Assembly: GCF_012927185.1 (NCBI RefSeq)
Contig: NZ_JABBGB010000003.1
Span: forward strand, 682,001 to 746,000
DNA length: 64,000 nucleotides
Source: Pseudoflavitalea sp. G-6-1-2
Lineage (GTDB): Bacteria > Bacteroidota > Bacteroidia > Chitinophagales > Chitinophagaceae
Direction: 5' to 3'
Part shown: one piece after another, positions 1-64,000 of the stretch
How positions within the stretch are numbered: position 1 is the stretch's first letter
Layout of the letters: every line of letters begins with the position of its first letter
The notes under the pieces: generated by a model
What the model saw: the letters and a program-made list of their open reading frames with translations, nothing else
Told to the model about the DNA's origin: nothing
Databases searched by the model: none
Program-made: the position numbers and the translations under genes

Positions 1-1114
1 CATAATAGACCCTGTCGGCACTATCTGTATAGATTGCTCTGCTGTAAGTGTTATGCAGAGGTACATAAGATGAAGTGTTATCCGGATGCACTATTGCATT
101 ATTGACAATGATGTCGTCCTCCAATGTCTTTCCAATTGTATAATAGTTTTCAGGGCCGGATTCTGCGGGGATCTTAGCATAGATGAAGTCCGATACTTTA
201 ACAGCGAATAAACCTTGCGTACCAGTTCCAATAAAATACGTGTTGAGATCAGGACGATAAGCAATGCACAGCGGCATTTCGATGTTGAAATTGCTTAGCA
301 CGCACCTGCTATTCACTTTCCCATTGTTGTATGTGAGTTCGTAAAGACTTCCTCCGGAAAAAATGAATGCGCCCTGCTCGCACCACAATGTTTTAAAATC
401 CCCTTTGAGAAAATTTTTATTGCTGGCAATGTCTCCATCGATACGTCCTTCCAGACCAATTCCTTCATTCCAGCTTGTTATCCGGTTACCTGGCCAGATC
501 TGTAAATAATAGTAGTCGTTGAGCACCATACTGCCAACGGGCTCAATTGCATAAGGCTTCAATTTTATTGCTTTGGATCTACGGATAAACCAGGCATCAT
601 CTCCCTGGAAAAGATAGATGTCTCCGTTTTTCAAACCTCCCGGTTTTTTTACTACAGGTATTGTTTTGGTGCGGGAGATAACCTGCCACAGACTATCCAG
701 TGTGGGGTTTATTGTGATATATCCGGTAGTAACAAAGCTTAAACTGGTATCCGTTAATGCGGGTAAATAAGCATACAGGGTAGAGGAGGAGCCTATTTTG
801 ATGTTTTGATAATCGAGCCCTTGTGCCACAATGGTTCCTGCAGTATCCATCATCATGGCCACGATCCTTTCACTGTTGAGTCCTTTTATGTTCTCACTTC
901 CATAGGACTTAAAATTAGTATTGTCAAACCTCACAATTCCTGATTCTGTTGCCAGCCAGCAAAATCCACTCCTATCGAATTTAATAGCCTTAACACTGTT
1001 TTGCGGTAATCCGTTTTCCGAATTGTACTGTTTTATTACATAATTGTCTTTTTGCGGATATGCTGTGGTCTGTAAAAAAAGAAAGCAGCAAAATAACAAA
1101 AGGCCTTTTTGCAT
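1..1114 (-). CDS. Two-component-type sensor, Reg_prop propeller N-terminal part (runs off the window)
   Basis: The frame is open from the ATG at 1114 to the window edge, giving about 371 codons without a stop. The N-terminus (MQKGLLLFCCFLFLQTTAYPQ) is a signal peptide. It is followed by QYNSENGLPQNSVKAI, FDRSGFCWLATESGIVRFD and similar phrases, which are the hallmark of the two-component-regulator propeller repeats (Reg_prop) found in periplasmic sensors of hybrid histidine kinases or LuxR-type regulators in Bacteroidota. The signalling domain that would decide the class lies outside the window. An in-frame ATG at 1150 would add 12 residues (MPNTNYCSSSYR) before the signal peptide, so 1114 is preferred. 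The gene has its own promoter-like box and is separated by a hairpin from the T9SS gene upstream. The family call is fairly sure; the ligand and output are unknown. Confidence 0.75.
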   Translation of the reverse strand, partial: MQKGLLLFCCFLFLQTTAYPQKDNYVIKQYNSENGLPQNSVKAIKFDRSGFCWLATESGIVRFDNTNFKSYGSENIKGLNSERIVAMMMDTAGTIVAQGLDYQNIKIGSSSTLYAYLPALTDTSLSFVTTGYITINPTLDSLWQVISRTKTIPVVKKPGGLKNGDIYLFQGDDAWFIRRSKAIKLKPYAIEPVGSMVLNDYYYLQIWPGNRITSWNEGIGLEGRIDGDIASNKNFLKGDFKTLWCEQGAFIFSGGSLYELTYNNGKVNSRCVLSNFNIEMPLCIAYRPDLNTYFIGTGTQGLFAVKVSDFIYAKIPAESGPENYYTIGKTLEDDIIVNNAIVHPDNTSSYVPLHNTYSRAIYTDSADRVYY

Positions 1115-1170
1115 TCTGTATGAAGAAGAGCAGTAGTTGGTATTGGGCATGGGATCAGTTAAAGCTCAGA

Positions 1171-1178
1171 CAAATATA
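1171..1178 (-). promoter_or_regulatory. Probable -7 box (TATATTTG) of the Reg_prop sensor gene
   Basis: On the minus strand TATATTTG matches the Bacteroidota -7 consensus TAnnTTTG. It lies 57 bases before the chosen start. No clear TTG -33 element is seen at the expected distance. Confidence 0.45.
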
Positions 1179-1201
1179 AACTATTCACCAGTATGTAGAA
1201 G

Positions 1202-1238
1202 AAGCAGAGCTGCTGTAAAATGTACAGCAGCTCTGCTT
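1202..1238 (-). terminator. Hairpin terminator after the T9SS gene
   Basis: There is a perfect 16-bp stem (1202-1217 with 1223-1238) with a 5-base loop. It follows the stop codon of the minus-strand T9SS gene and precedes the promoter of the sensor gene. The downstream T-run on the minus strand is weak (CTTCTTC), so it may act as an insulator rather than a classical intrinsic terminator. Confidence 0.6.
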
Positions 1239-1289
1239 TCCTGCAATGCAGGATCCTGATTGATCAGGGTAGATCATTTCTATTGAACA

Positions 1290-3845
1290 TTACCTCAGTT
1301 TGGTGATCTTATAACTTGAGGAATGCCCGTCGGCAGCCATGATCACAATATGATAGATGCCTTCCGGAAGATCGGAAATGCCTATGCTTTCCTGCTGCAA
1401 ACTGCTTTTGACCTGTTTTAATAGCCTGCCCGTTACATCAGATACCTGGATGGTTTCATTCCCCGCTAATCCTTTCACTTTGATGGTATTTCTGGCCGGA
1501 TTCGGGTATACAAGAATGTTATAACCATTCATTTTCACCTGACGGATCGGGCTATGCTTCCATTTCCCATCCCGGTCTACCTGTTTCAACCTGTAGAAGT
1601 TGACGCCATTGGCCGGGTCGGTATGTTTGTACTGGTACGATATTGGGCTGACGCTATTCCCTTCTATGGCTTTCGAGGCCTGGAAGGCGATCATTTTCCA
1701 GGTGCTGCCATCAACTGAATGTTCGATCTCAAAACCCCGGTTGTTTGATTCGGAGGCAGTGGTCCAGTCGAGCACTACACCACCTGTTTGCTTTGTTGCG
1801 GTAAAATCTGTTAAGGTTACCGGTAATGCGCAGGTGATATTGAAAGCCACGGTATCCTTTCCTACACAGCCACCCAAAGGTGTTGTGATATTCCAGGCAA
1901 ACCTGTATTGACCAATAAGATCAAGATTATTGGCCGTTGTGGAACGGTTGGTGGGCGATACAATGGTTGGACTGACTCCTGCGGGACCGTCCACGAATGT
2001 CCAGAGACCAGTGCCGGCACCGGTTGAATTACCCAGTAGCGGTACAGAGTGGGTGCAGGCTGTTTGGCCAGAACCTGCATTCGAATTTATCATTTCTTCT
2101 ACGTGTACCGTGAATGTGCCTGTCAGCGATGCACCGGTGCAGCCATATTCTGCGGTCAGTATGGGACCGGCGCCCGGTCCGTTGACTGCTGTAATGCTGA
2201 ACACATAATCACCTGGCATGTTGAGATTTGAAATGGTGGTTGTTGCGCTGGTAAGACTGCGCAAACCTGTGGAAGTGTATGTAGGTGTAGCAGAGCCAGC
2301 TGGTTTACTTACTACAGCGAAATTGTAGTAGCCTCCAAATTCCTGCAAATAACTTGGATTCACCGCTCCCTTGTAAACGGCCGGAAGGGGAACAGTGGCC
2401 GATATTACAGCTCCTGCTGCAGTATAACAGGCACTGACATCCGATACTGCAACACTGGTGCGGCCATTATCGGAGATATGTATAAAATAATTCTGGTTAT
2501 TATTGCAACTTCCATTGGAGGTAATCACTGAAAATGCATATGTTCCTACTTTCCATCCTCCCGCAGGAGGTGTTACAGTTGCTATTCTGTCGTAAGTGCC
2601 TGCTCCGGACAATGCAATTGTTGGAGATCCTCCTGGTGGTGCGATACCCCTGTTTGTAACTGTTGTTACTACAGTTGCAGGATCTGAAGGATCGATACTG
2701 AAATAGAAATTTTCAGGAGTTGTAGTGCCTGCCATACTATTGCAATGGATCTCTGCGCCCGAACCCACATTTGAATAGGTCACCAGTTGTTCGGGAGCTC
2801 CATGGCCGGCAGGTTGAAAATTGACATTACGGGGTTTGATACCATTAAAATTGTAAGTCAGTGTTGGCGTTGTATGGGTTCCGCAACTGTTTGTAACCGT
2901 TAGCTGAAACTGGTAGGTGCCAGCAATGTTGGCTCCTGTAAAAAAAAGTCTTCCTTCGTCACTGATCCGGTCAAACGTAAGGTTGGCACCGGCTGGCTGG
3001 CTGATCACATTGATGGAAATGGTGGTACCGGAACCAGCTGCACCGGAAGTGTTGGTGTAATTGGTTGCCAATATGGGAGAACCGGCAGAGGGAACAATAA
3101 ATGGCGTATTGTTTCCTGCATCCCGGCACTCGGTGGTGGTGGCGGGATACAACAACACAGGGTTAGGTACAAATCTTACAATTGCAGTGTCTTCATAACT
3201 GCAGGTGTTATCGGCAGTAGTGATCCTCAGGATGGCATAATAAGAGGGATCGATCGTATGATTGGCCTTACTGATCAATGAAAACACTGGGGTAGCAGTT
3301 GTTGTATTGTCAAAAGTGGAATTGGTATTCACCGTTGTACTATACCTCCTCCAAGAATAAATATTCACTGCCCTCCATGAACCTGTAAACCCAGCTGGTA
3401 TCACACCAGCAAGCGGGGTTGTACCAGTGGTTGCACAGACATTGGTTATATCCGGTCCGGCTGTAAAACCCGCAGGGCGTGGATGTGCGGTGATGGTAAC
3501 CGTTGAAATAGCAGTGCCGGTTCCACAGGCGCGGGAAAGCCGGAATACATAATTACCGTCGGTAGTCATTCCCGTAACATTCGTTATCAGTGAATTGGGG
3601 GTGGCAATAGTGGGAACCACTGGTCCGGATAAAAATGTCCAGACAGGTGTTCCGGCGCCTGTTGTGCCGCTTTCTGTTCCTGTTAAAGTGGTGGAAGAGC
3701 CACAGACGGTCGCATTTCCGCCTGCGTTTATCGAGCAATTCTGAGCTTGTGAGGTTGGTGCACTAAAAATGAAAAAAAGTAGAAGTAGACCTGAAATGAT
3801 TTTTTTTAAGAAGTTTCTTTTAAAATGTGATTTCTTGGTAAACAT
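1290..3845 (-). CDS. T9SS-secreted multidomain surface protein (Ig/PKD-like repeats)
   Basis: A protein of 851 residues from the ATG at 3845. This start is chosen because it is followed by a basic stretch and a hydrophobic signal segment (LLLLFFIFSAPTSQAQ); upstream in-frame starts at 3887 and 3917 would only add a hydrophilic tail. The body is Gly/Thr/Ser-rich with repeated phrases of the type AGSGQTACT and GTGLWTFVDGP, typical of PKD/SprB-like or Ig-like repeats in gliding and adhesion proteins. Near residue 660 comes the LPVTLTDFTA...NRGFEIEHSVDG module that precedes many sorting domains. The last ~75 residues (ILVYPNPARNTIKVKG ... GIYHIVI ... KITKLR) are a type A T9SS C-terminal domain. 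It starts 31 bases after the response regulator gene and may be co-transcribed with it. The binding target is unknown. Confidence 0.85.
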   Translation of the reverse strand: MFTKKSHFKRNFLKKIISGLLLLFFIFSAPTSQAQNCSINAGGNATVCGSSTTLTGTESGTTGAGTPVWTFLSGPVVPTIATPNSLITNVTGMTTDGNYVFRLSRACGTGTAISTVTITAHPRPAGFTAGPDITNVCATTGTTPLAGVIPAGFTGSWRAVNIYSWRRYSTTVNTNSTFDNTTTATPVFSLISKANHTIDPSYYAILRITTADNTCSYEDTAIVRFVPNPVLLYPATTTECRDAGNNTPFIVPSAGSPILATNYTNTSGAAGSGTTISINVISQPAGANLTFDRISDEGRLFFTGANIAGTYQFQLTVTNSCGTHTTPTLTYNFNGIKPRNVNFQPAGHGAPEQLVTYSNVGSGAEIHCNSMAGTTTPENFYFSIDPSDPATVVTTVTNRGIAPPGGSPTIALSGAGTYDRIATVTPPAGGWKVGTYAFSVITSNGSCNNNQNYFIHISDNGRTSVAVSDVSACYTAAGAVISATVPLPAVYKGAVNPSYLQEFGGYYNFAVVSKPAGSATPTYTSTGLRSLTSATTTISNLNMPGDYVFSITAVNGPGAGPILTAEYGCTGASLTGTFTVHVEEMINSNAGSGQTACTHSVPLLGNSTGAGTGLWTFVDGPAGVSPTIVSPTNRSTTANNLDLIGQYRFAWNITTPLGGCVGKDTVAFNITCALPVTLTDFTATKQTGGVVLDWTTASESNNRGFEIEHSVDGSTWKMIAFQASKAIEGNSVSPISYQYKHTDPANGVNFYRLKQVDRDGKWKHSPIRQVKMNGYNILVYPNPARNTIKVKGLAGNETIQVSDVTGRLLKQVKSSLQQESIGISDLPEGIYHIVIMAADGHSSSYKITKLR

Positions 3846-3876
3846 AAGCCAAGGTTTGATATGGTGACGGTAGGTA

Positions 3877-4554
3877 TCATAATTCATCCAATTGAATAAT
3901 GCCGTTCTGCAATGCAAACTTGATAACCCCTGCTAAATTCCTGGCTCCGATACGTCTGGTTATGCTGCTCCTGTATTGCTCTACGGTGCGTTCAGACAGA
4001 TATAAATGACTGCTTATTTCTTTGTTGGTCATTTGTCTGCACAATAATCTTATCAGCTCAATTTCCTTTCCGGAAAATTTTGTATTGGCTATCAGATGCC
4101 TGATGGTATGGTCTTCATCGGAGTTTGAAAAGCGGTTCAGTATATGCGCCCGCGCCTCGCTGCAGAAATAATCCCTGCCTTCCATCAGTATTTGAATGGC
4201 CCGTATGAAATCATCGTCATTCTCTTTTTTTATCACATAACCGTTGATCCCGGATTGGAACATTTTTACGATCGTTTCCGCGGAATAGGTATAGGAATAT
4301 GCCAGTACTCTGGTTGAAGGGATCTTGTATTTCAGTTCCCTCACCAGTATCTCACCCGTAGTGTCTGGAAGGGAATAATCAACGATGATCAGTTTAGGGA
4401 AGTGCTGCAGGGCTTTACTCATGCCGCTTGCCCCGTCATGCGCCATATAGAAATTTTCAAAGAGATCTCCTATCAGCAATTTTATGCCATTGGCCACCAT
4501 CTTATGATCATCTATGACTAATACTGAATTGTATTTTGCCTGTTTATTTTCCAT
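3877..4554 (-). CDS. LuxR/NarL-family response regulator
   Basis: A protein of 225 residues. The receiver domain (residues ~8-125) shows the acidic pair DD15-16, the phospho-acceptor Asp59 in IIVDYSLPDTTG and the conserved Lys in VIKKEN. The C-terminal LuxR-type helix-turn-helix (residues ~160-225) contains FSGKEIELIRLLCRQMTNKEI and LYLSERTVEQYRSSI. The ATG at 4554 (MENKQAK) was chosen because the upstream in-frame extension (MRWLRITPISSYP) is not receiver-like. No kinase is adjacent; the nearest is the 7TMR-DISM HisKA_3 kinase about 7 kb away, which belongs to the class that normally partners NarL-type regulators. The T9SS gene follows by 31 bases, so control of surface proteins is plausible but inferred. 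Confidence 0.9.
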   Translation of the reverse strand: MENKQAKYNSVLVIDDHKMVANGIKLLIGDLFENFYMAHDGASGMSKALQHFPKLIIVDYSLPDTTGEILVRELKYKIPSTRVLAYSYTYSAETIVKMFQSGINGYVIKKENDDDFIRAIQILMEGRDYFCSEARAHILNRFSNSDEDHTIRHLIANTKFSGKEIELIRLLCRQMTNKEISSHLYLSERTVEQYRSSITRRIGARNLAGVIKFALQNGIIQLDEL

Positions 4555-5082
4555 TGGGTAGGATGATATAGGGGTTATTCTGAGCCATCGCATACACTTG
4601 CTGCAGAGCTACCAGAGGTAAGAGTATAATCAACAGGGAAATACAGGTCATGCAGAGGTAGGTTATGGATATATACCAGACAAATCTAATGAAATAACGC
4701 TATGGTACTCCGCAGTATATAATTAATTGAGTATGGGAGTTGAACAATTACTATACCTTTTTTTGAAGGAATACGCAGTTGATTCCTGCCGATTAACCCA
4801 TGATTTTTTGTGGCCTCCCGGCTGAGCGTAACGGGAAACCCTGATCGAATGCGGCATTTGCAGAAAAAATCATTTGTGGGATTTTTGCTGCTTTTCCTGC
4901 ATCGAAATTGTTAGGGGATATCCTTTATTTCGATCTACGGGTTTACTATTATGTGGATTGTTCAGTTTGCAGCTTCAGGTATTACTGTATCTGAAAGCGA
5001 ATCCTCATAATATGTCTAGTTTTAATACGAAATCTATTTTCGGACGGCTATTATCCATTTTCCTTTTCTAATTCCATCTTCT
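4555..5082. other. Intergenic region between divergent genes
   Basis: About 530 bases with no convincing gene. It is A/T-rich around 4680-4760. It contains two copies of CAGAGGTA (4613-4620 and 4653-4660), read as TACCTCTG on the minus strand, which resembles the -7 box with one change. No terminator or RNA gene was seen. Confidence 0.4.
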
Positions 5083-8000
5083 ATGTACAAAAAATTGATC
5101 TGCTCTTTCGGGCTGGCAGGCATGTTGCTGCCATCCCTGTCCGTAAAAGGACAATCACCCGGCGGCGTTTCTGCAGCAGCCTGGTACCGGGCTGATATTA
5201 TTTCAGGATTGTATACAGACAATGGTACCACTCAGGTATCCGACAACAGTCCGGTTTACAGGTGGAACGAATTCACCAACAAAGGATTTAATTTATTGCA
5301 GGCATCTTCCGGTGCAAGACCGGTCTACTCCAATGCCACTACCCTGGCAAATTTCAACCCAACCCTAACATTTGATGGCAGTAACGACTGGATGCAGTTC
5401 ACTGCCGGAACTGGTATCAATATAATCGACAGAGCCGAAGGCACATTGTATGCAGCCGGCTTTATGAATGTTCAGAAACGCAATGGCCTGCTGGGTTTTC
5501 ATCCTTCCATGGATTATCCCGGCCTGCATACTTTTGCATCTAACTTCAATCTGCTTTTCTTTACCGGCGGACCGGGCTATCAGGGACAAAGCTCAGCACC
5601 CATGGCAGCCAGGTCTTTTTTCACAGCAGGAGCAGGCTGGAAGAACGGAGCAGGAGCATCTGCCGGTTATGCAGCAGCTACTGTATCACTGAATGGCAAC
5701 AGAACCGACTATTCGGGCAGCCAGCTCCAGAATGCAAATCTCTCCACGGGTGCCCGCGACCTACGGATCGGAGGAGATAATAATTACGGCGCTTTCAGCG
5801 GCCAGTTGAATGAGATCCTTGTTTTTGAAGACAAACTAACTACCACTCAGATGGACCAGGTAGAAACTTACCTGGCAATCAAGTATGGTACTACCTATGC
5901 CAATGGAAGCAGGGATTACAGGAACTCAACAAATGCCACCGTGTGGAATGCCACTGCCAATGCCGGCTGGCGCTACAATATTGCGGGTATAGCCCGGGAT
6001 AATAACGGAGCGTTATATCAGAAACAATCCTGGAGCACCAATGAAGGGCGGCAGGTACTCATCGGCGTTGGATCGCTCGCCAATACAAATGCAGGCAACA
6101 CAGGCAGCCTTACTGATGGGCAGTACCTGATCTGGGGCGATAATGGTCTTGCAAAAACAGCCACCGTTGCCATTCCCGGGATCACGGGTATCAGCCACAG
6201 GTTTGCGGCCACCTGGAAAGTGCAGAATGTGGGAGCTGTTGGCACAGTACGTGTTGCATGGCCCAAAAGCCTCATCAACCTGAAACTGATCCAGAGCTCT
6301 GATGCGGTATTTGATGCAACTGATATTGTTTCGGATATGGCTTCCAATGAAACAACTATCAATGGCATTGTTTATAATTATGTTGATGTAACTCTTGCGA
6401 ATGGACAATTTTTTACTTTCGGTGCGAAGATTCCTGCTCCCGGTGGAGTAGTGGACGGATTGCTGATGTGGCATAAGGCCAATGACGGCGTAGTGACTTC
6501 AGGAGCAAAAAATAAATGGCAGGATGTTTCAGGCAATGGCAGAGACGTTACCCAGAACAACAATGCAACCTATCAGCCTTTGCTGGTTACAGACAATGCT
6601 TACAAGGCCGATAACAAAACCTATAATTTCAACTTCAATCCCTTCTATTATTTCGATGGGACCAATGATTTCTTCTACAGAGAAGGGGATCTGTATTTCC
6701 CCACCATCAATAGTGCCGGTTCCACATACGGTGTAATGTTCAACTCCGGCAGAGGTGGCTGGAACACGCCTTACGGATGGGCTGATGATGATCCCAATTT
6801 CTTCAGGTGGGATGAACGATACGAATTGTGGAGAGATAACGGACGTGCTATCATGACAACCGATATGGATGCACGTACACTGCCTGCCAACATCGGAGGG
6901 ATGTCGTGGCGGGGAAATGGTATCAATGGCGTCTACATGAACATCAATGGTAAAACGTACAGCTCCACTACCACACATATCGGAACATTGAACGATAACA
7001 GAACTCCGCCCAACTTTGCCATCGGATCAGAAGGGCATAATGTAAAGGGAACTGGCAATGAGCAACATCAGGGAGGTATCTCCGAAGTATTCGCTTACAG
7101 TGTGGACCATCAGAATTCAGGGGGGAATGAAAAGCAAAGGATCAACTCCTACCTCGCTGTCAAATATGGTATCACGCTGAAAACGGAAGACGGAACATCC
7201 GTGCCCAATTACCTGAACAGTGCTTCCGCCATTGTGTGGAATGCCACCACCAATGCCGGTTATAACCACAATATTGCCGGTATTGCCAGGGATGAAAGCA
7301 GCGCCCTCCATCAGAAACAATCACAAAGTAATGAGGCCGGTCAGCAGGTACTGATTGGAACTACCGGTCTGGCCAATACGAATGCATTAAATGCTGTTCA
7401 GTTAACAATGAGTCAGTGGCTGGTTTGGGGAGATAACGGGCTTTCCCGATCTCCATCGCACGCCTTCAATCTCCCCGGCCGCCCTGGATTGAACCTTCGT
7501 TTTCCTGCAATCTGGAAAGTGCAGGTCACTTCATCTGCACCCACAGTTCGTGTAGCATGGCCACAGGGTATTTCCAATCTCCACCTGGTTCAGAGTTCCG
7601 ATGATGTGTTTGATGAATCAGATGTATTTACGGATATGACTGTCAACACAACTACCATCAACGGAGTAGGGTACAATTATGCGGATGTTACGCTTTCCAA
7701 CGGACAATATTTCACTTTTGCCGGTTATGTTGTAGGTCCGGGTAATGTAGCTTCTGCTGCCTGGTACCGTGCAGATGCAGACGGTCAGTTATTCTCTGAT
7801 GCAGGGACTACAGCAGTTACCGACGGACAGGATGTTCAGCAATGGAATGAATACCGGGGTACGGGACATAATTTCGGTCAGTACGCAGGCCAGCAACGTC
7901 CTCGTTTCTCCAACGCAACAACTCTGGCGAATTTCAATCCAACCGTTACTTTTAATAATAATGCACGCTTATATTACAATCCGGATATTGCAAATCAGGT

Positions 8001-11000
8001 AATCGACAGAGCGAATGGATCGCTGTATGCTGCAGGGTATGTAAATACCCTCACACAGACAGGTTTCTTTGGATTTAATGAATCCAATGATGATGCGGGG
8101 TTACACATATTCGGCCCACAAAACAAATTGTTGTTCTATACAAGAACGGGCTCTGCATACACGGGATATAGCAGCAATGCATTTGCCAGCAAATCATATT
8201 TTACTGCAGGAGCAGGGTGGCAGAATGGAACCACTTACCTCGATAATGCCACTGTATCACTGAACGGTATCCGCACTGAATACACAACCACAGATAATAT
8301 TCTGAATGTATTGAATACGGATAATAATGGCCGTGACATGATGATGGGGCTTGATGGTAATACTGGTGCATTGAACGGTCAGCTGAATGAACTGGTGGTT
8401 TTTGAACACAAATTGGATGTTGCGGAAATGGATCGCGTAGAAACATACATGTCCATTAAGTATGGAACTACTTTTGCCAATGGAACACGCGATTATAAGA
8501 ATTCAATGAATGGTACCGTATGGAATTCCACATTGAATAACGGATATCACTATAACATTGCTGGTATTGGCCGTGATGAACTTGGCTCTTTATCACAAAA
8601 GCAATCATGGAGCACCAACGCAGGCAGACAGGTGCTGATCAGCACTACTGGCCTGGCCAATACCAATGCTACCAACACCGGTGTATTATCGAACGGTCAG
8701 TACCTGGTATGGGGCGATAATAACCTGGCCAAAGCACCCTCTGTAGACATAACTGGTATAGCTGGCATCAATAAGCGCTTTGCAGCTATCTGGAAAGTTC
8801 AGAACACCGGCAGTGTCGGTAATGTACGCGTAGCATGGCCAAAAGGGCTTACCAATATGAAGCTGGTGCAAAGCCCTGATGCAGTGTTCGATGCCACTGA
8901 TGTATTCACAGACATGGCAGGAGCACAAACTGTTAATGGAGTGGAATATGCCTTTGTGGATGTTACATTAACCAATGGGGTGTATTTTACCTTCGCAGCT
9001 TTTGTTCAGGCACCCGGTGGTGTAACTAACGGACTGAGTCATTGGTACAGGGCAGATAAGCTCACTGAATCTGCAGGAACCGGTACCAGCCTGATAAAAT
9101 GGACTGACTTCACTTCCGGCGTTGTTGCAGCCCAGCTTGGAACAGGTGCACTGCCTCAATTCAAAACCGGAGATTCCGCTTATTTCAACTTCAATCCCGG
9201 TATCAATTTTACAAATGCCAATCAGTCGCTCGGCAATATTGCAGAACCAACGCTCTCGTCTACTGACTTTGACATTTTCACATTAACGAAGGAGGGAATG
9301 GGCGGTACCAGGTTCTTTAATATAGGTATGAATAATACCACACTCAATGGAACTAACTGGGATCACCCTGGCTTATATGCCAGCGGTACGGTAGCAAGAA
9401 GAGATAATACGGGAGGTGCCCTTGTAGTTCCAAATCCTGGGAACATTAACTTCCTCTCCAATGTTTCCAGCATCATGTATCATCGTTTTACCAATACCTC
9501 AATGAGTAAAGGGCTCAATGGAAATGTTATGGGAACAGCTTCCACGCATTCTGCCAGAGGGCCTGTAACCGGAGGATTTATTTTCGGTTCCAATGCTGTT
9601 GATGTAGCCAATGGTGACGACGCAGGCTTCACCGGCAATATCGGTGAGCTGATCATCTATGGAAACGGAACCATTACAGCCGCGGAAAGGAATAAGGTTG
9701 ATGCTTATCTGGCAATTAAATATGGTGTTACCCTCCATAACAGCAATAACTACACTACTTCGCAGGATGTAATTGTGTGGGATGCTGCTGCCAATTCCGG
9801 TTTCTACAATAACGTGGCAGGCATTGGTCACGATTTCAACTCAGCCCTGCTTCAAAAGCAAAGCAGGAGCCAGCATGCAAACACCAATGGACAGGTGATT
9901 CTGGCGCTGAACGCTATCGCTCCAACCAATGAGGCCAATACCAGCACAATTGCTGATGGTAAATTCCTGATCTGGGGAGATAACGGCAATACGCAACCTA
10001 TGTCCAATACCTCCGGCACCTACACTGCATTCAGCTATGCAGGCAGCATCAATAACGGGCGCCGTATGAACCGCGTTTGGAAAGTGCAGAACACCGGTAT
10101 TGCAGGTCAGTTGTTCATTCGCTTCCCGCAGGCTTCAGTAGGCACTACCACGCTCACAAACGACGCCTGTGCAGACTATGCCATCATCTTTGCCGATGAT
10201 GCAGGTTTTACCACCAATGTTACTGCAGTAGCTCTTACATTGAACGGAACAAACTATGAGGCCACACACAACTTCCCCAATGGAGCCAGCTATTTCACTT
10301 TCGGAAGAGTAACACCGTTAAGTACAGGAACTGTATATCTGCCAGAAGTTGTAGAGACCACGGGTGAATACAATGATAATTGCGGAACAGGGGAATGGGC
10401 GCACTTCAATAAGGCCGGAGATGCAACACAAAAACTCCTGGGGCTTTCAGGTCTTACCAGCACGCAACTGAATAACCTGGATGTAACCATCACTCCTGAA
10501 GGTGTGAACTATAGCGGGCCGGTTCATACGTCTAACCTGATGCCGCGCATTGCATCGGTTGTTGATAATAATGCTTCTCCGCTTTCTACGGGTAAAATAA
10601 GGATCTATTACAGTGCAGATGAAATGAATGCAACCAATGTTCCGGCTGCATTAACCAGTGGCTGGTTCAGGTATAACGGTAATGCGGATGATGTGATCAC
10701 TGATGTGTATGCAGACGGCCGTTTCACCGGAGGAAAAGCTCAGGCAATTGCTCCCAATGCCTCCGGCGTAGAAGATGGAATTTATTATGTAGAGTTCCAT
10801 AATGTTCCTCTGGGTTCCAGCTTCGTTTACCTGTCATCCACAGAAAATCTGAGTGCAGTACTTCCGGTTACGCTGCTGTCATTTACTGCTCAGGCAGCAG
10901 GGGAGGCAGTAACGCTTAAATGGACCACCGGAAGTGAACAAAATAATAAAGGATTTGAAATAGAACGAAGCGCCGATGGCAATAACTGGAGCAGCGTTGG

Positions 11001-11400
11001 CTTTGTTGCATCCAGCGCTGTGAATGGCAATAGCAGCAGCCGGAAAGATTATGTGTATACAGACAAGATGCCGCTCACGGATAAAAATTACTATCGGTTA
11101 AAACAGATCAACTTCGACGGCGGATTCTCGCACAGCGCGGTAACTATGGTAAGATTCTCTTCTTCCCTTCATATTACAATTGCTCCGAACCCGGTGCTGA
11201 GTGATCTCAGGATCGAAGGGCTGAAAGGAAAGAATACAATCACTGTTACCAATGTATCCGGACAGATATTAAGAAATGTATCTGTTGACAGGGAACAAAC
11301 TATAACAATCAACTTATCAGGATTTGTGCCGGGCGTTTATTTCTTAGCTATCCAAAATGAAAATGGTTCATTCAGCAGGCATAAAGTTCTGAAACGATAA
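5083..11400 (+). CDS. Giant T9SS-secreted protein with four LamG-like/DUF8202-like repeats
   Basis: A protein of 2105 residues. The signal peptide ends near residue 24 (SLSVKGQ). Four tandem units (residues ~26-448, 449-883, 884-1308, 1308-1743) each open with a phrase like AAWYRAD or LSHWYRAD. They continue through a concanavalin-like sandwich (NPTLTFDG, GQLNEILVFE) and a conserved tail: YLAIKYGTTYANG, VWNATANAG, NIAGIARD, QKQSWS, LIWGDNG, WKVQN, GQYFTFA. I recognise this as the LamG-like module now often labelled DUF8202; the label is from memory. Residues ~1926-2030 form an LPVTLLSFTAQ ... NNKGFEIERSADG module and the last ~75 residues a T9SS sorting domain ending HKVLKR. It is probably a cell-surface or secreted carbohydrate-binding or adhesion protein; the ligand is unknown. 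Confidence 0.85.
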   Translation: MYKKLICSFGLAGMLLPSLSVKGQSPGGVSAAAWYRADIISGLYTDNGTTQVSDNSPVYRWNEFTNKGFNLLQASSGARPVYSNATTLANFNPTLTFDGSNDWMQFTAGTGINIIDRAEGTLYAAGFMNVQKRNGLLGFHPSMDYPGLHTFASNFNLLFFTGGPGYQGQSSAPMAARSFFTAGAGWKNGAGASAGYAAATVSLNGNRTDYSGSQLQNANLSTGARDLRIGGDNNYGAFSGQLNEILVFEDKLTTTQMDQVETYLAIKYGTTYANGSRDYRNSTNATVWNATANAGWRYNIAGIARDNNGALYQKQSWSTNEGRQVLIGVGSLANTNAGNTGSLTDGQYLIWGDNGLAKTATVAIPGITGISHRFAATWKVQNVGAVGTVRVAWPKSLINLKLIQSSDAVFDATDIVSDMASNETTINGIVYNYVDVTLANGQFFTFGAKIPAPGGVVDGLLMWHKANDGVVTSGAKNKWQDVSGNGRDVTQNNNATYQPLLVTDNAYKADNKTYNFNFNPFYYFDGTNDFFYREGDLYFPTINSAGSTYGVMFNSGRGGWNTPYGWADDDPNFFRWDERYELWRDNGRAIMTTDMDARTLPANIGGMSWRGNGINGVYMNINGKTYSSTTTHIGTLNDNRTPPNFAIGSEGHNVKGTGNEQHQGGISEVFAYSVDHQNSGGNEKQRINSYLAVKYGITLKTEDGTSVPNYLNSASAIVWNATTNAGYNHNIAGIARDESSALHQKQSQSNEAGQQVLIGTTGLANTNALNAVQLTMSQWLVWGDNGLSRSPSHAFNLPGRPGLNLRFPAIWKVQVTSSAPTVRVAWPQGISNLHLVQSSDDVFDESDVFTDMTVNTTTINGVGYNYADVTLSNGQYFTFAGYVVGPGNVASAAWYRADADGQLFSDAGTTAVTDGQDVQQWNEYRGTGHNFGQYAGQQRPRFSNATTLANFNPTVTFNNNARLYYNPDIANQVIDRANGSLYAAGYVNTLTQTGFFGFNESNDDAGLHIFGPQNKLLFYTRTGSAYTGYSSNAFASKSYFTAGAGWQNGTTYLDNATVSLNGIRTEYTTTDNILNVLNTDNNGRDMMMGLDGNTGALNGQLNELVVFEHKLDVAEMDRVETYMSIKYGTTFANGTRDYKNSMNGTVWNSTLNNGYHYNIAGIGRDELGSLSQKQSWSTNAGRQVLISTTGLANTNATNTGVLSNGQYLVWGDNNLAKAPSVDITGIAGINKRFAAIWKVQNTGSVGNVRVAWPKGLTNMKLVQSPDAVFDATDVFTDMAGAQTVNGVEYAFVDVTLTNGVYFTFAAFVQAPGGVTNGLSHWYRADKLTESAGTGTSLIKWTDFTSGVVAAQLGTGALPQFKTGDSAYFNFNPGINFTNANQSLGNIAEPTLSSTDFDIFTLTKEGMGGTRFFNIGMNNTTLNGTNWDHPGLYASGTVARRDNTGGALVVPNPGNINFLSNVSSIMYHRFTNTSMSKGLNGNVMGTASTHSARGPVTGGFIFGSNAVDVANGDDAGFTGNIGELIIYGNGTITAAERNKVDAYLAIKYGVTLHNSNNYTTSQDVIVWDAAANSGFYNNVAGIGHDFNSALLQKQSRSQHANTNGQVILALNAIAPTNEANTSTIADGKFLIWGDNGNTQPMSNTSGTYTAFSYAGSINNGRRMNRVWKVQNTGIAGQLFIRFPQASVGTTTLTNDACADYAIIFADDAGFTTNVTAVALTLNGTNYEATHNFPNGASYFTFGRVTPLSTGTVYLPEVVETTGEYNDNCGTGEWAHFNKAGDATQKLLGLSGLTSTQLNNLDVTITPEGVNYSGPVHTSNLMPRIASVVDNNASPLSTGKIRIYYSADEMNATNVPAALTSGWFRYNGNADDVITDVYADGRFTGGKAQAIAPNASGVEDGIYYVEFHNVPLGSSFVYLSSTENLSAVLPVTLLSFTAQAAGEAVTLKWTTGSEQNNKGFEIERSADGNNWSSVGFVASSAVNGNSSSRKDYVYTDKMPLTDKNYYRLKQINFDGGFSHSAVTMVRFSSSLHITIAPNPVLSDLRIEGLKGKNTITVTNVSGQILRNVSVDREQTITINLSGFVPGVYFLAIQNENGSFSRHKVLKR
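5158..10312 (+). repeat. Four-fold coding repeat, about 1.27-1.31 kb per unit
   Basis: Units begin near 5158, 6427, 7732 and 9006. Unit 1 and unit 3 are closest in wording (SGARPVYSNATTLANFNPTLTFDG against GQQRPRFSNATTLANFNPTVTFNN). Unit 2 and unit 4 have diverged in the sandwich half but keep the YLAIKYGITL to FTF tail. The pattern suggests duplication of a two-unit block or gene conversion between alternate units. Confidence 0.7.
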
Positions 11401-11601
11401 TTGGTCAGGTCAATCTCGGGTGGTTTTTCGGGGCCAGCGGCGTGAACGCAGCAAACTTCATCGATGAAGTTGACATCCTAGGTCGGTTAGAAAATTTGGT
11501 AGGTATCTTAACCGACGGAAATTTGTCTTTGCTGTTAGTATTGCTGCTGGCCTTTTTGTATTGGTCGATTTGCAGATCGATAATGCAGGTGTACAGAATT
11601 A
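11401..11601. other. Convergent intergenic region with two dyad symmetries
   Basis: Between the converging giant T9SS gene and the histidine kinase gene there are two symmetric elements. One is a perfect 18-base palindrome, AACTTCATCGATGAAGTT, at 11454-11471. The other is an inverted repeat, GTCGGTTA (11482-11489) with TAACCGAC (11509-11516), separated by 19 bases. Neither is followed by a good T-run, so they are not convincing intrinsic terminators. Confidence 0.5.
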
Positions 11602-13524
11602 TTACAATGGAAGTATAAACAGCAGCACGGCACCGCCATCATTTTCTATCGAGAAGGTTCCTCCAATCAGTTCCATTCTGCGTTTCATATTGCTGAGACC
11701 GTTTCCGAAACGACGCAGTTTTTCTGTATCGATGCCCACGCCATTGTCGGCAATGCGCACCATCAGCTGGTTGTCGCGTGCAATGATTTCAATAACGAGT
11801 TTGGAGGCTTGCGAGTGTTTTATTGCGTTGTTCAATGCCTCTTTGATGCTGAGGAAAATATTGCGGCGTTTCTCTCCCGAAATATCCGATTGCGGAATTA
11901 CAGCAGGAACACGCACGGTACAATCGATATGTGTATTGTCGAAATATTCTATCGCATGCGCGCGGATGTAGGCTACGAGACTCTCCACCGTATCATTCGA
12001 ACTCTTCATGGTCCAGATGATGGTGTTCATCTTTCCGAGCAGGTCGTTGGCCGAATTGGAAATTTTTTCCAGCTCAGGAAAGCTTTGGTCTTTCATGCGG
12101 CTCTTCAATATCTCACTCATCAGCCGGATGGCTGTTACGCCCGATCCGAGTTCATCGTGCATGTCTGCGGAGATGCGGTCGCGTTCGTGTTGCGTAGCTG
12201 TTACTACGGCCATCTGCTTCTCGAATTCTTTTCTTTCGTTCTCCAGTTTCAGTCTTTCCCGCTCCTTTACCCGCTCGATGATATCGCGCCGGTTCTTGTA
12301 AGCGAGTCCCGAAAGGAAGAGGATCAGTTCTACCACCAGTCCCATTTCGTAGTAGAAGAGGGCGCGGTTCAATAGCTGCATTTCTGAAAAGGTCCAGCCG
12401 AACATGATGATGCCCTGTGAAATGATGGAGAAGAAGATCAATGCAAAACTTCCTCCTGCGAGGTAGTTCAGCAGCGTGTCGTTCTTTTTGATGCTGTACA
12501 CAATGAACATGATGGCGATCAGGAAAAAGAAGATCTTGATCACAAACTCCATGTTGTTGAGTACAATGTATTTGTTGGTAGAGAAGTAGAGTATGGTGAA
12601 AACCAGACTGAGTATGCTTAACGGCCAGAGCGTGATGCGCAGGAATTTATCCAGCCATGGATGGTTTTCTTTGGTATTGAGAAATTTTCTTACAAAGATC
12701 AGATAGGTGAATACGCTGGCGATCATGATCATGAAATCCAGGTATTCCTCATAAAAATAATGGAACCAGGATGCCGACAGGCTCATGAACGATTTTAGAA
12801 AGAGCAGCGTAGCAGTACAGAGCGTGTAAATGGCGTAGTAAATGAATTCTTTGTTTCTGTTCTGTACATACACGGCCAGCGAGTAGAAGATCATCATCAG
12901 CATTACGCCTGCTACAACATAGGTAACTATATCCAGCTCGTAGTCGAGGCTTCGTTTGCGCATGATCCATGCGTTCATGTAATCTGTTCTGATCAGATAA
13001 GGCGTGAATATGTTGATGTTGGTTCTTACGAAATTGAAGCGGCAGAAATACACGGCACTTTCGTTTGGGCCGAGATAGATGAGCCGGGCGCCTTTGAATC
13101 GCTCACACATTTCTCCGGCGGGTTGCAGCTTGTATCCTTCTTCGGGTTTGTCTGCAGTGAATTTGTACAACATGATGTCCCTGCAATAGATGCCGGGGAG
13201 AAAGAACATATACCTGCCGGAGTCGCTGTTGTTCACAATGGCGAAACGGAGGTAGTTATCCTTTTCCATCAGTTCGGAGGATGGCGGATAATGCGGCATG
13301 TACCTGCCCAACTTTCCGGGCTTGAACGGCAGATAGGGAATGGCCGAATCGGCAATCTTAGTTCCTTTGGGGAGGGACGCAAACCAGCAGTTCTTTCCAA
13401 TAGCGGAATCCAGCCTGATCTTCGCAATATCGATCACAGCACTATCATTCTGAGCCTGTCCCCGGAGGGCAAGAACCAGCGTGAGAAGCAGTAAGAGAGG
13501 TTTCAGGTAATGGTTGTTTGTCAT
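11602..13524 (-). CDS. 7TMR-DISM sensor histidine kinase (HisKA_3)
   Basis: A protein of 640 residues. It has a signal peptide (ending GQAQ, about residue 25) and an extracytoplasmic 7TMR-DISMED2-like domain (~30-180, with LRFAIVNNSDSGRYMFFLPGIYCRDIMLYK). A 7-TM block follows (~190-400, from DIVTYVVAGVMLMMIFYSLAVYVQNRNKEFIYYAIY), then a coiled coil (~405-440). The HisKA_3 dimerisation helix has the phospho-acceptor His456 in DRISADMHDELGSGVTAIRL. The HATPase_c domain has an N box (EALNNAIKHS), a G1 box (IADNGVGID) and a G2 region (GNGLSNMKRRMELIGG). HisKA_3 kinases normally phosphorylate NarL/LuxR-type regulators. None is adjacent, so the regulator at 3877-4554 is a candidate partner only by proximity. 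DISM receptors are thought to sense carbohydrates or other small ligands. Confidence 0.92.
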   Translation of the reverse strand: MTNNHYLKPLLLLLTLVLALRGQAQNDSAVIDIAKIRLDSAIGKNCWFASLPKGTKIADSAIPYLPFKPGKLGRYMPHYPPSSELMEKDNYLRFAIVNNSDSGRYMFFLPGIYCRDIMLYKFTADKPEEGYKLQPAGEMCERFKGARLIYLGPNESAVYFCRFNFVRTNINIFTPYLIRTDYMNAWIMRKRSLDYELDIVTYVVAGVMLMMIFYSLAVYVQNRNKEFIYYAIYTLCTATLLFLKSFMSLSASWFHYFYEEYLDFMIMIASVFTYLIFVRKFLNTKENHPWLDKFLRITLWPLSILSLVFTILYFSTNKYIVLNNMEFVIKIFFFLIAIMFIVYSIKKNDTLLNYLAGGSFALIFFSIISQGIIMFGWTFSEMQLLNRALFYYEMGLVVELILFLSGLAYKNRRDIIERVKERERLKLENERKEFEKQMAVVTATQHERDRISADMHDELGSGVTAIRLMSEILKSRMKDQSFPELEKISNSANDLLGKMNTIIWTMKSSNDTVESLVAYIRAHAIEYFDNTHIDCTVRVPAVIPQSDISGEKRRNIFLSIKEALNNAIKHSQASKLVIEIIARDNQLMVRIADNGVGIDTEKLRRFGNGLSNMKRRMELIGGTFSIENDGGAVLLFILPL

Positions 13525-13623
13525 CCTGGGTTTGGTGCCGTCCGTTATTTGACATTGTAAAATACAATTTTTCCAATGCTGGTAAAGCTTTTATTTGTTA
13601 TATGACAGTTGTTTTCTACTGCT

Positions 13624-13631
13624 TATCTTTG
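13624..13631 (+). promoter_or_regulatory. -7 box (TATCTTTG) of ftsK
   Basis: TATCTTTG lies 5 bases before the ftsK start codon. Transcription would then begin at or within a base or two of the ATG, which points to a leaderless message. A TTTG sits at 13594-13597, 26 bases away and longer than the usual spacing. Confidence 0.55.
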
Positions 13632-13636
13632 TGCCC

Positions 13637-16219
13637 ATGGCCAATCGCTTAAAGGGTAGCAAAAGCAAGGCACCCGATCCGGATAAACTGAAACCTGAAA
13701 CCGAAGTACAGGTTACCGTAAAGGAATTGGTGAAGGATGAACGTACTCACAAGATCGCCGGAACGGTATCCCTGTTGCTCTGCGTATTTTTCTTTATTGC
13801 ATTCGTATCTTATCTGTTCACCTGGAGTGAAGACCAGGACAAGGTCTTCAAAGGTGCATCCATACTATTGCCTTCCACCGAAGTGAAAACCAGCAACCTG
13901 CTGGGCAATATCGGTGCTTACGTATCACATCAGTTTTTTTATAATGCCTTCGGCATCGCATCCTTCCTTTTCTGTTCCTTCTTTTTTGTACTGGGGGTAA
14001 ACGGATTATTCGGAAGGAAACTGTTCTCCGTATGGCGTAACCTGCGTTATCTCATCGCAGGCGTGCTGTATTTCAGTGTGGCCGCTGAGTTCTTTGCGGG
14101 TGGAAGCGATTTCCCCTGGGGCGGTGCACTCGGCAATATGCTCAGCGGATGGCTGGTGAAGATGATCGGGAATATCGGTACGTTCATTCTGCTCTTCGCA
14201 GGTGGACTGGCCTATATCATCTGGCGTTTCAATCCCACCTTCAAGGTACCGAGCAGGCCCAAACGCCCTGTACCCGTTCCTGCGAATGTAGATGCAGAAA
14301 CAGGTGAAGTGCTGGAAAATGCGCAGCCCGAAGAGAAAGAAGAACCCAAAAAGCCCGGCAGAAAGAATGGACTGAAAAAAGATGCAGGCGCCATGGTAGC
14401 ACCTCCGCCGGTGGTGGAGGAAGAAGAACCCATGGAACTGCAGATGATAGAAAAAGACGAAGAGCCCGAAGAAGAGGAGGAGGAAGAGGAAGCTCCGTTC
14501 GATGAAGAGGAAGAAGTAGAGGAGGAAGAAGAAATCGAAGAAGAGGAAGACGTGGAGGAGGAAGAAATTCCCGAACCTGTGGCAAAACCGGTTTCGAAGG
14601 GCAGGATCCCTGTTGCTCCTGAACTCGAACTCGAAATAAAGAATCTGGGTGAAGGCGAAGAAGGAGAGGAAGCGGCAATTGCAGAAGAAGAGGCGGTAAA
14701 TCCTGCTATTCTGGCGCCATACGAACCGACCCTCGATCTGCGCGATTACAAATATCCCGGCCTCGATCTGCTGGAGCAGCACGGAAGTGAGAAGATAGTG
14801 CAGGATCCGGCAGAGCTGGAGACCAACAAGAACCAGATCATCAACACGCTGAAGAACTACGATATTCATATCCAGAAGATCAGCGCTACGGTGGGTCCTA
14901 CGGTTACTTTGTATGAGATCGTTCCTGCGGCGGGTGTACGTATTTCGAGGATCAAGAATCTCGAAGACGATATCGCATTGAGCCTTGCGGCACTGGGTAT
15001 CCGTATCATTGCGCCGATCCCCGGAAAGGGCACCATCGGTATCGAAGTACCCAACGTAAAGAAAACGGTGGTGAGTATGCGCACACTGCTGGCTTCGGAG
15101 AAATTCCAGTTCAATAATCATAGTCTGCCGATTGCCATCGGTAAGAAGATCGATAACGACAACTTCATTGTAGACCTGGCTACCATGCCGCACTTGCTGA
15201 TGGCGGGAGCTACAGGTCAGGGTAAATCGGTTGGTCTCAACGCCATTCTGGTGTCGCTGCTCTACAAAAAACATCCGTCGCAGCTGAAGCTGGTACTGGT
15301 GGATCCCAAGAAAGTGGAGTTGAGTTTGTATCGTACCATCGAGCGTCACTTCCTCGCCAAACTGCCCGGGGAAGAAGAAGCCATCATCACCGACACTAAA
15401 AAAGTGATCAATACGCTCAATGCCTTGTGTATTGAGATGGACAACCGGTACGATCTGCTTAAAGAAGCAGGTACCCGCAATATCAAAGAGTACAACGAAA
15501 AATTTGTGAAGCGCAGACTGAACCCGCAGAAAGGGCATCAGTACCTGCCATTCATTGTACTGGTAGTGGATGAGTTTGCAGATCTGATTATGACGGCTGG
15601 TAAAGAAGTGGAAATGCCGATAGCACGTCTCGCGCAGCTGGCGCGTGCGGTGGGCATTCACCTCATCATTGCCACACAGCGTCCGTCTGTGAATATCATC
15701 ACCGGTACCATCAAGGCCAACTTCCCTGCGCGGATCGCCTTTAAGGTATCTTCAAAAATCGACTCCCGCACCATTCTCGATACCGGCGGCGCTGAGCAGC
15801 TGATCGGTAAAGGGGATATGCTGATCTCTTATAATGGAGAGCTCACCAGACTGCAATGTGCTTTTGTGGATACGCCCGAAGTGGAAAGTGTCTGCGAAAC
15901 CATCGGCAATCAGAATGGCTACCCGCAGGCATTCCTTTTGCCTGAATACGTAGATGAGAAAGATATGGAAGGAAAGGATTTCGATCTGGGCGACCGCGAT
16001 GCCCTCTTCGAAGATGCCGCCAGAGTGATTGTTCAGAATCAGGTAGGTTCCACCTCACTGCTGCAAAGGCGCATGAAGCTCGGATACAACCGGGCAGGCC
16101 GCCTGATGGATCAGCTAGAGGCAGCCGGAATTGTAGGCCCAAGTCAGGGTTCAAAAGCCCGCGATGTGCTTATCAAAACCGAAGTGGAGCTCGAACAGCA
16201 TCTGGCCAATTTCATCTAA
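13637..16219 (+). CDS. ftsK: DNA translocase FtsK
   Basis: A protein of 860 residues. The N-terminal ~200 residues hold four membrane helices (for example VSLLLCVFFFIAFVSYLF and YLIAGVLYFSVAAEFF), which anchor FtsK at the division septum. A very acidic linker (~265-335, long Glu runs) replaces the Pro/Gln-rich linker of enterobacteria. The motor follows: an alpha domain (TVGPTVTLYEIVPAAGVRISRI), Walker A GATGQGKS near residue 525, Walker B IVLVVDEFADLIM near 644, and LARAVGIHLIIATQRPSVNIITGTIKANFPARIAF. The C-terminal gamma winged helix (~790-850, DAARVIVQNQVGSTSLLQRRMKLGYNRAGRLMDQLE) reads KOPS-like sequences. The ATG at 13637 (MANRLKG) was chosen because upstream codons lie inside the -7 box. 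FtsK pumps DNA and activates XerCD at dif during chromosome segregation. Confidence 0.97.
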   Translation: MANRLKGSKSKAPDPDKLKPETEVQVTVKELVKDERTHKIAGTVSLLLCVFFFIAFVSYLFTWSEDQDKVFKGASILLPSTEVKTSNLLGNIGAYVSHQFFYNAFGIASFLFCSFFFVLGVNGLFGRKLFSVWRNLRYLIAGVLYFSVAAEFFAGGSDFPWGGALGNMLSGWLVKMIGNIGTFILLFAGGLAYIIWRFNPTFKVPSRPKRPVPVPANVDAETGEVLENAQPEEKEEPKKPGRKNGLKKDAGAMVAPPPVVEEEEPMELQMIEKDEEPEEEEEEEEAPFDEEEEVEEEEEIEEEEDVEEEEIPEPVAKPVSKGRIPVAPELELEIKNLGEGEEGEEAAIAEEEAVNPAILAPYEPTLDLRDYKYPGLDLLEQHGSEKIVQDPAELETNKNQIINTLKNYDIHIQKISATVGPTVTLYEIVPAAGVRISRIKNLEDDIALSLAALGIRIIAPIPGKGTIGIEVPNVKKTVVSMRTLLASEKFQFNNHSLPIAIGKKIDNDNFIVDLATMPHLLMAGATGQGKSVGLNAILVSLLYKKHPSQLKLVLVDPKKVELSLYRTIERHFLAKLPGEEEAIITDTKKVINTLNALCIEMDNRYDLLKEAGTRNIKEYNEKFVKRRLNPQKGHQYLPFIVLVVDEFADLIMTAGKEVEMPIARLAQLARAVGIHLIIATQRPSVNIITGTIKANFPARIAFKVSSKIDSRTILDTGGAEQLIGKGDMLISYNGELTRLQCAFVDTPEVESVCETIGNQNGYPQAFLLPEYVDEKDMEGKDFDLGDRDALFEDAARVIVQNQVGSTSLLQRRMKLGYNRAGRLMDQLEAAGIVGPSQGSKARDVLIKTEVELEQHLANFI

Positions 16220-16314
16220 GCGTTTGACTGCCATTCTCTAGTAAAATGTTAATGTGGGAACCCCCATGCAAACCCCCGTGTATAATTTACGTCTAACTTG
16301 TGCCGCCTAAATAA

Positions 16315-16322
16315 TATCTTTG
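16315..16322 (+). promoter_or_regulatory. -7 box (TATCTTTG) of lolA
   Basis: TATCTTTG followed by CGG lies 25 bases before the lolA start codon. This suggests lolA has its own promoter although it follows ftsK in the same direction. Confidence 0.5.
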
Positions 16323-16346
16323 CGGCCCTTACGAAAAGTAAACCAG

Positions 16347-16994
16347 ATGAAGAAAATATCTTTATTTTTTGCAATTGTTATTGCTTCTTTCTCAACGTTT
16401 GCTCAGGGAAATGACCCTGCTGCAAAAAAAATCCTGGACGCGGTTAGCGCTAAATTCAAATCCTTCAAAGGAGTTCAGGCAAACTTTACCCTGAAAAACG
16501 AAGACGAAAAAGGGAAAGTGCTCGGCACCAAAAAAGGAACCGTTGCCATGAAAGGCAACAAGTACAAAGTGAATATCACCGGACAGGAGATCTTCTGCGA
16601 TGGTGTTACCGTTTGGACTTACGACAAATCTGCCAATGAAGTAACCATCACCAAGGCAGACAACGGAGCAAGCACCCTCACTCCACAAAAATTATTCACC
16701 AATTTCTACGATAAAGATTTCCTCTACAAACTCAATGGTGAGAAAAAAGAAGCAGGAAAAACTGTGCAGGAAATTGAAATGACACCCGTTGACAAAACCA
16801 AACTCTTCCACAAGGTTTATCTTCAGGTAGACAAAGCCACTTCAACACTTTACAGCACCAAAGTGCTCGATAAGAATCAGAACAGATTTACTTACACGGT
16901 TAATTCAATGAATGGTAAAGTTGCGCTTGCAGATGCCAGCTTCACTTTCGACAAGAAGAAATATCCCGGCGTGGAAGAGATCGATCTCAGGTAA
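16347..16994 (+). CDS. lolA: LolA-like outer membrane lipoprotein carrier protein
   Basis: A protein of 215 residues with signal peptide MKKISLFFAIVIASFSTFAQ. The mature part reads as the LolA/LolB half-barrel: AKKILDAVSAKFKSFKGVQANFTLKN, GTVAMKGNKYKVNITGQEIFCDGVTVWTYDK, an NKFTY-like strand and a final ASFTFDKKKYPGVEEIDL. LolA carries lipoproteins across the periplasm from the LolCDE exporter to the outer membrane. The position just after ftsK is a common arrangement in Bacteroidota and supports the call. The ATG at 16347 was chosen because the upstream extension (MRPLRKVNQ) overlaps the promoter region. Confidence 0.85.
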   Translation: MKKISLFFAIVIASFSTFAQGNDPAAKKILDAVSAKFKSFKGVQANFTLKNEDEKGKVLGTKKGTVAMKGNKYKVNITGQEIFCDGVTVWTYDKSANEVTITKADNGASTLTPQKLFTNFYDKDFLYKLNGEKKEAGKTVQEIEMTPVDKTKLFHKVYLQVDKATSTLYSTKVLDKNQNRFTYTVNSMNGKVALADASFTFDKKKYPGVEEIDLR

Positions 16995-16997
16995 CAG

Positions 16998-17018
16998 AAC
17001 CCGCACTGTATGCGGGTT
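16998..17018. terminator. Hairpin between convergent lolA and the UbiX-family gene
   Basis: AACCCGCA (16998-17005) pairs with TGCGGGTT (17011-17018) over a 5-base loop. It sits between two converging genes and could serve both, though T-tails are short in both directions. Confidence 0.6.
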
Positions 17019-17032
17019 TCAGCGGAACAGAT

Positions 17033-17611
17033 TTATTTGCTTCCCCACCTGAAAGTTTTGATATCGAACCCGGCCAGATCGAGCATTCTGTCGGTAACAG
17101 TAGCGGCCACTTCTTCGATAGTAGTGGGTTTGCTGTAAAACGACGGAGTAGCAGGGCAGATGATGCCCCCGGCCAGTGTAAGCGTTTCCATATTACGGAT
17201 ATGAATCAGATTATAAGGCGTATCTCTCACTAAGCAGATGAGGGTACGCCTTTCTTTTAAGATCACATCTGCCGCGCGTGTGATGAGGTCCGAAGAAATG
17301 CCATTGGCAATTCTGCCCATGGTTCCCATGGAGCAGGGAGCAATGATCATCGTATCGAACTTACCTGAGCCCGATGCAAAGGGCGCAAGGAAATCTGTAT
17401 TGGACCAGGTAGTGATATTATGGGCAGGATTGTGCAACAATTGCTCGTAGTCTTTATTATCCAGCTCCGTTTCCCAAACCTGTTTGGCATTATCCGTCAT
17501 CACTACCGCCAGCTCCGACCACTGATCGGGGATAGCCAGCAATTTTTCTATTACCTGCTTCGGGTAGATGGAACCACTGGCTCCTGTTACCGCCAGCACT
17601 ATTTTGCGCAT
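17033..17611 (-). CDS. UbiX-family flavin prenyltransferase
   Basis: A protein of 192 residues from the ATG at 17611. The start MRKIVLAVTGASGSIY carries the flavin-binding GASG loop. The middle has the family signature IIAPCSMGTMGRIANGISSDLITRAADVILKE, and RDTPYNLIHIRNMETLTLAGGIICPA completes the active-site region. UbiX enzymes join dimethylallyl phosphate to FMN to make prenyl-FMN, the cofactor of UbiD-type (de)carboxylases. No ubiD neighbour is in the window, so the client enzyme is unknown. The length matches the family (about 190-200). Confidence 0.9.
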   Translation of the reverse strand: MRKIVLAVTGASGSIYPKQVIEKLLAIPDQWSELAVVMTDNAKQVWETELDNKDYEQLLHNPAHNITTWSNTDFLAPFASGSGKFDTMIIAPCSMGTMGRIANGISSDLITRAADVILKERRTLICLVRDTPYNLIHIRNMETLTLAGGIICPATPSFYSKPTTIEEVAATVTDRMLDLAGFDIKTFRWGSK

Positions 17612-17644
17612 AGTATTTGAGTTATGTTTGTATCTTATTCTAAA

Positions 17645-17652
17645 CAAAAGTA
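17645..17652 (-). promoter_or_regulatory. Probable -7 box (TACTTTTG) of the UbiX-family gene
   Basis: On the minus strand TACTTTTG matches TAnnTTTG and lies 34 bases before the ATG at 17611. It nearly abuts the start of the divergent thioredoxin-fold gene. Confidence 0.4.
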
Positions 17653-17655
17653 AGT

Positions 17656-18180
17656 ATGCAAACCCTGAAACTTGTGATTTTGTTCAGTTGGGTCACCATT
17701 TTTTCCTGTGCACAGCGACCCGAAGAACGCGGAAAGGTGAACTGGAGAACGCTGGAAGACGTGGCAGCAAAGTTTAAGCAGGAAAAGAAACCAGTGCTCA
17801 TCGATTTGTATACCAACTGGTGCGGATGGTGTAAAGTGATGGATAAACGCACTTACGGCAATGCCAAAGTGAGTGCATACATCAATGAGAAGTTCAGTGC
17901 TGTGAAGCTGAATGCAGAGACTAAGAAAACACTCAGCTGGAATGGCAGGGATTATGAGTTCAACCCACGTATGGGGACAAACGATTTTGCTGTCTGGCTT
18001 ACAAACGGACAATTATCCTATCCCACTACAGTATTCATACCTGCCGATGGAGAGCCGCAGGCGATACCAGGTTTTCTGGCGCCGGCAGAATTTGAGTTGC
18101 TCGTAAAATATTTCGGGGAAGGACAGTATGGAAAAGTGTCTTTCGAGAAGTGGCAGAAAGAATTTAAAAGCAGCTGGTAA
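17656..18180 (+). CDS. Secreted thioredoxin-fold protein
   Basis: A protein of 174 residues. The N-terminus MQTLKLVILFSWVTIFSCAQ is an export signal. The Cys19 in IFSC could be a lipobox cysteine, which would make it a lipoprotein, or the cut may fall after CAQ. The domain starts with WRTLEDVAAKFKQEKKPVLIDLYTNWCGWCKVMDK: a thioredoxin fold with a WCGWC active site near residue 58, as in the DUF255/thioredoxin_7 group. A cis-proline equivalent is in SYPTTVFI. It probably acts as a periplasmic or membrane-bound disulfide reductase; the partner is not evident. It is divergent from the UbiX-family gene with only 44 bases between starts. Confidence 0.8.
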   Translation: MQTLKLVILFSWVTIFSCAQRPEERGKVNWRTLEDVAAKFKQEKKPVLIDLYTNWCGWCKVMDKRTYGNAKVSAYINEKFSAVKLNAETKKTLSWNGRDYEFNPRMGTNDFAVWLTNGQLSYPTTVFIPADGEPQAIPGFLAPAEFELLVKYFGEGQYGKVSFEKWQKEFKSSW

Positions 18181-18274
18181 AGCCGAAAAATCTCAGCAGA
18201 TAATATTTGCAGAAACTGTATAACCAGCTTGCAGTTTCCGATCGGAGCCTTGCTTCGGATCTCTTGTCTGGACC

Positions 18275-18317
18275 AATCATTCAACAAATGCATAAAGTTG
18301 TTGAATGATTTTTTTTT
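18275..18317 (+). terminator. Strong intrinsic terminator after the thioredoxin-fold gene
   Basis: There is a perfect 13-bp stem (18275-18287 with 18298-18310) with a 10-base loop, followed by a run of T. Confidence 0.9.
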
Positions 18318-18362
18318 GATGATGTGGCCGCTGATTTTCTGTTTCACTTTTTATTATGCAGG

Positions 18363-18388
18363 TGTTGAACTTCTTCAACAAATTTTTT
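18363..18388 (+). terminator. Second, weaker terminator-like hairpin
   Basis: TGTTGAA (18363-18369) pairs with TTCAACA (18374-18380) over CTTC and is followed by AATTTTTT. The stem repeats the TTCAACA/TGTTGAA core of the stronger terminator just upstream, suggesting a tandem backup terminator or a duplicated element. Confidence 0.5.
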
Positions 18389-18678
18389 GAACTGATGATG
18401 CTGTACGGTTTGCATTATTTCATGCTGCAAAATCGAAAACGCTGAAAGCCTTTGTTGGCAAGTGTTTCAGCGATTCTGTTGTTTTCTGCTTTCTTGATAT
18501 TTATTAAGATTTTATTAAAACAAGTTCTATTTCCAACAACTGAAGATGCTTACAAAATCGTTTACTACACGATTTTGCAAACACTGAACAACTGTTAGTG
18601 TGAATGAAGGTATCTGCAAACGATTATGCATTTATCCGATTTAGTTTTTATAGAAAAAAAAAGTAAGCTATGCAACCA

Positions 18679-18706
18679 TTGTTTCACCACTATCATCTTA
18701 TATTTG
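18679..18706 (+). promoter_or_regulatory. Promoter with -33 TTG and -7 TATATTTG, no downstream protein gene
   Basis: TTG at 18679-18681, 17 bases, then TATATTTG at 18699-18706. It is one of the two best-formed promoters seen in the window, having both elements. It reads into a short stretch that ends in a clean intrinsic terminator. Confidence 0.6.
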
Positions 18707-18710
18707 AATT

Positions 18711-18779
18711 TTCATAGGATAAGGTTTAATGGTTAATGGTATTTGATTAGTGCGGCCTCCTTTCCAGGAGGCCTTTTTT
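18711..18779 (+). ncRNA. Candidate small RNA of about 70 nt
   Basis: The stretch between the promoter at 18679-18706 and the terminator ending at 18779 has no credible open frame: only ATG-GTT-AAT-GGT-ATT-TGA, five codons. The predicted transcript is a U/A/G-rich single-stranded 5' part (GGTTTAATGGTTAATGG) followed by a GC-rich hairpin and U-tail, which is the typical shape of a small regulatory RNA. It is inferred purely from promoter-terminator spacing; no known RNA family was recognised. Confidence 0.45.
18754..18779 (+). terminator. Intrinsic terminator of the candidate small RNA
   Basis: GGCCTCCT (18754-18761) pairs with AGGAGGCC (18766-18773) over TTCC, followed by six T. This is a textbook intrinsic terminator more than 500 bases from any upstream protein gene. 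Confidence 0.88.
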
Positions 18780-18840
18780 ATGCCCATACTGCATGGTTGC
18801 TCTCAAATTATAACTGACTGATCGCATTCTCCTGATGCAA

Positions 18841-19180
18841 AAAAAATTACAGATACGGTTATACTTCACTGTCACTTTTTCAACTATTTCTACGTCTTTA
18901 AGCTGTCTGTCTCTCTCTTCAGATTTTCTACAATTTCTTCACTGAATTCTTCCTTCGGATGCTGCAATTCTTCACCGCATATCCTTCGTTTTTGCCCAAT
19001 TTCCATCATTTAGCATGGGCTTCATTTTCAACTACATCCAGTCATCAAGTCCACATCAACTCCACCTCATGTCCAGCTTAACTCCACTGGGCGCCGACTA
19101 AGCGTTATGTCTGCCTGCAGTGAACTTGCACTGAGCCTGCAATAACAAGGCAGTAAATAAGCATAAAGCAGGCAATTCTG
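18841..19180. other. Gene-free, strand-biased tract with regularly spaced TCCA
   Basis: About 340 bases that are pyrimidine-rich on the plus strand (many TTC and CTTC) and so purine-rich on the minus strand. Near the end TCCA occurs at 19037, 19050, 19061, 19072 and 19083: spacing 13, 11, 11, 11. No convincing gene is present on either strand. Confidence 0.5.
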
Positions 19181-19240
19181 AGTGCTGCTGCATAGGTGTA
19201 ATCGGGTGGGAGCTTATAGTGAGCAGGAGGGATACAAAAG

Positions 19241-19266
19241 TAAAAGCCGCCTCTTTCGAGACGGCT
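19241..19266 (-). terminator. Terminator of the alpha-oxoamine synthase gene
   Basis: Read on the minus strand, AGCCGTCTC pairs with GAGGCGGCT (one mismatch) over a 4-base loop and is followed by TTTTACTTTTG. It lies just beyond the stop codon at 19290. Confidence 0.75.
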
Positions 19267-19289
19267 CTGTATCTGGAATTTCTTCTTTC

Positions 19290-20552
19290 TTATTTTGCTT
19301 CAGCCATATCAGGGATAGCTGCAACTTTGTACTCACCTGCATCCAGTTTCTTCTTCGTGATCTCGAATGCATTCAGCGTTGCCTGAATATCCTCATCGGT
19401 ATGCACTGCTGTAGGAATGAGGCGGTAGATGATATGTCCTTTCGGAATTACAGGATACACCACAATCGAACAGAAGATGCCGTGGTTCTCGCGGAGATCC
19501 ATTACCATCGCAGTAGCTTCTTCCACACCACCTTTCATGTACACGGGCGTTACCACTGAATCGGTTTTGCCGATATCGAATCCTTTTTCTTTCAGACCCT
19601 TTTGCAGTTTCAGTGCATTGCTCCAGAGTTTTTCTTTCAGTTCAGGATTGGTACGCAGCATTTCCAGACGCTTGAGGTTGCCCATTACCAGTGGCATTGG
19701 CAGGCTCTTCGCGAAGATCTGGCTGCGGATATTGTAACGAACGTAGTCTATGATTGCTTTCGGTCCTGCGAGGAAGGCTCCGATGCTCGCCATAGATTTA
19801 GCGAATGTAGAGAAATACAGATCGATCTGATCCTGCACGCCCTGCTCTTCGCCAGCGCCGGCGCCGGTTTTGCCGAGGGTACCGAATCCGTGCGCATCAT
19901 CGAGGAGAATACGGAAACCGTACTTTTCCTTCAATGCACAGATCTCTTTGAGTTTGCCCTGATCTCCTGCCATTCCAAACACACCTTCGGTGATCACGAG
20001 AACACCGCCGGCGCCTTGTTTGCTGATGATGGCATTGGCACGCTGCAATTGCTTTTCAAAATCTTCAATATCGTTGTGTTTGTACACGTAGCTATGTCCA
20101 ACATGCAGACGGAGACCATCGATAATGCAGGCATGGCTTTCTGCATCGTACACAATCACATCGTGACGGCTGCACAGAACATCGATGATGCTCACCATAC
20201 CCTGATAACCGAAGTTGAGCAGAATAGCGTCTTCTTTTCCTTCGAATGCCGCCAGCTCCTGTTCGAGTTGCTCATGGTTATTGCTGTTACCGCTCATCAT
20301 GCGGGCACCCATCGGGAGTGCAAGGCCATACTGGGCAGCTGCGTCCGCATCTACTTTTCTGATCTCCGGATGATTCGCCAGTCCGAGGTAATTGTTCAGG
20401 CTCCAAACAATCATTTCCTTGCCACGAAACTTCATTCTGTTCGCGATTTCGCCTTCCAGTTTAGGAAATGCAAAATATCCGTGCGCTCTTTCGCGGTGCT
20501 GGCCGATTGGACCACCTGAGTTTTTCAGCAATCTGTCAAAAATGTCTGCCAT
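19290..20552 (-). CDS. PLP-dependent alpha-oxoamine synthase (KBL/SPT/AONS-like)
   Basis: A protein of 420 residues. This fold-type I PLP enzyme shows MIVWSLNNYLGLANHPEI, the Gly-rich GARMMSGN, the PLP-stacking region DAESHACIIDGLRLHVG, the Asp-bearing ILLDDAHGFGTLGKTGAG and the Schiff-base lysine in YFSTFAKSMASIGAFLAG (about residue 256). The family condenses an amino acid with an acyl-CoA: glycine C-acetyltransferase (kbl), serine palmitoyltransferase (spt) or 8-amino-7-oxononanoate synthase (bioF). Its YPVIPKGHIIYRLIPTAVHT tail matches a Bacteroidota-wide subgroup that I recall being annotated as spt-like or generic. Sphingolipid synthesis is plausible for the phylum but unproven. It is divergent from the pafA-like gene and monocistronic. 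Confidence 0.85.
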   Translation of the reverse strand: MADIFDRLLKNSGGPIGQHRERAHGYFAFPKLEGEIANRMKFRGKEMIVWSLNNYLGLANHPEIRKVDADAAAQYGLALPMGARMMSGNSNNHEQLEQELAAFEGKEDAILLNFGYQGMVSIIDVLCSRHDVIVYDAESHACIIDGLRLHVGHSYVYKHNDIEDFEKQLQRANAIISKQGAGGVLVITEGVFGMAGDQGKLKEICALKEKYGFRILLDDAHGFGTLGKTGAGAGEEQGVQDQIDLYFSTFAKSMASIGAFLAGPKAIIDYVRYNIRSQIFAKSLPMPLVMGNLKRLEMLRTNPELKEKLWSNALKLQKGLKEKGFDIGKTDSVVTPVYMKGGVEEATAMVMDLRENHGIFCSIVVYPVIPKGHIIYRLIPTAVHTDEDIQATLNAFEITKKKLDAGEYKVAAIPDMAEAK

Positions 20553-20657
20553 ATTAAAGGATTATTAAAAAATAGAATGTTTCTAAATGCTTTTCTGCTG
20601 ATCCCTAACTGCCTCACAATCTGCTGCTCACCTATGGATGAGACCAACACAATTGCG

Positions 20658-20665
20658 CAAAAATA
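20658..20665 (-). promoter_or_regulatory. Probable -7 box (TATTTTTG) of the alpha-oxoamine synthase gene
   Basis: TATTTTTG on the minus strand followed by CGC, about 105 bases before the ATG at 20552. If used, the message would have a leader of about 100 bases. Confidence 0.4.
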
Positions 20666-20714
20666 ACGTTTTTTGAATTGATGGGGTGTGATTTACCTTT
20701 CCTGCATTCATCCT

Positions 20715-20722
20715 TATATTTG
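20715..20722 (+). promoter_or_regulatory. -7 box (TATATTTG) of the pafA-like gene
   Basis: TATATTTG lies 17 bases before the ATG at 20739, giving a predicted leader of about 12 bases. Confidence 0.5.
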
Positions 20723-20738
20723 CCCCAAATCTCAACGA

Positions 20739-22382
20739 ATGCGTAAATTCTTTCCCCTGATGGCCCTGGTTCTGATTGTTTCTCAGGCCATTGCCCAATC
20801 CAAAAAAGGTTCCGCCAACGTTCCCAACCGCCCTAAACTTGTAGTTGGCGTGGTTATCGATCAGATGCGTTGGGATTACCTCTATCGTTATTACGACCGC
20901 TATGCAGGCGACGGCGGATTCAGACGCCTGCTCGATAAAGGATTCTCCTGTGAGAACACCTTCATCCCATACACACCCACTTACACCGCTTGCGGACATA
21001 CCTGCATCTATACAGGAAGCGTGCCATCCATTCACGGCATCACCGGAAATAACTGGTATGATAACGAATTGAAGCGTAGTGTTTATTGTACGGAAGACAA
21101 ATCTGTTAAATCTGTAGGCACCACTACCGATGCCGGAGTGATGAGCCCTAAGAATATGCTGGCCACCACCATCACCGACGAGCTGAGGCTCGCTACCAAT
21201 TTCAGAAGCAAGGTGGTAGGCGTGGCCATCAAAGACCGCGGCGCTATTCTGCCTGCTGGCCATTCGGCAAATTCTGCTTTCTGGTACGATAGCAAGACCG
21301 GAGATTTTATCACTTCTACCCACTATATGAACGATCTCCCTCAGTGGGTGAAAGATTTCAATGCACAAAAGCTCACCGATAAATATTATGCGCAGGGCTG
21401 GAACCTGCTCTATCCCGCAGACAGCTACACCCAGAGCACTTCCGATGTGAAGGATTATGAAGCAAAGCCGTTCGGCGCCGATCAGAAAGGCTTCCCGTAC
21501 GATCTCAAACGTTTCATCGGAAAAAGTTATGGCACGATTTCCAGCACACCTTATGGCAACACGCTCACTGCTGAAATGGCCAAAGCTGCTGTGAAGAACG
21601 AACAACTTGGCGCAGACGCTATCACCGATTTCCTCGCAGTAAGTTTTTCTTCTCCTGATTATATTGGTCATGCTTTCGGCCCCAATTCAATGGAAGCGGA
21701 AGATGGTTACCTGCGTCTCGATAAAGAACTTGGCGATCTTTTCAGATTCCTCGATGAGACCGTTGGCAAGAACGATTACCTGCTCTTCCTCAGTGCCGAC
21801 CACGGCGTGGTGCATGTACCCGGATTCTCCAAAGAGAACAGACTGCCTGGCGGAACCATCGACGATGCAGTTTGGATGAAAGCTCTGGAACAGCCTCTGC
21901 AGGCGGCTTTCGGCGCATCGAAGATCATCACCGGTACATGGAATAACCAGGTCTTCCTCAATCACTCACTGATCGATTCGCTGAAACTGAACGAAGAAGA
22001 CATCAAAAACTTCATTGTAAAATACATCAGCAAACAGGAAGGTGTTGCGCGCGTATTCCCTGTGGACGAACTGATGGAGGTACCGCTGCCTGCAAAAGTG
22101 CGCGATATGATCGCCAGCGGATACTATCCAAGACGCTGCGGAGATATTCAGTACATTCTGCAACCAGGCTGGATCGATGGCGGCCCAACAGGCACCACAC
22201 ACGGCCTCTGGAACCCTTACGATTCCCATATTCCGCTGGTGTTCTACGGATGGGGTATCAAACCCGGCAAAACAAACCGCGAAACTTACATGACCGACAT
22301 TGCACCAACCATCGCTGCCATGCTGCGCATTCAGATGCCCAGCGGAACAGTGGGCCATGCGATCACGGAAGTGGCGCACTAG
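20739..22382 (+). CDS. pafA: PafA-like alkaline phosphatase
   Basis: A protein of 547 residues with signal peptide MRKFFPLMALVLIVSQAIAQ. It keeps the whole active site known from Elizabethkingia PafA. The metal ligand Asp is in VVIDQMRWDY (~41) and the nucleophile Thr in TPTYTACGH (~81-83). The Asn is in GNNWYD and the Lys/Arg pair in IKDRGAI. Asp/His are in SSPDYIGHAFGP, Asp-His in SADHGVVHVP and His in TTHGLWNPYD. The family is calcium-activated phosphate-insensitive monoesterases, exported to the periplasm or surface, which release phosphate from organic monoesters. The ATG at 20739 starts the signal peptide directly; upstream codons overlap the -7 box. A related phosphodiesterase cannot be fully excluded, but the Lys/Arg pair argues for monoesterase activity. 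Confidence 0.9.
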   Translation: MRKFFPLMALVLIVSQAIAQSKKGSANVPNRPKLVVGVVIDQMRWDYLYRYYDRYAGDGGFRRLLDKGFSCENTFIPYTPTYTACGHTCIYTGSVPSIHGITGNNWYDNELKRSVYCTEDKSVKSVGTTTDAGVMSPKNMLATTITDELRLATNFRSKVVGVAIKDRGAILPAGHSANSAFWYDSKTGDFITSTHYMNDLPQWVKDFNAQKLTDKYYAQGWNLLYPADSYTQSTSDVKDYEAKPFGADQKGFPYDLKRFIGKSYGTISSTPYGNTLTAEMAKAAVKNEQLGADAITDFLAVSFSSPDYIGHAFGPNSMEAEDGYLRLDKELGDLFRFLDETVGKNDYLLFLSADHGVVHVPGFSKENRLPGGTIDDAVWMKALEQPLQAAFGASKIITGTWNNQVFLNHSLIDSLKLNEEDIKNFIVKYISKQEGVARVFPVDELMEVPLPAKVRDMIASGYYPRRCGDIQYILQPGWIDGGPTGTTHGLWNPYDSHIPLVFYGWGIKPGKTNRETYMTDIAPTIAAMLRIQMPSGTVGHAITEVAH

Positions 22383-22421
22383 ACGATCATCGTTTATTTG
22401 AACGGTGCACATAAAATTTTT

Positions 22422-22455
22422 ATCCCGGTTGCTGATGCAACCGGGATTTTTTTTT
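22422..22455 (+). terminator. Intrinsic terminator of the pafA-like gene
   Basis: An 11-bp stem ATCCCGGTTGC/GCAACCGGGAT over TGAT, followed by nine T. Confidence 0.93.
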
Positions 22456-22741
22456 ACTGCGGAAGGTTATTCTTTATGGTCACATTCGTTCTATGTGCTG
22501 AGTATACATCATTCCCGTTTTTCCCATTCGCAAATGAATTGCACCGGTTTGCATTTCAATTGCCGGTGTTTGTGGAACTGCGCGCTGAAGTGTACGCTCT
22601 ACTATGTATTTCAGCGGACTACTGACAGACTTTTCATGTTACGTTAAACAAAACATAAAACGTCCGGAGGATATCCTTCAACTTGTTGGTCCGCTGCGTT
22701 TTTAATTACATCAGCGGAGACTAACATATGTTTGCATCCGT

Positions 22742-22749
22742 TACATTTG
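22742..22749 (+). promoter_or_regulatory. -7 box (TACATTTG) of the M16 peptidase gene
   Basis: TACATTTG followed by C, 22 bases before the start codon. Confidence 0.5.
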
Positions 22750-22771
22750 CACCTACAAAATTTATTCTTTT

Positions 22772-25609
22772 ATGCTCAAACCTGTTACAACGCTGAAGCA
22801 ATGGGCCGTGCTGGTACTGATGGTTCTCTGCGCCGCAGGCGTTACTGCTCAAGTGAAATTGAACGACAGGATCCCGCTGGATCCTAAAGTGAAGACCGGC
22901 AAACTGCCCAACGGTCTCACTTATTACATCAGGCAGAATAAGAAACCCGAACAGAAAGTAGACCTGCGTCTGGTACTCAATGCAGGCGCTATCAATGAAG
23001 ACGACGATCAGCAAGGCCTCGCGCATATGGCCGAGCACATGGCCTTCAACGGAACAAAGAATTTCAAGAAGAACGAGATCGTATCTTTTTTGCAGAATAT
23101 CGGAGTAGGTTTCGGATCTGATCTCAATGCATACACTGCATTCGATCAAACCGTATACATCCTTCCCATCCCAACTGATAAACCCGGAAACCTCGAAAGC
23201 GGTTTTCAGATTCTCGAAGACTGGGCACACAATGTATCTTATCTCACGGAAGACATCAATAACGAGCGCAACATCATCATCGAAGAAGGCCGTCAGGGCA
23301 AGAGCGCTGATGAAAGAATGTTCAAGAAGATCTATCCCGTTCTTTTCCAGGGATCGAAATATGCCAACAGACTGCCTATCGGTCTGGAGTCGCTGATCAA
23401 AACTTTCCCTCCCGATGCCATGCGTCGTTACTACAAAGACTGGTACCGTCCGAATCTGATGGCAGTGGTTGTAGTGGGTGATGTTGATCCTGCGAAAGCA
23501 GAAGCCCTGATCAGAAAGCATTTCACCGGTTTAAAAAATCCAGTGAAAGAACGCAAACGCGAGTATGCCGATGTACCTGCTTACACAGCAAACAAAGCAG
23601 CGGTGATCACCGATAAGGAAGCTACTACCTATACTGTTTCTCTAAACTATTCTCCGTTCAAAACAACCCCAACAGTTACTGTAGCCGACTATCGCAAAGA
23701 CCTCATCAGAAACCTCTTCATCAGCCTGGTGAATCAGCGTCTGGGAGAGTTGGTGCAAAAAGAGAATCCCCCTTATCTGATGTCTCAAAGCAGCCTCAGT
23801 TCTTATGCAAGAGGATATGCCCAGTTCAGTGCTTTCGCCGCCGCTGGTACCGGTGATGTGAGCCGCTCACTGAAGGCAATGCTCGAAGAACTGGAGCGCG
23901 TTAAACGTTATGGCTTCACCGCTACCGAACTGAAACGCATTCAGCTGAACTTCCTGGCTAACTACGAAAGAGCTTACAACAACCGCGACAAAGCTGAGTC
24001 TGATGGTTACACCGAAGAGTATATCAATCACTTCCTCGAGCAAGCGCCTTCTCCCGGCATTGCCAAAGAATTTGAATATGCAAAAGCACTCGTGCCTACC
24101 ATTACTGTAGAAGAAGTGAATGCATTTTCCAACGAACTGAAAAAACACAGCAAATACGTTGTGTACGTAACAGGCCCTGAAAGCGCTGCCGGTACACTGC
24201 CTTCAGAACAGCAACTGCTCAACATCGTAGACGGTGCTGAGAAAGCTGATGTAAAACCTTACGAAGAAAAGAACCTCGGCGAGAACCTGCTGAAAGAAAT
24301 GCCCAAAGCAGGAACCGTTACCAATAAGACCACCAATGCCAAACTCGGTACTACCGAACTCACACTGAGCAATGGTTTGAAAGTAACACTGAAGCCAACC
24401 GATTACAAGAACGATCAGATCCTGATGGCCAGCTCTGCATTCGGAGGAAAACAGAATTTCGATGCACCTGCCGACAAATACAATGCTGAATATTTCAGCG
24501 CTGTAGTGCCTACCATGGGTATGGGAGATTTCAGTCCGATCGATCTCCGCAAGATGCTTTCCGGTAAGGCAGTAGGAGTGAAGGTATCTGTATCCGGCTA
24601 CTCTCACGGACTGAGCGGAAGCTCTTCTGTGAAAGATCTGGAAACACTCTTCCAATTGGTATACCTGCAGATGACTGCTCCGAGAAAGGATATGGAGCTG
24701 TTCAATTCTTTCCTGCAGCGCAACAAATCGCAGTTCGCCAACATCAATGCCAATCCGCAGGCGTACTTCGTAGACAGCCTCTACAAAGTGCTGTACAATA
24801 ACAATCCTAAAACGCCTATTCAGGTTCCGCACAGCGAGTTCTTCGATCAGATCAACGTAGACCGTTGCATCGAGATCTACAAAGAGCTCTTTGGTAATGC
24901 TGCAGGCACCGGATTTGTATTCACCGGAAGTTTCAAAGAAAGCGAGATCATTCCGCTCATCGAGAAATACATCGCGTCTCTGCCTGTTACCGGCAAACCA
25001 TTGCAGGTAGTGGACAATAAAGTGCGCATGATCGAAGGTGCGAATGATTTCAAACTGAACAGAGGTACAGATCCGAAGAGCCTGATCCTGGCGATCTACG
25101 AAGGCGAAACACCCTACAGTAAGGATATGGCGCTGAAAGCAGCTGCAGTGAGCGAAGTGCTCAACATCCGCATCATCGAAGAGCTCCGCGAAAAAATCCA
25201 GGGCATCTATGGTGGAGGAAGCAGTGCGTCTCTCGACAAATATCCTTACAGCTCTTACAGCTTCATGCTGCAATTGCCTTGCGGTCCTGAAAAAGCAGAC
25301 ACGCTGATTAAGGCCGTGAAGAAAGAGATCAAAGATCTCACTGAGAAAGGGATCGACAACAGCTATCTCGACAAAGTGAAGAAGCAGTGGATCGAGAGCT
25401 ACAAGGCCAACTTCAAAGACAATGGCACATGGCTCGGTCAGTTGCTCGATGCTCAGATCGAAGGAACTGATGGCGATCGTTTCCTCAACTACGAAAAATA
25501 CGTGAACGCGCTTACTGTAAAAGATGTACAGGAAGCAGCGAAACTGATCTTCGGAGGAAAGAATTCTTTCTACGCATTGCTGATGCCTGAGAGTGCAGGT
25601 TCTAAATAA
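22772..25609 (+). CDS. M16-family zinc peptidase (pitrilysin/PqqL-like)
   Basis: A protein of 945 residues with a signal peptide ending at GVTAQ (residue 27). The inverted zinc motif HxxEH is intact as H85-M-A-E88-H89 in GLAHMAEHMAFNGT. The distal glutamate is in INNERNIIIEEGRQGKSADER. The protein has two M16 halves: the catalytic one (~35-270 plus an M16_C domain 200-450) and an inactive one starting near residue 520 (LGTTELTLSNGLKVTLKPTDYKNDQI). Such periplasmic enzymes degrade imported or misfolded peptides in a clamshell chamber. Length and order match the family (about 930-950). It is monocistronic with its own promoter and terminator. Confidence 0.92.
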   Translation: MLKPVTTLKQWAVLVLMVLCAAGVTAQVKLNDRIPLDPKVKTGKLPNGLTYYIRQNKKPEQKVDLRLVLNAGAINEDDDQQGLAHMAEHMAFNGTKNFKKNEIVSFLQNIGVGFGSDLNAYTAFDQTVYILPIPTDKPGNLESGFQILEDWAHNVSYLTEDINNERNIIIEEGRQGKSADERMFKKIYPVLFQGSKYANRLPIGLESLIKTFPPDAMRRYYKDWYRPNLMAVVVVGDVDPAKAEALIRKHFTGLKNPVKERKREYADVPAYTANKAAVITDKEATTYTVSLNYSPFKTTPTVTVADYRKDLIRNLFISLVNQRLGELVQKENPPYLMSQSSLSSYARGYAQFSAFAAAGTGDVSRSLKAMLEELERVKRYGFTATELKRIQLNFLANYERAYNNRDKAESDGYTEEYINHFLEQAPSPGIAKEFEYAKALVPTITVEEVNAFSNELKKHSKYVVYVTGPESAAGTLPSEQQLLNIVDGAEKADVKPYEEKNLGENLLKEMPKAGTVTNKTTNAKLGTTELTLSNGLKVTLKPTDYKNDQILMASSAFGGKQNFDAPADKYNAEYFSAVVPTMGMGDFSPIDLRKMLSGKAVGVKVSVSGYSHGLSGSSSVKDLETLFQLVYLQMTAPRKDMELFNSFLQRNKSQFANINANPQAYFVDSLYKVLYNNNPKTPIQVPHSEFFDQINVDRCIEIYKELFGNAAGTGFVFTGSFKESEIIPLIEKYIASLPVTGKPLQVVDNKVRMIEGANDFKLNRGTDPKSLILAIYEGETPYSKDMALKAAAVSEVLNIRIIEELREKIQGIYGGGSSASLDKYPYSSYSFMLQLPCGPEKADTLIKAVKKEIKDLTEKGIDNSYLDKVKKQWIESYKANFKDNGTWLGQLLDAQIEGTDGDRFLNYEKYVNALTVKDVQEAAKLIFGGKNSFYALLMPESAGSK

Positions 25610-25633
25610 CCGCAAATACATAATACTGTGCAG

Positions 25634-25659
25634 AGGCTGACCCAAAAGGTCAGCCTTTT
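25634..25659 (+). terminator. Intrinsic terminator of the M16 peptidase gene
   Basis: AGGCTGACC/GGTCAGCCT 9-bp stem over CAAAA, followed by TTTT. Confidence 0.9.
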
Positions 25660-26202
25660 GCATGTAGCTGCGAACAACATTCTAATAACTCAATAGAGTT
25701 TATCAACAAATATTTACAAATTGAAATAATGCAATGCCGTTTATTTGTGCCTTCCTTCCTTCTAACAGTTTAACAGTAGCCACGAAAAACAAATGCGCAC
25801 AATCATTTCCGTTAGTTGATGAATGCAACTTGTAACCCCTCTATGTCCATAATATACGCGCATCATTATACGTCCATAAAACACGACTGTAGTTTTACGA
25901 ATATTTTTACGGACAACCGCTGAAACCCTTGCTGTGCCTAACTCTTTCAATATCAGTCTATCAAACTGGTGCACTTGAAAGTTGCAACATTGTTACAATA
26001 AAATTGCAAATGAGATGTTAACGCGTATCAGGATAAGTACTAACTTACACGTATAGACGTGTATACTATTCTCCTTCCCCCTGAACGACTTTTTTTTCTT
26101 TAGTAGACATCCCCATAGGGTATGTAGTAACCCTGCATATTCAAACGTAGTAACCCTGCGTAAGTGGAATACCATTTTCTAATTGACAAAAAAAACATGC
26201 AC
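25660..26202. other. Long A/T-rich intergenic region upstream of the M57-like protease
   Basis: About 540 bases with no convincing gene. It holds a dyad TACACGT/ACGTGTA (26046-26052 and 26057-26063) and, nearer the gene, two copies of GTAGTAACCCTGC at 26124-26136 and 26147-26159. No clear TAnnTTTG box close to the start was found. Confidence 0.45.
26124..26159 (+). repeat. Direct repeat GTAGTAACCCTGC, 23-base period
   Basis: Two identical 13-base copies start 23 bases apart, about two helical turns, 44 bases before the start of the protease gene. The geometry fits a regulator binding side by side on one DNA face; no regulator is identified. Confidence 0.5.
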
Positions 26203-27000
26203 ATGAGAAAGCTAATCACCATCACAGGGATCCCTGTGTTATTATGCTTCGTTTTGTTAATCTCCTGTAAGAAAAGTAACAATGAACCAACAGTTCAGCC
26301 AATTGGTGATGAGGTGTTGGCCAAGATCAAAAACCTGGGCTTCAGCACTGAGAATGTTCAGGCACATGAAGGTGGATACCTGGTTGAAGGCGACATCGTT
26401 CTTACCAATGAAATATTGAATGGAACGCTCGATCCTAAAACCCTGCGTATTGCAGAAGTTGAGCAGTATCGCACCACTGCCCTGGTAACAGGTCTTCCCC
26501 GCACAATTTCCATTCGCGTGAACGCTTCGCTTCCTGCAAGATATGCCCAGGCGGTGGATGGAGCTGTTGCCCGTTACAATGCGCTCAATCTGCAACTCAG
26601 ATTTGCACGTGTAACTTCAGGTGGTAATATTGTTATCAACCCTGCGCCATCCGGTTCCGGTTACCTGGCTTCTGCCGGTTTCCCTTCAGGTGGCAATCCA
26701 TACAGCCAGGTGCTGGTGAACAGGTCCTATCTGGATACCTGGAACATCAATACTGTTATTTCTATTATTGCCCATGAGGTTGGTCACTGTATCGGCTTCC
26801 GTCATACAGACTATATGGGTCGTCAATACAGCTGCGGCGGATCTCCTGTTAATGAGGGATCAGCAGGTGTGGGCGCTATCCATATTCCAGGCACACCAAC
26901 AGGCCCTGATCCGAACTCATGGATGCTGGCTTGTATCAACAATGGCGTAAACCGTCCGTTCAATGCGAACGACGTTATTGCGCTGAATTATCTCTATTAA
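26203..27000 (+). CDS. M57-like (HExGH) metallopeptidase lipoprotein
   Basis: A protein of 265 residues from the ATG at 26203; a second ATG six bases upstream is equally possible. The N-terminus MRKLITITGIPVLLCFVLLISCKK is a lipoprotein signal with the lipobox cysteine in LISC. A basic or polar residue pair after the Cys would favour outer-membrane routing. The catalytic motif is VISIIAHEVGHCIGFRHTDYM: HExGHxxGFxH with a Met-turn-like end. This resembles the M57 (dual-action HEIGH) peptidases common in Bacteroidota, with Val replacing Ile. SVxAS-like loops (ASAGFPSGGNPYSQVLVNRSYLD) precede it. It is probably a surface lipoprotein zinc protease. It stands alone, with its own terminator. Confidence 0.85.
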   Translation: MRKLITITGIPVLLCFVLLISCKKSNNEPTVQPIGDEVLAKIKNLGFSTENVQAHEGGYLVEGDIVLTNEILNGTLDPKTLRIAEVEQYRTTALVTGLPRTISIRVNASLPARYAQAVDGAVARYNALNLQLRFARVTSGGNIVINPAPSGSGYLASAGFPSGGNPYSQVLVNRSYLDTWNINTVISIIAHEVGHCIGFRHTDYMGRQYSCGGSPVNEGSAGVGAIHIPGTPTGPDPNSWMLACINNGVNRPFNANDVIALNYLY

Positions 27001-27024
27001 GCAAAATGGGTTACTGCATACCAG

Positions 27025-27054
27025 ACCGGCCTCTTCAGACGGGGCCGGTTTTTT
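27025..27054 (+). terminator. Terminator of the M57-like gene
   Basis: ACCGGCC (27025-27031) pairs with GGCCGGT (27043-27049), followed by a T-run. Confidence 0.85.
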
Positions 27055-27061
27055 ATTGCAC

Positions 27062-27090
27062 AAAAAAGCCGCACAGAATTTCTGCGCGGC
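27062..27090 (-). terminator. Terminator of fbaB
   Basis: On the minus strand GCCGCGCAGAA pairs with TTCTGTGCGGC (one wobble or mismatch position) and is followed by TTTTTTG. Confidence 0.85.
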
Positions 27091-27113
27091 CATATACTTT
27101 CCGTAAAAGCTGA

Positions 27114-28172
27114 TTAAGCTATGGTGATGTCTTTATCGAGATACACATCCTGTGTGGTGTGCAGCAGTTCAACACCCTCCTTGAAAGGACGCTGGAATGC
27201 TTTACGGCCCAGGATCAGTCCCATACCACCTGCACGTTTGTTGATCACGGCTGTGTACACTGCATCTGCCAGATCACTCGCACCCTTGCTCTCACCGCCA
27301 CTGTTGATGAGACCTATACGGCCACTGTAACAGTTGAGCACCTGATAACGGTTGAGGTCGATCGGGTGATCGGTTGTGAGTTTGTCGTACACCAGCGGAG
27401 AGGTCTTGCCATGTTTGGTAGCCAGGTATCCGCCATTATTGGTAGGAAGCTTTTGTTTGATGATATCAGCCTGCAGCGTAACGCCAAGGTGATTAGCCTG
27501 TCCGGTAAGATCGGCTGAAGTATGATAATCCACTCCATCCACTTTGAAACCGTTGTTGCGGGTATAACACCACAGAATGGTAGCCATGCCCAGCTCATGC
27601 GCATATTCGAATGCTTCGGCAACTTCTTTCAGCTGACGTGCACTCTCGTTGCTGCCCCAGTAGATAGTTGCGCCTACTGCAACTGCGCCCATGTTCCATG
27701 CAGACTTCACAGTGCCGAACATCGTTTGATCGAACTTGTTGGGGAGGCTGAGGAATTCGTTGTGATTGATCTTTACTACAAACGGAATACGGTGTGCATA
27801 CTTGCGGCTCATCAGTCCGAGTACGCCATAGGTAGAAGCTACGCCATTGCAACCGCCTTCCATGGCGAGTTTGATGATGTTTTCGGGATCGAAATAGATG
27901 GGGTTGGGAGCGAAGGCCGAACCACCGCTGTGCTCGATACCCTGATCTACCGGGAAGATGCTGCAATAACCGGTATTGCCCAAACGGCCATGTCCCAGGA
28001 GCGTCTGCATGCTGCGCAGCACCTGGTTGTTGCGGTTACTGTTGATCCAGGTTTTCTCCACGTGATCAGGAGAAGGGAGCTGGATCATGCTCTGATCGAT
28101 AGTCTGGCACTTATGGTCAAGCAAAAAAGCGGCTTTATCGCCGAGAAGGTCAACAATCTTTTTAGAAGGCAT
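27114..28172 (-). CDS. fbaB: Class I (FbaB/DhnA-type) fructose-bisphosphate aldolase
   Basis: A protein of 352 residues from the ATG at 28172. The upstream in-frame extension ([13 protein letters not shown]) reads through the leader and is rejected. Features are the early [27 protein letters not shown] with the phosphate/Schiff-base environment, [12 protein letters not shown] with the candidate Schiff-base lysine of the DhnA group, [13 protein letters not shown], and [14 protein letters not shown] with [16 protein letters not shown] for phosphate binding. This is the metal-independent aldolase of the archaeal/FbaB type. It cleaves fructose 1,6-bisphosphate to glyceraldehyde 3-phosphate and dihydroxyacetone phosphate. 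It follows fbaA with 146 bases between and has its own promoter box. Confidence 0.92.
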
Positions 28173-28208
28173 GGTAAATATTGAGTTATTGGTTATGCAA
28201 TCGCCCCG

Positions 28209-28216
28209 CAAAGATA
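28209..28216 (-). promoter_or_regulatory. -7 box (TATCTTTG) of fbaB
   Basis: TATCTTTG followed by CGG on the minus strand, 36 bases before the ATG at 28172. It shows that fbaB can be expressed apart from fbaA. Confidence 0.55.
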
Positions 28217-28318
28217 GGGGCAGCGGGGTAGGATTCCCAGTCCGCCTGCATCACCACAGCCTTCCTGCAATTGACTTTCTTTAGCGTCAAAGCCGCTTGA
28301 TCAGAGGAATTCTAAGTA

Positions 28319-29386
28319 TTATGCGTTTCTGTTAATGCAGTTTAAATCGGTAAACGCTATTTCTAAACGTTTTATAAAGTTTTCCTCACCCTTGCGAAGC
28401 CATACGCGAGGATCGTAATATTTCTTATTGGGCTTCTCTTCGCCTTCCGGATTGCCCAGCTGACCCTGCAGATAACCTTCGTTCTTTTTGTAGTATCCCA
28501 GCACACCTTCCCAGAATGCCCACTGCAGATCGGTATCGATATTCATTTTGATAGCGCCATAGCTGATCGCTTCCCTGATCTGATGCTGAGGTGATCCACT
28601 GCCACCATGGAATACGAAGTACACTGGTTTGGGACCAGTCTTGAATTCCTTCTGAATATACTCCTGGCTGTTGCGCAGGATCTCAGGGCGCAGTTCCACA
28701 TTGCCCGGAGAGTAAACGCCATGCACGTTTCCGAAAGCTGCCGCCACACTGAAGAGGCTGCCAACCTTGCCCAGTTGCTCGTAAGCATAGGCCACGTGCT
28801 GAGGCTGTGTGTACAGTTTGTCGTTCTCGATGCCGCTGTTGTCTACGCCATCTTCCTCACCGCCGGTTACACCCAGCTCTATCTCGATGCCCATTCCCAG
28901 TGGCTGCATGCGTTTGAAGAATTCAACTGAGGTGCCGATATTCTCTTCGATCGGCTCTTCTGAAAGATCCAGCATATGTGAACTGAAAAGAGGCTGGCCC
29001 TTCTCTTTGAAATATTGTTCGCCTGCATCGATCAGCCCGCTGATCCATGGAAGCCATTTCTTTGCAGCATGATCGGTATGCAGCACCACCGGCACTCCAT
29101 AATATTTGGCTACGTTGTGAATATGAAGCGCACCGGAAACGGCTCCGGAAATATTTGCCTGCAGCTGATCGTTGGGCATTCCCTTGCCAGCAATGAACTG
29201 TGCACCTCCGTTTGAAAACTGGACGATGACCGGAGAATTTACTTTCGCTGCTGTTTCAAGTGTGGCATTGATGGTATCGGTACCAATGGTATTCACAGCA
29301 GGGAGGGCAAACTGATTCTCCAACGCATCTTTGTACAGCGCTTCCAGTTCTTCTCCGAAAAGTACTCCGGGTTTGTATTTCTTCAT
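28319..29386 (-). CDS. fbaA: Class II fructose-bisphosphate aldolase
   Basis: A protein of 355 residues, close to the ~359 of E. coli FbaA. The zinc site is visible: VVLHTDHAAKKWLPWI (His and Asp), GIEIELGVTGGEEDGVDN (Glu), NVHGVYSPGNVEL (His) and PVYFVFHGGSGSP (His plus the phosphate-binding GGSGSP). A second phosphate-binding loop is in GAIKMNIDTDLQWAFW (N-I-D-T-D). This zinc-dependent enzyme works in glycolysis and gluconeogenesis. It lies upstream of fbaB, an unrelated enzyme for the same reaction. Confidence 0.96.
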   Translation of the reverse strand: MKKYKPGVLFGEELEALYKDALENQFALPAVNTIGTDTINATLETAAKVNSPVIVQFSNGGAQFIAGKGMPNDQLQANISGAVSGALHIHNVAKYYGVPVVLHTDHAAKKWLPWISGLIDAGEQYFKEKGQPLFSSHMLDLSEEPIEENIGTSVEFFKRMQPLGMGIEIELGVTGGEEDGVDNSGIENDKLYTQPQHVAYAYEQLGKVGSLFSVAAAFGNVHGVYSPGNVELRPEILRNSQEYIQKEFKTGPKPVYFVFHGGSGSPQHQIREAISYGAIKMNIDTDLQWAFWEGVLGYYKKNEGYLQGQLGNPEGEEKPNKKYYDPRVWLRKGEENFIKRLEIAFTDLNCINRNA

Positions 29387-29476
29387 GATTTAATAATTTT
29401 TCTTGGGTCTTAATTAAGAAAGGAAAGGAGAGGTTGAAAGAAATTCAACAAATCAGACCTTTCGTTGAATGCGGCG

Positions 29477-29484
29477 CTAAGATA
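29477..29484 (-). promoter_or_regulatory. Possible -7 box variant (TATCTTAG) of fbaA
   Basis: TATCTTAG followed by CGC on the minus strand matches TAnnTTTG at all but one fixed position, about 90 bases before fbaA. Confidence 0.3.
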
Positions 29485-29678
29485 AGTACTGCTTCGCGTT
29501 TTAAAAACACAAATATTGAATTCCCAGGATATGTGAAAGAAGAAAAATCAACCAGAAACCAACCGAAACTGGTTTTGAAGGGCCGGATAACCAAATGAAA
29601 TGATCTTGTCGAATAGCAGCATACCATTTGAAGCAGCAGGTGTAACTTGTTACTGACTCACCCGTTCAAACCTTATCT

Positions 29679-30803
29679 ATGAAAAAAATAATTGTCTTTT
29701 TGGGAGGTCTATGCCTTTTCATGGCAGCAGGCGCCCAGTTGAAAACACTCAGCGGCCGCCATATCAGTCCACAGCAACTGGAGCAAGTCCTCCGGCATCA
29801 GATGGATTCACTTCATATCCCCGGAATTTCCTTTGCCCTCATCAATAATGGTAAAGTTGTTTTTCATCGCGCCATGGGCATAACCAATGTAGATACAAAA
29901 CAGAAAGTGAATCCGCAATCCATTTTCGAAGCAGCTTCTCTCTCCAAACCTGTCTTTGCTGTATGGGTATTGAAAATGGTGGACGATGGATTGCTCTCTC
30001 TCGACACACCTTTGTACAAATACTTTCCATATCCTGATATAGAACACGATGACCGCTACAAACTCATCACAGCCAGAATGGTTCTGGCCCATACCTCCGG
30101 ATTCCCCAACTGGCGATGGTTTCAGCCCGCGGACTCATCACTGGATATTCCACCTGCACAACTGTATCTTAAATTCACGCCGGGCACACAGTTCAATTAT
30201 TCCGGAGAAGGATACCTCTATCTGAGCAGAGTGATTGCGCATCTCAATCACGTTAGCATTCAGCAGCTCGATCAGCTCTTTCAGCAACAATTGGCAACGC
30301 CGCTGCATATGCGCTATGCGTGGTTCAGCTGGAACGCCAAAATTCGCGGACACAAAGTGACCGGGCATAATGCTGGAAAAGCCAATTACAGAACATGGCA
30401 CGTATTCCCCGGTCAGGATTCCACCTGGTTCGGCGCTGCAGGAGGACTCAACACAGAAGCGCTCAGTTATTCGCAATTCATCATCCATCTGATAAACCTC
30501 AAAGACACCCGCATGTTCAATGTGCAGGTGCAGCTACCGACTGACGACAACGGAGAAAAATCCGATACTGCCTGGGGACTCGGCATCGCTATCAGGCCAA
30601 TGCCTTTCGGAACAATCTACGAACATACGGGAGACAATGGCGATTTCAAAGCCGGGATGGCCATCAACAGAAAAAATAAAACCGGTTATGTGGTCTTCAC
30701 CAATTGCGATAACGGGAATATTTTCAATAAGCAGCTTCGTGCATATCTGTCGATGGGAAGCGGAGCATCAATCATCCATTCGCGAAAGAAAAGAAGTAAA
30801 TAG
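29679..30803 (+). CDS. Secreted S12-family serine hydrolase (beta-lactamase/esterase-like)
   Basis: A protein of 374 residues with signal peptide MKKIIVFLGGLCLFMAAGAQ. The S12 motifs are visible: the nucleophile in FEAASLSKPVFA (SxxK, Ser ~85), the tyrosine in FNYSGEGYLYLS (YSG, the YxN equivalent), and HTG in IYEHTGDNGDF in place of KTG. The HTG form and YSG are usual for the esterase/D-aminopeptidase/PBP-like side of the family rather than true class C beta-lactamases. It probably acts on peptidoglycan peptides or small esters in the periplasm. It converges with the next gene with only 8 bases between stop codons. Confidence 0.85.
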   Translation: MKKIIVFLGGLCLFMAAGAQLKTLSGRHISPQQLEQVLRHQMDSLHIPGISFALINNGKVVFHRAMGITNVDTKQKVNPQSIFEAASLSKPVFAVWVLKMVDDGLLSLDTPLYKYFPYPDIEHDDRYKLITARMVLAHTSGFPNWRWFQPADSSLDIPPAQLYLKFTPGTQFNYSGEGYLYLSRVIAHLNHVSIQQLDQLFQQQLATPLHMRYAWFSWNAKIRGHKVTGHNAGKANYRTWHVFPGQDSTWFGAAGGLNTEALSYSQFIIHLINLKDTRMFNVQVQLPTDDNGEKSDTAWGLGIAIRPMPFGTIYEHTGDNGDFKAGMAINRKNKTGYVVFTNCDNGNIFNKQLRAYLSMGSGASIIHSRKKRSK

Positions 30804-30811
30804 AGAGTACA

Positions 30812-31915
30812 TCAATCTTCAAACTTGCCCAGGTTCTTTTGAATCAATGCCAGATTCTTCTGCAGAGTCTGCTTCAGCTGACGTTTCACCAACTGCCCCA
30901 TAGACTTGCATTTGAAGAAAGCAGCGCTCTTGAAATACTCTCCCAGTTCGGTTTTCAGCTGAGTGAGCTTTTCCTCGGTAGAGATCTTATCCTTCGCCAT
31001 GAGGTTCAGCAGTTCCATTAACCTGAATCTGGTGCTCGCCACGCGGAATGCCATCATGGTTCTTTCTTCCGTCTGGTACTGTTCAACACTGTCTTTGTTG
31101 AGCAGCTTGGTGCAGAGTTCCACCATCTCCCGGTTCTCTTTGAAGAACTGCGGCAGGTAAAGATTCTTTCTTCCCTCATAAGACTGCTGATCGAAATCGA
31201 TAGCGCGTATGCGATACTGAAAGTCTTCGATATCGGGCGTAATATCGATCACGAAATTATAGGATCGCATATCTCCGAGCAGCCGCACAAAGCAGCGTTC
31301 ATTGAATTTCACGAACTCTTTTGCAAGCCTGATCTTATTGGTGCTGGGCTCATTGAGGTGTTTCTCTATGAATACATCACCGGGGATGCCAGGAATATGT
31401 TCTTCCACCAATGTATTGAGATGCGTGAGATAGGTAATGCGGTTGGGAGAGAGCAGATGTTCGAGCTCCAGACCGTATATGCGCGAAGCATCGGCTATTT
31501 TGATATAGTAGTGATCGTAGTTGTCGTTGAACTTGTTTACGATGCGGATGCGGAAAGGATTCGAATTGCCGAAACTGCAATAGTCGATCCGCGATACATC
31601 GAGGTGTTTGGTGAAAGTAAGATCGCCTTCTGTTTTGAGGATGGCATACATGCGTACCAGTCCTTCCCGGATGAATTCAAACTCCTTCATATCATACACC
31701 ACTGTTTGCCAGTAAGTGTCTTTACCATGTTTATCCATCAGCGGAATGGAATAGGTAAAATGCAACAGGTCTCTGTAAGACACTGGCAGCTTTACTTCGC
31801 GGCCATGAAGCTTGAGGTAACCGCGCAGACCATCCTGAACAGGGAACATCGGCTTCTTGCGCGATGGCTTGTTCGGCTCATTCAGCGCCGGATCTATATC
31901 GTTGATAACAGACAT
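30812..31915 (-). CDS. Conserved protein of unknown function, second gene of a two-gene unit
   Basis: A protein of 367 residues from the ATG at 31915. No signal peptide and no membrane segment are seen. I do not recognise the family. The phrase FVRLLGDMRSYNFVIDITP followed by YRIRAIDFDQQSYEGRKNLYLPQFF resembles the DFD/DFG end of kinase-like folds (aminoglycoside or LPS kinase type), but no Gly-rich loop or HxD catalytic loop is clear, so this is only a hint. The C-terminus is helical and basic (KQTLQKNLALIQKNLGKFED). It begins 11 bases after the stop of the metal-receptor-like gene and is surely co-transcribed with it. Confidence 0.6.
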   Translation of the reverse strand: MSVINDIDPALNEPNKPSRKKPMFPVQDGLRGYLKLHGREVKLPVSYRDLLHFTYSIPLMDKHGKDTYWQTVVYDMKEFEFIREGLVRMYAILKTEGDLTFTKHLDVSRIDYCSFGNSNPFRIRIVNKFNDNYDHYYIKIADASRIYGLELEHLLSPNRITYLTHLNTLVEEHIPGIPGDVFIEKHLNEPSTNKIRLAKEFVKFNERCFVRLLGDMRSYNFVIDITPDIEDFQYRIRAIDFDQQSYEGRKNLYLPQFFKENREMVELCTKLLNKDSVEQYQTEERTMMAFRVASTRFRLMELLNLMAKDKISTEEKLTQLKTELGEYFKSAAFFKCKSMGQLVKRQLKQTLQKNLALIQKNLGKFED

Positions 31916-31926
31916 GCCCAACTAAA

Positions 31927-32721
31927 TTACGAAAAACCCTGTAACGGCAATTGCCTGAAATATTCCGGAGCATACTGAAGGCGGCTGCCATACCAGCTGA
32001 ACATTTCCCCATCTACCAGCAGAATGCGCGTATCGGGAAGATGCGATTGCAGTTCGTCGATATGCTGCTGCTTAAAAGGGTAGGGCTCCGAAGAGAGCAG
32101 CAGCAGTTTGCATTGAGACGATTGCAGCTCTTCGATGCTCACGGCAGGATATCTTTTCGATTGCCCAAAAACGTTAGTGAGGCCACAGCGGGCCAGCATA
32201 TTGCTGATGAAGGTATCGCCACCCACCGTCATCCAGGGATTGCGCCAGATGAGATACGCAGCGGGAATGGGCGGTGCATCCGGTTGCTTTGCCAGCTCAT
32301 CGAAACCCGCAGCAATGCTGTCTGCTATCGCATTGGCCTGTTCGGTTCGGAAAGTGATTTCACCTACGCGGCGGATCATATCCAGCGAAGTATCAAGATC
32401 ATGAATATCGCTTACCCAAACGGGATACTGCGCTGCCAGTTCCAGCACCTGTTCCCGTACATTTTCTTCTTTATTGGCAATGATGAGATCGGGTTGAAGC
32501 TGCTGAATAATTTCCGGTTTGATGGCTTTTGTGCCGCCTACGCGTGTTTTGCTGCGGAACCATTCGGGAGGATGAACACAGAATTTGGTGATGCCTGCCA
32601 CCTGCTCGTCGAGCCCAAGATGATACAGCAACTCAGTCTGCGAAGGAACCAGTGATATGATCCGTTTCGGAGGAACCGCTATTTCGAGCGCTCTGCCGGT
32701 TTGGTCAGTGAATAATGGCAT
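31927..32721 (-). CDS. Helical-backbone metal receptor (BtuF/FecB-like) without a signal peptide
   Basis: A protein of 264 residues. It has the periplasmic-binding fold of cobalamin/siderophore ABC receptors: PKRIISLVPSQTELLYHLGLDEQVAGIT at the start, KPEIIQQLQPDLIIANKEENV, and the C-lobe GDTFISNMLARCGLTNVFGQSKRYPAVSIEELQSS. Unlike BtuF it starts directly at MPLFTDQTGRALEIAVPP with no signal peptide or lipobox, and no upstream in-frame start supplies one. It may therefore work in the cytoplasm or have an unconventional role. No permease or ATPase gene is nearby. It forms an operon with the unknown gene downstream. Confidence 0.75.
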   Translation of the reverse strand: MPLFTDQTGRALEIAVPPKRIISLVPSQTELLYHLGLDEQVAGITKFCVHPPEWFRSKTRVGGTKAIKPEIIQQLQPDLIIANKEENVREQVLELAAQYPVWVSDIHDLDTSLDMIRRVGEITFRTEQANAIADSIAAGFDELAKQPDAPPIPAAYLIWRNPWMTVGGDTFISNMLARCGLTNVFGQSKRYPAVSIEELQSSQCKLLLLSSEPYPFKQQHIDELQSHLPDTRILLVDGEMFSWYGSRLQYAPEYFRQLPLQGFS

Positions 32722-33740
32722 GCATGAATTTCATGCAAATTAAGAAAGGATGAAGCACGAAGAATAAATAAATGCGGAGGTTGGATTACAGGCCTGTTGA
32801 GTAATTGCCCTCCCCTGCGTTAGAGGGAGCAACAGGGTTAAAGGATGTCGTTGGTACCGCTGCTGTCCTCCTGCAAAAGAATAAGGATTGTTTTGCAGGA
32901 GGGTATTGGAGTTAAAGCAGACGGTTCTTAACACACAGGATTTGAACTTGACGGTTTCTTTCGGACGTTGGATTTTACTTCGGACGGTTAATCAAGGATC
33001 AATTGGACGTTCTTCACGGACGTTGGACTTGGATTGGTTTGTTCATCGGATCTGGACAATGGTCTTTTCTACGGATAATTGGACATTGGTTGATCAAGGA
33101 CTTTGGACACGGTTTGATCATTTGGATTTTGGACTATTGAACTCTTTGAACAGTTTTCCGGATATCGGATCGGACTTTGGATTTTTAAAAAGAAAAAAGA
33201 AGTTGACTGATACTGGATTTTTTGGATTCTCCTGGATATTGGATTTAGTACACAGGTTATTTTCGGATATTGGACTGATTGATTTAGTTATCAATCAACT
33301 TCTGAAACAAAAGTACTGCCGGAGACCTTGGTTCGCAAGAGCAGAACAACTCGATTTAAAATGTTCGGCATTTACTGCTGTTATCGTAGTGTTTCAACCC
33401 ATCATCTCGTATTCTTTGTATGCACGCATCGTAGAATTACCTGAAATGCCCTGTTTTAGCGGGTTTTGATTGATCTGTATCAAATGTATAAGCGCTTTCA
33501 TATATGCGTTTGGGTTATTAACACAAGGTTACGTAACGGGAAAATGCGTTTTTACCTGTCCTCCTTTTGGGTACTTTAATCGCTATTTACTGTCCGTTGA
33601 TCGAATAAACTTCATGTTGCGAACGGGCTTTTTCATCTTGTGAACGCCTGCATTTGCATGTGCATTTTCCCTTTTTGGTTCCATAACCCTGTTCCGTAGA
33701 AAAGTATTCAGGGCTCTAAAAGATTACAGGCCGGTTTAAA
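32722..33740. other. Gene-free region with an extremely GGA-rich tract (32940-33300)
   Basis: About 1 kb without a credible gene. From ~32960 to 33275 the plus strand carries about 26 GGA triplets, roughly one per 12 bases, often in pairs seven bases apart (for example 33098/33105, 33124/33131, 33160/33167, 33172/33179, 33265/33272) and set in TTGGAC or CGGAT contexts. The strand is T/G-rich with few C. A frame of 193 codons stays open across it, but its Trp/Leu/Phe/Asp-rich translation looks like a by-product of the repeated triplet. The rest (33300-33740) has ordinary composition and a 10-base palindrome, GTTACGTAAC, near 33526. Confidence 0.5.
32867..32902. repeat. Perfect 12-bp inverted repeat ahead of the GGA-rich tract
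   Basis: CCTCCTGCAAAA (32867-32878) and TTTTGCAGGAGG (32891-32902) are exact complements around a 12-base loop. No T-run follows on either side, so it is not a simple terminator. It could be a REP-like element or the 5' stem of a structured RNA that includes the GGA tract. Confidence 0.55.
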
Positions 33741-33775
33741 AGAGGTTGCCTTCCGAGGGCAGCCTCTTTGTTTTT
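33741..33775 (+). terminator. Intrinsic terminator closing the GGA-rich region on the plus strand
   Basis: AGAGGTTGCC (33741-33750) pairs with GGCAGCCTCT (33758-33767; one G-U), followed by TTGTTTTT. No plus-strand protein gene precedes it for about 3 kb (the nearest ends at 30803), which suggests that a non-coding plus-strand transcript ends here. Confidence 0.8.
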
Positions 33776-33848
33776 AAGTGTATACACGTATATGCATGAG
33801 GTGCAGTCTGAGTATTTACACGCAGCCGCGTAAAATTGCCCGCAAATA

Positions 33849-33879
33849 AAAACGCCTGTGAGTTACTCACAGGCGTTTT
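33849..33879 (-). terminator. Terminator of the T9SS beta-helix gene
   Basis: A 14-bp perfect stem (33849-33862 with 33866-33879) over a 3-base loop. On the minus strand it is followed by TTTTTATTTG, just beyond the stop codon at 33901. Confidence 0.92.
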
Positions 33880-33900
33880 CACTATTGAGACAGTGATATC

Positions 33901-36900
33901 CTATCGCTTCACTATCTTCTTTGTTATGATCGGTTTCTTACCGGCATTGTAAATGCTCAGGAAGTACACACCATTTTGGTAATGACTTAAATCGATGCTG
34001 AATTCGGTCCATCCTTTCAGAAACGTGAAATGCCTTTTCTGCAATTCTTTTCCATGTACATCGGTGATGATGTAGCTGCTGAATGGCGACAGATCTTCTC
34101 CCAGCAACAGCTTCACTTTAACCTCACCGGCGGTTGGGTTGGGGCCAAGCTGGAATGATTTGATGGGTCCGGGTTGACCACAATATTGCAGTATGAAAGT
34201 CTTGGCAGTGCTGCCGATACATCCATTGGCGGCCGTATAGGTGTAACTGATAGTCTGCGCTCCGGGCAACAAAGTTTTGAGGCTCCAGGTATCTTCGGTA
34301 ACGCCATTGCCGGAGAATACACCGCCGGAAGGCAATGCAACAAGCTTCAGCTCTGTGTTTTCGAGGCATACCTGATCTGCCATATTGAATGCAGGAACCG
34401 GCACTTCTCTGATGCTCAGTATGGCAGGAGATGATGTAACACTGCTGGCACCCGCACTTACCACACAACGGAGCAATAATTTGCTGAGCGCTTTCAGTGA
34501 GTAACCGGACTGTTTTGCATTGGCAATATCTTCCCAGACATTTCCATCGGTGCTGCGCTGCCATTGATAGGTGATCGGAACATTGGCTGTAGCAATCACA
34601 TCAAAGTTAACATTGTCGTCCTTGCAGGCATCCACATTGCCCGGATGCTGAAGCAGCGCCAGCGATGGACGCGTTTCGTATACGCCGAGATCGATAATGC
34701 CATCGCGGATGCGGAGGTTGGAAGCAAGATCATGTGTGATATCAGACAGATCTGGTGTTTGTCCTGCCTGGAAATACTGATTGTTGCCTATGTTGAGTAA
34801 TGGGCTTTGCGGAGTAAGCGAATAATCACCATTGGCAGCATCAGTGAACAAAGGAGTGAGTGTGCCACTGGGATTATTATTCGGAATATCAGCTGCGGCT
34901 CCTTCAACATAACTGTATTTGATGCGGAATGTACCACTGCTGTTTGCGAGTGTGCTGCTGTTGCCGTAAATGATAGTGTTGCGTATCTCAGGTGAAGCCG
35001 ATGCAATGCTCAATGCGCCACCCGAACTAACAGCGCGGTTGTTCGCGATTGTAACGTTGGTAAAGATGGGATTGCCATCTTGTGCTGCAAATATGGCTCC
35101 GCCTGATGCTTTGGAATAGTTTCTGGTGAAAAGAACATTGGTGATGGAGGCCGTCGATCCATCTATATACATCCCCGCACCATTGAGCGATGCACTGTTA
35201 CCGGTTATGATCAGATTGCTGAGTTTCGGAGATGATCCGGTTATGTAAATGCCACCTCCGTTTTTTACCCAAACGGGATTGCCGCCGATCATTTCAAATT
35301 CACCGGCATTCATGGTTCCGCCGCCACCAGTGATGGTAAATCCATCGAGCAGTGCATTGCCTGCGTCTCCGGAAGAGATCACTACGTGAAGGGCATTCTC
35401 CATATTGTTAGAGATAGTGAGTGTGCCTGCATTGCCAGATATCATATCGTCGTTACTGTGATCGCCGTTGAGTATTGTCTCATTGGCTGGTATGCCGAGG
35501 TTGCGATTGGTATGCGAACCTTCCGTGCCCTCAAATCCGCCATAGATCTGTACATTCTTCACCATTCTGAAAGCGTTGTTGGGGCCGCCATCCATTCCGA
35601 AATATTCATCGGGCGCATGATAGAGTGGTTTGTATTCTCCTGCCGCCACATATATTTTTAGAGGATTGGCGGTGGTCCAGTCAGCTTCTCTGGCCTTTGC
35701 CCAGCGCAGTGCATCGGCCAGCTCATTCAGGGCATTGCCCCAGCTGCTGCCATCTCCGGGGCTCGGATGATCTTTCTTTACATACAACACATTGGATGCC
35801 GAAGGCGCAATGCTGCGTACTGTCATCGTAAGAGGGGCCGGCACTGTGATGATGCAACCATTTTTTTCTACTGCAACTGTAACGTTATCGCCATTATTGG
35901 GGAAGTAGGTAAAGTAAGGTGATGCATCATGTTGTTTGCCTGTATTATTCACATAGAAAGTATAGCTGTCGAATTCTGATGAAGCGAAGAACATTACCGG
36001 TGTTCCGGCCATCATATTGGCGTCTGCTGTGCTGCTGAAGTCCGATCGCATAGTCATCATCAATCCGATTGCGGGAATGCCGAGATCGGTCCTTTGTTGC
36101 TGATTGCCGGCATTGATATCGCTGGTGTATACCAGTGCAGGATCTACAACAGTTGCATTGGCGCTGGCCAATGGGGAATGCCCGCTTGCATTGATGGAAA
36201 TACCCGACAGAAACAGATTGTCGCCGGGCACAAAAGTGGCAGGTGCCGTAAAAGGAATTTCAATCTCTGTTCCCAGCATGGCTGCCTGTATCACCAGCGG
36301 ATCCGATTGCGTAAAGATATTGCCGCTATGATCGAAAAGCACACTGGTAATGCTTTTCCCAATACTCGATGCGTCGTTGCTCAGTTTCACCGTAACGCCG
36401 TTTACCTGTATCGGCACTTCCGGCACCGGAAATGCCACTGCCACAATTCCTGGCCCGCTGCCCGAACCCACGGCCATATTTATGTTGTCGTTCACGGCAT
36501 AGCTGATTCTGTCGCAGCTGATATGCTGGGTAATGCTTTTGCTGTTATTGCTTTCGTTTTCATCGATGGGAACAGATACCTTGATGGTTTGAGTTCCCTG
36601 ATCCTGTACGGGAAGTATAAAAGTTACCGTGGTTGTTTGTCCAGGTGCCAGCGAAGGGATGGCCTTTGAATCCGATTGCGTATTGCCTCCTGTGATGGAA
36701 AGCGATACAGGAATATTATTCTGCACCTGCGTTCCTGCGTTCCTGATTTTGGCACTGAGGGTCTGCTCTGTATTCCAGAGTTTATTTTGCGTGCCATGTG
36801 TGGCATGTACCCACTCCACTTCAATGTCGTGAAGCAGTAAGCCGGTTGCAACTGTTCTGTTATTGGAGAAGGAGGTGGCAGCAAGTACATTAAGAGGTTG

Positions 36901-36972
36901 GGCTGTGGCAGTACAAACCAGCACGCACAACATCAATGCCGCGGATACGGATGCAAAAACAGGGTTCTTCAT
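33901..36972 (-). CDS. T9SS-secreted beta-helix/CARDB surface protein
   Basis: A protein of 1023 residues with a signal peptide ending CTATAQ (~25). Residues ~45-150 read as a CARDB-like domain (VSLSITGGNTQSDSKAIPSLAPGQTTTVTFILPV, ENESNNSKSITQHIS). A sandwich follows (~160-380). The stretch VLYVKKDHPSPGDGSSWGNALNELADALRWAKA (~395) opens a right-handed parallel beta-helix (~400-720), with ISGSSPKLSNLIITGNSAS, GGAIFAAQDGNPIFTNVTIANN and IRNTIIYGNSS as ladder rungs. Ig-like repeats follow (CKDDNVNFDVIATANVPITYQWQRS). The last ~80 residues (LGPNPTAGEVKVKL ... NGVYFLSIYNAGKK ... IVKR) are a T9SS sorting domain. It may be a polysaccharide-binding or lyase-like surface protein; no catalytic residues could be assigned. 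Confidence 0.85.
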   Translation of the reverse strand: MKNPVFASVSAALMLCVLVCTATAQPLNVLAATSFSNNRTVATGLLLHDIEVEWVHATHGTQNKLWNTEQTLSAKIRNAGTQVQNNIPVSLSITGGNTQSDSKAIPSLAPGQTTTVTFILPVQDQGTQTIKVSVPIDENESNNSKSITQHISCDRISYAVNDNINMAVGSGSGPGIVAVAFPVPEVPIQVNGVTVKLSNDASSIGKSITSVLFDHSGNIFTQSDPLVIQAAMLGTEIEIPFTAPATFVPGDNLFLSGISINASGHSPLASANATVVDPALVYTSDINAGNQQQRTDLGIPAIGLMMTMRSDFSSTADANMMAGTPVMFFASSEFDSYTFYVNNTGKQHDASPYFTYFPNNGDNVTVAVEKNGCIITVPAPLTMTVRSIAPSASNVLYVKKDHPSPGDGSSWGNALNELADALRWAKAREADWTTANPLKIYVAAGEYKPLYHAPDEYFGMDGGPNNAFRMVKNVQIYGGFEGTEGSHTNRNLGIPANETILNGDHSNDDMISGNAGTLTISNNMENALHVVISSGDAGNALLDGFTITGGGGTMNAGEFEMIGGNPVWVKNGGGIYITGSSPKLSNLIITGNSASLNGAGMYIDGSTASITNVLFTRNYSKASGGAIFAAQDGNPIFTNVTIANNRAVSSGGALSIASASPEIRNTIIYGNSSTLANSSGTFRIKYSYVEGAAADIPNNNPSGTLTPLFTDAANGDYSLTPQSPLLNIGNNQYFQAGQTPDLSDITHDLASNLRIRDGIIDLGVYETRPSLALLQHPGNVDACKDDNVNFDVIATANVPITYQWQRSTDGNVWEDIANAKQSGYSLKALSKLLLRCVVSAGASSVTSSPAILSIREVPVPAFNMADQVCLENTELKLVALPSGGVFSGNGVTEDTWSLKTLLPGAQTISYTYTAANGCIGSTAKTFILQYCGQPGPIKSFQLGPNPTAGEVKVKLLLGEDLSPFSSYIITDVHGKELQKRHFTFLKGWTEFSIDLSHYQNGVYFLSIYNAGKKPIITKKIVKR

Positions 36973-37241
36973 GGTTCAGAGGTAAAATTTTATCATAAGC
37001 ATTTACGCGATCGACATTTCCCACAACGCTGGAACATCAAAATTATTCTATATGAGTGCGAAAAAAGAAACCCACAGGGGTACAAAAAGTGGCCAAAATC
37101 AGCAGTTTGAACATTCAAGTGACAAGTTTTGCCTGCATGCAGAGCCTTGCCGGAAAATGCTTTATTTTACCCAACGATCTCTACAGGATGCCAGCTCTCC
37201 GGCAAACGCATCTTCATTCCAAAACGGATTAATCACATCAC

Positions 37242-40200
37242 ATGAAAAATTTACTGCTCGCAGGATGCCTATGTACCATCTCTGCTGCTGTGGGCGCCCA
37301 GGAAGCACGACTGCTGCGCTTTCCTGCTGTTAGTGGCAACACAGTTGTTTTCTCTTACGCAGGTGACCTCTACACCGTGGCACGCTCAGGAGGTGTAGCC
37401 CGCAAGCTCACCAATCATCCGGGTTACGAAATGTTCCCCAAATTCAGTCACGACGGAAAAACCATTGCCTTCACCGGACAATACGATGGCAACACCGAAG
37501 TATTCACCATCCCCGCTTCCGGCGGCGTTCCCAAACGAATCACCTATTCGGCTACACTTACGCGGGATGATGTATCAGATCGCATGGGCCCCAATAACGT
37601 GGTGCTCGGCTGGAGTCCCGACGACAAACAAGTGGTGTTCCGCAATCGCGGCAACTCGGCCAATCCATTCAAAGGACAGATCTATCTGGCTCCGCTCAAT
37701 GGCGATCTGGCCAAAGAACTGCCCTTCTCCGTAGCAGGATGGGCCAGCTACAACGAAGATGGAAGCAAACTGGCCATGAACCGCGTGTTCCGTGAATTCA
37801 GAACATGGAAACATTACAAGGGAGGCATGGCCGATGATATCTGGCTCTACGACGTAAAGAGCGGCAATTCTGAAAATCTCACCAATAATCCTGCACAGGA
37901 CATCTTTCCGATGTACAAAGGAAATACGGTGTACTTCCTCAGCGACCGCGATCATACCATGAACCTCTTTGCGTACGACATCAATACAAAACAAACAAAG
38001 AAGCTCACCAACTTCACCGAATACGACTGCAAATTCCCTTCACTGGGAGATAATGCCATCGCATTCGAGAATGGAGGATATATCTACCTCTACGACCTTG
38101 CTTCGGGTCAGCAACAAAAACTGACCATCAGTTTCTCCGAAGACTTTTTGTCTGCAAGACCTAAGCTGGTAGACGGTTCCAAATTCGTTGAATCATTCTC
38201 CGTAGCGCCAGACGGCAAGCGCGCTGTATTCAGTGGAAGGGGAGATGTGTTCACCGTTCCTGAAAAGAATGGTGTAACGCGCAACCTTACTCGCAGCAGT
38301 GGAGCGCACGATCGCTCTGTGGCCTGGAGCCCCGATGGGCGCTGGATTTCTTTTATCAGCGATCGCAGTGGAGAAGATGAACTGTACATCCAGAAACAGG
38401 ATGGATCAGAACCAGCCAAAGCGCTCACCAAAGGTGGTGGCAGCTACAAGTTCTATCCGGTCTGGAGCCCGGACAGCAAATGGCTGCTGCTTGCCGACCG
38501 TGCACAGGATCTCTATTATGTGAACGTAACATCCGGTGCAAAAACACTGATCACTCACTCCGAAAGTGCAGAGATCACAGAGTACAGCTGGGCGCCTGAC
38601 AGCAGATGGATCGCATACACACAGCCCGGAAAGTCGAGAGGTAGCGATATCGTTCGCGTGTACAACCGCGAAACGAAAAAAGATATTGCCGTTACCGACG
38701 AATGGTACGATAGCAATGGCGCCAGTTTCAGTCCCGATGGCAAGCTGCTCTATTTTATCTCGCAACGCGATTTCAATCCCACTTACAGCCAAACAGAATG
38801 GAACCATGCGTACGTAGATATGAGCAAACCATACTACGTCCGGCTCACAGCTTCCGGCAAATCTGCTTTTCAGCAGGAAAGCGATGAGGTGAGCATCAAA
38901 GAAGAATCAAAAGCTTCCGATAGCAAAAAAGCATCCGACTCGGTTGTTGTAACTATCGAAGAGGAAGGGCTTGCAGACAGAATAGAAAGTCTTCCTGTAA
39001 ATCCCGGCAATTACAGAACGCTGGTTGCAACTAACGATGGTGTTTACTATGCCTCCGGATCAACACGCAATGCTCCTTCCCTGAAATTCTATAGCCTTAA
39101 AGACAAAAAAGAAAATGATCTCGGAATTTCCGGAGGATTCGATATCAGCGATAACAAAAAGAAAATAGTGTTTTCACGTGGCGGCGATTTCTATCTCGAA
39201 GATCTCGGCACATCGAGAATTGAAGCTCGCAATGAGCTCAATCTCGATGGACTGAAATTCATCACCGATCTCCGCGCAGAATGGACGCAGGTGTATGATG
39301 AGAGCTGGCGCCAGATGCGAGATTACTTCTACGATCCGAATATGCATGGTGTTAACTGGAAGAAAGTGCACGATCGCTATGCGGAGCTGCTTCCATACGT
39401 GAACCATCGCAACGATCTCACTTATCTGATCGGTGAAATGATTGGCGAACTCAATATTGGTCATGCTTACGTTAACAGCGGAGATCGTCCGGATGTAGAG
39501 CGAATCAAAACAGGTATGCTGGGCGCACGTTTCTCTCGCGATAAATCGGGTTACTACAAAATAGATTCTATTCTCAGCGGAGAGAGCTGGGATAAATCGT
39601 TGGTGTCGCCGCTTCGTCAGCCAGGCATCAACGTAAAAAAAGGAGATTACATCATTGCCATCAACGGTACTGATGTCAGCAAGCTGAGCAATCTCTACGA
39701 AGCATTGCTCGGTCAGGCTGATCAGGTGATAGAGCTTACGACAAACAGCACTGCATCTGCCAGCGGAGCGAAGAAATATCTCGTGAAACCCATCGCCGAT
39801 GAATCACAACTTTATTATCACGAGTGGGTGCAACAGAATATCGCCAAAGTAACGGCCGCTTCCGGTGGACGCATTGGTTACCTGCATGTGCCTGATATGG
39901 GACCAACAGGGTTGAACCAATTTGCGCGTTACTTCTATCCTCAGCTCGATAAAGAAGCGCTCATCATCGACGATCGTGGCAATGGTGGAGGAAACGTAAC
40001 TCCGATGATCATCGAAAGGCTTCGTCGCGAAGTGAGTCAGGGTACGATGTTCCGCAATGGCAAGTTCAGCAGCGTGCGCCCCACGCAAACGCAGATCGGA
40101 CCAAAAGTTTGTCTCATCGATCAGTACTCTGCATCAGATGGCGATCTCTTTCCGTTCACTTTCCAGTTCCATAAGATCGGGCCATTGATTGGGCAGCGTA

Positions 40201-40481
40201 CATGGGGTGGAGTAGTGGGCATTCGTGGATCATTGCCGTTTATCGATGGTGGTGATCTCCGTAAACCAGAGTTCGCAACCTTTGCAGCAGACGGATCCAG
40301 GTTTGTGATCGAAGGAGAGGGTGTGCATCCGGATATCGAAGTGATTCAGGATCCGCATCAGGAATGGCTCGGCAACGACCAGCAACTGAAACGCGGCATC
40401 GATGAATTGCTGAAACAATTGCAGCAGAAAGGAAAACAGGGTGTGCCGCCGATTCCGGCTTTCCCCGACAAGTCTAAATAG
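37242..40481 (+). CDS. Tricorn protease homologue (S41)
   Basis: A protein of 1079 residues, near the 1071 of Thermoplasma tricorn, but with a signal peptide (MKNLLLAGCLCTISAAVGAQ), so it is exported. Residues ~20-540 form two TolB/PD40-like beta-propellers (repeats such as FPKFSHDGKTIAFTG, AWSPDGRWISFISDRSGEDELY, VWSPDSKWLLLADRA). A charged linker (~545-575) follows. A helical core domain (~670-750) contains ESWRQMRDYFYDPNMHGVNWKKVHDRY, then a PDZ domain (~755-850, NVKKGDYIIAINGTDV), then the S41 catalytic core with DDRGNGGGNVTPMII and the nucleophile Ser965-Asp966 in QYSASDGDLFP. It degrades peptides, probably in the periplasm. Strong family match. Confidence 0.93.
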   Translation: MKNLLLAGCLCTISAAVGAQEARLLRFPAVSGNTVVFSYAGDLYTVARSGGVARKLTNHPGYEMFPKFSHDGKTIAFTGQYDGNTEVFTIPASGGVPKRITYSATLTRDDVSDRMGPNNVVLGWSPDDKQVVFRNRGNSANPFKGQIYLAPLNGDLAKELPFSVAGWASYNEDGSKLAMNRVFREFRTWKHYKGGMADDIWLYDVKSGNSENLTNNPAQDIFPMYKGNTVYFLSDRDHTMNLFAYDINTKQTKKLTNFTEYDCKFPSLGDNAIAFENGGYIYLYDLASGQQQKLTISFSEDFLSARPKLVDGSKFVESFSVAPDGKRAVFSGRGDVFTVPEKNGVTRNLTRSSGAHDRSVAWSPDGRWISFISDRSGEDELYIQKQDGSEPAKALTKGGGSYKFYPVWSPDSKWLLLADRAQDLYYVNVTSGAKTLITHSESAEITEYSWAPDSRWIAYTQPGKSRGSDIVRVYNRETKKDIAVTDEWYDSNGASFSPDGKLLYFISQRDFNPTYSQTEWNHAYVDMSKPYYVRLTASGKSAFQQESDEVSIKEESKASDSKKASDSVVVTIEEEGLADRIESLPVNPGNYRTLVATNDGVYYASGSTRNAPSLKFYSLKDKKENDLGISGGFDISDNKKKIVFSRGGDFYLEDLGTSRIEARNELNLDGLKFITDLRAEWTQVYDESWRQMRDYFYDPNMHGVNWKKVHDRYAELLPYVNHRNDLTYLIGEMIGELNIGHAYVNSGDRPDVERIKTGMLGARFSRDKSGYYKIDSILSGESWDKSLVSPLRQPGINVKKGDYIIAINGTDVSKLSNLYEALLGQADQVIELTTNSTASASGAKKYLVKPIADESQLYYHEWVQQNIAKVTAASGGRIGYLHVPDMGPTGLNQFARYFYPQLDKEALIIDDRGNGGGNVTPMIIERLRREVSQGTMFRNGKFSSVRPTQTQIGPKVCLIDQYSASDGDLFPFTFQFHKIGPLIGQRTWGGVVGIRGSLPFIDGGDLRKPEFATFAADGSRFVIEGEGVHPDIEVIQDPHQEWLGNDQQLKRGIDELLKQLQQKGKQGVPPIPAFPDKSK

Positions 40482-40497
40482 TTGTCGATAGTCTATT

Positions 40498-40547
40498 GAA
40501 AAGGGTATGTGATTACAGTGTAACCTGTAAGTTCGCATACCCTTTTC
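40498..40547 (+). terminator. Branched hairpin after the tricorn gene
   Basis: A 12-bp outer stem (40498-40509 with 40536-40547) encloses a small inner stem, TTACAG/CTGTAA. The T-tail is interrupted, so termination strength is uncertain. Confidence 0.55.
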
Positions 40548-40630
40548 CGTTAAAAATATGTAATGGCGGTTGTTCATTACCGGGATAAATCGAAAGTTTG
40601 GAATTACATTGCATATTCAAACTTTAACGA

Positions 40631-41083
40631 ATGCTCTTAGACAAGTACGACTTTGAAGCCAATGATACTTTCGATAGTTTTTCTTTTGAGAGCCAGGGTA
40701 AGAATGGTACTATAAAGAAAAGAATTGACTATCGTGCCTTTTCCCGTTTGCCTAATGGCGATCCCGTATATAACTTGGGTTTTGGCGATTGGACTGAAGA
40801 AACCGAATTATTGGATGATACTTCAATTTCGAATAATGGCGACAGAGATAAAGTGCTGGCCACTGTTGCATACACTTTAATCAGCTTCAATGAAAAAAAT
40901 GGGAACATTCCAGTATACGCAAGAGGAGTTACTCCCGCAAAAAACAGATTATATCAGATGGGGATCAACGCCAATCTAAAGGAGATCAAAACGATGTTTG
41001 ATGTGTACGGCTCAAAAGATAACCAATGGGTTGAATTTGAACCTGGGTGCAATTACGAAGCCTTTCTCGTTATTAAAAAATAA
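40631..41083 (+). CDS. DUF6934-like conserved protein
   Basis: A protein of 150 residues, no signal peptide, acidic. The wording FSFESQGKNGTIKKRIDYRAF, VYNLGFGDW, DDTSISNNGDRDKVLATVAYTLISF and PVYARGVTPAKNRLYQMGI matches what I remember as the Bacteroidota family DUF6934. Members are small, scattered patchily and followed by a tiny second gene. That is the case here: the stop codon is 33 bases before a 58-codon gene with a very strong ribosome binding site. The paired layout suggests a toxin-antitoxin-like or other accessory module, which is inference. No catalytic motif was recognised. Confidence 0.7.
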   Translation: MLLDKYDFEANDTFDSFSFESQGKNGTIKKRIDYRAFSRLPNGDPVYNLGFGDWTEETELLDDTSISNNGDRDKVLATVAYTLISFNEKNGNIPVYARGVTPAKNRLYQMGINANLKEIKTMFDVYGSKDNQWVEFEPGCNYEAFLVIKK

Positions 41084-41104
41084 TCGTAAATTCGGTTTCG
41101 AAAA

Positions 41105-41113
41105 AAAGGAGGT
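41105..41113 (+). promoter_or_regulatory. Unusually strong Shine-Dalgarno site (AAAGGAGGT)
   Basis: AAAGGAGGT sits 3 bases before the ATG at 41117 (4 bases from the last G). Genes elsewhere in the window show almost no Shine-Dalgarno match, as is usual in Bacteroidota, so this site stands out and supports the small gene that follows. Confidence 0.7.
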
Positions 41114-41116
41114 ATT

Positions 41117-41293
41117 ATGTTTTCTAATGAAGAAAAAGATAAAAGCCCGAAGGTGAATTGTACTCCCAAAATAACGGTAAACAATTCCATGCCAGATTTG
41201 ACCAACGATCCGTTTCTTATCAGAAAAGCAGAAGCTGCTGCAAAAATGATCGAAAAAAATGGTTTTCCCGAAGCGCTTCTCAAAAGAAAGTAA
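41117..41293 (+). CDS. Small protein (58 aa) paired with the DUF6934-like gene
   Basis: A complete frame of 58 codons plus stop, preceded by AAAGGAGGT. The protein begins MFSNEEKDKSPKVN and ends FPEALLKRK. Its second half (NDPFLIRKAEAAAKMIEKNG) is a likely amphipathic helix, and no membrane segment is present. It follows the DUF6934-like gene by 33 bases and is followed at once by a strong terminator, so the two genes form one transcript. It has no recognised family. Small size, helix, charge and pairing fit an antitoxin-like or chaperone-like partner, but that is inference. Confidence 0.7.
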   Translation: MFSNEEKDKSPKVNCTPKITVNNSMPDLTNDPFLIRKAEAAAKMIEKNGFPEALLKRK

Positions 41294-41319
41294 GTAGTTC
41301 ATCCTAATGAAATAATTAA

Positions 41320-41347
41320 AAGCCCCGCAGCTCAAACTGCGGGGCTT
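41320..41347. terminator. Bidirectional terminator between convergent genes
   Basis: AAGCCCCGCAG (41320-41330) pairs with CTGCGGGGCTT (41337-41347) over CTCAAA. T-rich tails lie on both sides; it serves the small gene on the plus strand and the PLP/CBS gene on the minus strand. Confidence 0.9.
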
Positions 41348-41370
41348 ACCATTTTTATTAACACCGAACG

Positions 41371-42732
41371 CTAGCTGCCGAGCGCCTGAATTACGTCGTA
41401 CTTGGTAACAATATGGAAATTGCCCGCATCATCTTTGCCGAGCACTGCGCCATTGTCTTTATTGATCAGGCTGCGCAGTTTTTCCAGCGGTGCATTGAAA
41501 TCAACCACCGGAAAAGCAGGCTCCATCACCGTTTCCACCTTTGCGCTGCGGATATCCGGATTGGAGAATACTTTCTGAAAGAGTCCGCTTTCGCTGATAG
41601 CACCCACAGGGCCATTGCCATTGATCACGGGAATATGTTCGATATCGTATTTCTTCATCAGTTCCACTGCTTCAGAAACAGTATGCGACGGCTCGATGCT
41701 TACCAGTTTGTGTTTGGCATTGCGGCCACTCACGATGTCGCGGAAAGTTTTCACATCGAGGAAACCGCGTTCCATCATCCACTGATCGTTGTAGATCTTT
41801 GCAACGTAACGGCTGCCATGATCGTGGAAGATAACTACCACCACATCATCTTTGGTAAGCTGGCTGCCGAGTTGCATCAGGCCCTGCAGGCAGCTGCCTG
41901 CGCTGTATCCGCAGAAGAGTCCTTCTTCCTTGGCGAGGCGGCGTGCCATTACCGCACCATCTTTATCTGTTACCTGTTCGAAGTGATCGATCACTTTCAT
42001 ATTGTAGTTCTCAGGAACGAAATCTTCGCCGAAGCCTTCCGAGATATATGGATGCACTTCGTTCATATCTATCTCACCGGTTTTGAAATATTTGGTGAGC
42101 AGTGATCCGAATACATCTATTGCCCAGATCTTGATATTGGGATTTTGTTCTTTCAGGTACATCGCAGTACCAGTTACTGTTCCGCCGGTACCTGCCGTGC
42201 ATACGAGGTGTGTGATCTTTCCGTCGGTCTGTTTCCAGATCTCTGGTCCGGTTGATTCGTAATGCGCCTGGCGGTTGGCGAGGTTATCGTATTGATTGCA
42301 AAGGAATGAATTGGGGATCTCTGCTGCGAGCTTTCTCGCTACAGAATAATACGAACGTGGATCGTCGGGCTCAACATTGGTAGGGCACACAATTACTTCT
42401 GCGCCTACAGCTTTGAGGATATCCATCTTTTCTTTGGACTGCTTATCGGTAGTAGTGAAAATACATTTATATCCTTTCACACAGGCAGCAAGTGCAAGGC
42501 CCATACCGGTATTGCCGCTGGTACATTCGATGATGGTACCTCCGGGTTTCAGTTTGCCTTCTTTTTCTGCCACTTCGACCATCTTTACTGCCATCCGGTC
42601 TTTGATGGAGTTGCCGGGGTTGAAATAATCAACCTTGGCCAGCACGGTGGCAGGCAGATGTTTGGTGATCTTGTTGAGTTTGATCAATGGCGTATTACCA
42701 ATCGTTTCGAGTATGTTCTGTTTGATATCCAT
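41371..42732 (-). CDS. Cystathionine beta-synthase-like PLP enzyme with CBS domains
   Basis: A protein of 453 residues. Residues 1-~330 are a fold-type II PLP domain: IGNTPLIKLNKI, the Schiff-base lysine in NPGNSIKDRMAVKM, TIIECTSGNTGMGLALA, the PLP-phosphate loop CTAGTGGTVTGTA and EGLFCGYSAGSCLQGL. Residues ~335-453 are two CBS motifs (LVSIEPSHTVSEAVELMKKYDIEHIPVI and FPVVDFNAPLEKLRSLINKDNGAVLG). This layout is that of cystathionine beta-synthase (serine plus homocysteine) or a cysteine synthase with a regulatory CBS pair. No heme-binding N-terminal extension is present. The ATG at 42732 was chosen because the alternative at 42756 falls inside the -7 box. Confidence 0.88.
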   Translation of the reverse strand: MDIKQNILETIGNTPLIKLNKITKHLPATVLAKVDYFNPGNSIKDRMAVKMVEVAEKEGKLKPGGTIIECTSGNTGMGLALAACVKGYKCIFTTTDKQSKEKMDILKAVGAEVIVCPTNVEPDDPRSYYSVARKLAAEIPNSFLCNQYDNLANRQAHYESTGPEIWKQTDGKITHLVCTAGTGGTVTGTAMYLKEQNPNIKIWAIDVFGSLLTKYFKTGEIDMNEVHPYISEGFGEDFVPENYNMKVIDHFEQVTDKDGAVMARRLAKEEGLFCGYSAGSCLQGLMQLGSQLTKDDVVVVIFHDHGSRYVAKIYNDQWMMERGFLDVKTFRDIVSGRNAKHKLVSIEPSHTVSEAVELMKKYDIEHIPVINGNGPVGAISESGLFQKVFSNPDIRSAKVETVMEPAFPVVDFNAPLEKLRSLINKDNGAVLGKDDAGNFHIVTKYDVIQALGS

Positions 42733-42753
42733 ATTAGTAGATTCTGTTCCGGA

Positions 42754-42761
42754 CAAAGGTA
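42754..42761 (-). promoter_or_regulatory. -7 box (TACCTTTG) of the PLP/CBS gene
   Basis: TACCTTTG on the minus strand, 21 bases before the ATG at 42732. It rules out the longer start at 42756. Confidence 0.6.
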
Positions 42762-42808
42762 AGGTTTTAGGGTGGCCGGGAAGCTGGGCAGGAATGCGCC
42801 ATCTTCAT

Positions 42809-42816
42809 TAAATTTG
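42809..42816 (+). promoter_or_regulatory. -7 box (TAAATTTG) of the alpha/beta hydrolase gene
   Basis: TAAATTTG ends 4 bases before the ATG at 42821, so transcription would start at about the A of the start codon: a probable leaderless message. It is divergent from the box at 42754. Confidence 0.5.
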
Positions 42817-42820
42817 GGTA

Positions 42821-43474
42821 ATGAAAATCTCCAGAGTTTATTTTATCAGCGGACTGGCGGCAGATGAACGGGTATTCAGGCATATCAAACTACCCGAAGG
42901 TGTTGAAATGGTGCATCTTAACTGGATAACCCCCAATAAGAACGAAACCCTTGCTGCATACGCTATGCGGCTGGCCGAAAAAATCGATACCAGCAAACCG
43001 TTTGCGATAGCCGGACTAAGTTTCGGTGGTATGCTGGCCACGGAGATCGCTAAACGATACCAGCCCGTTCAGACAATTCTTATTTCGAGCATACCTCTAT
43101 CCGACCATTTGCCGAAATATTTCAGAGCGGCAGGAGCTATCGGCCTGCATCGCATCATCCCCATTGGTTTTGTAAAAATGATGGCCAGAAGCAAACGCTT
43201 CTTCACCACAGAAAAAGGAGAGGATAAGAAACTGCTCTGGGAGATCATCAACGACAGCGATAACAATTTCATCCGATGGGCCATGAATGCCATCCTTAGC
43301 TGGAAGAACACTCAATTGCCCGAACCATTGATGCATATTCACGGAACAAGGGATGAAGTGCTTCCGGGCCGCTTCACAAAGCCTACGCATGTGATTCCGA
43401 AGGCCGGACATCTGCTGGTACTCACAGCTCCGCAAAAGGTGAATAAATTGTTGGCCGAAGTGGTAAGCAGCTAA
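42821..43474 (+). CDS. Alpha/beta hydrolase
   Basis: A protein of 217 residues, cytoplasmic. The nucleophile elbow is GLSFGG (AIAGLSFGGMLATEIAK, Ser ~67). The acid is probably in HIHGTRDEVLPGR, and the catalytic His in VIPKAGHLLVLTAP. The N-terminal VYFISGLAADERVFRHIKLPEGVEMVHLNWI is the oxyanion-side strand/loop. The substrate is unknown; small family members of this type include esterases and menaquinone-pathway hydrolases. It stands alone between the PLP/CBS gene and tex. Confidence 0.85.
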   Translation: MKISRVYFISGLAADERVFRHIKLPEGVEMVHLNWITPNKNETLAAYAMRLAEKIDTSKPFAIAGLSFGGMLATEIAKRYQPVQTILISSIPLSDHLPKYFRAAGAIGLHRIIPIGFVKMMARSKRFFTTEKGEDKKLLWEIINDSDNNFIRWAMNAILSWKNTQLPEPLMHIHGTRDEVLPGRFTKPTHVIPKAGHLLVLTAPQKVNKLLAEVVSS

Positions 43475-43507
43475 TTAAAACAAACTTTTTTCTTTCACTT
43501 CAACCCT

Positions 43508-43515
43508 TACATTTG
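43508..43515 (+). promoter_or_regulatory. -7 box (TACATTTG) of tex
   Basis: TACATTTG followed by C, 55 bases before the tex start codon. Confidence 0.45.
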
Positions 43516-43570
43516 CTCCCCCGATTCAGGAGTGGTTTTTACCCTGACCGTTCAGTAAAATCAATTTATC

Positions 43571-45856
43571 ATGGAACCTAAGTACAGTCAAAAGATTGCG
43601 GAGAAACTGAGTCTCACCCTTAAACAGATCAACAATGTGTTCGACCTCAACGCTGAGGGCGCAACCATTCCCTTCATGGCGCGTTACCGGAAGGAGGCTA
43701 CCAACAATCTGGATGAGGTGGCAATCGGTAACATCGTTGAACAGATCAACTACTTCAATGAGCTCGACAAGCGCAAAGAAACGGTGATCAAAACCATCGA
43801 TGGCCTTGGTAAACTCTCTCCTGAACTGAAGCAGCGTATCGACGATTGCTTCGACGCTACTGAACTGGAGGATCTCTATCTTCCTTATAAACCCAAACGC
43901 AAAACCAGAGCAACTCAGGCCATTGAAAAAGGGCTGGAGCCACTGGCCAAACTCATATTCGAACAAGGCAACGACGATCTCTCTGCCGAAGTGGAGAAAT
44001 ACCTCAACGAACAGGTGAAAGATTCCAAAGAAGCCCTGCAGGGTGCACGGGACATCATTGCAGAATGGGTTTCCGAGAACGAACAGGCACGTAACAAAGT
44101 GCGTCAGCTTTTCAACGAAACAGCTACCTTCTCTTCCAAAGTGCTCACCAGCAAAAAAGAGGAAGAAGAAGCACAGAAATACCGCGACTATTTTGAATTC
44201 AGTGAGCCATTGGCCGACAGCCCTTCTCACCGCATCCTGGCCATCCGCCGCGCAGAGAAAGAAGGTTATCTGGTGATGGATATCAACATAGATCAGCAGG
44301 CTGCTGCTGACGATCTCAACAGGATCTTCGTAAAAGGATCGAGCCCGCTCGCAGGCGAAGTGAAGAAAGCGGTGGAAGATTCACTCGATCGTTTGCTGAA
44401 ACCTTCCATCGAAAACGAATTCCGCCTCATCAGCAAGAACAAAGCCGATGAAGAAGCTATCAATGTATTTGCGGAGAACCTCCGTCAGTTGCTGCTGGCA
44501 TCACCACTCGGTTCAAAACGTGTGCTGGCGCTGGATCCCGGCTTCCGTACCGGTTGCAAGCTCGTTTGTCTCGATGCACAGGGTAATCTGGTGTACAACA
44601 CTGCAATCTATCCGCATCCTCCGCAGAACGATTGGAACAAAGCAGTAGCGGAACTGAAACATCTCGTAGACAAATATGATATCGAAGCCATCGGCATCGG
44701 TAACGGAACAGCAGGGCGTGAAACAGAGCAACTGGTTCGCAGCATCGACTTCGGAAAAACAGTGAGTGTGTTTCAGGTGAATGAAAGCGGTGCATCTATC
44801 TACTCCGCATCGGAAGTAGCCCGTGAAGAATTCCCCGATCAGGATGTTACCGTACGTGGTGCAGTGAGCATCGGCAGAAGATTGCTCGATCCGCTGAGTG
44901 AACTGGTGAAGATCGATCCAAAGTCAATCGGTGTTGGACAATACCAGCACGATGTAAACCAAACCAAACTCAAAGACGCACTCGACAGAGTAGTGGAAAG
45001 CGCTGTGAACTATGTAGGAGTTGATGTGAACACTGCATCCAAACACCTGCTGGTATATGTATCGGGATTGAGCGCCACACTCGCCAAAAATATTGTTGAA
45101 TACCGTGCTAAGAACGGTGCATTCAAAAGCCGGGAAGAACTGAAGAAGGTTTCTCTGATGGGCCCCAAAACTTTCGAGCAGTGTGCAGGTTTCTTACGCA
45201 TTCCCGGTGCTGAAAATATCCTCGACAACTCTTCCGTTCACCCCGAAAGTTATTTTGTGGTGGAGCAGATGAGTAAAGATCTGCAGGCATCACCCGCAGA
45301 ACTGATTCAGCAGGCTGATCTCCGCAAGAAGATCGACCGTAAAAAATACATTTCCGAATCCATCGGTGAATTCACCATCGACGATATCCTGAAAGAACTG
45401 GAGAAGCCCGGTCGTGATCCACGCGCACCAATAGAAGAGTTCCGTTTCGATGATACCATCAAGGCTATCGAAGATGTGAAACCCAATATGGTTGTGCCTG
45501 GTATCGTAACCAATATCACCAACTTCGGTGTGTTTGTAGACATCGGTGTAAAGCAGGATGGACTGGTGCATATCTCACAACTCAGCAACACGTATGTTTC
45601 TGATCCGAATGAGGTAGTGAAACTGAATCAGAAAGTAACTGTTACAGTAACTGAAGTGGATGTTGCGCGCAAGCGTATCAGCCTGTCGATGAAAGATGCC
45701 AGCAAAGGCAGTAGCAGCAGGCCTTCCGGCGGCGGCGGCGAAAGAAAACAGCCGAACATTGGTGGAGGAAACAAATCGGCACAGCCTAAAAAAGCAGAGC
45801 CTTTGAATCCTTTCCAGGCCAAACTGGCGGAACTGAAAAAGAAGTTCAAAGACTAA
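43571..45856 (+). CDS. tex: Tex-family RNA-binding transcription accessory protein
   Basis: A protein of 761 residues. The N-terminal helical Tex domain (IPFMARYRKEATNNLDEVAIGNIVEQI, LYLPYKPKRKTRA) is followed by a YqgF/RNase H-like domain (~320-450, VLALDPGFRTGCKLVCLDAQG, GIGNGTAGRETE). Next come helix-hairpin-helix motifs (~480-560, GVDVNTASKHLLVYVSGLSATLAKNIVEYRAKNGAF) and an S1 RNA-binding domain (~640-710, MVVPGIVTNITNFGVFVDIGVKQDGLVHISQLS). The Gly/Lys-rich tail is variable. Tex binds nucleic acid and is linked to transcription and ribosome quality. The YqgF catalytic residues were not checked and are often degenerate in Tex. Confidence 0.95.
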   Translation: MEPKYSQKIAEKLSLTLKQINNVFDLNAEGATIPFMARYRKEATNNLDEVAIGNIVEQINYFNELDKRKETVIKTIDGLGKLSPELKQRIDDCFDATELEDLYLPYKPKRKTRATQAIEKGLEPLAKLIFEQGNDDLSAEVEKYLNEQVKDSKEALQGARDIIAEWVSENEQARNKVRQLFNETATFSSKVLTSKKEEEEAQKYRDYFEFSEPLADSPSHRILAIRRAEKEGYLVMDINIDQQAAADDLNRIFVKGSSPLAGEVKKAVEDSLDRLLKPSIENEFRLISKNKADEEAINVFAENLRQLLLASPLGSKRVLALDPGFRTGCKLVCLDAQGNLVYNTAIYPHPPQNDWNKAVAELKHLVDKYDIEAIGIGNGTAGRETEQLVRSIDFGKTVSVFQVNESGASIYSASEVAREEFPDQDVTVRGAVSIGRRLLDPLSELVKIDPKSIGVGQYQHDVNQTKLKDALDRVVESAVNYVGVDVNTASKHLLVYVSGLSATLAKNIVEYRAKNGAFKSREELKKVSLMGPKTFEQCAGFLRIPGAENILDNSSVHPESYFVVEQMSKDLQASPAELIQQADLRKKIDRKKYISESIGEFTIDDILKELEKPGRDPRAPIEEFRFDDTIKAIEDVKPNMVVPGIVTNITNFGVFVDIGVKQDGLVHISQLSNTYVSDPNEVVKLNQKVTVTVTEVDVARKRISLSMKDASKGSSSRPSGGGGERKQPNIGGGNKSAQPKKAEPLNPFQAKLAELKKKFKD

Positions 45857-45886
45857 GCAATAATTGATTTATAAGAAAGGAGCAGG

Positions 45887-46402
45887 TTAATGATCCGTCA
45901 TTTCCCTGTTCCTTTTTTGTTTTTTACGCAATGTCATATCCAGCAGCATCAGGGCCATTACTACAGTGGCGATGATCATTCCGTTGATCACAGTAGGGCT
46001 GAGGTATTTGTTCAGATCCACTTTAGGTAAATCGAGTGATTTGCCTGTGTTGGGAGCAGACCAGTTCACATTCGCCAGCATCCAGATTACTAATGCAGTA
46101 ATGCTTAGTATGAAGAATCCGGCGATTACGCGGATCACCGATTTTTTTATATAGCTGCTGGCGGCAGGTGCGATCTTTTCATTGGCAACCAGATCCATCA
46201 CATTCTGCGTAAACCGCATGGAAGGCTCATCCAGCTCAATATTGTGTTGCATCAGCTGATGTACATCGAGCAGTTCATGGTATTTTCTTCTCCATTCAAG
46301 ATTGGTTTCGATCAGCTGTGCAACAAAAGATTTTTCTTCCTCGCTGCTGAGGCCGTCGATATAATCCCACAAACGTTCTTCCATATTTTCAGGCTTGTTC
46401 AT
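45887..46402 (-). CDS. Membrane anti-sigma-like protein without zinc motif
   Basis: A protein of 171 residues. The first ~80 residues (EERLWDYIDGLSSEEEKSFVAQLIETNLEWRRKYHELLDVHQLM) match the layout of anti-sigma domains (DYIDG near the start, two helices) but lack the HxxxCxxC zinc ligands. Two membrane helices follow (VIRVIAGFFILSITALVIWMLA and GMIIATVVMALMLLDMTL), with a short extracytoplasmic loop between and a basic tail. It starts 35 bases after the ECF sigma gene, the usual position of a cognate anti-sigma factor. The role is inferred from context. Confidence 0.7.
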   Translation of the reverse strand: MNKPENMEERLWDYIDGLSSEEEKSFVAQLIETNLEWRRKYHELLDVHQLMQHNIELDEPSMRFTQNVMDLVANEKIAPAASSYIKKSVIRVIAGFFILSITALVIWMLANVNWSAPNTGKSLDLPKVDLNKYLSPTVINGMIIATVVMALMLLDMTLRKKQKRNREMTDH

Positions 46403-46437
46403 AGCTGCCTTTTTTGAATGATGATCAAATGTTGTTC

Positions 46438-47022
46438 TTAGTCTGCGATGTTCTTTACTTCTTCTGCAAAATGTTCTTCCATTTTGTTTCTGAGTCTTTG
46501 TCTGGCCCGGTGAAGTTTCACTTTCACCGTGTTGGGATCGAGGCCGATGATGCGGCCGATCTCTTCGAGTGATTGTTCTCCCTTGTAGAAGAAGGTGATG
46601 ATCTTTGCATCATCCGGACTCAGCATCTGAATGGCCTGGTTCACCATCTGCATCCTCGATTTCGCTTCTACCTGATTGGCTTTGAAGTCGGAATTCTGTG
46701 CGTCCGCCACTTCAAAAACATGCTCCTGATCCAGTGAATGTACAGCCAGTTTCTTCTTTCTGAGAAACGAAATGCAGGTTGTATTGGTGATGGTGTACAG
46801 CCAGGTGCTGAATTTGGAGTCTCCACGGAAATCGGCCAGATTGCGATAGGCTTTCACAAATACGTCCTGAGCAATTTCCTCTGCATCTTCTCTGTGCGGG
46901 GTGAACCGCATAGCGATGGTGAACACGAAGTTCCGGTATCTTTCCACCAGTGCCGCGTACAGGTTGTTTTCTCCATGCAGTACCCTGCTAATGATCTCAG
47001 TATCAGTCGTTGCAATGTTCAT
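46438..47022 (-). CDS. ECF-type RNA polymerase sigma factor
   Basis: A protein of 194 residues. Sigma-70 region 2 is LVERYRNFVFTIAMRFTPHREDAEEIAQDVFVKAYRNLADFRGDSKFSTWLYTITNTTCISFLRKKK (~25-90). Region 4 is QAIQMLSPDDAKIITFFYKGEQSLEEIGRIIGLDPNTVKVKLHRARQRLRNKM (~130-185), with the DNA-reading helix near NTVKVKLHRARQ. No signal or extra C-terminal domain is present. It is followed by the membrane anti-sigma-like gene, and a DUF6249-like membrane gene stands divergently upstream. The target promoters are unknown. Confidence 0.93.
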   Translation of the reverse strand: MNIATTDTEIISRVLHGENNLYAALVERYRNFVFTIAMRFTPHREDAEEIAQDVFVKAYRNLADFRGDSKFSTWLYTITNTTCISFLRKKKLAVHSLDQEHVFEVADAQNSDFKANQVEAKSRMQMVNQAIQMLSPDDAKIITFFYKGEQSLEEIGRIIGLDPNTVKVKLHRARQRLRNKMEEHFAEEVKNIAD

Positions 47023-47272
47023 CGCAAGGGATTAGACTACAGTTGTGCTTGTTAGGTTACAGGTAAGGTACAAATATTTGAAATGGGTAGTATTCTTATC
47101 CTGATCAATTTTTTTATTATTTTCAGCAAACCTGTAACCTCCCGGAGAAAGGGGTAGTCATAGTTGTTGTAAGGAGGCCGGCAAAAAAAACTTCAAAAGC
47201 TGTAACCTGGGATGAAGAAGCCGCGTCAGATCCTCCGGAACCCAATCACAACAACCTAATAAAAATAGTTTT

Positions 47273-47626
47273 ATGGAAGGAATATTAGTACCGATACTTA
47301 TCTGCCTTGGTTTCTTTGCAATGGTTTTCGGAATTGTGTACATGAGTAAAAGAGAGAACCTCGCGATGATCGAAAAAGGCATGAACCCAAAAACGTATTC
47401 AGCTGCACCGCACAGAAGTTTGAAATGGGGATTGCTGCTGGTAGGAGCAGGATTAGGATTGCTGCTGGCATTTATGCTGCATCATTCCGGGATATTCAAA
47501 GTGCAGGATGAAGATGAGTTTTCAGCCATTTACTTCGCGCTGATCGGTATCGGTGGTGGTCTTGGACTCATCCTTTCTTACAGAATTGAAAAGAAGGATA
47601 CAGAGAACAACAGGATCGAACGATAA
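47273..47626 (+). CDS. Small DUF6249-like membrane protein
   Basis: A protein of 117 residues with three membrane segments: ILVPILICLGFFAMVFGIVYM, a middle one at LKWGLLLVGAGLGLLLAFMLHHSG, and AIYFALIGIGGGLGLILSYRI. The segment MSKRENLAMIEKGMNPKTY between the first two is typical of what I recall as DUF6249, proteins found next to ECF sigma / anti-sigma genes in Bacteroidota. Here it is divergent from such a pair, which supports a shared membrane-stress module. The function is unknown. Confidence 0.75.
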   Translation: MEGILVPILICLGFFAMVFGIVYMSKRENLAMIEKGMNPKTYSAAPHRSLKWGLLLVGAGLGLLLAFMLHHSGIFKVQDEDEFSAIYFALIGIGGGLGLILSYRIEKKDTENNRIER

Positions 47627-47651
47627 GCATTCATCGCCTCAAATATCATAT

Positions 47652-47681
47652 CCGGATCAACGTTGTTGATCCGGTTTTTTT
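47652..47681 (+). terminator. Intrinsic terminator of the DUF6249-like gene
   Basis: A 10-bp stem CCGGATCAAC/GTTGATCCGG over a 3-base loop, followed by seven T. Confidence 0.92.
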
Positions 47682-47755
47682 ATGCTTCGTCGATCCATTG
47701 GGCAGTTGATCGGAATCGACCGTAATGCAGGCTACACTGCTGGTAATATTGTTGC

Positions 47756-48547
47756 ATGAAAATTTCTATCCTCTTTGCTGCATCCATTCTTTGTATGGCT
47801 GCAGCTTGCGACAAAAAGAACAGGCAACAGTCGGAGACTGAGAACCCTTATCCTGATGGTATCAAAGCTTCGATCAATCAGCCGGGTATAGGGCCTACTC
47901 CCGGCACACCAAACGGAACTCCATTTGTGCTTCCTCCCGGCGTTAGACTGGTAGACCGTCCGAACTTTCGTTTCGATCCCGATCTAAAAAGACTTCATGG
48001 CAATGCCAATGCATTTTATGTTGCATTACATTTTGTGAACGACAGCACGAAAGGAGATAAACTGATTGAACTTCCTGATGCGTTGGTAATGCTGAGTGCA
48101 GCATCTGCAAGATATCAGAACGGAATGCTGATGGATCGGATAAGAATCACCATTCCTGCGAATGGACAGGGACCTGGAGGTACCAATGATACCACCACCA
48201 TTTATGTGGGAGTGATTTGCCTCAATGAAAATCTTCCGAATCCTTTCATGGAAAATCCGCATCCCGATGCAGAGATGTACCCTATTGCGGATGGCACATT
48301 CAGGCCTTTTGTAGTAAGCAATGACCCCAATCTGCTGAAACTTATTAAACTTCTTCAGGGATATGATTTAAGTCTGAAACGCCACTACACTGTGCCCGAA
48401 GGAAATGCAGAAGAACAGCCGGAAGATCAGAAGATCTATACACTCATTCAGCAAATGGTATGGAAGATAACCGACGATAATTTCGGAATCACCAGTAAGG
48501 ATATGGAAGAACTGGTGGAAGCATTGAAGCCCTACAGGAAAAAATAA
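47756..48547 (+). CDS. Lipoprotein of unknown function
   Basis: A protein of 263 residues. The signal MKISILFAASILCMAAACDKK has a lipobox cysteine (AAAC), so it is lipid-anchored. A Pro/Gly-rich stretch (~35-60, GIGPTPGTPNGTPFVLPPGVR) links to a soluble domain with HGNANAFYVALHFVNDSTKGDKLIELPDALVMLS and a C-terminal helical region (QKIYTLIQQMVWKITDDNFGITSKDMEELVEALKPYRKK). I do not recognise the family. It converges with the RHS-type gene and shares a long bidirectional terminator with it. Confidence 0.75.
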   Translation: MKISILFAASILCMAAACDKKNRQQSETENPYPDGIKASINQPGIGPTPGTPNGTPFVLPPGVRLVDRPNFRFDPDLKRLHGNANAFYVALHFVNDSTKGDKLIELPDALVMLSAASARYQNGMLMDRIRITIPANGQGPGGTNDTTTIYVGVICLNENLPNPFMENPHPDAEMYPIADGTFRPFVVSNDPNLLKLIKLLQGYDLSLKRHYTVPEGNAEEQPEDQKIYTLIQQMVWKITDDNFGITSKDMEELVEALKPYRKK

Positions 48548-48557
48548 TGGTTTTGGA

Positions 48558-48603
48558 AAAAGAGAAGAGGCTGTTTCATTTGCGAAACAGCCTCTTCTCT
48601 TTT
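48558..48603. terminator. Bidirectional terminator with a perfect 20-bp stem
   Basis: Arms 48558-48577 and 48584-48603 are fully complementary around a 6-base loop. A-rich and T-rich edges serve both converging genes. The arm touches the stop codon of the RHS-type gene (48602-48604). Confidence 0.92.
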
Positions 48604-51600
48604 ATGGTGTTACCGGTGTCTGATATTTGTAATCATATTCCTTCAGAATATTTCCATCGGTATCTCTTACACGCTTTAATCTTTGCATCTGATCGTATTC
48701 ATAATAACTGATGTTTCCGTTGAGATCACTCATGCTGGTGATGCCGATCAGCGGCTCGCTGGTGAATGATTTCATCTGGGCATCTTTCGGATACAATCTC
48801 AGTTCATCTATCAGTCCACTTCCGCTGATGGAAAGGCTGGTTGAGTTGAGCGTAACCTCCTGTTGGTAATACTTCCAGCCATTAACGGTTTTACCGGTTT
48901 TTGTAGTTGCTGTGCCACCGGCAATGGTGTAAGGGGCTGAGAGGTTTTTACTCCAGTAAGAAATGATATAGGTTTTTCCGGAAGTGAGATTGTTACGGCT
49001 AAGGTTACCGTTGATGAGATCGTAGCTGCGGGTACCGGTGATCCTCTCTGTTGTATTACGGATGGCAGAAGCGATGTTCCAGTTACCGGCGCTGTTCAAC
49101 TCGAATGAAGTATAGGCTGATTGATTGTTCTTTGCGTTCACGATTTCTGCCATGAGTTCGATGCCTGCATCGTCCCAGATATAGTTGCTTTCTACGTTGT
49201 CTTTTTTAGCCTGACTGAGCAGGTTGCCCTTTGCATCGTAGTTGATGAAGAGTTGAGTTTGTGCATCGGTGCTGTTGCCGATGGTTGTAGAAACAGAAGC
49301 GGGGAGGAGAAGGCCGCCATTCCATTCTTTGAACTCGGTTTTGGTTTCACTCACTTTGTTGCCTGCAATGGTTTCTGTGGTTTGAAGTGGAGCTGCAACC
49401 ATGTTCTGCTGGATCATTTTTAATCTGGCAGCTTCCAGTACAGGATCAGTAAAACTCAGATCCTGTGGGTATTTCAACTCGGTGATTTTGGTTTGGTTTT
49501 TACTGTTGATCTCTTCTATTCGGGAAGGCAGCACTTTATTTACGCCATCATAGAAGTAGTTCTTCTGGGTTGTGAGTTGTTGTGCAGGCGTTTCTGAGTT
49601 GCCAATGTAGGAATATTGTATTTGTCCATCAGAAAGAATCCTGGAGTAAAATTTCAGGAGTGAATAACGTCGGATTTGTGAGTAAATAAGCCAGGTTGAT
49701 AATTGAGTGTCGTGTTCTGAGCCAAAAGTGTTCGGAAATTCAGGAAACATTCTTTGAGGAGAAAAAACATCCTTTAGAGAATAGCTGTAATTTGTGTTTA
49801 GGGGAGCCCCAGAGTAAGATAAGTCAAGGTTCTTATACTCTTTGCTTATTATTCTATAAGCCCCATTTGGTAGTTTTTCGTAAAATCCTTTACTGAGAAG
49901 CTGTCCTTCGTGCTCGGCCCTTGTCAGATCTATAAAGAAGTACGGATAATGGTCAACTTCTTCTACCTGAGGTTGAGCAAATTCATACCGGATTTCTCCC
50001 GCCTTTCCCTGATCACCATAACGCTCAGTTACGTTCAGGTATTTAATCGGACTACCAGATGTGCTCAATGCATTGCTGTTTGATATGGTGTAAATAGATC
50101 CGCACATTCTTATGCAATCGAAAACCTGTACCGGCTCATAGTCTTGTTTACTCAGGTAATCAGGTGTTCCTCTCCAAAAATAATTGTTGTAAAAATATTC
50201 CTTGAAATATGAAGGACTCCCAACGCTGTTGAATGTCATTTTTTTGATTCTATGACCACCGACTGGTAAAATCACGGGAGCATTGGGAATTACTGTAGCG
50301 TGTTCAACAGTCAACTCAAGTCGTTGGTTATCTCCGGTTGATTCAATGTTGATGGCATGATTGCCGGCCACAACATTTTCAATTCTATAATTTCTTTCCA
50401 CATATAGTACTCCGGGAGACAGTTCCTCTGTGAATTCATTAATATTCCGGGGGTCAATATACAGACCGTTATAGGAGATGGATGGTTTTGGATCAGATTC
50501 GTTGTACACCCATATTTCAGTGATGTAAATATTCCCATTTTCAGGCATTGCAATTGTTTCCTGTTGAGAAGCAGTGTAGTTCCTTTGCCAGAGAAATTGC
50601 CTGGGTGGTGCTGGTATTCCGCTTTTCAGATAGGAAGGAACCTGTTGAGGAGAACTGTATGTTATCTGATTGGGTTCATACTCAAATATTGTATTCCCTC
50701 CTGTTGGGTATTGAATTGATTTTAACATGCCTGCGATAGACATTGATGGAACCGCTCTTCTTTCAGCTCCGGGGATATCATAATTATTTGTACCGGGATA
50801 ACCTTGATAGGAGTAGGCTGGTACGAGTGAGCTATTGGAGAAGCCATTGAAGTATCCCCAATGATCTTGCTGGAAAAATGAATTACCCCGGCGATCGAGG
50901 GAAGGCATCGGAAACGAACCTTCATAATATTCAAATTGATATGATTGCCCCTGGCTTACCGGCTGTCCGATACTCCTTTCCTGTACCTTCTTAAGCATTA
51001 ACCGACTGGGATTATTATCGTAAGTGAAGTCGAAAGCCTTTATCAGCATGCCTTTTGAATTATACACTTCAAGCATATCCAGTGCATTTGACCAGTTGAT
51101 GCCTGGCCCGTTGTAGGTTTGGATCAGTCTTACATCTTCTCTTGATGTTTGGGCTTTGAAGACTACTTTATTGTTGTTGTACCTGATTTCGTTCAGCAGA
51201 TAATTCGGGATTTGTGTTTTTGAGGCAGTTTGAACAAGTCCTTCTCCCAGACAATGGCATTGCCAGTCTGAGTATCTGCTGGCCTGATAAAGATCAGAAG
51301 TTGTAATGGTTCCCTGAGTGTATGTGAATTCTACTATATTTCCTTTGGGTGAAGTAACTTTTGAAAGATACCAGCTTGAGCCATTGAATTGAGATAATGC
51401 CTTTGGCCCTCTGATGTCGGTGATGGTGGTTTCTCTTACATTGAACAGATACACAAAACCATTTTCATCTTTGATAGTAAATGCCTCAATAAGCCCTCCG
51501 TTTGGATTGCTTGTAAAACTTATCTTCAGATTATTATTGGTCAATGGCTCACATTGCCCATTTTGATCGATATAGAAAGTGCCTCCCTGGCCCAGAAAGG

Positions 51601-52087
51601 AGAAGGAAAAAACATCATGTTGGATATCTGCTCTGACTTCATCCACCAATTGAAAAAAATTCCCTTTTTCATATGATGGCAATGTTTCGAATTTCTTTGC
51701 GTTCAAACGCTCATTCTGGGTTCTGAGCATCCCAAAGTCATCATCATCTGGCAGCCCTCTTACCTGCTGGGTAACTACTCCACCTACCTGGAGGTCCCAG
51801 CCATGCCCTACCCATGATGGAATATCTGCCAACTTTAATCCTGTGTTGCTATAACTCAATGAAATCGGAATAGTGATATCACCTGCCTGCACTGTATATA
51901 ATGGAACACCGGCTCCAACCTGACCCGTATAAAGATTCACAGGTACGTCGAGGTATTTCATCATTGACGCTACATTCGGTGATTTGAATGTAGGAAAGTT
52001 GTTGGAAGCCTGCCCATTGAACTGAGCATTGGATACACATGCAGATCCTGTCAGGATAAGCAGCAATAGAACTTTTCTCAAAAACAC
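48602..52087 (-). CDS. RHS-type secreted protein lacking the RHS core
   Basis: A protein of 1161 residues that appears to start at GTG (52087); no in-frame ATG precedes the signal peptide (LRKVLLLLILTGSACVSNAQ). The N-terminal ~350 residues (NFPTFKSPNVASMMKYLDVPVNLYTGQVGAGVPLYTV, ISLSYSNTGLKLADIPSWVGHGWDLQVGGVVTQQVRG) are the conserved head of Bacteroidota RHS/YD-repeat wall proteins. Near the end come IELMAEIVNAKNNQ ... AYTSFELNSAGNW and two YD-like phrases (MSDLNGNISYYEYDQMQRLKRVRDTDGNILKEYDYKYQ), after which the gene stops. The usual RHS core cage and toxic tip that follow are absent. Base composition in the middle (49.7-51.7 kb) looks more A/T-rich than its neighbours. It may be a short family form, a truncated gene, or a secreted partner. 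Confidence 0.8.
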   Translation of the reverse strand: MFLRKVLLLLILTGSACVSNAQFNGQASNNFPTFKSPNVASMMKYLDVPVNLYTGQVGAGVPLYTVQAGDITIPISLSYSNTGLKLADIPSWVGHGWDLQVGGVVTQQVRGLPDDDDFGMLRTQNERLNAKKFETLPSYEKGNFFQLVDEVRADIQHDVFSFSFLGQGGTFYIDQNGQCEPLTNNNLKISFTSNPNGGLIEAFTIKDENGFVYLFNVRETTITDIRGPKALSQFNGSSWYLSKVTSPKGNIVEFTYTQGTITTSDLYQASRYSDWQCHCLGEGLVQTASKTQIPNYLLNEIRYNNNKVVFKAQTSREDVRLIQTYNGPGINWSNALDMLEVYNSKGMLIKAFDFTYDNNPSRLMLKKVQERSIGQPVSQGQSYQFEYYEGSFPMPSLDRRGNSFFQQDHWGYFNGFSNSSLVPAYSYQGYPGTNNYDIPGAERRAVPSMSIAGMLKSIQYPTGGNTIFEYEPNQITYSSPQQVPSYLKSGIPAPPRQFLWQRNYTASQQETIAMPENGNIYITEIWVYNESDPKPSISYNGLYIDPRNINEFTEELSPGVLYVERNYRIENVVAGNHAINIESTGDNQRLELTVEHATVIPNAPVILPVGGHRIKKMTFNSVGSPSYFKEYFYNNYFWRGTPDYLSKQDYEPVQVFDCIRMCGSIYTISNSNALSTSGSPIKYLNVTERYGDQGKAGEIRYEFAQPQVEEVDHYPYFFIDLTRAEHEGQLLSKGFYEKLPNGAYRIISKEYKNLDLSYSGAPLNTNYSYSLKDVFSPQRMFPEFPNTFGSEHDTQLSTWLIYSQIRRYSLLKFYSRILSDGQIQYSYIGNSETPAQQLTTQKNYFYDGVNKVLPSRIEEINSKNQTKITELKYPQDLSFTDPVLEAARLKMIQQNMVAAPLQTTETIAGNKVSETKTEFKEWNGGLLLPASVSTTIGNSTDAQTQLFINYDAKGNLLSQAKKDNVESNYIWDDAGIELMAEIVNAKNNQSAYTSFELNSAGNWNIASAIRNTTERITGTRSYDLINGNLSRNNLTSGKTYIISYWSKNLSAPYTIAGGTATTKTGKTVNGWKYYQQEVTLNSTSLSISGSGLIDELRLYPKDAQMKSFTSEPLIGITSMSDLNGNISYYEYDQMQRLKRVRDTDGNILKEYDYKYQTPVTP

Positions 52088-52162
52088 TTGTCTGAAGTTT
52101 AGGGTTAATGATCGTTTATCAGTCGGGGCTGGTTCAAAACAAAGTTGCCAAAGCTAGTAAAT

Positions 52163-52196
52163 AAAAAAGCCGGTACAAATTTCCTGTACCGGCTTT
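52163..52196 (-). terminator. Terminator of the C-terminal processing peptidase gene
   Basis: A 12-bp stem (52166-52177 with 52185-52196) over a 7-base loop. On the minus strand it is followed by TTTTTTATTT beyond the stop codon at 52214. Confidence 0.9.
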
Positions 52197-52213
52197 CCTG
52201 AATTTCTTTTTGA

Positions 52214-53794
52214 TTATTTCTTCAACACGTCCAACGCCTTCTTCACTTCCTTGTCGTAGGTATTATTCACTTCATAATATCCTTCCATTCTCCAGATCTG
52301 TCTGGCAGTGTAAGCATGAATTCTTTGCATCAATTCTTCCTTATCTCTTGCAGGTATATTCTGCAGATTGATATTATTCTTCGCTGCATAAGCAACCAGA
52401 CTATTGTACGCATCCGTAGGATCGAATCCTTTCGCTAATTCAGCTGCTGTTTTGAACTTGCTGAAATAGTCTTTATGCTGCATGTAATTAGTGAAAATGA
52501 ATCTGCTGAATGTTTGTGTAGTGAACAACGACACTGCTTCTTTTGAAAATGCTGCCGTATCGAAGGGAACAAATACATCAGGAGTGATGCCACCTCCGCC
52601 ATACACAGTTCTTCCTTTCTTTGTTTTGTAAGCAGGGCCGGTATGCGTAGCGGCTGAATCGCCATGGATCATTTCGCCATTTGCAAAACGATTGTCGAGT
52701 TCGCTTCTGTATGCTGCACGGCCATGATCGTATGGTTTTTGGATATTGCGGCCAAGTGGAGTGTAGTATCGTGCTACTGTTAAACGCAGTGCTGATCCGT
52801 TGTTCAGCTCGTACTGTTCCTGCACCAATCCTTTTCCGAATGTGCGGCGGCCTACGATGGTAGCGCGATCCCAATCCTGCAATGCTCCTGCCAGCACTTC
52901 ACTCGCAGAGGCGGAGTTCTCATCTACCAGCACTACCAGTTCTCCTTTCTCAAAGAGGCCCGGACGCTTGCAGCGATACTCGGTTTTCTTTTGATGCGTT
53001 CCCTGCGTGTATACGATCAGTTTATCATCGTCGAGAAATTCGTCTGCGATATCGATGGCTTCTCCGAGGATGCCACCGCCATTGTCGCGCAGATCGAGTA
53101 CCAGTTTCTGTAAATTATTCTTTTGCAATTCTTCCATTGCAGCCATGAACTCTTCGTAAGTGGTGCCGGAGAATTTATTGAGATGAATATAACCGGTAGT
53201 ATTGTCTACCATGTAAGAAGCATCCACAGAGAAGAGAGGAATATTGCCGCGGGTTACTACGGTATTCACTTTCTTTCCGTTGCGGAGCAATGTGATATTT
53301 ACTTTGGAGCCGGCAGGGCCGCGGAGGAATTTCTTGATCTTATCGCCATTGATATTGCCGGTAACTACAGAATCGTTTACAGTGAGGAACTGATCGCCGG
53401 TCTGGAGACCTGCTTTGTCGCTCGGTCCGCCAGGCAGTACATTGCTGGTGAAAACAGTATCGTTGAGTATGAAGAATTCCACGCCGATACCTTCAAAGTT
53501 TCCCTGGAGATCTTCATTCACTTCGGCGAGTTTCACTGCGGGGATGTACAGAGAGTGCGGATCGAGGTGGCCCAGCATGGCCTGTACGGCATCATCGCTG
53601 AGGCTGTCCTGATTTACGGAATCCACATAACGGATATTGATCAGGTCCATCACTTCCTGAACGGTACTGGGGCGGGCGGTATCAAACAGTCCTTTCGAGA
53701 ATGGAATATTCTTTCTGAGTCCTGAACCGATCCACATACCAACGATCAATACCACCGAAAAGAGCAATGGCAGCCATACCTGTAATTTCTTCAT
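52214..53794 (-). CDS. S41 C-terminal processing peptidase (CtpA-like)
   Basis: A protein of 526 residues. One N-terminal membrane anchor (LQVWLPLLFSVVLIVGMWIGSGL) faces the rest to the periplasm. The order is a helical cap (EVMDLINIRYVDSVNQDSLSDDAVQAMLGHLDPHSLYIP), a PDZ domain (~100-190, FEGIGVEFFI ... GLQTGDQFLTVNDSVV) and an S41 core with LVLDLRDNGGGILGEAIDIADEFLD. The catalytic serine lies in VDENSASASEVLAGALQD (residues 294-298) and the lysine in VGRRTFGKGLVQEQ. A C-terminal helical extension follows. It trims protein C-termini in the periplasm. It has an N-terminal anchor rather than a cleaved signal. Confidence 0.93.
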   Translation of the reverse strand: MKKLQVWLPLLFSVVLIVGMWIGSGLRKNIPFSKGLFDTARPSTVQEVMDLINIRYVDSVNQDSLSDDAVQAMLGHLDPHSLYIPAVKLAEVNEDLQGNFEGIGVEFFILNDTVFTSNVLPGGPSDKAGLQTGDQFLTVNDSVVTGNINGDKIKKFLRGPAGSKVNITLLRNGKKVNTVVTRGNIPLFSVDASYMVDNTTGYIHLNKFSGTTYEEFMAAMEELQKNNLQKLVLDLRDNGGGILGEAIDIADEFLDDDKLIVYTQGTHQKKTEYRCKRPGLFEKGELVVLVDENSASASEVLAGALQDWDRATIVGRRTFGKGLVQEQYELNNGSALRLTVARYYTPLGRNIQKPYDHGRAAYRSELDNRFANGEMIHGDSAATHTGPAYKTKKGRTVYGGGGITPDVFVPFDTAAFSKEAVSLFTTQTFSRFIFTNYMQHKDYFSKFKTAAELAKGFDPTDAYNSLVAYAAKNNINLQNIPARDKEELMQRIHAYTARQIWRMEGYYEVNNTYDKEVKKALDVLKK

Positions 53795-53936
53795 GCAAGG
53801 GTCTCTTAAATATTAAATTTTCCAAATTTCGGGGCGAAGTTCATAATTAATTCTCAATTCCGCGCTTTACCTTCGTTGAACGGTTGTTAAATGGTAGGAA
53901 TGTTAATTCCACACCGGTAGTTTTAAAAGTAGTTTT

Positions 53937-54791
53937 ATGGCAATATTGATAGCAGACAGTGGTTCAACAAAGGCAGAATGGGCGCTTGCAGGCAAGGGCA
54001 GGAAGACCAGGACAGTATTTACGCAGGGTATCAGCCCTTATTTTCTGAATACGGCCCAGATCGAGGGCGTTCTTCGCAATGAATTGATCCCCGGTTTCAA
54101 AAAAGCCGAACTGGAATCTATCGAAGCCATCTACTATTATGGTACAGGTTGCAGCAATCCCGAAAATGTTAAGTCTGTAAAAGCCGCACTCAGCAAGGTT
54201 TTTAAAGGAATCAAACCGATCGAGGTTACTCACGATCTGATGGGCGTGGCCCGCGCATCCTGCGGACATGAAAAAGGCATCGCCTGCATTCTCGGTACCG
54301 GCAGCAATACTGCTTTCTACAATGGTAAGAAGATCATGAAAGTGAGTCCCGGACTGGGATACGCACTCGGTGACGAAGGGAGTGGCGCTTACCTCGGAAA
54401 AAAAGTGATCCAGTACTATCTCTACGGCACATTCGACGAAGAACTGCGCTACCGTTTCGACCAGAAATACCATACCAATTCCGCTGAAATTCTCGATAAC
54501 GTATATAAAAAGCCATTGCCTAACCGCTACCTGGCTTCGTTTGCGCTCTTTCTCGCAGAGAACAGAGACCATTATATGATCGAGAACATCATTGAAGACG
54601 GCTTGAACGATTTCTTCTTTACCCACCTCTGCAAACTGAACGAAAGCTGGAAGATGCCTATCCACTTTATCGGCAGTGTAGGCTTTGCATTCAAAGATGT
54701 ACTGGCCGATCTCTGTCATGCCTACGAATTTGAACTGGGCAAGGTGCTGAAGAATCCGATGGCGGGACTGATAAAATACCACCTGGGATAA
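53937..54791 (+). CDS. murK: BadF/BadG-type amino-sugar kinase (MurNAc/GlcNAc kinase)
   Basis: A protein of 284 residues in the ASKHA fold. It has phosphate-1 ILIADSGSTKAEWAL, adenosine/phosphate-2 ACILGTGSNTAFYNG and LGYALGDEGSGAYLGKKVI, as in N-acetylglucosamine and N-acetylmuramic acid kinases of the BadF group. It lies 43 bases before murQ, which acts on MurNAc 6-phosphate. A kinase making that substrate in the cytoplasm (MurK, dual MurNAc/GlcNAc) is the best reading, as in Tannerella and Clostridium peptidoglycan-recycling clusters. A plain GlcNAc kinase is the alternative. Confidence 0.78.
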   Translation: MAILIADSGSTKAEWALAGKGRKTRTVFTQGISPYFLNTAQIEGVLRNELIPGFKKAELESIEAIYYYGTGCSNPENVKSVKAALSKVFKGIKPIEVTHDLMGVARASCGHEKGIACILGTGSNTAFYNGKKIMKVSPGLGYALGDEGSGAYLGKKVIQYYLYGTFDEELRYRFDQKYHTNSAEILDNVYKKPLPNRYLASFALFLAENRDHYMIENIIEDGLNDFFFTHLCKLNESWKMPIHFIGSVGFAFKDVLADLCHAYEFELGKVLKNPMAGLIKYHLG

Positions 54792-54834
54792 CCAACAGAA
54801 CCAGCCCGTTTATTCATACTGAAATTGTACGCTC

Positions 54835-55665
54835 ATGTCAGCGGCCTTTAACAAGATCACTGAGCAGGCCAGTCCATACCGGCATCTGGAGAAAATGAGT
54901 ATCCGGGAACTGCTCACCAATATCAATACAGAAGATCAGCAGGTACCGATGGTAGTGGCCAGTGCCATACCTCAGATAGAGGCATTGGTAACCATCATCA
55001 GCGATAAAATGCTGGCCGGAGGCCGGCTGTTCTATATCGGAGCCGGCACCAGTGGCCGCCTCGGCATACTCGATGCCAGCGAAATTCCACCTACTTACGG
55101 ATTGCCTCAGGGCCTCGTTGTCGGCATCATTGCCGGTGGTTCCGAAGCCATTCAGAAGCCCATCGAAAATGCGGAAGACAGCTGGGAACAGGGATGGAAG
55201 GATCTCGAAAAACACCAGATCAGCGATAAAGATGTAGTGGTGGGAATCGCAGCCAGCGGCACCACACCCTATGTGATCGGAGCGGTGAAAGCCGCGCGGG
55301 AACAGGGCATTCTTACCGGATGCATCACCTGCAATTATCAAACGCCACTCGCAGATGCAGCAGCTTATCCCGTGGAAGTGGTGGTGGGACCGGAATTCGT
55401 AACCGGAAGCACCCGCATGAAAAGCGGAACTGCACAGAAGCTGGTACTGAACATGATCTCCACTTCTGTGATGATTCAGATTGGAAGGGTGGAAGACAAC
55501 AAGATGGTGAACATGCAACTCACCAATGCCAAACTGGTAGACCGTGGCACGCAGATGCTGATGGAACGAACCGGCATCACCAATTACGAAGAGGCCAAAC
55601 AATTGCTGCTCAAATACGGAAGTGTAAAAAAAGCGGTGGACGCGTACAAATCTCCTGCCAGCTAA
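54835..55665 (+). CDS. murQ: N-acetylmuramic acid 6-phosphate etherase
   Basis: A protein of 276 residues, slightly shorter than the ~300 of E. coli MurQ. It has a SIS fold with LFYIGAGTSGRLGILDASEIPPTYG, which holds the sugar-phosphate loop and the catalytic Glu in DASEIPPTYG. It also has VVVGIAASGTTPYVIGAVKAA, FVTGSTRMKSGTAQKLVLNMIS, and a C-terminal helix pair (LTNAKLVDRGTQMLMERTGI). MurQ cleaves the lactyl ether of MurNAc 6-phosphate to GlcNAc 6-phosphate and D-lactate. With the kinase just upstream it forms a two-gene peptidoglycan-recycling unit. Confidence 0.95.
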   Translation: MSAAFNKITEQASPYRHLEKMSIRELLTNINTEDQQVPMVVASAIPQIEALVTIISDKMLAGGRLFYIGAGTSGRLGILDASEIPPTYGLPQGLVVGIIAGGSEAIQKPIENAEDSWEQGWKDLEKHQISDKDVVVGIAASGTTPYVIGAVKAAREQGILTGCITCNYQTPLADAAAYPVEVVVGPEFVTGSTRMKSGTAQKLVLNMISTSVMIQIGRVEDNKMVNMQLTNAKLVDRGTQMLMERTGITNYEEAKQLLLKYGSVKKAVDAYKSPAS

Positions 55666-55753
55666 ATCCCCGGCCATTGGGCATTCTATACGAAATTTTT
55701 CACAAAAAAATATTTGGAAACGGCTGGTCGCTGAACGTAAATTGTAGATAGCT

Positions 55754-56317
55754 ATGCATGATATCGAACCATTTTACAATTGGCGTCACATCTATACAAG
55801 TGAGCAGGATGAACGGAGCCCGTTCTACGGACGCGTATACTCGGAGTTTGAATTCACTCAAACCGTTTACAATTATTACATCCATCCGCAGTGGGATGAT
55901 TTCGGTAGCCGTACCATGTATCTTAAAACACTGATGGTAGATTATGATGAACATTATGCCATCATCGAACTGATAGGAGAGTGGAATGATGCCATCGAAA
56001 ATGATATCATGGAACTCAAACGCGAAGTAGCGGATCCATTCATCTACGAAGGCATCACCAAATTCATTCTCATCGCAGAGAACGTACTCAACTTCCACAG
56101 TAGTGATAAAGAATATTACGAAGAATGGTTCGACGAAGTAACTGATGAAAACGGATGGGTGGTGATACTCAACATGCCCGAACAAACACAGCACGATTTC
56201 AAACGCGCCAAACTCCATCGTTTCTTCGAACTCAAAGAACTCGATAACTGGCGTACCTACAAGCCTTTCCACCTCTTCAGGAAGATAGATGAAGAAATGA
56301 CGAACCGTCTCGATTAA
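55754..56317 (+). CDS. Conserved protein of unknown function
   Basis: A protein of 187 residues, acidic, rich in aromatic residues, with no signal or membrane segment. It starts MHDIEPFYNWRHIYTSEQDERSPFYGR. Other stretches are FTQTVYNYYIHPQWDDFGSRTMYLKTLMVDY, IYEGITKFILIAENVLNFHSSDKEYYEEWF and a C-terminus LDNWRTYKPFHLFRKIDEEMTNRLD. I recall near-identical hypothetical proteins across Bacteroidota but no function. It lies 88 bases after murQ and 102 before the pheA leader; it may be co-transcribed with murQ. Confidence 0.75.
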   Translation: MHDIEPFYNWRHIYTSEQDERSPFYGRVYSEFEFTQTVYNYYIHPQWDDFGSRTMYLKTLMVDYDEHYAIIELIGEWNDAIENDIMELKREVADPFIYEGITKFILIAENVLNFHSSDKEYYEEWFDEVTDENGWVVILNMPEQTQHDFKRAKLHRFFELKELDNWRTYKPFHLFRKIDEEMTNRLD

Positions 56318-56384
56318 TCCACTGAAAAAGTGGACTTAACAAACAGTTGTTCGGATAATATTTTTCAATTCACCAAAAATTTAT

Positions 56385-56414
56385 TTTGCGTTTCGCGTTT
56401 TGTGATTACTTTTG
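56385..56414 (+). promoter_or_regulatory. Promoter of the pheA leader (TTTG, 18 bases, TACTTTTG)
   Basis: TTTG at 56385-56388 and TACTTTTG at 56407-56414 give both Bacteroidota promoter elements with near-standard spacing. Transcription would start about 56418-56420, at or just before the leader ATG, so the leader peptide message is almost leaderless. Confidence 0.7.
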
Positions 56415-56419
56415 ATTCA

Positions 56420-56509
56420 ATGAACATCAACAAGGCATACGGATTCTTTTATTTTAGCTTTTACTACTTTAGAAGGTGGCCGGGAATGCTTTTGTTGAAA
56501 ACAAACTAG
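56420..56509 (+). CDS. Phe/Tyr-rich leader peptide of the pheA operon (29 aa)
   Basis: A complete frame: ATG at 56420, TAG at 56507-56509. The peptide begins MNINKAYGFFYFSFYYFRRW and continues PGMLLLKTN. Eleven consecutive residues, YGFFYFSFYYF, include five Phe and four Tyr, the end products of the downstream pheA-tyrA operon. It begins 6 bases after a well-formed -7 box, and an intrinsic terminator follows 23 bases after its stop. This is the standard architecture of a ribosome-mediated attenuator leader such as E. coli pheL, and such a run of aromatic codons is hard to explain otherwise. The peptide itself is probably not needed. Confidence 0.85.
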   Translation: MNINKAYGFFYFSFYYFRRWPGMLLLKTN

Positions 56510-56564
56510 AAATAAAAAAATCAACATAAAGAGTCCCGGCCGAAAAGCCGGGACTTTTGTTTTT
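56478..56564 (+). promoter_or_regulatory. Transcription attenuator: antiterminator and terminator in front of pheA
   Basis: GGCCGGGA (56478-56485), inside the leader peptide frame just after the aromatic codons, is the exact complement of TCCCGGCC (56534-56541). That second stretch is also the left arm of the terminator hairpin. The two structures are mutually exclusive. A ribosome stalled on the Phe/Tyr codons would leave 56478-56485 free to form the antiterminator; a ribosome reading on would let the terminator form. A small A/T-rich hairpin (TTTGTT 56491-56496 with AACAAA 56500-56505) between them may act as a polymerase pause. The mechanism is inferred from sequence and from known pheA/trp attenuators. 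Confidence 0.78.
56532..56564 (+). terminator. Intrinsic terminator between leader peptide and pheA
   Basis: AGTCCCGGC (56532-56540) pairs with GCCGGGACT (56547-56555) over CGAAAA, followed by TTTTGTTTTT. It lies upstream of pheA and within its operon, as expected for an attenuator. Confidence 0.92.
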
Positions 56565-56589
56565 ACTAATCACTACAGATCAGTCTGAT

Positions 56590-57420
56590 ATGGCAAAAGT
56601 CTCGATACAAGGATACGAAGGCAGTTTTCATCAGGTAGCAGCCCAGCAATACTTCGGCAAAGACGTAGAAGTGATACCCTGCGCCACTTTCCGTGAAGTA
56701 GTTAAGATCGCCGGCAACAAAAAAGAAAGTGATGGCGGACTCATGGCCATCGAAAATTCCATCGCCGGAAGCATCCTCCCCAACTACAGCTTACTGCAGA
56801 AAAGCAATCTTCAGATTGTTGGAGAAGTTTATCTTCCTATTAAACAACACCTGCTGGTTAATCCCGGCGTGAAGCTCGAAGATATCCGCGAAGTACACAG
56901 CCATCACATGGCTATTCAGCAATGTTTGGAGTACTTAGATAAGTTCGACTGGAAACTCGTAGAAACCGAAGACACAGCCCTCAGCGCAAAAAAACTGCAT
57001 CAGCATAAAAGCAAACATATTGCGGCCATCGCCAGCAAACTCGCTGCAGATCTGTTTGAGCTGGATGTTATCACACCAAACATCCACACCATGAAAAGCA
57101 ATTACACCCGTTTTCTGGTGATCAAACGGCCAGACACAGCCGAAGTTGTCGAAGATGCGAACAAAGCATCTGTGAACTTCAACACCGATCACTCAAGAGG
57201 CAGCCTTGCACGCGTGCTTACCCGCATCGCAGATGGTGGCATCAACCTCAGCAAACTGCAAAGCTTCCCCATTCCCGGAAGCGACTGGCAGTACAGCTTT
57301 CATGCAGATATGGAATTCGAAACCCTGCAGCAATTCGAAGACGTGATCAATGAAATAACACCTATCACAACCGAACTCAAAGTATACGGAGTTTACAAAA
57401 AAGGCAAAGCGATCGTATGA
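56590..57420 (+). CDS. pheA: Prephenate dehydratase
   Basis: A protein of 276 residues from the ATG at 56590 (MAKVSIQGYEGSFH). The catalytic domain (~1-185) has YEGSFHQVAAQQYFG, MAIENSIAGSILPNYSLL, VHSHHMAIQQCLEYLDKFDW and the signature TRF in SNYTRFLVIKR. The ACT domain (~195-275) is RGSLARVLTRIADGGINLSKLQSFPIPG, the site of phenylalanine feedback inhibition. It is a stand-alone dehydratase with no fused chorismate mutase; that activity is fused to DAHP synthase downstream. It converts prephenate to phenylpyruvate. The gene overlaps the next one by 4 bases (ATGA) and is preceded by an attenuator. Frame extension upstream to 56557 would enter the terminator tail and is rejected. Confidence 0.95.
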   Translation: MAKVSIQGYEGSFHQVAAQQYFGKDVEVIPCATFREVVKIAGNKKESDGGLMAIENSIAGSILPNYSLLQKSNLQIVGEVYLPIKQHLLVNPGVKLEDIREVHSHHMAIQQCLEYLDKFDWKLVETEDTALSAKKLHQHKSKHIAAIASKLAADLFELDVITPNIHTMKSNYTRFLVIKRPDTAEVVEDANKASVNFNTDHSRGSLARVLTRIADGGINLSKLQSFPIPGSDWQYSFHADMEFETLQQFEDVINEITPITTELKVYGVYKKGKAIV

Positions 57421-58616
57421 TAACTACATCCAAAAGATTAGAAGGAATCGGTGAATACTATTTCTCTCAGAAACTGAGGGAGATCGAAGGCCTCAACCAG
57501 CAGGGCAAACAGATCATCAACCTGGGCATCGGCAGTCCTGATCTACCGCCGCATCCCGATGTGATCCGCACCCTGCAGGAAGAAAGCGCCAAGCCCAATG
57601 TGCATGCTTACCAATCTTACAAAGGATCTCCTGTGCTGCGCAAAGCAGTGGCAGACTGGTATGCGCAGTGGTACGGTGTAACACTTAATCCCGATACCGA
57701 GATACTGCCGCTGATCGGCAGCAAAGAAGGCATCATGCACATTTGCATGACCTATCTCGATGCAGGCGATATGGCCCTCATTCCCAATCCCGGTTATCCT
57801 ACCTATAGCAGCGCCGTGAAACTCGCAGGCGGAACAACGGTTCCATACGAGCTCACAGAAGCCAACGACTGGTACCCCGATTTCGAAGCATTGAGCAAGC
57901 AGGTAACTGCGTTGAATGCTGCCGGTAAGGGCACAGTGAAACTCATGTGGGTGAACTATCCGCAGATGCCAACCGGCAAACTGCCCGATGCCAACCTCTT
58001 CACAAAACTGGTAGCATTCGGCAAAGCACACAACATTCTTATTTGTCACGATAACCCGTACAGCTTTATTCTCAACGATTCTCCAATGAGCCTGCTCAGC
58101 ATCGAAGGTGCCAAAGACATCGCACTCGAACTGAACAGCCTCAGCAAATCGCAGAACATGGCAGGATGGAGAGTGGGCACACTCAGCGGCTCCAAAGAAC
58201 GCATCGAAGAAGTGCTGCGTTTCAAAAGCAATATGGACAGTGGCATGTTCCTTCCGCTGCAACTCGCAGCAGCAAAGGCTTTGGGCTTACCCAAATCGTG
58301 GTACGAAGAAGTGAATGCTACTTATCGCAAGCGCAGAGTGAAAGTATTCGAACTGCTCAGTCTGCTCGATTGCGTGTTCGACCAAAACCAGGCTGGCATG
58401 TTCGTATGGGCTAAGATCCCTGCGGGATATAAAGACGGATTTGCACTCAGCGATGAAGTGCTCTACAATGCCAACGTGTTCATCACACCGGGTGGCATCT
58501 TCGGAAACGCAGGTGATCCCTATGTGCGCGTGAGCCTCTGCAGCAGCGAAGAAAAACTCGCAGAGAGCATACAGCGTGTGCAGCATTTTTTATCAACAGC
58601 AAAAGTTTCTCAATAG
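57417..58616 (+). CDS. Class I/II aminotransferase of the aromatic operon
   Basis: A protein of 399 residues, fold-type I PLP enzyme. It has the N-terminal arm KRLEGIGEYYFSQKLREI, then IINLGIGSPDLPPHPDVI, YQSYKGSPVLRKAVADWYAQWYGV, LIGSKEGIMHICMTYLDAGD and CHDNPYSFILND. The PLP lysine is in ELNSLSKSQNMAGWRVGTLSG and the substrate carboxylate-binding Arg in YVRVSLCSSEEKL. It sits between pheA and tyrA with a 4-base overlap and a 1-base gap, so it most likely transaminates phenylpyruvate and 4-hydroxyphenylpyruvate (or prephenate) in the last step of Phe and Tyr synthesis. The wording also resembles LL-diaminopimelate aminotransferase relatives; context favours the aromatic role. Confidence 0.88.
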   Translation: MITTSKRLEGIGEYYFSQKLREIEGLNQQGKQIINLGIGSPDLPPHPDVIRTLQEESAKPNVHAYQSYKGSPVLRKAVADWYAQWYGVTLNPDTEILPLIGSKEGIMHICMTYLDAGDMALIPNPGYPTYSSAVKLAGGTTVPYELTEANDWYPDFEALSKQVTALNAAGKGTVKLMWVNYPQMPTGKLPDANLFTKLVAFGKAHNILICHDNPYSFILNDSPMSLLSIEGAKDIALELNSLSKSQNMAGWRVGTLSGSKERIEEVLRFKSNMDSGMFLPLQLAAAKALGLPKSWYEEVNATYRKRRVKVFELLSLLDCVFDQNQAGMFVWAKIPAGYKDGFALSDEVLYNANVFITPGGIFGNAGDPYVRVSLCSSEEKLAESIQRVQHFLSTAKVSQ

Positions 58617-58617
58617 C

Positions 58618-59466
58618 ATGTTCAATGCAGTAACCATAGTAGGAGTGGGGTTGATTGGAGGAAGCTTCAGTCTCGCCCTCAAGAATCTCGGCCTCACCAA
58701 AAAAGTGATTGGTGTGAGCCGCACAAAAGCCAGCGAGCTGAAAGCGCTCGAACTGGGATTGATCGATGAGGCCATGAGCCTCGAAGACGCAGTGCGCAAC
58801 AGCGATCTCATTTATGTAGCCATCCCCGTAGACACTACCATTCCGGTAATGAAACAGATCATGGATCTGGTAACCGATCAGCAGATCGTAGTGGATGCAG
58901 GCTCTACAAAAATGGCCCTCTGCGAGTCGCTCCATAATCATCCGATGCGCCATCGTTTTGTAGCAAGCCATCCGATGTGGGGTACGGAGTATAGCGGCCC
59001 CGAAGCCGCAGTACAGGATGCTTTCACAGGAAGAACCTGCGTGATCTGTGAAAAAGATAAATCAGACGCAGCAGCTGTAGAAAAAGTAGAGAATGTATAC
59101 CGCCAGCTGGGTATGCGCATGACATACATGGATGCAGACAGTCACGATATGCACGCCGCATACGTGAGTCATATTTCACATATCACATCCTTCGCCCTCG
59201 CCAATACGGTGCTGGAGAAGGAGAAAGAGGAAGATGCCATTTTTGAACTGGCGGGTGGTGGTTTTGAAAGCACGGTGAGACTGGCTAAAAGTAACCCTGC
59301 CATGTGGGTGCCCATCTTCATGCAGAACAAAGATCATGTGCTCGATGTGCTCAATGAACATATCAGCCAGTTGAGAAAATTCAAAAGTTGCCTCGAAAAG
59401 GAGAACTTTGAATACCTGCAGGAACTGATTGAGCAGGCCAACAAAATCAAAAGGATCATCAAATGA
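58618..59466 (+). CDS. tyrA: Prephenate dehydrogenase
   Basis: A protein of 282 residues from the ATG at 58618, one base after the aminotransferase stop. The Rossmann loop is TIVGVGLIGGSFSLALK with KVIGVSRTKAS. The catalytic His lies in RFVASHPMWGTEYSGPEAA, and the helical dimer domain carries DADSHDMHAAYVSHISHITSFALANTVLE and FESTVRLAKSNPAMWVPIF. It has no ACT domain and no fused mutase. It makes 4-hydroxyphenylpyruvate from prephenate with NAD. It overlaps the next small gene by 4 bases. Confidence 0.94.
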   Translation: MFNAVTIVGVGLIGGSFSLALKNLGLTKKVIGVSRTKASELKALELGLIDEAMSLEDAVRNSDLIYVAIPVDTTIPVMKQIMDLVTDQQIVVDAGSTKMALCESLHNHPMRHRFVASHPMWGTEYSGPEAAVQDAFTGRTCVICEKDKSDAAAVEKVENVYRQLGMRMTYMDADSHDMHAAYVSHISHITSFALANTVLEKEKEEDAIFELAGGGFESTVRLAKSNPAMWVPIFMQNKDHVLDVLNEHISQLRKFKSCLEKENFEYLQELIEQANKIKRIIK

Positions 59467-59669
59467 ACTGGAGTTTCGACGTGTTATTCTTTGCCGGATT
59501 CGGTATTATCTGCCTGTATCTGGCATTCAAAAGATCGAAATGGCTTTTCTGGGGCTCTTCAAAGTCCGAAAGACTGGAGCTTTCCCTGGGAAAACATTAT
59601 AAGTTCTGGGTCAATCTGACTGCAGGACTGCTATTTTCAGGCATCGCAGTGTACTTTTTGCTGCACTAG
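59463..59669 (+). CDS. Small membrane protein overlapping tyrA
   Basis: A protein of 68 residues whose ATG overlaps the tyrA stop (ATGA), so translation is coupled. Two membrane helices, FDVLFFAGFGIICLYLAF and FWVNLTAGLLFSGIAVYFLL, are joined by a basic/polar loop RSKWLFWGSSKSERLELSLGKHYK. There is no known family. Coupling to tyrA suggests it is really expressed. A role in the aromatic pathway is not evident; it may be a bystander. Confidence 0.65.
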   Translation: MNWSFDVLFFAGFGIICLYLAFKRSKWLFWGSSKSERLELSLGKHYKFWVNLTAGLLFSGIAVYFLLH

Positions 59670-59723
59670 CATTGCTTTTCAGCTCTTTGAGAGGATAATT
59701 TAGGCTGCCCGCGCGGTAAATGG

Positions 59724-59731
59724 TACCTTTG
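59724..59731 (+). promoter_or_regulatory. -7 box (TACCTTTG) of the DEAD-box helicase gene
   Basis: TACCTTTG followed by CGC, 17 bases before the helicase start. The helicase gene therefore has a promoter independent of the attenuator. Confidence 0.55.
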
Positions 59732-59748
59732 CGCAAATTTTTTACTTT

Positions 59749-61437
59749 ATGACGACTTTCGACGCATTGGGTTTGGATGCGAGATTGGTACAGGCTACCG
59801 ATGCACTTGGCTACAAAAACCCAACACCTATACAGGAACAAGCGATTCCTGTTCTGCTTAGCGGCACCAAGGATTTGGTGGGCCTGGCACAAACTGGTAC
59901 GGGTAAAACAGCTGCATTCGGTTTACCCCTGTTACACCTGATCGATGAGAAGCAGAAATTCCCCCAGGCGCTGGTTGTTTGTCCTACCAGAGAGCTGTGC
60001 CTTCAAATTGTGAATGAGATGGAACAGTTCAAGCAATTCATACCAGGCATGTTTGTAGCTGCCGTGTATGGAGGAACTTCTATCGGGCAACAGATCCGCG
60101 AACTTAAAAGAGGCGTTCAGATTGTAGTGGCCACACCAGGCCGTCTGATCGACCTGATTGAACGAAAAGCAATTAATCTGGAAGAGATCAAATATGTGGT
60201 GCTCGATGAGGCAGATGAAATGCTGAACATGGGATTCAAGGAAGACATTGAATTCATTCTGCAGAATACGCCCAACCGCGGCGCCACCTGGCTGTTCAGC
60301 GCTACCATGCCACCTGAGATCAAGCGTGTAAGCAAACGCTACATGAAAGAACCTTTCGAGATCACGGTAGGCAAAGTGAACACAGCCAATAAAAACATCG
60401 ACCACCAGTATTACATCACATCGGCCCAGTACAGATATCAGGCATTGAAACGACTGATCGATTTCAATCCCGGCATCTACGGTATCATCTTTACCCGTAC
60501 AAAAGCAGATGCGCAGGACATTGCAGAGAAACTTACCCGTGAGGGATACGATATCGATGCATTGCACGGAGATCTCACGCAGCAGCAGCGCGACAAAGTG
60601 ATGGGCGAATTCCGCGAAAAAACTTTGCAGTTGCTCATTGCTACCGACGTAGCAGCGAGAGGTATCGATGTGAAAGACATCACGCACGTTATCAATTACG
60701 AACTGCCCGACGATGTTGAGGTGTACACACACCGCAGCGGCCGTACAGGCAGAGCCGGTAACACAGGTATCTGTATGTCTATCATACATGCACGTGAAAC
60801 AGGCAAAATGCGTCAGATCCAATCCATTGTTCAGTCTCCGTTCCACAAACTGGAGATCCCAAGCGGAAAGGATGTTTGCCGCAAGCAGTTCTACCACTTT
60901 ATGGACAAACTGCTGCAAACCGATATCAGCCATGGAGGATACGAAACCTATGTTCCGATGCTCGAAGAGAAATTCGCAGACATCACCAAGGAAGAGATCC
61001 TGAAACGCCTGGCAGCCATGGAATTCGACAGATTCCTCAAATACTACGAGAATGCCGAAGACCTCAACGTTCGCGAAATCAAACGCGGAGAAAGAGGCGA
61101 ACGACCAAATGATCGTGGAAGATTTGAGCGTGGTGGCGAAAGAGGTGGAGATGGCCGCCGCGATACCAGAGGACGCACATTCGGTGGCGGTGGCGATTAC
61201 GCACGCCTCTTTGTGAACCTCGGAACCAAAGACGGATTCTACAAAGCCAGCTTCCTTCAGTTTATTCTCGATATGAGCGATCTCCGCAAAGAGGTGCTCG
61301 GAAGAATCGATATGAAAGAAATGAATAGCTGGATCGAAATCGATAAAGGCGCTGCGCAGCAAATGATCCGCGCTATCGACGGTAAAAATTACCGCGGAAG
61401 AAAGATCAGAATGAACGACGCAGACAGCAGACGATAA
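59749..61437 (+). CDS. DEAD-box RNA helicase with DbpA-type RNA-binding domain
   Basis: A protein of 562 residues. The Q motif and motif I are YKNPTPIQEQAIPVLLSG and AQTGTGKTAAF, motif II is VLDEADEMLNMGF, motif III is FSATMP, and motifs V and VI are LIATDVAARGIDVKDITHVINYELPDDVEVYTHRSGRTGRAG. The core spans ~1-370. A linker rich in Arg/Gly (~440-480) leads to a C-terminal DbpA/CsdA-like RRM (~485-555, YARLFVNLGTKDGFYKASFLQFILD ... RKIRMND). It likely works in ribosome assembly or cold-stress RNA unwinding. It sits inside the aromatic gene cluster but with its own promoter. Confidence 0.95.
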   Translation: MTTFDALGLDARLVQATDALGYKNPTPIQEQAIPVLLSGTKDLVGLAQTGTGKTAAFGLPLLHLIDEKQKFPQALVVCPTRELCLQIVNEMEQFKQFIPGMFVAAVYGGTSIGQQIRELKRGVQIVVATPGRLIDLIERKAINLEEIKYVVLDEADEMLNMGFKEDIEFILQNTPNRGATWLFSATMPPEIKRVSKRYMKEPFEITVGKVNTANKNIDHQYYITSAQYRYQALKRLIDFNPGIYGIIFTRTKADAQDIAEKLTREGYDIDALHGDLTQQQRDKVMGEFREKTLQLLIATDVAARGIDVKDITHVINYELPDDVEVYTHRSGRTGRAGNTGICMSIIHARETGKMRQIQSIVQSPFHKLEIPSGKDVCRKQFYHFMDKLLQTDISHGGYETYVPMLEEKFADITKEEILKRLAAMEFDRFLKYYENAEDLNVREIKRGERGERPNDRGRFERGGERGGDGRRDTRGRTFGGGGDYARLFVNLGTKDGFYKASFLQFILDMSDLRKEVLGRIDMKEMNSWIEIDKGAAQQMIRAIDGKNYRGRKIRMNDADSRR

Positions 61438-61450
61438 TTCAATTTCAATG

Positions 61451-61523
61451 TTTGAAAATTTGAATACGTCTGTTGCCTGACTAACAAACAAAATCAAGAC
61501 ACAGACATATTCAAATTTTCAAA
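61451..61523. repeat. Long A/T-rich inverted repeat upstream of DAHP synthase
   Basis: Arms 61451-61473 and 61501-61523 (23 bases each) match as an inverted repeat at 22 of 23 positions around a 27-base spacer. A further 5-bp pairing (CAATG 61446-61450 with CATTG beyond a 2-base bulge) extends it. The core is TTTGAAAATTTGAATA. It ends 8 bases before the DAHP synthase start codon, so on the mRNA it would put the start region at the foot of a 23-bp stem. No T-run suited to termination follows. Confidence 0.75.
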
Positions 61524-61531
61524 TTCATTGT

Positions 61532-62620
61532 ATGACAAGTACAGAAACAACCATGAAGGAAACAGTGCAGGCAGCATGGAACAAACGCCCCCTGATCATC
61601 TCAGGCCCCTGCAGCGCAGAAACCGAAGAGCAGGTAATTGAAACAGCACAACAGCTGGCCAAAACAGGTAAGGTAGACATGCTTCGCGCCGGTATCTGGA
61701 AACCCCGCACCCGTCCCGGCAGCTTTGAAGGGATCGGTACCAAAGGTCTCCCATGGATGCAGCAGGCAAGAAAACTCACCGGCCTCCCTATCACTGTAGA
61801 AGTAGCAACCGCCAAACAGGTGGAAGACGCTCTTCACTTCGATGTGGATGTTCTGTGGATCGGCGCCCGCACCACTGTTAACCCCTTCAGCGTACAGGAA
61901 GTTGCTGATGCACTCAAAGGCACCAACGTTCCCGTACTGATCAAGAACCCCATCAATCCCGACCTCGAATTATGGACCGGTGCAGTTGAGCGCGTGGCAA
62001 AAGCAGGCATCGATCAGATCGGCCTCATCCACCGCGGATTCAGCGCATACGGCAACTCGGAATACCGCAATGCCCCCATGTGGCACCTCGCTATCGAGAT
62101 GAAACGCCGCCATCCGAATATGCCTTTCATCAACGATCCTTCGCATATCTGCGGAAGAAGAGATATTCTGCTCGATGTGATGCAGAAGGCAATCGACCTC
62201 GACTACGATGGTTTCATCATCGAATCACATATCGACCCCGACAAAGCATGGAGCGATGCCAAACAACAGGTTACTCCTGAGCGTCTCACAGAAATGCTCA
62301 ACTCGATTGTTTGGAGAAATGAAGATTCCAGCTCCGAAGAGTTCCACGCAGCGCTCGAAAAACTCCGTCAGCAGATCAACCACCTGGATGATGAACTGAT
62401 GCAGATTCTCGGTCAGCGCATGAAAGTGGCAGAACAGATCGGTCTCTACAAAAAGAACAACCAGATCACCATTCTGCAAACCAACCGCTGGAACGAAATC
62501 CTCGAACGCGCATTCAAACAAGGTGATAAGATCGGCCTCAGCAAAGAATTCATCACCAAGTATTTTGATGCCGTACACATGGAAAGTATCAACCACCAGA
62601 ACAAGATCATGAACGCATAA
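61532..62620 (+). CDS. DAHP synthase / chorismate mutase fusion
   Basis: A protein of 362 residues. Residues ~15-265 are a type I-beta DAHP synthase: PLIISGPCSAETEEQVIETAQQL, DMLRAGIWKPRTRPGSFEG, VDVLWIGARTTVNPFSVQEVADAL, LIHRGFSAYG, PFINDPSHICGRRDILLDV and GFIIESHIDPD. Residues ~275-362 are an AroQ-type chorismate mutase (LEKLRQQINHLDDELMQILGQRMKVAEQIGLYKKNNQI). The fusion catalyses the first shikimate step and the chorismate-to-prephenate step, and mutase-domain binding of prephenate usually regulates it. It supplies the substrate of pheA and tyrA in the same cluster. Confidence 0.95.
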   Translation: MTSTETTMKETVQAAWNKRPLIISGPCSAETEEQVIETAQQLAKTGKVDMLRAGIWKPRTRPGSFEGIGTKGLPWMQQARKLTGLPITVEVATAKQVEDALHFDVDVLWIGARTTVNPFSVQEVADALKGTNVPVLIKNPINPDLELWTGAVERVAKAGIDQIGLIHRGFSAYGNSEYRNAPMWHLAIEMKRRHPNMPFINDPSHICGRRDILLDVMQKAIDLDYDGFIIESHIDPDKAWSDAKQQVTPERLTEMLNSIVWRNEDSSSEEFHAALEKLRQQINHLDDELMQILGQRMKVAEQIGLYKKNNQITILQTNRWNEILERAFKQGDKIGLSKEFITKYFDAVHMESINHQNKIMNA

Positions 62621-63049
62621 GTGACAGCTAACAACCATAAGATCTGGCTCTTTGTTCATGTGATCGTCACCGTTCGCGAGCGCAAGGCATTGCTGAAGAA
62701 ACCCATCCGTACTGTACTCTTTGCACACCTGCAGAAAGATGGATCGGAACGCGGTATCAGGCTCACGGCCGTGAATGGTGTGGATGATCATATCCATCTG
62801 CTGGTGCAGTTGCATCCCGCACAGAATCTGTTGCAGGTGATCAAATCACTGAAATCGGAATCTGCTAACTGGATCAACAATTCCAACTTCCTCGCAGAAC
62901 CTTTTGAATGGGAAGAAGCTTTCGCCGCTTACACGGTGAGCCCCTCAGGAGTGAAGCAGGTTGCGGATTTCATCGGCAGGCAGGAGGAATACCACCAATC
63001 GAAATCGCTCGAAAGCGAACTGGAAGTTTTCGATAAAGTACAACTGTAA
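62621..63049 (+). CDS. REP-type (RAYT/IS200-like) Y1 HUH transposase-like protein
   Basis: A protein of 142 residues starting at GTG (62621), immediately after the stop of the DAHP synthase gene. It has the IS200/TnpA_REP fold: an opening strand HKIWLFVHVIVTVRERKALL, the HUH motif in VDDHIHLLVQL (His57 and His59), helix QNLLQVIKSLKSESANWINN, and the catalytic tyrosine in FIGRQEEYHQSKS (Tyr124). All catalytic residues seem intact. It has no terminal inverted repeats of its own and abuts both neighbours (0 and 1 base), which fits a domesticated or REP-associated transposase rather than an intact insertion sequence. Confidence 0.8.
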   Translation: MTANNHKIWLFVHVIVTVRERKALLKKPIRTVLFAHLQKDGSERGIRLTAVNGVDDHIHLLVQLHPAQNLLQVIKSLKSESANWINNSNFLAEPFEWEEAFAAYTVSPSGVKQVADFIGRQEEYHQSKSLESELEVFDKVQL

Positions 63050-63050
63050 C

Positions 63051-64000
63051 ATGCAAAAAAAATCTTGTCAGTTCTCATCAAAGAAAGTTGATTACTACTT
63101 CGATGCTGACTTTGCCCTGCTTGAGAAATTAGTAGGCAAGGAGCATACCGTACTGATCACCGACGAAAATATTTACGGCCTTCACGCCAAAAAATTCAAG
63201 GGCTGGAACAGCATTGTGCTCAAGCCTGGTGAAGAGTTCAAAATTCAACCTACTGTAGATGCAGTGATTGAAGAACTCATCGAATCCGGCGCAGACCGCA
63301 AAACAACCCTCGTTGGTATCGGTGGGGGAGTTGTTACAGATATCACCGGTTATGTAGCGGCTATCTTCATGCGTGGCATCCGTTGCGGCTTTGTACCCTC
63401 AACAGTACTGGCCATGGTGGATGCGAGCATCGGGGGAAAGAATGGTGTAGATGTAGGCATCTATAAGAATCTCGTGGGCACTATCCGTCAGCCGGATTTT
63501 CTGCTCTACGATTACAGCCTGCTGAAAACACTGCCCGAAACTGAGTGGATCAACGGCTTTGCCGAGATCATCAAACACAGCTGTATCAAGGATCTTCGCA
63601 TGTTCAAAGAGCTGGAGGAAAAGAAACTATCATTCTACAAAAAAGATAAAGCCGCACTCGGCAAACTCATTCTCCGCAATGCCATGCTCAAATCGAAAGT
63701 GGTAGAGCAGGATGAGTTCGAAGCCGGCGACCGCCGTCTACTGAACTTCGGACACACGCTTGGCCATGCCATCGAGAATATGTACGAGTTATCGCACGGA
63801 CAAGCCATCTCCATCGGAATGACCATGGCCTGCCATCTCTCTGCAAAACTCGCGGGCTTCAAAGACACAGACCGCGTAGTGCGCGTGCTGGAGCAATACG
63901 GATTGCCTACTTACGCGGAGTTCGACAAGAACGCAGCATTCGATGTATTGCAGAAAGACAAAAAGAAAGAACGCACCACCATGAACTATGTGCTGCTCGA
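63051..64000 (+). CDS. aroB: 3-dehydroquinate synthase (runs off the window)
   Basis: The first 316 codons are visible. The NAD-binding region is TLVGIGGGVVTDITGYVAAIFMRGI, followed by VPSTVLAMVDASIGGKNGVDV and NLVGTIRQPDFLLYD. The zinc ligands appear in WINGFAEIIKHSCI (Glu ~171) and RRLLNFGHTLGHAIENMY (His ~234), and the second His is in ELSHGQAISIGM. AroB closes DAHP to 3-dehydroquinate, the second shikimate step, directly after the DAHP synthase encoded two genes upstream. It starts one base after the transposase-like gene, so translation is probably coupled. Confidence 0.95.
   Translation, partial: MQKKSCQFSSKKVDYYFDADFALLEKLVGKEHTVLITDENIYGLHAKKFKGWNSIVLKPGEEFKIQPTVDAVIEELIESGADRKTTLVGIGGGVVTDITGYVAAIFMRGIRCGFVPSTVLAMVDASIGGKNGVDVGIYKNLVGTIRQPDFLLYDYSLLKTLPETEWINGFAEIIKHSCIKDLRMFKELEEKKLSFYKKDKAALGKLILRNAMLKSKVVEQDEFEAGDRRLLNFGHTLGHAIENMYELSHGQAISIGMTMACHLSAKLAGFKDTDRVVRVLEQYGLPTYAEFDKNAAFDVLQKDKKKERTTMNYVLL

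Follow-up and report, generated by a model that had tools for sequence, protein, structure and literature searches.

A predicted leader-peptide attenuator for phenylalanine and tyrosine ahead of pheA in Chitinophagaceae, with relatives in other Bacteroidota

Background

In E. coli, a leader ORF with tandem Phe codons, a set of alternative helices and a terminator stand ahead of pheA, and translation of this leader, pheL, starts by way of a Shine-Dalgarno sequence. The locus described here resembles pheL-pheA in each of the first three respects. In mycobacteria, leaderless poly-Cys short ORFs are reportedly leaderless leader-peptide attenuators, and the studies of Lopatovskaya (2010) and Vitreschak (2004) may hold related predictions. 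The device of this study shares its working principle with leader-peptide attenuators from Proteobacteria, Actinobacteria and some Firmicutes. In 2010 the authors of a Firmicutes case stated that, before their own, they knew of no example demonstrated in phyla other than Proteobacteria and Actinobacteria (PMC2965389). The transcript of S. meliloti trpL has its 5' end at the ATG (PMC7298713). For Bacteroidota, a 2021 study (PMC9723704) describes structured 5' elements upstream of pheA, hisG and other genes, conserved in Flavobacteriaceae, with strong clues for leader-peptide attenuation at amino-acid operons; Rfam gave no family for these elements. The pheA element of Flavobacterium psychrophilum and other Flavobacteriaceae thus concerns the same gene and the same phylum as the device analysed here. 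This lies in a stretch of 64,000 nucleotides from Pseudoflavitalea sp. G-6-1-2 (hereafter the window), in which a first-pass annotation had proposed a Phe/Tyr attenuator in front of pheA.

Results

The device spans positions 56385-56566 of the window and consists of a promoter, a 29-codon leader and three alternative helices (1:2, 2:3 and 3:4); it and all the features given below are on the plus strand. The promoter (56385-56414) is of the Bacteroidota type, with the -33 element TTTG at 56385-56388, a spacer of 18 nt and the -7 box TACTTTTG (consensus TAnnTTTG) at 56407-56414, and the leader ATG begins 5 nt past the box, at 56420. The leader ORF, MNINKAYGFFYFSFYYFRRWPGMLLLKTN, occupies 56420-56509 and contains the control codons at 56438-56470, where nine of the eleven codons from Tyr7 to Phe17 (YGFFYFSFYYF) specify Phe or Tyr. 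Both the promoter and this aromatic frame had been proposed by the first-pass annotation and are present in the window, as are the other two elements that it named: an 8-base arm, GGCCGGGA at 56478-56485, which is exactly complementary to TCCCGGCC at 56534-56541, and a 9-bp intrinsic terminator ahead of pheA, with arms at 56532-56540 and 56547-56555 (12 pairs with outer A-U and G-U pairs included) and a T-rich tract at 56555-56564. The description of the attenuator as complete stands only once helix 1:2 is counted, a helix that the annotation had left unnamed.

This protector helix, found by folding and in relatives, is formed by arm 1 (56427-56438) and by bases 56486-56498, the 3' part of arm 2. 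Arm 2 as a whole (56478-56498) carries the 8-base core and lies within the leader ORF, while arm 3 (56521-56541), which ends with the complementary core, is the left side of both the antiterminator and the terminator; the terminator hairpin 3:4, identified by script and by covariation, covers 56529-56558. The antiterminator is longer than 8 bp, as 56489-56492 can pair with 56528-56531 and 56493-56498 with 56521-56526. Arm 2 can therefore pair with arm 1 or arm 3, and arm 3 with arm 2 or arm 4, and this two-partner scheme is standard attenuator logic. The window strand also folds better than its shuffles (z-score -4.46; 0/200 shuffles equally stable).

The T tract ends 25 nt before the ATG of pheA (prephenate dehydratase, 56590-57420; PF00800, E 3.4e-56), which is followed by a class I/II aminotransferase gene (57417-58616; PF00155) and by tyrA (prephenate dehydrogenase, 58576-59466; NF006307 above its cut-off, PF02153/PF20463), whose true start is more likely an ATG near 58618. 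By these profile matches, the genes downstream of the device make the amino acids that its control codons specify. Beyond a DEAD-box helicase gene that follows tyrA lies another gene of the same pathway, for a DAHP synthase with a chorismate mutase domain (61532-62620; PF00793, PF01817).

The first-pass annotation held that an attenuator should show conserved aromatic codons and conserved alternative pairing in relatives. We scanned by script the stretches upstream of 110 pheA relatives, 80 from genome contigs and 30 from whole Chitinophagaceae genomes (the window's own genome among them); these are the best-scoring relatives and so a non-random set, the even sample being the 195 family genomes treated below. 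At 108 of the 110 loci the scan found a Phe/Tyr-rich leader, in which 6-10 of 11 codons are aromatic, and helices 2:3 and 3:4 covary, as detailed below, so that the proposal withstood this test. The two loci without a leader are L075, whose contig begins within pheA, and L080, where the script found none. The 108 leaders reduce to 100 distinct ones when flanks are included and to 97 by leader ORF. In the aromatic block of these 97, 510 of 512 TTN codons are Phe (TTY) and all 354 TAN codons are Tyr (TAY), the stops TAA and TAG being excluded by ORF construction, and the third position of the Phe and Tyr codons alternates between T and C. Every one of the 97 has at least two Phe and at least two Tyr codons in the block, with means of 5.3 and 3.6, respectively, and in 64 of 99 leaders the aromatic codons begin at codon 7. 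Two subtypes can be told apart by eye, with peptides that end like PGMLLL or like SSRVVFVKA; they differ in the extensions of arms 1, 2 and 3 and have the CCGGG core in common, from which it seems that in the C-terminal part of the leader the RNA rather than the peptide is conserved.

A terminator was found by script in 99 of the 100 distinct leaders; the remaining one, L078, is matched by a covariance model at 47.4 bits and was omitted from the counts over 99 rows. Judged by duplex energy, at most 5 of 100 shuffles were as good as the antiterminator 2:3 in 96 of the 99 leaders (68/70 plus 28/29), all except L095, L047 and L077, and as good as the protector 1:2 in 76 of the 99 (57/70 plus 19/29); for the longest exact complement between arms 2 and 3, the same level was reached in 86 of the 99. 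Where arm 3 changes, arm 2 follows, as in L100 (CGGGGG/CCCCCG), L036 (AGCGGGATT/AATCCCGCT) and L019 (GCCAGGATT/AATCCTGGC).

Covariation was measured on an alignment of 99 rows, A1, many of which are close relatives, so that its cells are not independent. RNAalifold on a subset alignment, A2, gave 7 terminator pairs only, because some of its rows have arm 3 shifted by one base; A1 was used in its place. Cells with a double change in A1 numbered 66 for helix 2:3 (shuffled mean 34.9), 44 for 3:4 (12.0) and 91 for 1:2 (55.2), levels that 0/500 shuffles reached in each case. All three helices likewise exceeded 500/500 shuffles in cells paired and in covariation score, and for each of them the covariation score was the highest among slid versions. 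On the remaining two measures, the number of pairs with a double change and the number of further pair types, 3:4 was again reached by 0/500 shuffles and 2:3 by 9 and 23 of 500, and 1:2 was ordinary (267/500 and 71/500). Parsimony on the pheA tree requires at least 36 pair-type switches for 2:3, 28 for 3:4 and 28 for 1:2, against 18-27, 2-14 and 19-39 for slid partners, so that the first two exceed their controls and 1:2 does not. Per 100 Watson-Crick cells, the switches are not raised in 2:3 (3.1 vs 3.5-5.8 slid), in 3:4 (3.5 vs 1.1-4.9) or in 1:2. The excess in 2:3 and 3:4 arises because many more of their cells pair, 72% vs 24-42% for 2:3 and 89% vs 15-47% for 3:4, and not from a higher rate per cell. 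Pairing and double changes together thus argue for 2:3 and 3:4 and, more weakly, for 1:2.

A covariance model built from A1, R1, has a single strong match in the window's own genome of 6.1 Mb, at 142 bits; the next (L141, 39.8 bits) was rejected as, by its sequence, an ordinary GC-rich terminator. In the even sample, R1 matches 124 of the 195 family genomes at E <= 1e-4, a count that gauges spread rather than independent discovery, as the rows of A1 include family members. pheA was detected in 133 of the 195, and in 120 of these 133 an R1 match lies on the same strand within 400 nt upstream of it; 122 of all 128 matches in the sample sit just upstream of pheA. Two matches, in G031 and G071:C14, were taken as false, as a Phe/Tyr leader was not seen there. 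The 13 pheA genomes lacking an adjacent match comprise 12 with no match at all and G049. The stretches upstream of pheA were inspected in 11 of the 12 (G151, a fragment, was left out), and aromatic-rich short ORFs were present in nine (L192-L194, L196, L198-L202) and absent in L195 and L197; a convincing leader upstream of pheA was not found in G041, G049 and G075.

At E <= 0.01, which is inclusive enough to admit false matches, R1 matches 87 of 296 genomes across the phylum. The best 30 of these 87 stand before pheA (25), DAHP synthase (4) and a hisG-like gene (1); PF00793, run on 50-residue stretches of the four DAHP synthases, was above its cut-off in one and below it in three. The single case, L172, is a His leader, MKINLTLHHAHHHLIFLMKASM, and the gene behind it is, we presume from the start of its protein, hisG. 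Among the class-level pheA loci, which are the best-scoring 29 of 42 genomes with a match, the script found a leader in 20 (two of which belong to the window's own family) and none in the other nine. Judged by these matches, devices of this kind occur throughout Chitinophagaceae and again in other Bacteroidota families. No Rfam family reached its gathering score at 13 Bacteroidota loci. In the window, the Rfam model Phe_leader (RF01859) scored 23.7 bits (E 0.14 in 601 bases), below its gathering score of 55, while the positive control, E. coli pheL, scored 132.3 bits; matches to other families were likewise below their gathering scores, seven of the nine being on the minus strand. Conversely, R1 places a weak match correctly on E. 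coli pheL (27.8 bits, E 0.018).

The first-pass annotation had also described the leader peptide as starting almost at the 5' end, and this geometry proved to be conserved. In 83 of 97 leaders the ATG follows the end of an exact TAnnTTTG by 4-10 nt, and none of the 905 other ATGs in these stretches does; repeated leaders and those with less than 40 nt upstream are omitted from this count. For the full set of ATGs in L002-L081, which takes in those of the leaders, the figure is 137 of 21940. Among the 83 leaders with the box, 44 also have TTTG, some 16-20 nt ahead of it. In F. psychrophilum the sigma-A box lies at -12 to -5 (PMC9723704), and the predicted 5' UTR would therefore be 0-6 nt in the relatives and about 1 nt in the window, with transcription starting at 56419. 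Among the 20 class-level leaders, the box is 7-8 nt before the ATG in three (L111, of Chitinophagaceae, L119 and L123), 17-35 nt before it in 13 and absent in four. As most boxes found outside the family are 18-35 nt from the ATG, with two at 7-8 nt, the predicted near-leaderless translation of the leader looks like a lineage-specific trait.

A few genomes show the device in other gene contexts. In G068 (completeness 99), where pheA was not detected, it precedes tyrA, downstream of which lie genes that by eye resemble the DEAD-box helicase and DAHP synthase of the window, and its leader, MTQYSKYYYWYYLNRITG, has six Tyr codons, one Trp and no Phe; the arms and terminator fold in the expected way. 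Phe is present in every one of the 108 leaders at pheA-relative loci, and from their codon ratio the naive probability of six Tyr without any Phe is 0.003. In G074 (290 contigs, completeness 90; pheA likewise not detected), the device stands before the aminotransferase gene and keeps two Phe codons (MTITKTYTRVYSYFFYYALKRGML); in G049 it stands before the aminotransferase gene and tyrA, with pheA on a separate contig that has no device; and G157 carries two devices, before pheA and before DAHP synthase. In genus g18 the leaders ahead of pheA (L193, L199, L202) are dominated by Phe, with a co-directional tyrA about 2 kb downstream. A general rule that leader composition follows operon content is not supported, in view of g18 and G074, and fits G068 only, so the most that these sequences suggest is that codon content can follow operon content. 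The G068 type of leader may be a natural experiment on codon sensing.

The window's genome contains further candidate leaders: a his leader (L180, MLQNTHIHHHHTYREVGQ); a trp leader (L181, MTFQVINKQWWWHTNSIRGL) whose ATG is 4 nt past TACTTTTG and whose fold has a z-score of -7.84; an Ile/Val-rich ilv leader with a visible terminator (L182, z-score -3.57); and a Thr/Ile leader for thr (L186, TATTTTITITTT) that starts with GTG and for which a clear terminator was not identified. At pheS (L185), the script did not find a Phe/Tyr leader. These candidates suggest a general use of the leader-peptide mode in this genome.

Folding with a ribosome footprint masked at the first Phe or Tyr codon was computed for 97 rows (L095 and L077 omitted), on the transcript before arm 3 is made. 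The accessibility of arm 2 rose by more than 0.1 in 86 leaders for Phe and 87 for Tyr and fell by more than 0.1 in none, the median going from 0.22 to 0.46-0.47. In the window itself, a stall at Phe brings a clear rise, from 0.34 to 0.62, and a stall at Tyr a small one, from 0.34 to 0.39; in the best fold 1:2 is lost under both. By equilibrium folding the states are not told apart: as soon as arm 3 has been made, the partition function pairs it with the ORF whether a ribosome is present or not (medians 0.85-0.94), and in the full-length RNA 3:4 is favoured in every state (medians 0.98-1.00). It follows that the switch between the helices would have to be kinetic, with the order of events deciding.

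Discussion

The observed anatomy, the conservation of codons and pairing, and the gene context point to a ribosome-mediated transcription attenuator that very probably controls pheA, the aminotransferase gene and tyrA in response to both Phe and Tyr, and its working principle is that of classical ribosome-mediated attenuation. Transcription would begin about 1 base before the leader ATG, a site that we infer from the box, and the ribosome would load on a near-5'-terminal AUG. On a shortage of charged tRNA-Phe or tRNA-Tyr, the ribosome would stall early in the aromatic block, where the first Tyr is codon 7 and the first Phe codon 9, and cover arm 1; arm 2 would thereby be freed to form the antiterminator 2:3, and polymerase would reach the three genes. 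With both amino acids plentiful, the ribosome would pass through arm 2 to the stop codon and cover the 3' half of arm 2, and after its departure, or without translation, 1:2 would form; in either state arm 3 would be left to arm 4 and transcription would end near 56564. Of the 99 leaders, 97 have arm 2 inside the ORF, with the stop codon ending a median of 20 nt farther on, and in the window a ribosome on the stop codon would cover only the 3' half of arm 2 and leave the 8-bp core uncovered. Termination in that state would presumably be secured by the loss of the antiterminator extension and, after release, by 1:2.

It could be argued that the attenuator is real and mainly senses one amino acid, the codons for the other being one-base drift between Phe and Tyr codons. 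The g18 leaders, Phe-dominated despite a tyrA gene close downstream, the higher mean number of Phe codons in the block and the small effect of a Tyr stall on arm 2 in the window would all agree with this; it is nonetheless unlikely, since each of the 97 distinct leaders retains two or more codons for either amino acid, and the tyrA-first operon of G068 has Tyr codons without Phe. The near-leaderless start could likewise be mistaken, if the true transcription start were farther upstream or the -7 box fortuitous. Short 5' UTRs are rare, with about 3.7% below 10 nt in B. thetaiotaomicron (PMC7366714) and 5.5% leaderless mRNAs in F. psychrophilum (PMC9723704); a generic sigma-70 scan of the window gives other sites, in a number equal to chance expectation, and few class-level leaders have the box so near the ATG. 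Against this, the absence of the box from the 905 other ATGs of the stretches in which most leaders have it makes an upstream start or a fortuitous box quite improbable.

Two further readings would do away with the attenuator itself. The hairpin might be a constitutive terminator of the upstream gene and the short ORF have another role, for instance as a trans-acting small peptide. The upstream ORF ends about 210 nt before the terminator, and trans-acting leader peptides are known (peTrpL, PMC7298713); this reading is very improbable all the same, because the terminator sits after the promoter and leader and immediately before pheA, arm 2 covaries with the terminator arm, and the C-terminus of the peptide differs between the PGMLLL and SSRVVFVKA subtypes with the pairing retained. 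A ligand-binding riboswitch or a T-box with an incidental ORF would also place a structured leader before a biosynthetic operon. We regard it as scarcely credible, in view of the lack of Rfam families at gathering score in the 13 phylum loci, of the window's merely sub-threshold matches, with Phe_leader the highest, and of the fact that the conserved sequence outside the arms consists of codons, with no aptamer core seen.

If the device is a ribosome-mediated attenuator for Phe and Tyr, it would represent a widespread RNA family of Bacteroidota that reports Phe and Tyr supply via the ribosome and that no Rfam model recognizes at threshold in the tested loci, and it would imply that transcription-translation coupling works in Bacteroidota, which is directly testable. 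Starts in Bacteroidota do not depend on Shine-Dalgarno sequences. Were the start near-leaderless as predicted, the AUG would load a ribosome immediately and set the distance between ribosome and polymerase, which would imply tight coupling, and the device would be a model for near-leaderless initiation as a component of a regulatory switch. That leader-peptide attenuation is a main mode of amino-acid control across Bacteroidota, with a functional near-leaderless AUG in Chitinophagaceae, is a wider proposal that we advance tentatively and rate at slightly below an even chance.

Conclusions

Compared with E. coli pheL, which has 15 codons and senses Phe only, the leader in the window has 29 codons and both Phe and Tyr; the antiterminator arm of pheL lies, by eye, after its stop codon, whereas arm 2 here lies within the ORF, and the predicted near-leaderless start is unlike that of pheL. 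An ORF start at or near the 5' end is shared with S. meliloti trpL and the mycobacterial poly-Cys ORFs, which concern other amino acids in other phyla; for the window this start is a prediction. The pheA element of Flavobacteriaceae (PMC9723704) is probably the same device as that of the window, and as far as the sections of that study used here describe it, it comes without a leader sequence, helices, covariation or a wider distribution. Among the titles and abstracts listed, none concerned a Phe/Tyr leader in Chitinophagaceae. The principle is thus already known, with prior hints in Bacteroidota, and what is new is the Phe/Tyr variant in Chitinophagaceae.

Aromatic leaders outside the pheA context

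The leader associated with pheA was also encountered before other genes, and in more than one arrangement. At five loci (L169, L170, L173, L178 and L205) an F/Y leader lies 5' of a DAHP synthase-like gene, which takes the place of pheA. In genome G068, where pheA was not detected, a leader with Tyr codons and devoid of Phe codons precedes tyrA on the minus strand (L204; G068:C4:1088500-1092300), but genome G074, likewise without a detected pheA, provides a counter-example, as its leader (L190) keeps two Phe codons. Before pheA itself, F/Y-rich leaders occur as tandem pairs at three loci (L187 of genome G106, L135 and L114), where by eye a terminator-like hairpin can be seen after each leader; two matches to R1, the covariance model of pheA leaders, suggest a similar pair in G177.

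In the window, the attenuator is directly preceded by a 187-aa ORF (55754-56317), for which no Pfam or NCBIfam match was obtained at E <= 0.001. Further downstream, a DEAD-box helicase gene (59749-61437) sits between tyrA and the DAHP synthase gene, a placement that by eye recurs in G068 (L204 1287-2964, minus-strand coordinates).

Leaders for other amino acids

The window's own genome holds candidate leader peptides for His (L180 1203-1259, 5' of hisG), Trp (L181 1298-1360, 5' of trpE), Ile/Val (L182 209-310, 5' of an ilvE-ilvD stretch) and Thr/Ile (L186 787-873, 5' of thrA), where the names ilvE and thrA are provisional. The His, Trp and Ile/Val candidates fold far better than their shuffled versions. 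Within the phylum, in genome G443 from a class other than that of the window, a His-rich leader MKINLTLHHAHHHLIFLMKASM lies 5' of a hisG-like gene (L172).

Relation to E. coli pheL

The E. coli pheL region (L179 2588-2727) gave a weak match to the Bacteroidota model R1 (27.8 bits, E 0.018), which may reflect either homology or convergence.
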